32,343 nt of DNA from contig JAAELR010000299.1 of the NCBI GenBank assembly GCA_024226455.1, positions 1-32,343 of the forward strand, read 5' to 3'. Position numbers and translations under genes: made by a program. The notes beneath the pieces were generated by a model. That model did not search any database. It saw only the letters and a list, made by a program, of their open reading frames with translations, and was not told where the DNA came from. The stretch comes from Paracoccaceae bacterium (GTDB lineage Bacteria; Pseudomonadota; Alphaproteobacteria; Rhodobacterales; Rhodobacteraceae). This document shows, one piece after another, positions 1 through 32,343 of the stretch (positions are counted from its first letter, which is position 1; each line of letters opens with the position of its first letter).

Positions 1-2
1 CG

Positions 3-533
3 GCGGCCGAACCGCATATGGACCGGGGCAAGACCGTGCTGATCGACCTGTCACCGGGGGCTGGCGCCAACCCGGCGCACCCCTCGGTCGCCCGCCGGCC
101 TGAGATCATACACGGGCTGCGCAACCTGGTGCAGAATGCGGTAGATTTCGCCGAAACCTCGGTCTGGGTCGATGCGGTCTGGACCGCCGACAATATCCAG
201 ATCCGCATCATCGACGACGGGCGCGGCTATCCGCATGACCTGCTGGGCCGGATCGGCGACCCGTTCGTGCGCCGTCGCAAGACCCGGCAAGAACGCGAAA
301 AACGCCCCGAATACGAAGGCATGGGGCTGGGGTTGTTCATCGCCAAGACGCTGCTTGAACGATCCGGCGCCGAGCTGACCTTTGCCAACGGCAACGACCC
401 GGTGACCGCCCGCAGCCTGCCAGGCTCCCGCAGCGGCGCGATTGTCGAGGTGGTCTGGCCACGCGCCCTGATCAGCCCCAGCTCCGAAGAAAGCGGTGGG
501 GGACTGGGCGAAAACCGCCCGATCGAGGCGTGA
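3..533 (+). CDS. regB: Histidine kinase C-terminus, RegB/ActS/PrrB-like (partial)
   Basis: The reading frame is open from the first bases of the window, so only the C-terminal ATPase part of a sensor kinase is present. The HATPase boxes appear in order: N box (NLVQNAVDFA), G1 (DDGRGYP), F box (GDPFVRRR) and G2 (GMGLGLFIAKTLLE). The G2 region followed by RSGAELTFANG matches, from memory, the end of RegB/ActS/PrrB redox kinases, which control photosynthesis, respiration and CO2 or nitrogen fixation genes with the regulator RegA. The sensor, membrane and phospho-acceptor His parts lie outside the window, so the RegB assignment rests on the tail and on the following PAS gene, a neighbour I recall from Rhodobacteraceae. 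Kinase identity is sure; the subfamily is probable. Confidence 0.8.
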   Translation, partial: AAEPHMDRGKTVLIDLSPGAGANPAHPSVARRPEIIHGLRNLVQNAVDFAETSVWVDAVWTADNIQIRIIDDGRGYPHDLLGRIGDPFVRRRKTRQEREKRPEYEGMGLGLFIAKTLLERSGAELTFANGNDPVTARSLPGSRSGAIVEVVWPRALISPSSEESGGGLGENRPIEA

Positions 534-541
534 ACTTGGGC

Positions 542-557
542 TTAACCTCGCTTTAAC
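542..557 (+). promoter_or_regulatory. CtrA-type box, TTAA-N7-TTAAC
   Basis: The sequence reads TTAA, seven bases (CCTCGCT), then TTAAC, an exact match to the alphaproteobacterial CtrA consensus TTAA-N7-TTAA. It lies in the 66-bp gap between the kinase and the PAS gene, 43 bp before that gene's ATG, where a promoter element is expected. The match is seen directly; CtrA control of the PAS gene is inferred. Confidence 0.55.
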
Positions 558-599
558 TTAGCGCAACATATCCTTGACCCGTATCGAAAAAGGCGGGCC

Positions 600-2153
600 A
601 TGACGTTTGACATGCTCTCACTTGCGCAGGCGGCCTGGATCTTGCTTGCCGGGGTCGCCGTCGCATTCGCGGCGCTCTGGCTGGTGACGCGGCACACGCA
701 GTGGCGGGCCGGGTCCTGCGCCGCCTCTGACCAGCCTGACATTGCCTTTCTGTTCCGGGCGGGCGAACTGGTCGATGCCTCCGACGCCGCCTGGAGGCTT
801 TTCGATTTCACCGAACCGGACGGTAGCGACCTCGACCGCATTGCCTGCCTTCTGGCACCACGCTTCGCCGGGCTGGCAGAGCATCTTGGCACCGGAACCC
901 AAGAAGCCAAACTGGCCTCGCAGGACGGCCGGTCCCGGCTTTGCCTGGCCGCTGAACGGGGCAACCTTCGCATCACCTTGCGCGACCTTGCCCCGCTCAA
1001 GGCAGGACCGTCACTCGACCGGCACAGCCTTGCCGTGCTGGCCGACGAGCTGACGATGCTTCGCAGGCTCTGCGGCAATGCACCCTACCCGGTTTGGCGC
1101 CAGGACGCCGATGGGCAGGTGACCTGGTGCAACACCGAATGCCGCGCACTCGGCGCTTGCCTGCACTCCGGTAAATCCACGTCCGCCCCGCAACGGTCTA
1201 TCTTCGCCGACGAGCCGGCGCCCGGAGACGGGCCCGGCGTTCGCCGCGTGTCACTGAACCTGCCGAACGAGGCAGAGCCCCGATGGTTCGAACTGCAAAC
1301 CGACCGGATCGCCGATGACCTGCTGGTCACCGCGCTGCCGGCCGACAGGATCGTGCGCGCAGAGCGCAGCCTTTCCGATTTCATCCAGACCCTGACGCAG
1401 ACTTTCGCCCATCTCAATGTCGGGCTGGCGGTGTTCGGACGCAACCGTGAACTGGCTGTGTTCAACCCCGCGCTGACCGATCTGCTGGGCCTGCAGCCAG
1501 AGTACCTGATCTCCCGTCCGACGTTGTTCCAGGTCTTCGACCGCCTGCGCGAGCGGCGCATGGTGCCCGAGACCAAGGATTACAAATCCTGGCGCCGGCG
1601 CATGACCGCGCTAGAGGTCGCGGCTGCCGACGGTGCCTACTCGGAAACCTGGAGCCTGGTCGACGGCCGCACCTTCCGCGTCACCGGCCGGCCGCACCCA
1701 GAGGGCGCGGTGGCGTTCCTGTTCGAGGACATCAGCGCCGAGATCTCGCTGGAACGCAAGTTTCGCGCCAAGCTGCAACTCGAGCGGGCGGTGATCGACA
1801 GTGTCGAAGAGGCCATCGCCGTCTTCACTCCGCCGGGCAGACTGGCCCTGTCGAACCGGGCCTACGCAGCGCTGTGGCAGATCGAGGCAGCGGGCCAGGA
1901 AGCCGAGCCGAATTTCATCGAAGCCTCGCGCATCTGGCAGAAACACAGCGTTCCGACGCCGGTCTGGGGCGATGCGCGTGATTTCTCGGCAACGATCAGC
2001 GAAAGGTCGAACTGGACCGCCGATGTGCGCTTGCGCGATGGTCGGACCCTGTGCTGCCGGTTCGATGCCTTGCCGGGCGGCTTTACGTTGGCAGGGTTCT
2101 CGGAACCGCTCACCCTGGCCCTTCCGGCGCCGTCCAAATCGCTCAGCGCTTAG
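600..2153 (+). CDS. Membrane-anchored PAS-domain signalling protein
   Basis: This 517-residue protein starts with a short periplasmic stub and one membrane helix (about residues 9-28, [17 protein letters not shown]). The rest is cytoplasmic and carries PAS-like repeats, clearest at about 265-375 ([21 protein letters not shown] ... [18 protein letters not shown]) and 395-500 ([29 protein letters not shown]). The connector [14 protein letters not shown] is the usual PAS-to-helix junction. No kinase, GGDEF, EAL or HTH domain follows, so it is a PAS-only sensor or scaffold. The GGCGGG just before the ATG can serve as ribosome site. It follows the RegB-like kinase in the same direction, behind a full CtrA box. 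Its ligand and partner are unknown. Confidence 0.75.
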
Positions 2154-2221
2154 GCGGCACGGGTGTTTATCTTGCCGGTGGGCTCCTGTATGACGCGCTC
2201 CATTGCCTTCGGAGACGCCAG

Positions 2222-3403
2222 ATGCCGGCCACCACACCGATCACCCAGGATGTCCGTGCCATCCCGCGCAACCTGCCCGAGGACGGGCGGGCGAACCTTG
2301 TCGGCCAGACCCGCAAGTGCCTGCTCGAAACGCTGATTGCCGCCGGTACGCCGGAAAGACAGGCCAGGATGCGCGTCGGCCAGATCTGGCAATGGATCTA
2401 CCACTGGGGTGCGCGCGATTTTGCGGCGATGACCAATCTGGCCAAGGACTACCGCGCCATGCTGGCCGACCGGTTCGAGATCGCCGTGCCCGAACTTGTC
2501 AGCCGTCACGTCTCGGACGACGGCACCCGGAAATACCTGGTACGCATCGCCGGCGGACATGAGGTCGAGGTGGTCTATATACCCGAAACCGACCGCGGCA
2601 CGCTGTGCATCTCGTCTCAGGTCGGCTGCACGCTGACCTGTTCCTTCTGCCACACCGGCACCCAGAAACTGGTGCGCAACCTGACCGCCGGCGAAATCGT
2701 CGGTCAGATCATGCTGGCCCGCGACGATCTGAACGAATGGCCCGAGCCGGGCGAGGGCACGGGCGCCCGTCCCCGCCTGATCTCGAATATCGTGCTGATG
2801 GGCATGGGAGAGCCGCTCTACAATTTCGACGCGGTGCGCGACGCGATGCAGATCGCCATGGATGGCGAGGGCATCTCTCTGTCGCGCCGCCGCATCACCC
2901 TGTCGACCAGCGGCGTGGTGCCCGAAATCGCCCGCACCGCCGAGGAAATCGGCTGCCTTCTGGCGGTCAGCTTTCACGCCACAACCGACGAGGTTCGCAA
3001 CCGGCTGGTGCCGATCAACAAGCGCTGGAACATCGCCGAATTGCTGGATGCCCTGCGCGCCTATCCGAAACTCAGCAACTCTGAGAGGATCACCTTCGAA
3101 TACGTGATGCTGAAAGGCGTCAACGACAGCGACCAGGACGCCCGGCGGCTGGTGAAGCTGATCCAGGGCATCCCCGCCAAGATCAACCTGATCCCGTTCA
3201 ACGAATGGCCCGGTGCGCCTTATCTGCGCTCTGACCGGGAACGGATCGAGGCCTTCGCCCACATCGTCTACCAGGCCGGCTATGCCAGCCCCATCCGTAC
3301 CCCGCGTGGCGAGGACATCATGGCCGCCTGCGGCCAATTGAAATCGGCCACCGAACGGGGGCGAAGATCGAATGCGCAGATAGCGGCGCAAAGCCGGTCT
3401 TAA
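2222..3403 (+). CDS. rlmN: RlmN, 23S rRNA A2503 / tRNA A37 C2-methyltransferase
   Basis: RlmN is a radical-SAM enzyme that methylates C2 of A2503 in 23S rRNA and of A37 in some tRNAs. The protein has 393 residues from the ATG at 2222. The frame is open further upstream, but that part overlaps the PAS gene and does not look like RlmN. The cluster-binding CxxxCxxC is C136-C140-C143 (GCTLTCSFC), followed by [11 protein letters not shown]. Other marks are [23 protein letters not shown] and LNPFN-type LIPFNEWPG. The second essential cysteine, which becomes the methyl carrier, is C370 in AACGQL. All catalytic residues are present and the length is normal. The stop codon forms part of a CtrA-like half box before the next gene. 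Confidence 0.96.
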
Positions 3404-3438
3404 CCCGGCATTTACCTTGTTGGCGCAGAACTGACCGC

Positions 3439-3831
3439 ATGAAACGAGAGATCGACCTGGCTCCGGCCACATGGGCGGCGTTATCGCAGGTTTCCTCCGC
3501 AGAGGGCACGGCCATCGATGCGCTTGTCGCCGATGCGGTCCACCGAGACCTGTATCGCCGAACCCGAGCGAGGAAGGCCGAAAGGCCTGATGAGCGGCTC
3601 ATCGCCGATGACTTCGCTTTCTCGTCGACGTGGGAGGATCTGCAGGCCAGGCTTGACGCCAAAGGCTACTGGCTGATGAAATCCGGGGCCGGGCTGGCGG
3701 TTTGCGACAAGAGCAATGGATGCCGGGTCTGCAAGGCCTCCGACCTGGGCAACAGCCATGCTCGCCTGGCCCGCAAGCTTGGTACCGCCTTTCCCGGACA
3801 CACCCATCCGCAGGCCATCGGTGCTGTCTAG
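3439..3831 (+). CDS. Small protein with relaxase-like C-terminal motif
   Basis: This 130-residue protein is soluble, with no signal peptide or membrane segment. The N-terminal part (about 1-35, MKREIDLAPATWAALSQVSS) could be a short helical dimerisation or ribbon-helix-helix-like unit. The C-terminal part (about 56-125) has WEDLQARLDAKGYWL, GAGLAVCD, CKASDLG and FPGHTHP. From memory this order resembles the tail module of some alphaproteobacterial relaxase/MobA-like proteins, but no relaxase catalytic motif is present. Codons around 3568-3603 contain a sequence like the right half of the dispersed palindromic repeat, read as RKAERPDERLIA. The stop overlaps the stop of the convergent LOG gene in the tetranucleotide CTAG. 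Function unknown. Confidence 0.65.
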   Translation: MKREIDLAPATWAALSQVSSAEGTAIDALVADAVHRDLYRRTRARKAERPDERLIADDFAFSSTWEDLQARLDAKGYWLMKSGAGLAVCDKSNGCRVCKASDLGNSHARLARKLGTAFPGHTHPQAIGAV

Positions 3832-4637
3832 CCGGCCCATCCATCGATTGCCGCCAGCGCCTCTTCAGCCGTCTCGACAAAACGGAAAAGCTCCAGATCG
3901 CTCTCGGATATCGTTCCGGCATCCGCCAGCGCCTCCCAGTTGACGATACCGCGCCAGAATGCCTCGCCAAACAGGATCACCGGGATCGCCTGCATCTTTC
4001 TCGTTTGGATCAGGGTCAGCGTTTCAAACAGTTCATCCAGTGTGCCAAATCCGCCCGGAAAGCCCACCACGGCCCGCGCCCGCAGCAGGAAATGCATCTT
4101 TCGGATGCCGAAATAGTGGAAGTTGAAACACAAGTCAGGCGTCACGAATTCGTTCGGCGCCTGCTCGTGCGGAAGCACTATATTCAGCCCGATCGACACG
4201 CCACCGGCCTCTGCCGCACCGCGGTTGCCGGCCTCCATCACTCCCGGTCCCCCGCCGGTGACGATGACATTCTCGCGGTCGTTGCCGAGATTGCTCTCTG
4301 TCACCATTCGGGCAAAGCGTCGCGCCTCGTCATAGTACCGGCTCAGCTCTGCCAATGTCTCAGTCCGCGCGCCCGCCCTGGCCTCGGGCCGAGGGATACG
4401 CGAGCCGCCGAACAGAACGATGGTCGATTTTACCCCGTATTCGGCCTGCAGCATTTCGGGCTTCAGCAGCTCCAGTTGCAGCCGCACCGGGCGCAGTTCA
4501 TCCCGGCACAGGAATTCCGCGTCGTTGAATGCCAGCCGGTAGGCCGACGCTCGCGTCTGGGCCGTATCGGGAATGTCCTGCCAGGTCTCGATATCCTGGT
4601 GGGCGTCCGGAAAGGGGGCGATGCGGTCGTCTTTCAT
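3828..4637 (-). CDS. LOG-family (TIGR00730-type) Rossmann-fold protein
   Basis: The 269-residue protein carries the LOG signature: TGGGPGVMEAGNRGA at about 127-141 and PGGFGTLDELFE at about 194-205. These bind the nucleotide phosphate and hold the catalytic residues. Characterised LOG proteins are 5'-phosphoribohydrolases that release bases from nucleoside monophosphates (cytokinin activation in plants and some bacteria; purine nucleotide turnover elsewhere). The family was once mislabelled lysine decarboxylase. The N-terminal 65 residues are an extra helical extension seen in longer bacterial members. The substrate cannot be read from sequence. It is divergently transcribed from the dehydratase gene across a 77-bp gap. 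Confidence 0.88.
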   Translation of the reverse strand: MKDDRIAPFPDAHQDIETWQDIPDTAQTRASAYRLAFNDAEFLCRDELRPVRLQLELLKPEMLQAEYGVKSTIVLFGGSRIPRPEARAGARTETLAELSRYYDEARRFARMVTESNLGNDRENVIVTGGGPGVMEAGNRGAAEAGGVSIGLNIVLPHEQAPNEFVTPDLCFNFHYFGIRKMHFLLRARAVVGFPGGFGTLDELFETLTLIQTRKMQAIPVILFGEAFWRGIVNWEALADAGTISESDLELFRFVETAEEALAAIDGWAG

Positions 4638-4714
4638 TGTGGATCTTCCCTGCTTGCACGTTTCAACCAGCCCTATAGGGTCCGCACCTGCATTGCCAGA
4701 AACCGGAGCATGGG

Positions 4715-5704
4715 ATGGACTGGAAAGCCGATATCGACGCCGCCGCCTTGCGGATACATGACCACATCTTACGCACGCCCACCGCGCGGGTGAATGGCTT
4801 CGGTCTGGATCGCGCCATCGAGATGAAGTTCGAGCAGACCCAGCACACCGGCAGTTTCAAGGTGCGCGGCGCGTTCAATTCGATGTTGGCCACCGATGCA
4901 CCCGTTGCCGGCTATGTTGCCGCTTCGGGCGGCAACCATGGCGCCGCGGTGGCCCACGCAGCGCGGGCACTGGGGCGACGGGCACATATCTTTGTGCCGG
5001 AAATGGCAGGCCCCGCCAAGATCGCGCTGATCAGATCCACGGGCGCCGAGTTGACCGTGGTCCCCGGCGACTATTCCGGGGCTCTGCGGGCGGCGCAGGG
5101 CTATGAGGCAAGGACCGGTGCCGCCCAGATCCACGCCTATGATGCGCCGCTGACCGTGGCCGGGCAGGGCACCTGCCTGCGGGAATGGGAAGAGCAGGGG
5201 CTAGAGGCCGACACGGTGCTGATTGCAGTCGGCGGTGGCGGACTGATCGGTGGCGCGCTGGCCTGGCTGCAGGGTCGCCGCAAGGTGGTGGCGGTCGAGC
5301 CCGAGACCGCGGCCACGCTGCACAGCGCGCTCGCCGCGGGTCCCGACACGCAAGTCGAGGCTTCCGGCATCGCCGCCAACGCGCTGGGCGCGCGGCGTAT
5401 CGGGCGGATCTGCCACCGGCTTGCCACGCAATACGCAACAAACTCGATCCTCGTCCCCGATGACGCCATCGCCGACGCCCAGCGATTGCTCTGGTGTGAA
5501 CGCCGTCAGCTTGTCGAACCGGCGGGGGCGGCGGCTCTGGCGGCGCTGACTTGGGGCGCTTATCGGCCCGGCCCGGGCGAGAAAGTCGCGGTCCTGGTCT
5601 GCGGCGCCAACCCCGAACCCGACCCTTTTGCGCAAGCTGGGCAATTGCCGGCCGCGGGCCAACCGACTATAGGGGCGGCGACCCGAGATATCAGCCGAGA
5701 GTGA
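4715..5704 (+). CDS. Threonine/serine dehydratase-like PLP enzyme
   Basis: This 329-residue fold-type II PLP enzyme shows the PLP lysine K49 in [12 protein letters not shown], the substrate loop [13 protein letters not shown] at about 70-82, and the phosphate-binding loop GGGGLIGG at 173-180. Members deaminate threonine or serine to 2-oxo acids; some are racemases or act on hydroxyaspartate. No ACT regulatory domain follows, so it is the short catabolic-type form rather than biosynthetic IlvA. The last 25 residues (after [10 protein letters not shown]) are low in similarity to the family and overlap a promoter-like sequence for dapD. Substrate not assignable here. Confidence 0.85.
5645..5673 (+). 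promoter_or_regulatory. Candidate sigma-70-type promoter of dapD
   Basis: TTGCCG at 5645-5650 and TATAGG at 5668-5673 are separated by exactly 17 bp, inside the 3' end of the dehydratase gene. The predicted start of transcription is near 5680, about 30 bp before the dapD ATG. This would give dapD its own transcript besides read-through. Match is by eye only. Confidence 0.4.
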
Positions 5705-5709
5705 CCAAC

Positions 5710-6537
5710 ATGTCCAACGCCCAGCTAGAGATTGCCATCGACGCCGCCTGGGAAGAGCGCGACGCGATCACGCCTTCAACCGGTGGCGAAACCCGTGACG
5801 CCATCGATGAAACCCTGAACGCGCTCGATTCAGGCACGTTGCGGGTGGCCGAGAAACAGGAGAATGGCGATTGGCATGTGAACCAGTGGGCCAAGAAGGC
5901 GGTGCTCTTGGGGTTCCGGCTGAAGGATATGGAACAGCACGATGGCGGCCCGCAGGGCGGTCACTGGTGGGACAAGGTCGACAGCAAGTTCAAGGGCTGG
6001 GGCGACAATGAATGGGGTGCCGCCGGGTTTCGCGCAGTGCCGAACTGCATCGTGCGCAAGTCAGCATTCATCGCGCCGGGCGTGGTGCTGATGCCGAGCT
6101 TCGTGAACCTCGGTGCCTATGTTGACGAGGGCACCATGGTCGACACCTGGGCCACCGTCGGCAGCTGCGCCCAGATCGGCAGGAATGTGCATCTGTCCGG
6201 CGGCGTCGGCATCGGCGGCGTGCTGGAGCCGATGCAGGCCGGGCCGACCATCATCGAGGACAATTGCTTCATCGGTGCGCGGTCGGAAGTGGTCGAGGGC
6301 TGTATCGTCCGCGAGGGTTCGGTATTGGGCATGGGAGTCTATGTCGGCCAGTCCACCAAGATCGTCGACCGCGACACCGGCGAGGTGATGTATGGCGAGG
6401 TGCCGCCCTATTCGGTGGTCGTCTCGGGCACCATGCCGTCGAAAAACAACATCAACCTCTACTGCGCGGTGATCGTCAAGCGCGTCGACGCACGGACCCG
6501 GTCGAAGACCGGGATCAACGAGCTGCTGCGCGACTAA
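5710..6537 (+). CDS. dapD: DapD, tetrahydrodipicolinate N-succinyltransferase
   Basis: DapD transfers succinyl from succinyl-CoA to tetrahydrodipicolinate in the succinylase branch of diaminopimelate/lysine synthesis. The protein has 275 residues, the usual family length, starting at the ATG at 5710 (a GTG three codons earlier at 5701 is possible). The C-terminal half is a left-handed beta-helix of hexapeptide repeats ([33 protein letters not shown], then [10 protein letters not shown]). The helical N-terminal domain and the C-terminal [10 protein letters not shown] are typical. Its product feeds a transaminase and then DapE, encoded 6 kb downstream. A terminator-like hairpin fused to a palindromic repeat follows. 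Confidence 0.97.
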
Positions 6538-6545
6538 ATGCCTTT

Positions 6546-6581
6546 CCGGAGGGGCCGCTCATCGGTCCCTCCGGCCCCTTT
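6546..6581 (+). terminator. Terminator-like hairpin after dapD
   Basis: A perfect 8-bp stem (CCGGAGGG at 6546-6553 with CCCTCCGG at 6567-6574) encloses a 13-nt loop and is followed by CCCCTTTT. It lies 8 bp after the dapD stop. The loop carries the left arm (CCGCTCATCGG) of palindromic repeat copy A, so terminator and repeat are interlaced. Confidence 0.55.
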
Positions 6582-6645
6582 TCGCGCGGCCCGGCGTTCG
6601 GGCGCGACGGTCGCGAGAAGAGCCCGGAAGGGCTCGACAAGCGCC
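6553..6645 (+). repeat. Dispersed palindromic repeat, copy A
   Basis: This copy lies between the convergent ends of dapD and the lipoprotein gene. The left arm is CCGCTCATCGG (6555-6565). The right half has the inner hairpin GAGCCC-GGAA-GGGCTC (6620-6635) and the right arm CGACAAGCGCC. The outer arm pairing is imperfect here, while the inner stem of 6 bp is perfect with a GGAA loop. Confidence 0.7.
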
Positions 6646-6656
6646 TGCCCCGCAAC

Positions 6657-7211
6657 CTAGGGTAGCTGCACCAGCGTCACGAATGCATCCTTCGGAGCGG
6701 TCGCCGGATCGACCAGGTCAACCAGCGGGATCGAAACCATGGCGGTGGTGCCGTCATCGGAAACATCGCCGGTGGTCTCGACGATCTCGGCGCCGCGGAC
6801 CCGGAACACAAAGTTGTGGCCGACCAGCATCTCGCGCATCTCTGCGTCGTCGCCGGCGCCGGCGGCGTCCTTGGTCAATACGGCCAGATCCACGGTTACC
6901 CGCACCTGGTCGGAACCGACACGCTCGATCGTCATGCCCTCTTCCATCTCGAACTCGCCCTCGCCAGAGACGATCTCGTCGATCGTTCCGCTAGAGGTGA
7001 CAACGCACAGGAATTCGGTATCCGACAGCGACGGCACCCCGTCTTCGCACATCGCCTCGGGCGATTGGCCGAACATGTCGAAGGTTTCACGCGACATTCG
7101 CATTTCGGCGGTCGCAGTGCCGGCGTTAGAGCCGGTGAAGTCGAACATCATGTCGACGTCGATACATCCCGTCAGCAATAGCAGTGACGAAAACAAGGCA
7201 GCACGGAACAT
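6657..7211 (-). CDS. Exported lipoprotein, possibly LppM/DUF3153-like
   Basis: The 184-residue protein begins MFRAALFSSLLLLTGC, a lipoprotein signal with lipobox LLTGC and lipidated Cys16. The mature part starts IDVDMMFDFTGSNAGTATAEMRMSRE, a beta-rich pattern that, from memory, resembles LppM/DUF3153 domains. Two further cysteines (in MCEDG and FLCVV) could form a disulfide. A GGAGA ribosome site precedes the ATG. It is downstream of the broken channel gene on the same strand, with a 116-bp gap. No function is known to me. Confidence 0.75.
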   Translation of the reverse strand: MFRAALFSSLLLLTGCIDVDMMFDFTGSNAGTATAEMRMSRETFDMFGQSPEAMCEDGVPSLSDTEFLCVVTSSGTIDEIVSGEGEFEMEEGMTIERVGSDQVRVTVDLAVLTKDAAGAGDDAEMREMLVGHNFVFRVRGAEIVETTGDVSDDGTTAMVSIPLVDLVDPATAPKDAFVTLVQLP

Positions 7212-7327
7212 GGGAAATCTCCATTCAGAGGTTGATCGACTGCCAAGTTAACCGTTTTGCGCCGAATGCAAAGACCAAGGACCCTTTGCCACACCCCCCC
7301 GGAATGCGCCGGGCGGACCACCCTGTC

Positions 7328-8396
7328 TCAGCGCATGTGCCCGAACCACTTTTCGACCAGTTGCCCATATGCGCCGGACTCTTTCAGCCCCAGAAGCGCG
7401 CGGTTGATCGGCTCGCGCATGGCACTGCCCTGGGGCAGCGCGATGCCGTAATTCTCTGGCCGATAGACCCGATCCAGCAACCTCGCCCCACCCCTGGGTG
7501 GTCACGTAGTGCGCCAGAATCGGCCCGTCGAACACCACCGCGTCCAGCGTGCCGGTCTCGAAGGCACTGATCAGTTCGGCAAGGCTGTCGTGGGTCAGAT
7601 GCGGAACGTTGCGGGCCTCCAGAAAGGCGCTGGAGGTAGACCCGGTGGTGGTGGCCACCTTGCGGCCATCCAGATCCTCCAGTGACTCGATCGGGCCGGA
7701 GATTGCCTCGACGGTCAGCGAAGCGGTAATGTTGGCCACGAAGATCGACACCACGAACAGGCTGGAGATCACCATGATCACGCCCAGCAGCCGCCCCATG
7801 ATCGAGCGCGGCAACCGCTCCTCGAAGCCGCCATTGACCACCAGGTTCAGCGCCCACCAGAAGGCCGGGAACATGGCCTCACGCCCGGACCGGTCGAAAT
7901 AGGGTTCACCGCGCCGCTCGAAAAACCACATCAGCATACCCAGCACAAAGAGCGCCGCAAACGCGGCCAGCACCGCCAGCAACAGATCATAGCTGAACAC
8001 CGCGGCCCAGATACTGGCCCCGCCGCTGCCGCCCATCACCATGATCTGCAGCCCGCTCTCGAATATGGGCTGGCTGAAATCCATCACCTTCTCGCGCGCC
8101 GAGGTGATCGAGATATTGGCGACGGCGCCGTCCACCGTTCCGGCCTCGACCGCGCCCAGCATCTGGGGGAAACTGTCGGACCAGCGAAACTGGATCTCGC
8201 GGCCCAGTTCTTCGGCGACGGTCCGCATCAGGTCGATGCTGAATCCCGTGGGCTGTCCGTTTTCGAGATAGGCGAAGGGCGGGCGCTCGATGGTATTGAA
8301 GACCAGCGCGCCCTGCTGAGCCCAAACGGCACCCGCAGTCAACGCGGCCCAGAGCGCGGCCAGTACAAATGCAAATCTGCGCAAAAGTATCCCCAT
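7328..8396 (-). pseudogene. Ionotropic glutamate receptor-like channel, frameshifted
   Basis: The order is signal peptide (1-26), solute-binding lobe, membrane helix (about 130-160), re-entrant/pore stretch, second helix ending VANITASLTVE (about 222-232), then the second half of the binding domain. This split binding domain with an inserted pore is the plan of prokaryotic glutamate-receptor channels such as GluR0. The ligand residues typical of amino-acid binding are visible: Arg in SAREKVMDFSQP and Asp in VVFDGP. The K-channel-like TVGYG filter is absent (pore reads ALNLVVNGGFEERLP). The frame breaks in a run of four C (7486-7489). Dropping one base restores QGWARLLDRVYRPENYGIALP ... LVEKWFGHMR and a 355-residue product ending at 7328. 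As written, translation would run to 7248 with an unrelated tail. Either a true mutation or a homopolymer sequencing error. Confidence 0.75.
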
Positions 8397-8534
8397 GCTT
8401 TTGCCGTCGCCTCCGGCAACGGCCTAAACTGCGGCGCGGCGCCTGCCAAGAAAAAGCCGCCCCCGGGCCCCGATCTGCTGGACGCCGGGCGCCAATGTCG
8501 CCAAAGACTGGGCGGGAAAGGGCAGGGGATTGCC

Positions 8535-8861
8535 ATGGGCGAGCGAAAAAGGGCGCAAGCTGTCTATACGCTGCTGGTCGAGGTCGGCCGCAAAGAGGGC
8601 GACGGGCTGCCCAAGGGCGCCACCGGCGCGGCGCTGATGTGTTATGCCAGCGGCGTGGACGAGGCCGAGGCGGTGCGCGAAACCGTGGCGATTCTGAAGC
8701 AGGCCGATATGGCACCGCTCGACGTGTCGGGCTACGGCACGCTGCAGGACCGGCTGGACGAGGGCCACGATATTTCCGATGAGGAACGCGCGCTGATGCA
8801 GAGGGCGGCGGATGAGAACGCGGTGATCGTGGCGCAGATGACGCCGTTCTTTCAGGATTGA
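8535..8861 (+). CDS. Conserved hypothetical protein, 108 residues
   Basis: A small acidic, soluble, mostly helical protein with no signal peptide. It begins MGERKRAQAVYTLLVEVGRKEGDGLPKGATGAALMCYASG and ends in NAVIVAQMTPFFQD. I do not recognise a named family. A CAGGGG ribosome site lies 7 bp upstream of the ATG. The last codon and stop overlap the possible TTG start of the HAD gene, so the two are probably cotranslated. Confidence 0.65.
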   Translation: MGERKRAQAVYTLLVEVGRKEGDGLPKGATGAALMCYASGVDEAEAVRETVAILKQADMAPLDVSGYGTLQDRLDEGHDISDEERALMQRAADENAVIVAQMTPFFQD

Positions 8862-8866
8862 TCCGG

Positions 8867-9523
8867 GTGGCAACGGTATTTCTCGATCTCGACGGCACGC
8901 TGATCGACCCCAGGCCGGGGATCATCGGCTCGGTGGTCCATGCGCTGACCGCGCTTGGTATTGCGCCGCCGCCGGCAGAGGATCTCGAATGGGTCATCGG
9001 CCCGCCGCTGATCGACAGTTTCGCGCGGCTCGGGGCGCCCGACCCCGCCGCGGCGTTGGATATCTACCGGGCGCGTTATACCGATGGCGCCATGTTCGAC
9101 CTGCGCATCTATGACGGTATACCGCAGGCGTTGCAGGCACTGCGGCGGGGCGGCCACCGGCTGGTGCTTGCCACCGCCAAGCCACATGTCTTTGCCACCC
9201 GCATCACCGCCCGGCTGGGGCTCGACCGCCACCTGGCGGCGCAGTTCGGGCCGGAACTGGACGGCACCCGCAACGACAAGGCGGCGCTTCTGGCCCACGC
9301 GCTGCCGCTGGTGGGCGCCGATGCGGCGGCATCGGTTATGGTCGGCGACCGCCACCACGACCGCGAGGCGGCGCAGGCCAACGCCATGGCTTTTGTCGGC
9401 GTGTCCTGGGGATATGGCTCGCCCGGGGAACTCTTCGGCGCTGCCGCAATCTGCGACGCCCCGTCAGATCTGCCAGATGTGATCACAGCCGTCGCCAGTG
9501 GGCTTCCACACGCAGACAGTTAG
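8867..9523 (+). CDS. HAD-superfamily phosphatase, phosphoglycolate phosphatase-like
   Basis: Motif I is FLDLDGTLID, where the first Asp is the nucleophile and the second the general acid. Motif II/III features are LATAKP (Thr/Ser, then a conserved Lys) and motif IV is VGDRHHDREAA. The cap is the helical C1 type with WVIGPPLIDSFARLG. This is the Gph/HAD-IA layout, so phosphoglycolate or a similar small phosphate ester is a likely substrate, but sequence alone cannot fix it. Two starts fit: GTG 8867 (chosen, directly before the first beta strand, 218 residues) or TTG 8858, which overlaps the stop of the preceding gene (221 residues). Confidence 0.85.
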   Translation: MATVFLDLDGTLIDPRPGIIGSVVHALTALGIAPPPAEDLEWVIGPPLIDSFARLGAPDPAAALDIYRARYTDGAMFDLRIYDGIPQALQALRRGGHRLVLATAKPHVFATRITARLGLDRHLAAQFGPELDGTRNDKAALLAHALPLVGADAAASVMVGDRHHDREAAQANAMAFVGVSWGYGSPGELFGAAAICDAPSDLPDVITAVASGLPHADS

Positions 9524-9556
9524 CGCTAAACAAAATTATTACAACAGTTTACCGAT

Positions 9557-9574
9557 GTGTCCCCATGGGGACAC
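9557..9574. terminator. 18-bp perfect palindrome between convergent genes
   Basis: GTGTCCCCATGGGGACAC is a perfect 18-bp palindrome touching the stop codon of the minus-strand Hint gene (9575-9577) and 33 bp after the stop of the plus-strand HAD gene. It could fold as a hairpin in either transcript. No T-run directly follows it, although the minus-strand continuation is AT-rich after about 12 bases, so terminator is an inference. Confidence 0.45.
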
Positions 9575-10642
9575 TCAGGCGCACATCGCCGAAACCAGCA
9601 CCATCGCCTCATAGCTGCGCAGCTCTCGACTGGCCACCCGCGTGTGCCGCGGCAACGCGTCTGCGGGCGTTTCGGCCACCAGTGACGTGGCATGGCGCAG
9701 CGACCGGTCCGCCAGATCGCCCAGAAACAGGCTCTCGCCATATGCCCCGGCCACCGACAGGCACATATGCGCATCCAGCAGCACCTGAACGTATCGGATG
9801 GTACGGGTCTTTTCACCGCGTGGCCGCGCCGCCAACCGGGCCAGGTGACGCGCCTCGACCAGCACCGAATCCGACCCGAACAGGTATTCCGCATCGGTGC
9901 CCGAGATCAGCAGCCGGTGATCCGGTGCCACCGTCAGATCGCGCCGCAACCCGACGAACGGCGCACAAAGCTCTATCGGGGCAAAGCGCCCCACCGCCGG
10001 AACTTCGTGGCTGACCACGCCGCGGATCGGCTGGTGGCCCAGATCGGCGGTCATCACCACGTCGCCCGGGCGCAGCTCTTCCACCGGCCGCGGCCCGGTG
10101 GAGGTGTCGATCAGCGTTCCTGCAGCGAAGCCCGCGTTCAGCCCCACAGGCTCGACCCGGTCCGAAACCGCCAGCAAAGCCACCGAGCCATCGATGGTGC
10201 AACCATCGTCCTGCCGGATCAGGGCTGCAATGTCGTCCATCGGCCACGGGTTCGGTTCCTCGATCACCGCCTGATTCAGATCGCCACTGTCGAGGTTCTC
10301 TACCGTCAGCAACCCCAGACGCCCGGGCGAGTGCCACGAAACTGTGATCCGCAGGGTGGCCTCGCGATCGGGCTGGGGGAATTTCAGGATGGTGTTGGTG
10401 ATCGTGTTGCCCTGCCGGTGCTCGACGAGCATGTCGCCCGCTTCGCCCAGCGTCACCCGGAGCCGACGCGGCCATAGCTGTTCGCGCGCCAGATTGATCA
10501 CGGTCTGCCGCGTGCCATTCTCTGCCGAGAACCCTACCTCGATCACCAACGATCCGGTGGCCACCAGCGGTGCTGCCACATCCGGCAGGCAGCCCGGCGA
10601 GAGCAGCACCCGGCGCCCGTCCGATATCGCGATCCAGCTCAT
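9575..10642 (-). CDS. Degenerate Hint-domain protein lacking the catalytic Cys
   Basis: A 355-residue protein. The first about 165 residues form a beta-rich unit (MSWIAISDGRRVLLSPGCLPD ...) of unknown family. From about 194, FAAGTLIDTSTGPRPVEELRPGDVVMTAD and DLTVAPDHRLLIS are the Hedgehog/intein (Hint) signature blocks. Active Hint domains start with a nucleophilic Cys or Ser; here the residue before FAAGT is Gly. The later block aligned with HQVVFSEGLPTESF of its neighbour is HMCLSVAGAYGESL, so it too has drifted. Its end (ELRSYEAMVLVSAMCA) is parallel to the neighbour's end (TLRAHEAAVLMSGAMAA). It follows that gene by 34 bp and is probably cotranscribed. Confidence 0.8.
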   Translation of the reverse strand: MSWIAISDGRRVLLSPGCLPDVAAPLVATGSLVIEVGFSAENGTRQTVINLAREQLWPRRLRVTLGEAGDMLVEHRQGNTITNTILKFPQPDREATLRITVSWHSPGRLGLLTVENLDSGDLNQAVIEEPNPWPMDDIAALIRQDDGCTIDGSVALLAVSDRVEPVGLNAGFAAGTLIDTSTGPRPVEELRPGDVVMTADLGHQPIRGVVSHEVPAVGRFAPIELCAPFVGLRRDLTVAPDHRLLISGTDAEYLFGSDSVLVEARHLARLAARPRGEKTRTIRYVQVLLDAHMCLSVAGAYGESLFLGDLADRSLRHATSLVAETPADALPRHTRVASRELRSYEAMVLVSAMCA

Positions 10643-10676
10643 TCGGGTTCACCCGCCCGGAGGTTGCTGATTTGCC

Positions 10677-12242
10677 TCACGCTGCCATTGCCCCCGACAT
10701 CAGCACCGCCGCCTCATGCGCCCTCAGCGTCCGCCGCGCGGTCGGGCTGTAGCCCGCACCGGTTGCCAGGTCGAGTTCGGGAAACAGCGACGTCAGCTCT
10801 TGCACCGCCGCCTGATCAAAGCTTGCCTCGGCTTGCGGCCCCGGCAGGAAACTCTCGGTCGGCAAGCCTTCCGAGAATACAACCTGATGCTCGTCGAACA
10901 TCAGGTGAAAATACTGTACCAGCCCGCCGACCCGGCGCGTCACGGTCCGGTCGTTCAGCAGATGCTTGGCCGCCACCAACACCTCTGCCTCTCCGAACAG
11001 CAGTTCCGACAGGCTGTCGCGGATCAGGATCCGGTGCTGCGGCGACACCAGGATCGTGCGATGCACCCCGAAGGTATGCGCCGCGATCCGTATCGGCGCG
11101 TGGCTGCCTTCTGCCGGCACGGTCCGGTTACCGATCCAGCGCAGGGGCTGGGCGCCGTGGTCCTGGGTCAGCACCAGGTCACCCATCTCCAGCGTCTCGA
11201 CCAGCCGTTCGCCTTCGGGTGTCCGGATCAGGGTTCCGGCCACGAAACAAGGCACCGTGTCGACCGTGACGAACCCGGTATCGGTGTCGGTCCCGTCGCT
11301 GATCGTGTAGGTGAAGCTCGCCAGTTCCTCATCGAGATCGGCGGTGATGTCAAAGGTGCCGTCGACGTTCAGCGTCACAGTCTGGCCATTGGGCAGCGTC
11401 ACCATCTGCCCGGCGACTACTGCCACTCCGTTGATATGGGTGACCGTCAGTGTGGCGCCCGGGGCATAGCTGTCATTGGCCAGGGCATCAAGGGTCTCGG
11501 TGGTGCCGGCATCGATATGGACCGCGTCGTCATTGGCGATCAGAACCGTCTGCATGCTGTCGCCGGCAATCAGCAGATTCGAGTCGTATGAACTGTCGCC
11601 GACATCCGCGATCCCGATCCGGATCGAGTTCACCACGCCGGGGTTGACCGCCATGGTCAGCGTCAGCGTCACGGTGAAGCCATCCATTTCGGTGTTGAAC
11701 TGGTCGTTGGTGTTGTCGTTGTAGAGGTTCAGGTTGTCGATCTGATTGACGTTGCCCACCGTGGTCAAGCCATCGCCGACCGAGAGTGTCGCGGGCGCGC
11801 CGTTGATCCAGACCCCGACCGCGTCGTTGTAGATAGAGTTGGTGTATTCCGGGTACTCCTCTGACGAGAACACGAACTGCATGGTTAGCGTGTCGCCGGT
11901 GGGGATGAAATCGATGTCCAGCCAGGCGGCATCGTAGGTGCTCGCCCCCACCAGCGCGTTGAAATCCGCGTCGTTGTTGACGCCGCTGGTGTTGGACGAC
12001 TGGTTGGTGTCCTGGTTGTACTCTCCGTTGCGGTTGGAGAAATTCTGGGCTCGGCCAGTGGAAAGGATCACTCCGCGGTCCGATGGCGTCACGCCGGGCG
12101 AGACGGTGTCGCCGTTGCTGTAGATCCCCGACGATCTGGAATCTCCGGAGTAACTGGCGCCGACGACGGTGACGCCGTTGCCGAAGATCTCTTGCGCCAT
12201 CTGCGTGGCGCTGGCGTTCTGGTCAACTGGTAGCCTTGGCAT
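10677..12242 (-). CDS. Secreted choice-of-anchor L protein with C-terminal Hint domain
   Basis: The start at 12242 (MPRLPVDQNASA) is chosen because AGGAGAG lies just upstream; the product has 521 residues. Residues about 5-225 form a choice-of-anchor L domain (IFGNGVTVVGASYSGDSRSSG, FVFSSEEYPEY, GVWING). Residues about 235-328 form an Ig/cadherin-like beta domain rich in Asp and Thr (LPNGQTVTLNVDGTFDIT, FTYTISDGTDTDTGFVTV). The Hint domain follows: PCFVAGTLIRTPEGERLVE with nucleophile Cys332, VSPQHRILI, and HQVVFSEGLPTESFLPG. No classical signal peptide is seen, and the acidic repeat-like composition suits type I or other leaderless export. The protein may be self-cleaved at the Hint domain. 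Divergent from dapE. Confidence 0.88.
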   Translation of the reverse strand: MPRLPVDQNASATQMAQEIFGNGVTVVGASYSGDSRSSGIYSNGDTVSPGVTPSDRGVILSTGRAQNFSNRNGEYNQDTNQSSNTSGVNNDADFNALVGASTYDAAWLDIDFIPTGDTLTMQFVFSSEEYPEYTNSIYNDAVGVWINGAPATLSVGDGLTTVGNVNQIDNLNLYNDNTNDQFNTEMDGFTVTLTLTMAVNPGVVNSIRIGIADVGDSSYDSNLLIAGDSMQTVLIANDDAVHIDAGTTETLDALANDSYAPGATLTVTHINGVAVVAGQMVTLPNGQTVTLNVDGTFDITADLDEELASFTYTISDGTDTDTGFVTVDTVPCFVAGTLIRTPEGERLVETLEMGDLVLTQDHGAQPLRWIGNRTVPAEGSHAPIRIAAHTFGVHRTILVSPQHRILIRDSLSELLFGEAEVLVAAKHLLNDRTVTRRVGGLVQYFHLMFDEHQVVFSEGLPTESFLPGPQAEASFDQAAVQELTSLFPELDLATGAGYSPTARRTLRAHEAAVLMSGAMAA

Positions 12243-12536
12243 GCCGCTCTCCTGCCTCTGTGAGGTCAGGACGGCGACAGTCAGCGCGGGCGGCATGTCT
12301 CATGCCGACCGAATAGGTCGATTGCTGCTCTCACCAGCCGTCTTTGCGGCCGTTAACCCTGCCTCAGGTCTTTTGTTAACTATTAGGCATATCTGTCTGA
12401 GGATGTTTGCAAAAAAAGCGATTGTCCTGGTTTCGCCAAAAAATTGTTTCGATTTCGCCACAGGGTATTCAGCATGTAGTGGAATTGTTTTTCCAAGCCG
12501 CAAGGTCTAGAGAGATGTTGTTAGAAGGAGGATGCG
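12243..12536. promoter_or_regulatory. AT-richer divergent control region, Hint gene / dapE
   Basis: This 294-bp gap separates two divergent genes and is clearly richer in A and T than the genes around it. It holds two GTTAAC hexamers (12352-12357 and 12375-12380), a CCTCAG/CTGAGG inverted repeat (12362-12367 with 12397-12402), and a candidate dapE promoter TTGTTT (12485-12490), 17 bp, TAGAGA (12508-12513). The dapE ribosome site AAGGAGG (12525-12531) is near perfect. No binding protein can be named. Confidence 0.5.
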
Positions 12537-13685
12537 ATGTCAGACCCGGTCGATCCCGTTGATCTCACCGCAGAGTTGATCCGGTGCCCGTCTGTCACCC
12601 CGGCTGAAGCTGGTGCACTGACGCTGTTGCAGGAGCGTCTGGAACAGGCCGGCTTCACTTGTACCCGGGTCGATCGCGGCGTGGTCAGCAACCTTTTCGC
12701 CCGCTGGGGAGCCGCGGGTCATGCCCGGACCTTCGGCTTTAACGGTCATACCGATGTTGTGCCGATCGGCGATGCGGCGGACTGGACCGCGGATGCGTTC
12801 GGTGGCGAGGTCCGCGACGGCTGGCTTTGGGGCCGCGGCGCCACGGACATGAAATCCGGGGTCGCCGCCTTTGCCGCCGCGGCGATGGATTTCGTGACCG
12901 AGACCCCGCCGGACGGCGCCGTGGTGCTGACCATCACCGGGGACGAGGAAGGCGACGCTCTGCACGGCACAACCGCCATTCTCGACTGGATGGCGGATCA
13001 GGGAGAAGCCATGTCTGTCTGCCTGGTCGGCGAACCGACCTGTCCGGACAATCTGGGCGACATGATCAAGATCGGCCGCCGCGGCTCGATGACCGCGCGG
13101 TTCACCGCTACCGGGATACAGGGTCACTCTGCCTATCCGCACCGGGCCAGGAACCCGGTTTGCGCGATGGCGCGGCTGATGGACCGGCTGGCGCGGCACG
13201 TGCTGGACGATGGCACAGAGTTCTTCGACGCGTCGACGCTGGCGGTCACCACCATCGACACCGGCAACCCGGCCAACAACGTGATCCCGACCAGCTGCCG
13301 CGGAACGGTGAACATCCGGTTCAACGACGCGCACAGCTCTGCCGGCCTGACGAGCTGGCTGGAGGACGAGGCCGATCTGGTGGCAGGCGAAACCGGTGTC
13401 GGGATTGCGATGACGACGCAGGTTTCGGGCGAAAGCTTTCTAACCCCGCCGGGGCCGCTATCCGATCTGGTGGTGCAAGTGGTCGAGGCCGAGACCGGTC
13501 GCAGGCCGGAACTCAGCACCACCGGCGGCACCTCGGATGCTCGGTTTGTCAAGGGCCACTGCCCGGTGGTAGAGTTCGGGCTGGTGGGAAAAACCATGCA
13601 CCAAGTCGACGAGAGGGTCGAGGTGGCACAGATCCACGCGCTGAAGGCGGTTTACCGCAGGATCCTTGATGCCTGGTTCGCCTGA
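12537..13685 (+). CDS. dapE: DapE, succinyl-diaminopimelate desuccinylase
   Basis: DapE is a two-zinc M20 peptidase that releases LL-diaminopimelate and succinate. The 382-residue protein has the metal-binding [10 protein letters not shown], the bridging Asp in [15 protein letters not shown], the catalytic Glu pair in [13 protein letters not shown], and the C-terminal zinc His in MHQVDERV. The dimerisation domain begins about residue 180 ([23 protein letters not shown]). It starts at ATG 12537 behind a strong AAGGAGG site. It acts two steps after DapD, also in this window. Palindromic repeat copy B begins 2-3 bp after its stop. Confidence 0.97.
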
Positions 13686-13687
13686 CC

Positions 13688-13774
13688 GGCCGCTCATCGC
13701 GCGCTTCGCAGCGCTCCTCGCTGAAAACCGGGCGCGACGGCAGCGAGGAAAGCCCGGCAGGGCTTGATGAGCGC
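13688..13774 (+). repeat. Dispersed palindromic repeat, copy B (most complete)
   Basis: Three nested stems are visible. The outer arms CGCTCATC (13691-13698) and GATGAGCG (13766-13773) pair perfectly. Inside, CCTCGCTG (13716-13723) pairs with CAGCGAGG (13741-13748), and AAGCCC pairs with GGGCTT around GGCA (13750-13765). The result is a possible three-way junction in RNA or a cruciform in DNA. The right arm contains the ATG of the next gene. Confidence 0.8.
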
Positions 13775-14360
13775 CCGCCACCTGATCGTCATGCTCAAGG
13801 AACCGCGCGTGGGCCGCGTGAAGACCCGGCTCGGTCGCGAGATCGGTATGGTACCGGCCACATGGTGGTTCCGCCACCAGGCCACACGCCTGCTGCGGCG
13901 CCTCGACGACCAGCGCTGGCGGCTCTGGCTGGGCGTCGCTCCCGACAGGGCGCTGCACTCGCGCGCCTGGCCGGCGCATCTGCCACGTATTGCACAAGGC
14001 CGCGGCGATCTTGGTGACCGCATGGCCCGGTTGCTGGCCGCCCCACCCCCCGGACCTGCACTGATTGTCGGCGGCGACATCCCCGATATCAGACCCGCAC
14101 ATATCGCCCGCGCCTTCCGGGCGCTGGGGCAAAACGACGCCGTCTTTGGCCCCGCCGCCGACGGCGGCTATTGGCTGGTCGGCCTGAAACGCGCCGTGCC
14201 GCCGCCGCCCGGTCTGTTCCACCACGTCCGCTGGTCCACCCAGCATAGCCTTGCCGACAGTCTCGCCACCCTGCCCGGGGCTCGTATCGCATTTACCGAC
14301 ACGCTGCGCGACATCGACACCGCCGCCGATCTGCAATCAGATATGTCCCGAAGAGCCTAA
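13767..14360 (+). CDS. TIGR04282/DUF2064 nucleotidyl/glycosyl-transferase-like protein
   Basis: The 197-residue protein has the family's opening LIVMLKEPRVGRVKTRLG (nucleotide-binding, GT-A/cofC-like fold), LIVGGDIPDI with the metal-binding acid, and FGPAADGGYWLVGL. The family is labelled TIGR04282 glycosyltransferase and some members sit in arsenosugar clusters; no such cluster is here, so substrate is open. The start ATG at 13767 lies inside repeat copy B and no ribosome site other than repeat sequence precedes it. An internal ATG at 13791 is a less likely start because it would remove the first beta strand. Confidence 0.8.
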   Translation: MSARHLIVMLKEPRVGRVKTRLGREIGMVPATWWFRHQATRLLRRLDDQRWRLWLGVAPDRALHSRAWPAHLPRIAQGRGDLGDRMARLLAAPPPGPALIVGGDIPDIRPAHIARAFRALGQNDAVFGPAADGGYWLVGLKRAVPPPPGLFHHVRWSTQHSLADSLATLPGARIAFTDTLRDIDTAADLQSDMSRRA

Positions 14361-14449
14361 CCTGGCGATGCCCTCCGGAGGATCTTGTCGCCCCCGCCCG
14401 CATGAGCTTTCCGCATGACCTCGGGCACAGCGCGTGCTACCCCGGCCGC

Positions 14450-16705
14450 ATGAGCAGCCTTCCCAGCAAAGTCCAGATCCTTCAGTGGATCTCCGAAAAC
14501 CCGACCCAGACCGGCAAGCGCGACATCGCCCGTGCCTTCGGCATTCGCGGCGCCGACCGCATCGACCTCAAGCGCATGCTGAAAGAGCTGGAAGCCGACG
14601 GCCACCTGGAAAAGCGCCGCATGACCTATCGCGACCCCGACAAGCTGCCCCCCGTCGCGGTACTGCAGGTCGAGGCGCCGAATGCCGATGGCGATCTCTT
14701 CGCCCGCCCGCTGGAATGGCAGGGTGAGGCGCCCGAACCGCGTGTGCTGGTGATGCCGCGCGCCTCTGACCCGGCGCTCGGGCAGGGCGACCGCATACTG
14801 GCCCGGCTGACCGAGGTCAACGCCAGGGACCACACCTATCAGGCCCGCCTGATCCGCCGTATCGGCCAGAACCCGCGCCGGGTGCTGGGTGTCTTTCGCA
14901 AAGGTGCCGAGGGCGGCCGCATCGTGCCCATCGACAAGGGTGCCGACCGCGAGTGGCGCGTCGCCGGCGACGCGACCTATGGGGCCAAGGACGGCGAGTT
15001 GGTAGAGGCCGAACAGAGCGGTCCGAAAAACCGGCTCGGTTTGCCCTCCGCCCGCATTACTGCGCGGCTCGGCGACCCTAGCGCGCCCAGGGCTGTGTCG
15101 CTGATTGCCATCCATCAGCATGGCATCCCCGACGATTTTCCCGACGAGACAATTGCCGAGGCCGATGCCGCCAGGCCGAAGGGTCTCGGCCACCGCGAAA
15201 ACCTGACCGATTTACCACTGATCACCATCGATCCGGCCGATGCGCGCGACCATGACGACGCTTGCTTTGCCCGCCCCGACGACAACCCGAAAAACCCCGG
15301 CGGCCATGTCGTCTGGGTCGCCATTGCCGACGTCGCCGCCTATGTCAGGCCGGGCACCGCGCTCGACCGCGAGGCACGGCATCGCGGCAATTCCAGCTAT
15401 TTCCCCGACCGGGTCGTGCCGATGCTGCCGGACCGGTTGTCGGGCGACCTTTGCAGCCTGCACGAGGGCGTTCCGCGCCCCTGCATCGCGGTAGAGATGG
15501 TGCTCGACGCCCACGGCGAAAAGCTGAAGCACCGTTTCACCCGCGGGCTGATGAAATCCGTGGCCTCGCTGAACTATGCGCAGGTTCAGGCCGCCCGCGA
15601 CGGAACCCCGGACGATAAGTGCGCAACACTGATGAGTGACATCATCGATCCGCTGTTCGACGCCTATGAGGCCACCCGGCACGCCCGCGCCAAACGCCAG
15701 CCGCTGGACCTTGACCTGCCCGAACGCAAGATCGTGCTTTCCGACGATGGTCAGGTCGCCTCTGTAACGATGAAGGAACGGCTCGACGCGCACCGGCTGA
15801 TCGAGGAATTCATGATCCTCGCCAATGTCGCCGCCGCCGAAGAGCTTTTCACCCGCAAGCGCCCGCTGCTTTACCGCGTGCACGAGGAACCCGCGCCGGA
15901 ACGGCTGGAAGCCTTGCGCGAGGTGGCGCAGGCCAGCGGCTTTGCGCTGGCCAAGGGACAGGTGCTGCAGACCAGGCATCTCAACAGCCTGCTCGCCGCC
16001 GCAGAGGGCAGCGAGTTCGACGAGTTGATCAACATGTCCACCCTGCGCTCGATGCAGCAGGCATACTATCACCCCGAGAATTTCGGCCATTTCGGGCTGG
16101 CACTAAAATCATACGCGCATTTCACCTCGCCGATCCGGCGCTATGCCGACCTGATCGTGCACCGGGCGCTGATCTCGGGACATGACTGGGGCGATGACGG
16201 GATGAGCCCCGAGGATGCTGGCCAACTGGAGCAGACCGCCAGGCACATCTCGGAAACCGAACGCCGCTCAATGATGGCCGAACGCGATACGACCGACCGG
16301 TACCTGGCCGCCTATCTCAGCGAACGTGTGGGCAACGAGTTCGCCGGGCGGATCAGCGGCATCCAGCGCTTCGGCGCCTTTGTGCAACTGGCCGAGACCG
16401 GTGCTGACGGCCTGATCCCGGTGCGCACGATCGGGCGTGAGTATTTCCGCTTTGACGGCAAGGCGCAGACCCTGATGGGAGAGGATACCGGGCTGGAACT
16501 GTCGGTGGGGCTGCCGGTGACGGTACGGCTTTGCGAGGCGGTGCCGGTGACCGGTGGGCTGATGCTGGAACTTCTTGAGGTGAACGGCAAGGCGCTGCCT
16601 CGCGGTCCGTCTCGCGGCGCCAGGGGCGGCGCGCGGCGCAAACCGGCAAAGGCGAAGAAGAAGGCGGCCAAGACGGCGCGCAAAGTGACGCGCAAACGGC
16701 GCTGA
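14450..16705 (+). CDS. rnr: Ribonuclease R
   Basis: RNase R is a processive 3'-5' exonuclease that can digest structured RNA. From ATG 14450 the protein has 751 residues; an in-frame ATG at 14402 adds 16 unrelated residues. Order: N-terminal winged helix (KVQILQWISENPTQTGKRDIARAFGIRG), cold-shock domains, the RNB catalytic block IDPADARDHDDACFA near 260-272, RGNSSYFPDRVVPMLP, the motif HFTSPIRRYADLIVHRAL, an S1 domain (FAGRISGIQRFGAFVQL), and a basic tail of Lys/Arg/Ala. All four metal-binding Asp of the RNB block are present. Repeat copy C directly follows its stop. Confidence 0.95.
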   Translation: MSSLPSKVQILQWISENPTQTGKRDIARAFGIRGADRIDLKRMLKELEADGHLEKRRMTYRDPDKLPPVAVLQVEAPNADGDLFARPLEWQGEAPEPRVLVMPRASDPALGQGDRILARLTEVNARDHTYQARLIRRIGQNPRRVLGVFRKGAEGGRIVPIDKGADREWRVAGDATYGAKDGELVEAEQSGPKNRLGLPSARITARLGDPSAPRAVSLIAIHQHGIPDDFPDETIAEADAARPKGLGHRENLTDLPLITIDPADARDHDDACFARPDDNPKNPGGHVVWVAIADVAAYVRPGTALDREARHRGNSSYFPDRVVPMLPDRLSGDLCSLHEGVPRPCIAVEMVLDAHGEKLKHRFTRGLMKSVASLNYAQVQAARDGTPDDKCATLMSDIIDPLFDAYEATRHARAKRQPLDLDLPERKIVLSDDGQVASVTMKERLDAHRLIEEFMILANVAAAEELFTRKRPLLYRVHEEPAPERLEALREVAQASGFALAKGQVLQTRHLNSLLAAAEGSEFDELINMSTLRSMQQAYYHPENFGHFGLALKSYAHFTSPIRRYADLIVHRALISGHDWGDDGMSPEDAGQLEQTARHISETERRSMMAERDTTDRYLAAYLSERVGNEFAGRISGIQRFGAFVQLAETGADGLIPVRTIGREYFRFDGKAQTLMGEDTGLELSVGLPVTVRLCEAVPVTGGLMLELLEVNGKALPRGPSRGARGGARRKPAKAKKKAAKTARKVTRKRR

Positions 16706-16784
16706 CCCGGCGCTCATAGCTCGCCTTGTTTCACTCCTCGCGGGGCGGCAGCGAAGAAAGCCCGGGAAGGGCTTGATGAGCGCC
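16706..16784 (+). repeat. Dispersed palindromic repeat, copy C
   Basis: Outer arms GGCGCTCAT (16709-16717) and ATGAGCGCC (16776-16784) pair perfectly over 9 bp. The inner hairpin is AAGCCC-GGGAA-GGGCTT (16758-16774). The middle stem is weakened (CTCCTCGC against GCAGCGAAG). The copy starts immediately after the rnr stop and has the same orientation as copy B. Confidence 0.75.
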
Positions 16785-16868
16785 ACCCCGCCACCCGGTC
16801 GCCCGACTGCTTCCGGATCGGTTGCTATCGGGCTAGGATGAAGCTGCGGAAGGTTTCAGGTGACATGA

Positions 16869-18140
16869 ATGCGAAAACCGCTTTTTCTGGGTTTGCTGCT
16901 GTTGTTGGTCGCGGGCACTGCACCGGCCGAGACGCTGGCCGTCGATCACTCTCTACGCCCGCCCGCAAGGCCCGGCAAGGCGCGGGTGGCTGAGGTACCT
17001 GTCACGGCCCCGGCAACGGCAAGAACCGGGTTTCGGCGCTGGGTCGGCCAGTTCCGCAAGCGCGCCCTGGCTCAGGGTATCCGGGCGGATGTTTTTGACC
17101 GCGCCTTTCGCGGCGTGCGCTACAACGCCGCCATCGTCGCGAAAGACCGCAACCAGTCGGAATTCACCAAGCAGATCTGGGATTACCTCGACAGCGCCGT
17201 TTCCGCCGCCCGAGTCCGCAACGGCCGTGCCGCGCTGGCCCGCTTCGGCACGGTTCTGACCCGTATAGAAGCCCGCTACGGCGTCGAAAAAGAGGTCGTC
17301 GCGGCGATCTGGGGGCTGGAAAGCTCTTATGGCGCGGTGCGTGGCAGCACTCCGGTGATCGAGGCGCTGGCCACACTGGCCTATGACACCAGGCGGCCCG
17401 CCTTCTTCGAGGCCCAGGTGCTGGCCGCCCTGCGCATCCTGCAGGCCGGCGACACAACGGCGGGTAACATGGTGGGCAGCTGGGCCGGCGCAATGGGGCA
17501 TACCCAGTTCATGCCCGGCTCCTACCTGGACCACGCCCAGGATTTCGACCGCAACGGCAGGCGCGACATCTGGGGCGACGACCCGACCGACGCGCTGGCC
17601 TCGACCGCCGCCTATCTGGCACATCACGGCTGGACCAAGGGCCAACCCTGGGGGATGGAGGTGCTGCTGCCCGGGGGGTTCGACTATTCCATCACCTCTG
17701 AACGGGTCAAGCGGCCGACCCGCGACTGGGTCCGCATGGGGGTGAAGAGCGCGCACGGCTTGCGCCTGCCAAACCACCGCCGCAGTTCGATCCTGCTACC
17801 TGCGGGGCACAAGGGTGCCGCGTTCCTGATCTTCGACAATTTCCAGGTGATCGAGAAATACAACACCGCGGACGCCTATGTGATCGGCGTCGGACATCTG
17901 GCCGACCGGCTGGGCGGCGGCGCAGCGATCCGGTCGGGCTGGCCGCGTGGCGACCGGGCGCTGTCGTTCTCGGAAAAGCAGGAAATGCAGCGGCACCTTC
18001 TGGCACGGGGTTTTGACCCCGAAGGCGTCGACGGCATCATCGGTCCACGCACCATCGCGGCGGTGCAGGAGTTCCAGAAAACCATCGGTCTGGTGCCAGA
18101 TGGCTACCCGTCTTTGTCGGTTCTGAAGCGGCTCCGCTAG
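16869..18140 (+). CDS. Lytic murein transglycosylase with peptidoglycan-binding domain
   Basis: A 423-residue exported protein. A signal peptide (MRKPLFLGLLLLLVAGTAPAE) is followed by an Ala/Pro/Arg linker. The MltB-type SLT domain (about 52-345) has the catalytic Glu151 in IWGLESSYGAVRG, then GAMGHTQFMPGSYL and DIWGDDPTDALASTAAYL. A peptidoglycan-binding domain with a repeat ends the protein (about 362-423, LLARGFDPEGVDGIIGPRTIAAVQEFQ). It cleaves glycan strands to anhydromuropeptides in the periplasm. An overlapping out-of-frame ATG at 16865 is not used. Confidence 0.93.
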   Translation: MRKPLFLGLLLLLVAGTAPAETLAVDHSLRPPARPGKARVAEVPVTAPATARTGFRRWVGQFRKRALAQGIRADVFDRAFRGVRYNAAIVAKDRNQSEFTKQIWDYLDSAVSAARVRNGRAALARFGTVLTRIEARYGVEKEVVAAIWGLESSYGAVRGSTPVIEALATLAYDTRRPAFFEAQVLAALRILQAGDTTAGNMVGSWAGAMGHTQFMPGSYLDHAQDFDRNGRRDIWGDDPTDALASTAAYLAHHGWTKGQPWGMEVLLPGGFDYSITSERVKRPTRDWVRMGVKSAHGLRLPNHRRSSILLPAGHKGAAFLIFDNFQVIEKYNTADAYVIGVGHLADRLGGGAAIRSGWPRGDRALSFSEKQEMQRHLLARGFDPEGVDGIIGPRTIAAVQEFQKTIGLVPDGYPSLSVLKRLR

Positions 18141-18292
18141 CGGCGGGCTGGTATAACAATGCCGCGCTGCCGCGCGAAGTCTGTTTCAGCAGGTTGCCTG
18201 GCGACGCTTCATTGCGGGCCGTATCGTGCGGGGCAAAGCCCACCAGCCAGCCGGACCTCTGGTGCATTGTCGTACGATGCACTGTCGATGCA

Positions 18293-21274
18293 TTACCCAA
18301 AGTGCCGCACCGACCGCGGATGCCGGCGGATCGCCGGTTTCGGGGCTGGCCCATCCGCCGGGGGCCCGGCTTGCGGCGGCGGCAGGCTTGCGGGGGGCGT
18401 CAGCTTGTCGCGCAGCAGCGCCAGCGGATGGGCCCGCAGGGTCAGGCGCATCGCCACGTAATCCTCGACCACCTCTTCGCCGAGGCTCATCGGCGGCAGT
18501 TCGACCCGCGGCTCGTCGAGCCCCTCGCCGTCGAGGTCGCTGGCAAAAAGCGGCAGTTCGCCGCTTGCGACCCGCGCCTTGGCGGCCCAGAGCGCCTCGC
18601 GCCGGGAAAGCCCCAGCGAGGCGAAGGCGTCGGCCTCGGCCAGTACCCGCAGCAGCCTCGGCGAGGTGCCGGCGCGGCGCCAGACATCCTCGACCGACAG
18701 ATAACCGTTGCCGCGCGCGCCGGTGATCCAGCCGGCCTCTTCATCGCCCATGGCGCGAATCTGCCGGAACCCCAAGCGAAGCGCCAGCCCGCCATGGCCA
18801 TCCGGTTCCATCACGTTGTCCCAAAAGCTGGCGTTGATATCGACAGGCCGCACCGTGACCCCATGTTCGCGTGCATCGCGCACGATCTGGGCCGGCGCGT
18901 AGAACCCCATCGGTTGCGAATTCAGCAGCGCGCAGGCGAAGATGCCGGGGTGGTGCCGTTTCAGCCAGGCGCTGGCATAGACCAGCAGCGCGAAGCTGGC
19001 CGCGTGGCTTTCGGGAAAACCGTAGGACCCGAACCCCTCGATCTGGCTGAAACAGCGCCCGGCGAAACCCTCGTCATAGCCGTTCTCGGCCATGCCCCGC
19101 ATGAACCGGTCGTGAAATTCGCTGACGCTCCCGTGCTTTTTGAACGTCGCCAGCGAGCGGCGCAGCCGGTCGGCCTCTTCCGGACTGAACCCCGCCCCGG
19201 TGATGGCGATCTGCATCGCCTGTTCCTGAAACAGCGGCACACCCAGCGTCTTGCCCAGCACCTGGCCCAGCGCGTCGGAGGGAAACACCACCTTTTCTTC
19301 GCCGTTTCTCCGGCGCAGATAGGGGTGCACCATATCGCCCTGAATCGGCCCGGGGCGGATGATGGCGACCTCTATCACCAGATCGTAGAAACTGCGCGGC
19401 CGCATCCGTGGCAGAAAGTTCATCTGGGCGCGGCTTTCCACCTGGAAGACGCCAAGACTGTCGGCCTTGCACAGCATGTCGTAGACCGCCGGATCCTCTG
19501 GCGGCAGGGTGGCGAGGCTGTAATCGATCTGGTGATGCTGGCCGATCAGGCCGAACGCCTTGCGGATGCAGGTCAGCATGCCCAAGGAAAGCACATCGAC
19601 CTTGAGGATGCCAAGCGCGTCGATATCGTCCTTGTCCCAGGGGATGACCGTGCGGTCCTCCATGGTGGCGTTCTCGACCGGCACCAGCTCATCAAGCCGC
19701 CCCTCGGTCATGATGAAGCCGCCCACATGCTGGGAAAGGTGGCGGGGAAAGCCGATGACCTCATGGATCAGCGCCATGGTCTGGGCCAGGCGGCGGTCGG
19801 ACGGATCGAGCCCGATCTCGCGCATCCGGTGTTCTTCGAGGCCCTTTGCCGAGAAGAACCCCCAGAGCTGCGAGGAAAGCGCGCTGATCGTGTCGTCGGT
19901 CAGCCCCATGGCGCGGCCAACCTCGCGGATGGCGCGCTTGCCGCGATAATGCACCACCGTGGCGCAAAGCCCGGCGCGGTGTCGGCCGTAACGCTGATAG
20001 ATATGCTGGATCACCTCCTCGCGCCGCTCATGCTCGAAATCCACGTCGATATCGGGCGGTTCGCCCCGGGCCTCGCTGACGAACCGCTCGAAGACCATGG
20101 TGCCGATCTCGGGGGAAACGGATGTGACGCCGAGGCAGTAGCAGACCACGGAATTGGCCGCAGAACCGCGACCCTGGCACAGGATGCCGCGATCACGGGC
20201 GAATTTCACCACGTCGCGGACGGTCAGGAAATAGGGCTCGTATTCCAGCGTGCCGATTAGGCGCAGCTCATGGGCCAGCATGTTGCGAACCTTTTCCGGT
20301 GCGCCCGAGGGATAGCGCCAGCGCAGCCCCTCATGGGCAAGGCGGGACAGGCGTTCTGGCGGCGCCTCGCCCCTGGTGATCTCGGACGGGTACTCATAGC
20401 GCAGCTCTGCCAGGTCGAACCGGCAGCGGCCGGCGATTTCCGCGGCGCGGTCGATGGCCTCTTCGTGGCCCTTGAAGATACGCCGCATCTCGGGTTCGCA
20501 GCGCAGGCGCTGCTCGGCATTGGCCAGTGCCGCGCGGCCCAGCCGGTCGACGCGGGTGCCGGTGCGGATGGCGGTCAGCACGTCGGCCAGCCTGCGCCGC
20601 GAAGCCTTGTGCATGACCGGGCTGGCCGAGGCGACGGTGGCGATGCCCAACTGGTCGGCAAGGTTGCCGAGGTCGCCGAACCGCGCGCTGTCCTGCCCGT
20701 CATAACATGGCGCCAGCAGCAGCGAGGCCTGCCCGGCAAAGCGGCGCGTCAACCGCTGCGCTACCTGCACCCACGGGCTCGCGCCGCACCTCACCGCCTG
20801 CGCATCCGGCGGGGGATGCAGGATCAGTTCCTGTGCTGCACCCCATTCGCGCAGGTCGTCGAGCCGCAGCAGGCAGTTGCCCTTCTTGGCGCGCAGCCTG
20901 CCAAGCGACAGCAGCCGGCAGAGATTTGCCCAGCCTTGGCGATCCCATGGCAGGGCGGTGACGGTGAACCCATCCTGAAGCACGATGCGCGCGGCGGGAA
21001 TCAGCCGTGGGACGTTATCGACAGGCGCCGAGGGCGGGCGGGGGATATGCGCGGGCCGTGGCGGGCCGATGGGGTCTTTTGCCCGTAGACGCACCAGGCG
21101 AGCGATTTCGCGCATCTCGGTATGCGCGCGCACGACCCCGGCCACAGAGTTTTCATCGGCGATGGCGATGGCGCTCATCCCCATCATGGCGGCGAGCTGC
21201 ATGTATTCCTCGGGATGCGACCCGCCGGTGAGGAAGGTGAAGTTCGAGGTTATATTCAGCTCGGCACAGGTCAT
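18293..21274 (-). CDS. dnaE2: Error-prone DNA polymerase DnaE2, C-terminus missing
   Basis: The protein has 993 residues from ATG 21274 (a GTG just before at 21277 is possible). It holds the PHP domain (ELNITSNFTFLTGGSHPEEY), the catalytic PDIDVDFEHERR (Asp pair of the polymerase site near 410-412) and the third Asp in LKVDVLSLG, plus the helix-hairpin-helix region (GFRQIRAMGDEEAG). The family is usually about 1,050-1,100 residues with an OB-fold nucleic-acid domain at the end. Here similarity stops after HPLALLRDKLTP and about 30 Pro-rich, Arg-rich residues follow. No frame in the remaining 150 bp restores the OB fold. DnaE2 does translesion synthesis with ImuA/ImuB, but neither gene is adjacent. 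Confidence 0.9.
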   Translation of the reverse strand: MTCAELNITSNFTFLTGGSHPEEYMQLAAMMGMSAIAIADENSVAGVVRAHTEMREIARLVRLRAKDPIGPPRPAHIPRPPSAPVDNVPRLIPAARIVLQDGFTVTALPWDRQGWANLCRLLSLGRLRAKKGNCLLRLDDLREWGAAQELILHPPPDAQAVRCGASPWVQVAQRLTRRFAGQASLLLAPCYDGQDSARFGDLGNLADQLGIATVASASPVMHKASRRRLADVLTAIRTGTRVDRLGRAALANAEQRLRCEPEMRRIFKGHEEAIDRAAEIAGRCRFDLAELRYEYPSEITRGEAPPERLSRLAHEGLRWRYPSGAPEKVRNMLAHELRLIGTLEYEPYFLTVRDVVKFARDRGILCQGRGSAANSVVCYCLGVTSVSPEIGTMVFERFVSEARGEPPDIDVDFEHERREEVIQHIYQRYGRHRAGLCATVVHYRGKRAIREVGRAMGLTDDTISALSSQLWGFFSAKGLEEHRMREIGLDPSDRRLAQTMALIHEVIGFPRHLSQHVGGFIMTEGRLDELVPVENATMEDRTVIPWDKDDIDALGILKVDVLSLGMLTCIRKAFGLIGQHHQIDYSLATLPPEDPAVYDMLCKADSLGVFQVESRAQMNFLPRMRPRSFYDLVIEVAIIRPGPIQGDMVHPYLRRRNGEEKVVFPSDALGQVLGKTLGVPLFQEQAMQIAITGAGFSPEEADRLRRSLATFKKHGSVSEFHDRFMRGMAENGYDEGFAGRCFSQIEGFGSYGFPESHAASFALLVYASAWLKRHHPGIFACALLNSQPMGFYAPAQIVRDAREHGVTVRPVDINASFWDNVMEPDGHGGLALRLGFRQIRAMGDEEAGWITGARGNGYLSVEDVWRRAGTSPRLLRVLAEADAFASLGLSRREALWAAKARVASGELPLFASDLDGEGLDEPRVELPPMSLGEEVVEDYVAMRLTLRAHPLALLRDKLTPPASLPPPQAGPPADGPAPKPAIRRHPRSVRHFG

Positions 21275-21282
21275 CACCAGGC

Positions 21283-21302
21283 ACTATATTCCTGTTTTGT
21301 TC
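21283..21302 (-). promoter_or_regulatory. Near-consensus LexA (SOS) box and -10 before dnaE2
   Basis: On the plus strand ATTC-CTGTTTT-GTTC (21288-21302) differs by one base from the alphaproteobacterial LexA site GTTC-N7-GTTC. On the minus strand it abuts TATAGT (21283-21288), a good -10. Only eight bases separate that -10 from the dnaE2 ATG, so the transcript may be leaderless or nearly so. LexA control of dnaE2 is established in related bacteria; here it is inferred. Confidence 0.5.
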
Positions 21303-21549
21303 TCGTTTGGAGTCCCATTGTGGCGGATGCTGCCCCATGTCCCTGTTGCGCGGGCGAAAAGGTATCGCAGCCGTGTTTTACACCAACAGGCAACCGGGCA
21401 TTTTCCTCCGCCTGACCGCGATGTGCGCAAGATCCGAGCGCGGAACAGGCCGCCGGGTTGACGACCGCACCGAGGAAAAGCCCAGCCGTTTCGTGCGTCA
21501 ATCGGGGCAAGCCGGGCGAAGCAGTTCGGCGCGCAGGTGCTGCGCAAAC

Positions 21550-21578
21550 CCTGCCGGAGACCCGCGCGGGTCAGCAGG
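21550..21578. terminator. Hairpin across the stop codon of the exported-protein gene
   Basis: The 14-bp palindrome GACCCGCGCGGGTC (21559-21572) is extended by CCTGC (21550-21554) pairing with GCAGG (21574-21578). It covers the minus-strand stop at 21571-21573. There is no T-run, so it may be a 3' stabilising or Rho-related structure rather than an intrinsic terminator. Confidence 0.35.
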
Positions 21579-22026
21579 CCCCGAAATGCAGGCAGGTCCG
21601 CAGCGTTCCCACCTGACCGGCTGTCGGATGGAAAAACGTGTTGCCCCTGCAGGCGCCGATGGTGAGGCTGTAGCTTTTGCCATGGACCCGGAGCCATGTC
21701 AGAACCTGGGTTCCGTTCGGGATGTTTCCGCACCACGAGGCCACGCAGGTTTCGGTGACCCAGACCGGAACGTTCATCGCAATGTCGACGCCACGCTGGG
21801 TCAGGGCAATTCCCTTGAACCGTGCCGAATAGGAACGGTCCTGCGGCATCGAACTGCCGGCGTCCATCCGCGCCGGGACCCCGGAGAATCTGCCAAGGAC
21901 CGGCACATAGGCCTCTGCCGCAGAATGCGTGATATTGAACGCCTGCTCCACGGTCGGTTGAACGCAGCTTAGCGCCAGGACCGGGGCGGGCAGGACCGCC
22001 AGGATGATCGCCAGTATCCGTTTCAT
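21571..22026 (-). CDS. Exported cysteine-rich hypothetical protein
   Basis: A 151-residue protein with a signal peptide ([20 protein letters not shown]). The mature part has six cysteines: one near the start ([11 protein letters not shown]), a close pair (TCVASWCGN), one in IGACRGN and two at the end (RTCLHFGAC). This suggests three disulfides in the periplasm. I do not recognise the family. Its ATG overlaps the rppH stop (ATGA), so the two are translationally coupled. Confidence 0.75.
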
Positions 22027-22508
22027 GTCAGATGCTCCTCAAACGCCTGGAAAACTTGCGTATAGACCGCATGTTTAAAGGGTACGATACTCTTGACCAA
22101 CCGATCCGGCAAAAGCCATGTCCATTTTGAGAACTCGGGATACTCTGTCTCGATCAGGATCTGGTCGTTATCACCGTGAAACCGCATCAGGAACCAACGC
22201 TGTTTCTGGCCCCGGTAGCGCCCCTTCCAGATCCTGGGCACGATGTCATGCGGCAGGTCATAGGTCACCCAGCCGGGGGTTTCCGCCTCGACCGTCACCA
22301 GATCGGCGCAAACGCCGGTCTCTTCCCACAGCTCGCGCAGGGCGGCCTCGCGCGGCGTTTCGCCCGGGTCTATCCCGCCCTGGGGCATCTGCCAGGCATC
22401 GCCGCCTGCGTCGATGCGCTGGCCGGCAAAGACCTCGCCCGCCGGATTGAGCAGCACGATGCCTGCGCAGGGTCGGTAGGGCAGGCGAGAGATTTCATCT
22501 GGTGTCAT
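22023..22508 (-). CDS. rppH: RppH, RNA 5'-pyrophosphohydrolase
   Basis: RppH removes pyrophosphate from the 5' end of mRNA, which starts RNase E-dependent decay. From ATG 22508 ([16 protein letters not shown]) the product is 161 residues, the usual size; a further in-frame start at 22544 gives an unlikely extension. The Nudix box lies at 44-66 with G44, E50, R58, E59, E62, E63 in place, preceded by WQMPQGG, the RppH signature. The [13 protein letters not shown] strand and the C-terminal [13 protein letters not shown] are also typical. It shares an ATGA overlap with the exported protein downstream. Confidence 0.94.
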
Positions 22509-22567
22509 GCATTGTGCATGCCCCGCGCGCCGGTACGGACGCAAGGGCTAATCACCGGGCCAGCGTA

Positions 22568-22930
22568 TCAGTCACATTTTGCGGCGGGTACCGACAAAAC
22601 CCGGAGGCGCCCGCTTTCTATTGCCCGGCGCACCTCGACGCACCCGGCTTCGCCAATTTGACCGGTCAACCATCCGGATCGGGTTGAAGCCGCATGCTGA
22701 CTGCCATCCGCGAGTTTGGACAAGTACTGGATCCGCGCGCCCATTTCAGATTGGATTGCGACCGAACTCACGACCTGTGCAATCTCGAGCCGCAGGTGTT
22801 GGTGCGGTTCCGGGGCCATCCAGATCGCCGCTCCCGCCAGAACAAGGCCCGCGACGGCGGCACCGGTGACCGGTTTCAACCATCCGAATTGCCACGCGAT
22901 GCGCAACCGGTCCCTTAACGACAGCTTCAC
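22568..22930 (-). CDS. Small single-span membrane protein
   Basis: About 120 residues with one membrane helix (about 25-40, AAVAGLVLAGAAIWMA) and a short basic N-terminal cytoplasmic part (KLSLRDRLRIAWQFGWLKP). The periplasmic part has two cysteines (AGCVEVRR and AAKCD at the end). GTG 22930 is chosen because a G-run lies 6-11 bp upstream; TTG 22936 is an alternative. A 9-bp hairpin immediately precedes the G-run. I do not recognise the family. Confidence 0.6.
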   Translation of the reverse strand: MKLSLRDRLRIAWQFGWLKPVTGAAVAGLVLAGAAIWMAPEPHQHLRLEIAQVVSSVAIQSEMGARIQYLSKLADGSQHAASTRSGWLTGQIGEAGCVEVRRAIESGRLRVLSVPAAKCD

Positions 22931-22939
22931 GGGCAACCC

Positions 22940-22967
22940 CCCGGCGAGTGGGTGATGCCTCGCCGGG
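22940..22967. promoter_or_regulatory. Hairpin next to the ribosome site of the small membrane gene
   Basis: CCCGGCGAG (22940-22948) and CTCGCCGGG (22959-22967) form a perfect 9-bp stem with a 10-nt loop in the ctpA-to-membrane-protein gap. On the minus strand the stem ends in the G-run that precedes the GTG at 22930. It may end ctpA transcription or hide the ribosome site. No T-run is present. Confidence 0.4.
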
Positions 22968-23003
22968 ATCGCCTGTACCGGAACCGACGAGCGTCGCGCT
23001 GGC

Positions 23004-24341
23004 TCACTCGGCGGGGTTGCCCAGCGCGCTTAGCCCGCGCAGCAGGTCGATGGCATAGGCCAGCTGATAGTCATCGTCGCGCAGCTTGGCGGCCTCTTCG
23101 GCGGCGGCACGCTCTTGCTCGATCTGGCGGCGCTCGTCTTCGGTCAGCGAATCGTTGTCCAGCGAGCCGCGCAGGTCGGCCTCGGTGCGCGCCGGGCGGT
23201 CATTCTCGGCCTCGTTCTCTTCGTCCGGGCGGTGGCGCGGTTGCTCGACGACAATGTCGGGCGACACGCCCAGCGCCTGGATGGAACGGCCCGACGGCGT
23301 GTAATACCGCGCCGTGGTCAGCCGCATCGCACCGTCGCCGCGCAGCGGCATCACCGTTTGCACCGATCCCTTGCCGAACGATTTGGTGCCCACGATGATC
23401 GCGCGGCGGTGGTCCTGCAGCGCGCCGGCGACAATTTCAGAGGCAGAGGCAGAGCCGCCGTTGATCAGCACAACCACGGGCTTGCCCATGGCCAGATCTC
23501 CCTCATTGGCATTGTAGCGCTCGCCATCCTGCGGGTCGCGGCCGCGGGTAGAGACGATCTCTCCGGCATCGAGAAACGCGTCCGAGACCTTGATCGCCTG
23601 GGTCAGCAGCCCGCCGGGGTTGTTGCGCAGGTCCAGCACCACGCCGTTGACCTTGTCCATACCGCCGATTTCCTCGACCGCCTCGGCCAGACCGCTTTCC
23701 AGATTGGGATAGGTCTGGTCGTTGAAGGTGGTGACACGCAGCACCACCGTGTTGCCCTCTGCGCGGGTGCGCACGGCCGTAAGCTTGATGGTGTCGCGGA
23801 TGATCGAGACGTCAAAGGGCTCGTTTTCGCCTTCGCGCACAACGGTAATGATGATCTCTGATCCCACCGGGCCGCGCATCAGCTCGACCGCTTGGTTAAG
23901 GGTCAGGCCCAGCACCGACTCGCCGTCCACATGGGTAATGAAATCGCCCGCCTCCATGCCCGCGGCATCCGCCGGCGTGTCGTCGATGGGCGACACCACC
24001 TTGACGAAGCCCTCCTCCTGCGTGACCTCGATGCCCAGGCCGCCAAAGCTGCCGCGGGTCTGCACCCGCATGTCGTTGGCGTCTTTGGGGCTGAGATAGC
24101 TGGAATGCGGATCGAGCGAGGTCAGCATGCCGTTGATTGCCGCCTCGATCAGCTCTGCCTCGTCCACATCTTCGACATATTGCGCGCGAATGCGCTCGAA
24201 GATGTCGCCGAAAAGGTCAAGCTGCTCATAGACGGATGTCCTGCGCTCGCCCTCCTGCGCCACCAAAGGCCCGGCGATCTGTGTCGTTGCCACGGCGCCT
24301 GCCAGAATTCCGGCCATCGCGGCCATCACGAACTTTCTCAT
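23004..24341 (-). CDS. ctpA: CtpA/Prc-type S41 carboxyl-terminal protease
   Basis: A 445-residue periplasmic serine protease. An N-terminal export/anchor segment (MRKFVMAAMAGILAGAVATTQIAG) is followed by a helical region, a PDZ domain (about 98-185, FGGLGIEVTQEEGFVKVVSPIDDTPA) and the S41 core. The catalytic dyad is Ser299 in NGGSASASEIVAGALQD and Lys324 in KSFGKGSVQT, 25 residues apart as in the family. The C-terminal Glu/Arg-rich stretch (about 375-425) is probably coiled coil. It lies 12 bp after envC, so both are likely cotranscribed. Known relatives process cell-wall hydrolases and other envelope proteins. Confidence 0.95.
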   Translation of the reverse strand: MRKFVMAAMAGILAGAVATTQIAGPLVAQEGERRTSVYEQLDLFGDIFERIRAQYVEDVDEAELIEAAINGMLTSLDPHSSYLSPKDANDMRVQTRGSFGGLGIEVTQEEGFVKVVSPIDDTPADAAGMEAGDFITHVDGESVLGLTLNQAVELMRGPVGSEIIITVVREGENEPFDVSIIRDTIKLTAVRTRAEGNTVVLRVTTFNDQTYPNLESGLAEAVEEIGGMDKVNGVVLDLRNNPGGLLTQAIKVSDAFLDAGEIVSTRGRDPQDGERYNANEGDLAMGKPVVVLINGGSASASEIVAGALQDHRRAIIVGTKSFGKGSVQTVMPLRGDGAMRLTTARYYTPSGRSIQALGVSPDIVVEQPRHRPDEENEAENDRPARTEADLRGSLDNDSLTEDERRQIEQERAAAEEAAKLRDDDYQLAYAIDLLRGLSALGNPAE

Positions 24342-24353
24342 CGCATCCTCGCG

Positions 24354-25478
24354 TTATTCGAAGGCGAACCAGATGCCGGGGTCTACCGGCTCTCCGCCCT
24401 GTCTCAGCTCCATATAGAGCGTTTCTGTCCGGTCTGCGCCACCTCCTTTGGCGGCATTCGCCAAAATCAGCCCTGCTTGCGGTGTATTTCCGCCCATAAG
24501 CCCCAACGGGGCGCCCGCTGGCAAGACCTCTCCTGTGGCTCCATACACTTCTGCCAGCCCGGCCAGAACCAGAAGATAGCCATCTCCGGGCTCAAGGATC
24601 ATCACATTTGCGTAGTCCAGCAGTGGGCCGCGATAGCGGATCGTGGCGGGCCAGGGCGTGGCGACCAGGGCCCGCGGCTGGGTGGCAATCACTAGGCCGG
24701 GGCGGCGGATGCCGGCGGCGTCCGCTTCTCCGGCCCGGCGCAGCACGGTGCCGGTAACCGGCAGCGGCAGGGCACCGCGCGCCTCGCCGATATGCAGCGG
24801 CGCGTCAGCGCCGGTAACCTGCAGGTCGGCCAGCCCCTCGGCAAAGCTGCGCAGCGTGTCGGCCGAATTCAGCAAGCTCGACAGCGCGGCGGGATCCTGC
24901 AGCAGCCGCTTGGGCAGGTCGGTGCGGTTGGAAATCGCCTGGCTCAACGCGCTGCGCGCCCGCTGCACGCCGGCAAGTCCCTCTTCCAGCGTCAGGGCCG
25001 CACTCTCCTGCAGCGCCCGCAGCAGGGCGATCTCTTCCAGTTCCGCCTTCAGCTTGTCCGCCTCACGGTGCAGCGCCGGGGTGATGTCGCTGACGATCAT
25101 GCCAGACCGCGCGGTGCCGGCGGGCCCCGAAGGGTGCAGCAGCAACAGTGGTGCCGGCGAGGTTTCTATCGATTGCAGCACTCCCAGCAGGCGCGAGACG
25201 CGGTCGCGCTCTGCTTCGAAGCGCTGGTGCATCGCTGCCTCGCGGATCGCGGCGCGGCGCAGGCCCTCGCGCAGAGCGGTCAGCCCATGCTCGTAGGCGC
25301 GGATGGTCCGGGTCAGCGCGGCGACCCGGTCGCCGCCGCGCTCGGCCAGGATCAGCGCGTTCTGCGCCGCCTCAAGCTGCCCGGCGGCGCGTTTGGCGAT
25401 CATCGCAGGGTTCTCCTGCGCCACGGCGGGAAGGGCAAGGAGCAGCAGGATGGCGAGCGCGGGGAACGTCGGTGTCAT
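24354..25478 (-). CDS. envC: EnvC-like murein hydrolase activator
   Basis: A 374-residue exported protein starting at ATG 25478 (MTPTFPALAILLLLALPAVAQ); TTG 25484 would add two residues. After the signal peptide comes a long Ala/Leu/Arg-rich coiled coil (about 20-215). A LytM/M23-like domain follows (about 245-374; GLVIATQPRALVATPWPATIRYRGPL, YGNVMI-type YANVMILEPGDGYLLVLAGL). The zinc-binding HxxxD/HxH residues of active M23 enzymes are not seen, fitting EnvC, which activates amidases at the septum rather than cutting murein. FtsEX is not in this window. Confidence 0.87.
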   Translation of the reverse strand: MTPTFPALAILLLLALPAVAQENPAMIAKRAAGQLEAAQNALILAERGGDRVAALTRTIRAYEHGLTALREGLRRAAIREAAMHQRFEAERDRVSRLLGVLQSIETSPAPLLLLHPSGPAGTARSGMIVSDITPALHREADKLKAELEEIALLRALQESAALTLEEGLAGVQRARSALSQAISNRTDLPKRLLQDPAALSSLLNSADTLRSFAEGLADLQVTGADAPLHIGEARGALPLPVTGTVLRRAGEADAAGIRRPGLVIATQPRALVATPWPATIRYRGPLLDYANVMILEPGDGYLLVLAGLAEVYGATGEVLPAGAPLGLMGGNTPQAGLILANAAKGGGADRTETLYMELRQGGEPVDPGIWFAFE

Positions 25479-25535
25479 GCACAAGCCGAGCCTGCGGCAG
25501 ACCGGCGGGGCGGTCCGCCGCTGACCCGGCGGCCT

Positions 25536-25567
25536 GTCGGCCTTGAGACCGGGCCGAAGAGGCCGAC
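25536..25567. repeat. 8-bp inverted repeat between gpmI and envC
   Basis: GTCGGCCT (25536-25543) and AGGCCGAC (25560-25567) can pair around a 16-nt loop in the 100-bp gpmI-envC gap. No T-run follows on the minus strand. It could be a weak attenuator or chance in GC-rich DNA. Confidence 0.35.
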
Positions 25568-25578
25568 AATACCGTTTT

Positions 25579-27105
25579 TCATCCAGACCTCTCCAGCAGG
25601 TTGCGCCCGGTCATCTCTGGCGGTTGCTCCAACCCCATCAGCGCCAGCACCGTCGGCGCCAGATCCGCGAGCCTGCCGTCGCGCATGCTGGCACCCTCTG
25701 GCCGGCCGACCACGATCACATCCACAGGCCCGACCGTGTGTGCCGTATGCGGCCCACCGGTTTCGGGGTCGATCATCATCTCGCAATTGCCATGGTCGGC
25801 GGTAACGATCATCGCGCCGCCCGCCGCCTCCAGCGCCTCCAGCGCCCGGCCCAGCCCCGTGTCGACGGTCTCGCAGGCGATGATCGCCGCGGCCAGATCG
25901 CCGGTGTGGCCCACCATGTCGGGGTTGGCGAAGTTCACCACGATCAGATCAAAGCCGGCCTTGATCGCTCCAACCAACCGGTCGGCGACCTCCGGCGCGC
26001 TCATTTCCGGCTGCATGTCGTAGGTCGCGACCTTGGGCGATGGCGCCATGTAGCGGTCTTCGCCATCCTCCGGCGCCTCTTTGCCGCCATTCAGAAAGAA
26101 CGTGACATGCGGGTATTTCTCGGTCTCAGCCAGCCGGAACTGGCGCAGCCCATGGCTCGCCACCCAGGCGCCCAGCGTATTGACCACCTCTTGCTTGGGA
26201 TAGGCGGCAGTCATGTAATTCATATGCTCGGTGGAATAGTCGACCATGCCGAGCAAGCCCGCAAGAGCTGGTCGAGGCCCGGTGTCGAACCCGGCAAAGC
26301 CCGGCTCGCCGATGGCCCGCAGGATCTCGCGGGCCCGGTCGGCGCGGAAGTTGATGAAAAACACGCCGTCGCCGTCGCCGATACCATGGTAATCACCAAC
26401 CACATAAGGCTCGATGAACTCGTCGCTCTGGTCGCAATCGTAAGAGGTGGCAATCGCCTCGACCGCATCGTCATAGCGCTCGCCGTCGCCCAGAACCATG
26501 GCCCGATAGGCCTTTTCCACACGCTCCCACCGATTGTCACGGTCCATGGCGTAGTACCGCCCCGAGACCGAAACGATCCGTGCGCCCTCGGGCAGATCGT
26601 CCTCGAATTGCCCGACCTGGTCAAAACCCGATTTCGGCGGTACGTCGCGCCCGTCGGTGATTACGTGGCAATTGACCCGCAGGCCCCTGCCGGTCAGCAG
26701 CCTGGCGGCGGCGACGATATGGTCCTGATGCGAATGCACCCCGCCCGGCGAGGTCAGCCCCATCAGATGCGCCGTGCCGCCAGCGGCTTTCACCTTGTCG
26801 GCGAAACCCAGAAGGGCGGGGTTTTCAAAGAACGACCCGTCCTCGACCGCCAGATCGATCTGGCCCAGATCCATCGCCACCACCCGGCCCGCGCCGATAT
26901 TGGTGTGACCGACCTCGGAATTGCCCATCTGGCCAGAGGGCAGGCCCACGTCCGGCCCGTGGGTCGCTAGCATGGCGTGTGGGCAGGTGGCCATGATCCG
27001 GTCGAAGGCTGGCGTTGCGGCCAGCCTGGGGGCGTTGGCGGTGGGGTCGTCCCGGTGTCCCCAGCCATCGAGGATGCACAGGACAACGGGTTTACTTGCG
27101 GACAT
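25579..27105 (-). CDS. gpmI: GpmI, cofactor-independent phosphoglycerate mutase
   Basis: GpmI interconverts 3- and 2-phosphoglycerate in glycolysis and gluconeogenesis and uses two manganese ions. From ATG 27105 (MSASKPVVLCILDGWGHRDD) the product has 508 residues, the normal size. The phosphoserine is Ser63 in QMGNSEVGHTNIGAGR. The metal sites are seen in LDGWG, NFANPDMVGHTGD and VTADHGNCE. The open frame runs 240 bp further upstream through repeat copy D, but that part has no family similarity. An AAAGG ribosome site precedes the ATG. Confidence 0.96.
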   Translation of the reverse strand: MSASKPVVLCILDGWGHRDDPTANAPRLAATPAFDRIMATCPHAMLATHGPDVGLPSGQMGNSEVGHTNIGAGRVVAMDLGQIDLAVEDGSFFENPALLGFADKVKAAGGTAHLMGLTSPGGVHSHQDHIVAAARLLTGRGLRVNCHVITDGRDVPPKSGFDQVGQFEDDLPEGARIVSVSGRYYAMDRDNRWERVEKAYRAMVLGDGERYDDAVEAIATSYDCDQSDEFIEPYVVGDYHGIGDGDGVFFINFRADRAREILRAIGEPGFAGFDTGPRPALAGLLGMVDYSTEHMNYMTAAYPKQEVVNTLGAWVASHGLRQFRLAETEKYPHVTFFLNGGKEAPEDGEDRYMAPSPKVATYDMQPEMSAPEVADRLVGAIKAGFDLIVVNFANPDMVGHTGDLAAAIIACETVDTGLGRALEALEAAGGAMIVTADHGNCEMMIDPETGGPHTAHTVGPVDVIVVGRPEGASMRDGRLADLAPTVLALMGLEQPPEMTGRNLLERSG

Positions 27106-27159
27106 GCTCTGGCCTTTGAGTGTTGCAGCGCCTTGTAACGCCGGGATGTGCCGAGGGGA

Positions 27160-27226
27160 ACCGCTCATCGGCCCTCGCGGGGCTCTCCTCGCTGGCGAGA
27201 AGCGCCCGGAAGGGCGCGACGAGCCC
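27160..27226 (+). repeat. Dispersed palindromic repeat, copy D (short form)
   Basis: Left arm CCGCTCATCG (27161-27170), a shortened middle stem CTCGC-TG-GCGAG (27188-27199), and an inner hairpin GCGCCC-GGAA-GGGCGC (27202-27217), then the right arm CGACGAGCCCC. Compared with copies B and C the inner stem changes A-T pairs to G-C and C-G while keeping all six pairs. The copy abuts the rlmH stop codon and is opposite in orientation to the genes on both sides. Confidence 0.75.
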
Positions 27227-27230
27227 CTGG

Positions 27231-27701
27231 TCAGGCACGGTGATATGGCGAACCGGCCAGGATCGACACTGCGCGGTAGATCTGTTCGGCCAGCATCACC
27301 CGGGCCAGCATGTGCGGCCAGACCATCGGCCCGAAGCTCAGGCACAGGTCGGCCCGGGCCCGCAGGGCCGGGTCGAGCCCGTCGGCGCCGCCGATCACAA
27401 ACGCCACGTCAGCGCAGCCGGTGTCGCGCCAATCCGCCAGCCGTTTGGAAAAATCCGGGGAGGACATCAGCTTGCCGCGCTCGTCCAGCGCCACCACCCG
27501 GGCGCCCTTGGGCACCGCTCGGCTCAACAGCGCCGCCTCGGCGCCCATGCCGCCGCCCTTACGATCCTCGACCTCGGTCACATTGACCGGCCCCAGCCCC
27601 CGGCTGCGTCCGGCCTTGCTGGCCCGGCCCAGATAGTCGTCGATCAGCGCGCGCTCCGGTCCGGCGCGCAGCCGACCCACCGCACAGATATGCAGCCGCA
27701 T
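27231..27701 (-). CDS. rlmH: RlmH, 23S rRNA pseudouridine-1915 N3-methyltransferase
   Basis: RlmH is a SPOUT methyltransferase that modifies helix 69 of 23S rRNA in assembled 70S ribosomes. From ATG 27701 (MRLHICAVGRLRAGPE) the product is 156 residues, the normal length. The SAM knot is seen as FVIGGADGLDPALR and SFGPMVWPHMLARVMLAEQIYRA, and the essential C-terminal Tyr-His-Arg is present in SPYHRA. It follows rsfS on the same strand by 44 bp, the standard arrangement. Confidence 0.95.
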   Translation of the reverse strand: MRLHICAVGRLRAGPERALIDDYLGRASKAGRSRGLGPVNVTEVEDRKGGGMGAEAALLSRAVPKGARVVALDERGKLMSSPDFSKRLADWRDTGCADVAFVIGGADGLDPALRARADLCLSFGPMVWPHMLARVMLAEQIYRAVSILAGSPYHRA

Positions 27702-27745
27702 GGGTTCTGCCCTGCCTTGGCCCGCATCTGCGGGGCGTGGTTCGA

Positions 27746-28141
27746 TCAGTTGCGGGCGACCACCACCTTGGCGGGGCTCATCCACATCTTCTCGAGCTGG
27801 TAGAACTCGCGCACCTCGGGGCGGAACAGGTGGACGATCACGTCGCCCGCGTCGATCAGCACCCAGTCGCCGGCGATCTTGCCCTCGACCTTGCAGAGCC
27901 GGCCGAATTCCTGCTTCAGCCTGTCGGTCAGCTTCTCCGACATCGCGGCAACCTGGCGTGATGACCGGCCCGAAGCGATCACCATGTAGTCCGCCATTTC
28001 CGACTTGCCCTTCAGGTCAATGGAAACAACGTCTTCGGCCTTGTCATCGTCGAGAGAGGTCATGATGCGGTCAAGCAAAGCTTCGCTTGAGACGCTGGCG
28101 GGATGCGCGGCCATTCTTGCCGCCATTTCTGCATCCGTCAC
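27746..28141 (-). CDS. rsfS: RsfS (RsfA/YbeB), ribosomal silencing factor
   Basis: RsfS binds ribosomal protein uL14 and blocks joining of the two subunits when nutrients run low. The core LDDDKAEDVVSIDLKGKSEMADYMVIASGRSSRQVAAMSEKL, DWVLIDAGDVIVHLFRPEVREFYQLEKMW is typical. The start is uncertain. GTG 28141 gives 131 residues and overlaps, as GTGA, the stop of a 14-codon frame that begins with ATG 28182 behind a perfect AAGGAGG. The residues just upstream in the rsfS frame (LSNSATAVGETAVTDAEMA) look like a normal RsfS leader, so a one- or two-base indel near 28178 may hide the true ATG start. Confidence 0.9.
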   Translation of the reverse strand: MTDAEMAARMAAHPASVSSEALLDRIMTSLDDDKAEDVVSIDLKGKSEMADYMVIASGRSSRQVAAMSEKLTDRLKQEFGRLCKVEGKIAGDWVLIDAGDVIVHLFRPEVREFYQLEKMWMSPAKVVVARN

Positions 28142-28182
28142 GGCCGTTTCCCCGACCGCAGTGGCACTATTTGACAGGACAT
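28138..28182 (-). other. 14-codon leader frame before rsfS
   Basis: ATG 28182 with an ideal AAGGAGG site reads MSCQIVPLRSGKRP and stops at TGA 28138-28140, overlapping the GTG start assumed for rsfS. It could be a coupled leader peptide or the true rsfS start put out of frame by an indel. Confidence 0.35.
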
Positions 28183-28196
28183 GGTCCTCCTTGGTT

Positions 28197-28218
28197 GCAC
28201 GCCCGGCGCCGGGCGTGC
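28197..28218. promoter_or_regulatory. 22-bp perfect palindrome in the rsfS leader
   Basis: Positions 28197-28218 are a perfect 22-bp palindrome; its half is GCACGCCCGGC. On the minus strand it lies five bases before the AAGGAGG that precedes ATG 28182. As RNA it would form a 9-bp stem with a 4-nt loop directly before the ribosome site; as DNA it could be an operator. Confidence 0.5.
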
Positions 28219-28571
28219 GGAAAAGATAGCAACGGATGCGTGAAATCTCAATGACGATGGCCCGGCACGGCGGCAACGTGCCATTTCCGCCGCGCATCGC
28301 CGGCAACGGGGCCGGCGTCGGGCACTCCCGGTTCGCCCGATGGCACGGGGCGCCCTTGCCTCCGTGTCCTGAAGATACCCTGTCTTTCGCCCGGCGTCCG
28401 AACCTACTGCCGGGGCAACCAATCTTCGGACAAACCACACAACCTCAACCTATCCAAGCGGTACTTCCACCGAAATTCAGGCGCTGATTCCAGCACAATC
28501 CCCCTAAACAACCACAAGAACCCCGGCGACCGGAAACGGTCCAGCCGTTCACGAAGCACAAGGAAAGCTCT
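28219..28571. other. 353-bp stretch without a supported gene
   Basis: The open frames here (for example 28236-28487) lack ribosome sites and recognisable protein features. The left end is expected to hold the rsfS-operon promoter and the right end that of the small exported protein. I see no repeat copy, RNA gene or mobile element. Confidence 0.5.
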
Positions 28572-28598
28572 GTGCAAACCAAGGCAAAGGACACTCGG

Positions 28599-28850
28599 GT
28601 GAAACACTTCACACTGCTCGCAACCGCACTCATGTTGCCTGCCTGCGGTCCCGCCATGGCCAACGATCAACTGGCCCGCTCCCCGGGCGTCGAGCACGAG
28701 GGCTTCCCAACGGTCGAGCTCGTTCAGCTGAAGGCAACCATGAACCATGGCAAACAGACCCGGACCCCGTCCATCGTCGAGGCCCACCCCATGGCTGAAA
28801 GCGACCCGAACCCAACCCGCTCTACCGGCGCAACCACCGCCCGGCTGTGA
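28599..28850 (+). CDS. Small exported protein, function unknown
   Basis: From GTG 28599 the product is 83 residues: a signal peptide (VKHFTLLATALMLPACGPAMA, cleavage likely before ND), then NDQLARSPGVEHEGFPTVELVQLK and a polar tail. A GTG nine codons upstream (28572, behind AGGAAAG) is an alternative start, but then the signal peptide would be internal. The pattern DQLARSxGVE...ELVQLK resembles, from memory, small exported proteins common in roseobacters. A lipobox-like PACG is present but lies before the more usual AMA cleavage site. Confidence 0.5.
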   Translation: MKHFTLLATALMLPACGPAMANDQLARSPGVEHEGFPTVELVQLKATMNHGKQTRTPSIVEAHPMAESDPNPTRSTGATTARL

Positions 28851-28968
28851 CCTGGGCATCCGGGTCGAGCCCTGTCAAGGACCAGCAGGTTACCGGGCCG
28901 CCGGCCGGGCCGTCAACCAGGGGCGGTTGCAACGGACACGCGCCACACACATGTGATAGGGCAGCCCC

Positions 28969-29841
28969 ATGTCTGACGTTGCCGAAGAACCCGCACATCT
29001 TTCGCTGCGCCTGCTGCGCGGCGTGATGCACTCCATGACAGAGCGCAATCTCGACCTGATCGCCGCGGGGGTGGCGTTTTATGCCATGCTGGCGGTGTTT
29101 CCCGCCTTTGCCGCGGTGATCGCGCTTTGGGGCTTTGTGTCCGACCCGGCAGTGGTCGAAGAGCAGCTGCAGATGTTGCGAGGACTGATCCCGGCAGAAG
29201 GGTTTTCCCTGCTGGACGCGCAGGTGCGGGTGCTGGTCGAGGCGAACTCGGCGACGCTGGGCTGGGCGACGGTCTTGTCGACCGGAGCGGCGCTGTGGTC
29301 GGTGCGGGCCGGGGTCGGCGCTCTGTTGCGCGGGCTGAACGTGATCTACGGCAACGCGCCGCGGCCGGGGTTTTGGCATTTGATGGCGGTCACGGCGGCG
29401 ACGCTGGGGCTGATCGGACTAGCGTTGGCGGCGCTGCTGGCTGTGGTGGTGGTGCCTGTGGTGCTGGTGTTCCTGCCGCTGGGGCTGGCAACCGGCTGGG
29501 CTCTGACGGCGGCGCGCTGGGTGCTGCTGGTCGCGGTGGGGCTGGCGGGGCTGTGGCTGATCTACCGCTTCGCCCCGAACCACGCCGAACCGCACAGCCG
29601 CTGGGTCAGTCCCGGTGTCCTGTTCGCGCTGGCGCTCTGGGTCGCGGCAAGCTGGGGCTTTACCGTCTACCTGACCAGTTTCGGCAGCTACAATCAGGTC
29701 TACGGCTCGATCGGCGCGGTGATCGTCCTGCTCTTGTGGTTCTATCTCACGGCCTACGCAATCCTGCTTGGCGCGGCCCTGAACGCCGAATTGTCGCGGC
29801 ATCTCGACCCGGATCTGGAACCGGCCAGCGGCCCGGAGTGA
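28969..29841 (+). CDS. YihY/BrkB-family inner-membrane protein
   Basis: The 290-residue protein has about six membrane helices. Family marks are ERNLDLIAAGVAFYAMLAVFPAFAAVIALWGF near the start, WSVRAGVGALLRGLNVIYGNAPRPGFW in the middle, and the last helices with YLTSFGSYNQVYGSIGAVIVLLLWFYLTAYAILLGAALNAEL. The family was once called ribonuclease BN by error; its role is unknown, possibly transport. It begins at ATG 28969. An IS110 remnant lies about 85 bp after its stop. Confidence 0.9.
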   Translation: MSDVAEEPAHLSLRLLRGVMHSMTERNLDLIAAGVAFYAMLAVFPAFAAVIALWGFVSDPAVVEEQLQMLRGLIPAEGFSLLDAQVRVLVEANSATLGWATVLSTGAALWSVRAGVGALLRGLNVIYGNAPRPGFWHLMAVTAATLGLIGLALAALLAVVVVPVVLVFLPLGLATGWALTAARWVLLVAVGLAGLWLIYRFAPNHAEPHSRWVSPGVLFALALWVAASWGFTVYLTSFGSYNQVYGSIGAVIVLLLWFYLTAYAILLGAALNAELSRHLDPDLEPASGPE

Positions 29842-29926
29842 TTGGACCAAAAGCCGTGCGGGGCAGGTTTCGGCCCGTAACCTGACGCAAACCCTGCCGC
29901 CTGAGTCTGTCTGACGTCAGCGCTTG

Positions 29927-30194
29927 TGGGATCAGTGAAGGAGCCACCACCACACAGTGCCCCGCGAGCCGCCAATTGCCGCTGGATGCCGTAGTCGCAT
30001 TGCCCGGCCTCATAGCAAAACCGCAGCACCGATCCGGTCTGCGAGAGCTTGCTCGAAAGGCGCGTCAAGGCTGCAGGTGTATTCGCAATCTGTCCATACC
30101 CGCGCACCACGCCACGCCCGCGCCCCCCAGCAAGCACCACCGCAATCGTCTCTTTGTGAACATCCAAACCAATGCAGGTGATACACTCGCTCAT
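29927..30194 (-). pseudogene. IS110-family transposase, 5' remnant
   Basis: From ATG 30194, MSECITCIGLDVHKETIAVVLAGG is the start of an IS110-type DEDD transposase with the first catalytic Asp. The frame continues to CYEAGQCDYGIQRQLAARG. There a run of four C on the plus strand (29960-29963) breaks the frame; removing one base restores RGHCVVVAPSLIP. Similarity ends after that, at about 29927. Only about 90 of the usual 300-350 codons remain, so the element is dead. Confidence 0.8.
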
Positions 30195-30370
30195 GGTCAG
30201 TCTCCTATACCAGAAGCCCTGCGCCAAAGCATCCGGCGCAACCTTCGTACCTGTATACGGTGAGACCGGTCGCCCTATCTCAGGCGAACATGTGGTCTAG
30301 CTCACTCTCCAGTGCCAGCGTAGACCCAGCGGGTGCCAATCGGCGCTGAATCCACCGGGGGTCGCCCAGA

Positions 30371-30976
30371 TCACTTGATCGGGATTCTTCTGACGATCGA
30401 TGCCGCCATAAGGCGCAGATCGAAGCAGACATTGCGGTTCCTCGCATAGATCAGATCGAGCCGCATCTTGCGTGGGATGCATCGCCGGACATAGGCCGCC
30501 TCGGTCGCATCCGACGTCGTACATTCCTGGAGCATCTGCTCTTCGGCGCGATGATAAACTAGGGTAGCAAGGCCGGTCAGCCCCGGTTTGCACCGCAGAA
30601 CTTTGCCGTAGATGTCGGGAAACTGCTCGACATAGCGGGGCAAGGGGGGGCGCGGTCCGACAAAGCTCATGTCGCCCCGCAGGATGTTCCACAGCTGTGG
30701 GATTTCATCGAGCCGGTACCGACGGAGGAGCCTGCCGTTCGGGGTGATCCGGGCCACCTTGTCGCCGCCGGTTACACCGCTATCGTCAGTGGCATGACTC
30801 ATGGTGCGGAACTTCCACAATTGGAAAATGCGATCAGGCGCGCGGGAGCGTGCCGATTTGTAAATCACCGGTCTACCGTCGCGCAGCAGGATTAGGGCCG
30901 AGATCAATATGATGGTCGGCACTAGTAGAACGCTCAGGACCAGGGCCACAAAAAGATCCATCAGCCGCTTGCTCAT
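30371..30976 (-). CDS. Bacterial sugar transferase (initiating glycosyl-1-phosphate transferase)
   Basis: A 201-residue monotopic membrane enzyme that moves a sugar-1-phosphate onto undecaprenyl phosphate to start a surface glycan. The N-terminal membrane segment (MDLFVALVLSVLLVPTIILISALILL) leads into PVIYKSARSRAPDRIFQLWKFRTM, LRRYRLDEIPQLWNILRGDMSFVGPRPPLPRYVEQFP and KPGLTGLATL, all family signatures. It is the short, PglC-like form without extra N-terminal helices. A G-rich ribosome site precedes ATG 30976, which overlaps the epimerase stop (ATGA). Confidence 0.92.
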   Translation of the reverse strand: MSKRLMDLFVALVLSVLLVPTIILISALILLRDGRPVIYKSARSRAPDRIFQLWKFRTMSHATDDSGVTGGDKVARITPNGRLLRRYRLDEIPQLWNILRGDMSFVGPRPPLPRYVEQFPDIYGKVLRCKPGLTGLATLVYHRAEEQMLQECTTSDATEAAYVRRCIPRKMRLDLIYARNRNVCFDLRLMAASIVRRIPIK

Positions 30977-31845
30977 GTCTCCCCCCTCGTTCGCCAGCGC
31001 CGCCAGTCGGCTATTGCCCGCGCGGCATCTCCGCTGGCCCCCAGCCCACCGGTTATTGCGCAAAGCCTGCCGGTGTCCAACGACATCAGCGGCACCGCCG
31101 ACTGCGGCGCCGGACGCCAGGCGATCTCCGCTTGGGTCTGTTCGGCCAGATCCTGCATGGCGATAGGGGTTCTCCCGGCAACATTCAGTACTCCGGGTAT
31201 GTCGTCTGGCGAAAGCTCTAGCAACCGCTCGAAGACGCGCGCCAAGTCCCCGGGGGCGATATAGCTCCGGACCGGACCAAGCCCGGATACGAACCGGTCG
31301 AGATAGATCGTGCCGCCTCGCTGCAATGATGCAAAAAGACCGTCGGCTCCAACCACATTTGCCAGTCGCAGGATCGAGAGCCCCGGGCCGTTGTTATGGC
31401 CGGCCCACCAATGCTGGACCGCGCTTTCAGCGTCGAGTTTACTACGACCATAGTCGTTGGCCGGTTTCAGCTTACCCGAGTCCTCTCGGATCGGAAGCGG
31501 GTGTGGTGCATAGACCGCTGCGCTGGAACAAAAGAGAACCCTGTCCACATTGAGCGACTGTGCGAGCCTAAGTGCCTTTTGCGCCAAGTCGGCATTGCCC
31601 TCGAGTTCGCGCGTAGTTCCGGAGGTAATTCCCCATAGAACAACAAGATCCGAAACAGAGGCCAATTCGTCCATCGAATCGCCGTCACGCCATCGGATCC
31701 CATCTGCCGGGGCACAGTTGCGAAACTGATAAAGCGGCAAAAAGCCGCAGGGTGGATGTAACTGCCAGTATCTTCGCACCATGCGGCCCACCTTGCCACT
31801 GGCTCCAAGGATCAGTACTTGGCGTGAGTTCTTGTTTTTTGTCAC
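30973..31845 (-). CDS. NAD-dependent sugar epimerase/dehydratase
   Basis: A 290-residue short-chain reductase of the extended type. The nucleotide loop is LILGASGKVGRM, the catalytic Tyr-Lys pair is in DYGRSKLDAE, and the Ser is in FCSSAAVYAP. Its direct coupling to the sugar transferase implies that it makes or finishes the nucleotide sugar (or reduces the lipid-linked keto sugar) used for the first step of glycan synthesis. The exact sugar cannot be told. It is probably the first gene of the pair; the 177 bp upstream separate it from an IS fragment. Confidence 0.87.
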   Translation of the reverse strand: MTKNKNSRQVLILGASGKVGRMVRRYWQLHPPCGFLPLYQFRNCAPADGIRWRDGDSMDELASVSDLVVLWGITSGTTRELEGNADLAQKALRLAQSLNVDRVLFCSSAAVYAPHPLPIREDSGKLKPANDYGRSKLDAESAVQHWWAGHNNGPGLSILRLANVVGADGLFASLQRGGTIYLDRFVSGLGPVRSYIAPGDLARVFERLLELSPDDIPGVLNVAGRTPIAMQDLAEQTQAEIAWRPAPQSAVPLMSLDTGRLCAITGGLGASGDAARAIADWRRWRTRGET

Positions 31846-31982
31846 TCCGGTCGTCCGCTACTGGTTTGACTCTAACGCTTGGATCCCACGATTCCGAGAA
31901 GTGATGATCTCATCGGGGTCGGCACACCAGATGAATCAGGGCAACCGATTGAATAGACTGGTGACGTGGGCGTGGTTTTCTG

Positions 31983-32000
31983 ACTCAAAGCCATTTGAGT
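31983..32000. repeat. 7-bp inverted repeat upstream of the epimerase
   Basis: ACTCAAA (31983-31989) and TTTGAGT (31994-32000) are perfect inverted repeats four bases apart. They lie between the epimerase and the ISAs1-type fragment in AT-richer DNA. They could be an operator or a piece of the insertion element; neither is supported further. Confidence 0.35.
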
Positions 32001-32022
32001 TTGAACCACATGGATCTGCATC

Positions 32023-32343
32023 ATGCCCAGAACTGTCGCTACCAACCACCCCCCGCATTTTCTGGGCAATTTTAGCAGAATAGATGGCCCTCGTCAGGCT
32101 GCAAAGGTTCTTTTTCCACTCGAAGAGATCTTTTTTCTGGTGCTTTGTGCCGTGATATCAGGGGCCGGCGGTTGGAGCTCGATTGCACTCTACGGCCGCA
32201 AGAAGTCGACTTTCTGCGCCGTTTTCTGCCCTTTGCCAATGGAACGCCCAGCCATGACCAGCTCGGCATCTTGTTCTCAAGGCTCGATATGGAGCAATTC
32301 CAGCGCTGTTTTGTAAAGTGGACGACGCGGCTTCAGGGAACAC
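32023..32343 (+). pseudogene. ISAs1-family transposase, N-terminal part, frameshifted
   Basis: The frame from ATG 32023 gives HFLGNFSRIDGPRQAAKVLFPLEEIFFLVLCAVISGAGGWSSIALYGRKK, the start of ISAs1/H-repeat-associated transposases. At about 32206 one base is missing: in the +1 frame the family continues as DFLRRFLPFANGTPSHDQLGILFSRLDMEQFQRCFVKW to the window edge. The likely original was AAGCTCGAC where AAGTCGAC now stands. The rest lies outside the window. Confidence 0.8.

Follow-up and report, generated by a model that had tools for sequence, protein, structure and literature searches.

Palindromic repeats of the REP and RPE types that have inserted in frame into genes are often regarded as selfish decorations. 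The Rickettsia palindromic elements (RPE) are the classic case of in-frame repeats, as presented in the portions of PMC10969869 and PMC3767692 on which we draw. REPs within open reading frames (ORFs) are known in many species, including one in the DnaE of Rickettsia conorii, and CGTC repeats, found in every order of the alpha division, seem to have no dedicated transposase (text of PMC3733652). Rhodobacter, Roseobacter, Ruegeria, Paracoccus, Silicibacter, Dinoroseobacter, and Jannaschia are not named in that text; the figures and additional files of the paper stand outside it, so the repeat family of the Rhodobacteraceae could be in them. A search of titles and the beginnings of abstracts returned nothing on the unit described here in Rhodobacteraceae, nor on its host gene family together with REPs.

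Here we analysed a window of 32,343 nt, the stretch from position 1 to 32,343 of contig JAAELR010000299.1 (Paracoccaceae bacterium, assembly GCA_024226455.1, forward strand), in which a 130-residue gene (3439..3831, plus strand) contains a repeat unit within its coding sequence. The explanation that we consider best overall, with a probability of roughly 0.7, is that the gene family has an ancestral copy of two inverted units that has been held as DNA, that the window lineage has lost seven codons of it, and that the same repeat family enters genes in frame elsewhere. In one gene family, and over many genera, the in-frame unit would be not only translated but also kept as DNA.

The unit in the 130-residue gene and its repeat family

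The unit, U, has the form GCGARGA-hairpin-GATGAGCG, and rcU is its reverse complement. In the 130-residue gene, U occupies 3568..3596 on the plus strand and its parts can be read directly: GCGAGGA (3568-3574), the stem AGGCC (3575-3579), the loop GAAA (3580-3583), the stem GGCCT (3584-3588), and GATGAGCG (3589-3596), translated as ARKAERPDER. The original prediction of a half-copy of the intergenic repeat at 3568-3604 proved to be real. The parts follow one another as they do in the right half of the intergenic repeats (13743-13773 and 16751-16782), and the resemblance is far beyond chance: in the source genome, 71 sites match GCGAGGA-N8-24-GATGAGCG (38 on the plus strand and 33 on the minus strand) versus 0 for the reversed control. 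The in-frame reading is also as predicted, with U and the following bases (3568-3603) translating as ARKAERPDERLIA in the frame of the ORF 3439-3831. Directly 3' of U lies GCTCATC (3597-3603), part of the rcU remnant GCTCATCGC (3597..3605, plus strand), which pairs with 3589-3595. This is the second hairpin that had been proposed, GATGAGC-G-GCTCATC. It is indeed present; more precisely, it spans the point where U meets the opening bases of an inverted second unit, one that relatives possess whole.

The source genome is a 4.36-Mb draft in 487 contigs. The middles of its 71 copies differ in sequence and in most cases form pairs. Counted from the flanks, uninterrupted pairing extends over 4-6 bp in 41 copies and over 0-3 bp in the other 30, which have a mismatch inside (20 of these stems break after the second pair), and 8 of the 71 are longer units of 36-37 nt. 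The unit thus measures 29-37 nt and the dimer about 60-90 nt. A hairpin-aware model scored the window U at 35.6 bits (E=2.2e-6, 33 sources searched). Copies in this and other genomes lie mostly outside genes, with few within them, and frequently form the arrangement rcU-spacer-U. Among 187 copies from six genomes, 105 stand with a partner in the orientation that puts the GCGARGA ends inside, and 17 with one in the orientation that puts the GATGAGCG ends inside; control windows 400-500 nt away yielded 5 partners. In the 130-residue gene, the dimer order is reversed relative to this prevailing arrangement, as it is the GATGAGCG ends that lie inside.

Four dimers of the rcU-spacer-U type are present in the window. 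An intergenic one at 6556..6643 (6556-6585 minus, 6613-6643 plus) has partly decayed flanks, and another intergenic one at 16711..16782 (16711-16741 minus, 16751-16782 plus) has a decayed left unit. The dimer at 13691..13773 (13691-13721 minus, 13743-13773 plus) was taken as intergenic, with an ORF that has a TTG start at 13764 overlapping its last 10 bases. The dimer at 27162..27225 (27162-27192 minus, 27195-27225 plus) was taken as lying upstream of a minus-strand gene, the start position of which is only assumed, since the longest ORF (start at 27345) covers the dimer. Two sets of pattern matches were set aside as chance: the 13 of genome G302, which showed no hairpin by eye, and a match within a gene of the window's own genome (L101), which is without a stem. 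In another genome (G107, contig C151:35-1029), five copies of U occur in 1 kb, spaced alternately by 435 and 48 nt; either the repeat is part of a tandem array there or the assembly is at fault.

The host gene and the history of its copy

The product of the 130-residue gene is predicted to consist of a weak N-terminal ribbon-helix-helix (RHH), the stretch coded by U, and a TraI-middle-like C-terminal domain. The TraI_middle profile (PF22863) gave 23.9 bits on the window protein, the Pfam cut-off being 27.6; among the five homologues scanned, L049 reached 30.6 bits, above the cut-off, and the other four gave 14.6-22.1. The RHH_4 profile gave 14.3 bits versus a cut-off of 25 on the window protein, and RHH_1 gave 32.1 bits versus a cut-off of 20.5 on the homologue L052, with the other homologues scanned falling below their cut-offs. 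The window protein gave no match to a relaxase catalytic domain. Its predicted structure, based on a two-row alignment, has a mean pLDDT of 69, and a Foldseek search against the PDB returned nothing at E<=0.001 and only weak resemblances to RHH proteins of the CopG and MatP kind. Three of the homologues scanned bear U; it encodes residues 44-53 or 45-54 in them, and their TraI_middle matches start at residues 54, 55, and 54. As these matches begin at profile position 15-16 of 89, the domain may extend back into U. The rcU half overlaps sequence common to relaxases and may be partly native.

Homologues of the window protein were found in 74 of 394 Rhodobacteraceae genera at E<=1e-3, and no plasmid homologues were found at 1e-5. 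The search within its own genus returned only the window's own genome, and the named close relatives have one homologue locus (CANMTR010000010.1, uncultured Rhodobacteraceae bacterium). The neighbouring genes are, presumably, an RlmN-like gene upstream (2051..3403, plus strand) and a LOG-family-like gene downstream (3828..4637, minus strand), names that rest on sequence motifs. Over about 1.5 kb on each side of each locus (6 kb for L109), the RlmN-like gene is found beside 9 and the LOG-like gene beside 6 of the 31 other homologue loci; 5 of the 9 loci with the RlmN-like gene upstream also have the LOG-like gene downstream.

In an alignment of 31 homologues, one per genus, U is kept at the same place and in the same frame in 23, usually followed by the inverted second unit. 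These labels were assigned by eye and allow flank changes (as in L055); L062 and L063, where the hairpin is kept and the flanks are changed, were labelled as having no U. A typical homologue reads GCGAAGA-CGCCC-GTCA-GGGCG-GATGAGCG, and the rcU that follows U in L052 reads GCTCGTC-GCGCCC-TTGC-GGGCGC-TCCTCGC. U is found in every part of the homologue tree, and the end branches of the 8 rows that lack it are longer than the median. The U label needs 8 changes on the tree, a number that shuffled labels matched in 500 of 500 cases, and only 5 of the 28 inner branches are firm; a single origin is therefore read from the shared position and not from the tree. The simplest reading of this shared position and frame is that U was present in the ancestor and was lost repeatedly. 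The linker has nearly the same length in homologues without U (L012, L061, L064, L070, and L074), so that the original insertion event is not visible. The syntenic L064 is without U although its genome has 36 pattern matches.

The window protein lacks 7 residues just after DERLI (I55), which are kept by the nearest homologue (G151) and by the named relative (L109). As a result of this 7-codon deletion most of rcU is gone, and the remaining GCTCATC forms the second hairpin with GATGAGC. Compared with these relatives, the peculiarity of the window copy is a loss, of seven codons of the second unit, and not a gain. The original prediction had expected orthologues to show an insertion of about 10-14 residues here or in a few species only. 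This expectation fails, because 23 of 31 homologues keep U and there is no net insertion compared to the homologues that do not have it. Its other suggestion, that the end of the gene arose from intergenic DNA, is rejected, as U lies in the middle of the gene, between two domains that are recognisable in homologues. An orthologue that keeps the same residues in a genome free of the repeat had been named as the refuting case, and G035 provides half of it: its residues are kept, but so is the DNA of the repeat. The only exact pattern match in the genome of G035 is in this gene; a looser hairpin model gave 4 matches, presumably including the in-gene U and rcU.

Codon use and stem pairing both indicate that more than the protein has been conserved. 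In 154 codon columns and 30 of the 31 rows (L061 was dropped), we measured how strongly codon choice deviates from the usage pooled over these genes. The 19 columns of U and rcU had a mean of 1.30 versus 0.49 in the 135 others (Mann-Whitney p=1.5e-7, a figure that is indicative and overstated, since the rows share history), and the strongest columns were AGG, in 19 of 27 Arg codons, and TTG, in 18 of 27 Leu codons. For the stems we used 20 of the 30 non-window homologues, picked by their flank pattern and not by the hairpin. Pairing reached 99% in helix 1 (U) and 80% in helix 2 (rcU), versus 32-54% for slides. Changes on both sides were seen in 7 of 11 stem pairs, with paired variants such as CGCCC/GGGCG, CGTCC/GGACG, and CGACC/GGTCG, and the covariation score was reached by 0 of 500 shuffles, again to be read as indicative in view of the shared history. 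One pair of helix 2 forms in 9 of the 20 rows only. We consider it shown, as far as alignments of this kind can show it, that U and rcU in the gene are held as DNA and not only as protein.

Copies in other genes and the number of repeats

The broader idea of the original prediction, that the family enters genes in frame, is borne out by a whole dimer in DnaE and by a U in the C-terminal tail of Pth. In the genome of the window (G000, contig C29), the dnaE gene has the dimer in frame at L023:1449-1529, where the protein reads ...DARMG-DAHQPLRASSLGDAGDTAAKKAERLDER-PSIPFVNLFDF.... The replicative polymerase has this dimer in its catalytic subunit; the repeat has entered such essential genes without breaking them or shifting the frame. 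We searched 34 genera and obtained dnaE loci from 30. The dimer is present in 3 of these, with 30 extra residues in G000, 25 in G151, and 19 in a variant in G020, and 23 of the 30 have no insert there beyond a few residues. This pattern is that of in-frame entry into a pre-existing gene, as is typical of RPEs. Between G000 and G151 one stem changes from AGCCC/GGGCT to AGACT/AGTCT; the encoded residues differ and the pairing is kept. The insert is absent from the two solved polymerase chains that were inspected in alignment; in the other seven matched chains, the best stretch stops at query residues 76-81, just before the insert. Inserts of other kinds occupy this position in four more genera (G396, G119, G230, and G050); the one in G396 may be a dimer that has decayed. 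With its dimers and other inserts, this site is an insertion hot spot; in G050 (L305), it has about 68 extra residues, in which another GC-rich repeat occurs twice.

The U of the Pth tail lies in the same frame in two genera (L002:1501-1529 and L125:2092-2120), with a likely decayed third (L116). It reads QARKAERPDER in G000 and QAKTPVRADER in G119, looks decayed in G280, is uncertain in G341, and was not seen in the other 24 of the 28 tails read (29 genera searched). The Pth tail of G302 (L131) is expanded by repeated units that contain SGES. Further in-frame copies, judged by sequence alone, lie in what we take to be an AccD-like tail (G119), an E2-like linker (G230), and a LysE-like protein (G147), names that rest on the sequences; for the last of these, no solved relative was found. 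Copies in RsmE (G147) and in a 3-hydroxyisobutyryl-CoA-hydrolase-like gene (G341) were rejected as insertions, as the net gain compared to solved relatives is a few residues at most. A codon model flagged 62 reading frames among 237 copies and left the window gene unflagged; many of the 62 are short or antisense and look spurious, and only in-frame copies in recognisable proteins were retained.

Most repeat-rich genera have the gene family. With a covariance model of U and strict filters, under which the richest genomes have at least 18 matches each, at least 4 matches were found in 25 of the 394 genera. A homologue of the window protein is present in 20 of these 25 versus 74 of 394 overall (Fisher p=7e-12, taking genera as independent and with no tree correction). 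When the two in-gene matches are subtracted, 15 of 20 repeat-rich genera have a homologue (p=3e-8, on the same assumption). All 10 genera with at least 10 matches have one. When only the 48 stronger homologues are counted, these fractions are 19 of 25 and 9 of 10; the homologue that makes the difference is that of G230, which has a stop inside its match. No homologue was detected in five repeat-rich genera: G205 and G259 (71% and 75% complete), G337, G367, and G382. Conversely, the repeat is scarce or absent in many genera that have a homologue: 54 of the 74 have fewer than 4 model matches.

Readings of the in-gene unit and comparison with known systems

We propose that the Rhodobacteraceae have a REP-like family of palindromic repeats, of which U is one unit. 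The pair U.rcU (about 59 nt) would have been acquired early in the gene family, as an ancestral copy and not a new insertion, and would be translated as the joint between the RHH and TraI-middle-like domains. The DNA of U would since have been held as DNA, with biased synonymous codons and stems changing in pairs. In the window lineage, an in-frame deletion of seven codons would have removed most of rcU and left U with the palindrome GATGAGC/GCTCATC, and elsewhere the repeat family enters genes at tolerant places, such as the DnaE loop and the Pth tail, with the frame intact. We infer that the unit acts as a folded single strand, be it DNA during copying or mRNA, and that the gene keeps U because this hairpin serves the gene as a cis-element, in the simplest case as the target of the gene's own product.

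It is conceivable that the RHH-TraI-middle protein is the trans-acting partner of these transposase-less REPs. It would bind folded U, the in-gene U.rcU would be its target or autoregulatory site, and its presence would permit multiplication and in-frame entry. We put this forward tentatively, and think it unlikely to hold in full. As a partner of the repeat, the protein is an unproven candidate: a putative DNA-binding protein whose gene's presence tracks repeat-rich genomes. CGTC-type repeats seem to be without a transposase (text of PMC3733652), and a relaxase-related protein that embeds the repeat in its gene offers a testable candidate for a partner.

Alternatively, the hairpin may be an mRNA element that serves in attenuation, stability, or translation pausing and is unlinked to a DNA-acting protein. 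The conservation of the stems fits RNA as well as single-stranded DNA. However, an Rfam scan of the window at gathering thresholds matched no family, and the location of the unit, mostly outside genes, suits DNA as well as RNA. We regard an mRNA element as possible, if on balance not probable. A hammerhead or other known RNA, considered for the motif CTGATGAG...GAAA, was rejected on the same scan.

Another explanation is that gene conversion or re-insertion from other copies, and not selection on the gene, keeps the in-gene U uniform. The 29 letters of the window U occur once more among the 71 genome matches, in the pth gene, and when the 7 upstream bases are counted, of which 6 are shared, 35 of 36 letters are identical. 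The in-gene unit of G150 is likewise identical to two other copies of its genome, which tells against strictly vertical descent, and G366 has many copies and none in its homologue. What makes conversion doubtful are the cases of G102 and G035. Among the 28 copies read in G102, the 5-bp stem CGCCC/GGGCG stands directly between the flanks in none but the in-gene copy, yet this stem is common to the in-gene homologues of several other genera, and G035 keeps U though its one exact match is the in-gene one.

It is very improbable that the gene is the source from which the genome-wide repeats were copied. Such an origin would fit the presence of the gene in 20 of 25 repeat-rich genera, and G035 with its in-gene copy and few others, but the order of the units within a dimer is not the same in the gene as outside it, and the five genera with at least 4 model matches have no detected homologue, two of them being incomplete assemblies. 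Little credence can be given to a resemblance at the protein level only, in which a linker AK..R.DERL is conserved and its codons are repeat-like by chance. The residues are indeed conserved and the linker length is nearly constant even without U. Against chance, the codon string of U has a probability of 2.8e-6 under local codon use given the residues ARKAERPDE, with AGG, which makes up 6.5% of Arg codons, occurring twice; AGG and TTG prevail at single positions across genera, the stems change in pairs, and the 29 letters are identical to a copy in another gene. The least credible is a recent in-frame insertion into the window gene, which in the form first suggested is refuted: despite the dimer in DnaE and the identical 29-mer in pth of the same genome, 23 of 31 homologues have U where the window gene has it and in the same frame, and the window protein is 7 residues shorter, not longer, than those of G151 and L109.

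The family stands near several described systems. Its many dispersed, mostly intergenic copies, often in dimers, are those of a general REP-like palindromic repeat. It resembles the CGTC- and GTAG-tagged REPs, as described in the text of PMC3733652, in its short palindromic units with unpaired ends, its frequent dimers, and its mostly intergenic location, and some of those REPs also lie wholly within ORFs, with the encoded residues listed and DNA-synthesis genes included. It differs from them in having stems mostly of 4-6 bp instead of 8-9 bp, a length found in none of the 71 own copies, and ends of GCGARGA and GATGAGCG instead of CGTC and CCA. Set beside the unpaired terminal CGTC (or TGTC, CCTC) of the CGTC-tagged REPs, the stem-adjacent end of U gives CATC when read inward, but the search pattern itself required GATGAGCG; variants with GACGAGC occur at 27195-27225 of the window and in L072. 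In place of the CCA tail, the other end has GCGARGA/TYCTCGC, which the search pattern partly fixed. Like the REPs mobilised by RAYTs, U is a hairpin with conserved unpaired flanks and forms dimers. The transposase domain PF01797 (Y1_Tnp) was matched in 2 of the 17 genomes searched, both times partially and once with an internal stop, so there is no general partner of the RAYT type, and a RAYT was rejected as mobiliser of the U family.

The relaxosome accessory protein PcfF (PMC6514445) similarly has an RHH DNA-binding fold tied to relaxase function, the RHH of the window protein being weak; unlike the relaxase context of PcfF-type proteins, the window protein matched no relaxase catalytic domain. 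Like the RPEs, the U family enters unrelated genes in frame; compared by description in the portions of PMC10969869 and PMC3767692 used here, RPEs are about 100-150 bp long and belong to obligate intracellular hosts, whereas U has 29-37 nt and belongs to a high-GC family. In the parts of PMC3733652 covered here, we saw no counterpart to a translated dimer that a single gene family has retained across genera under constraint at the DNA level. The U family is REP-like, is RPE-like in behaviour, and is kept apart from the CGTC and RAYT families.
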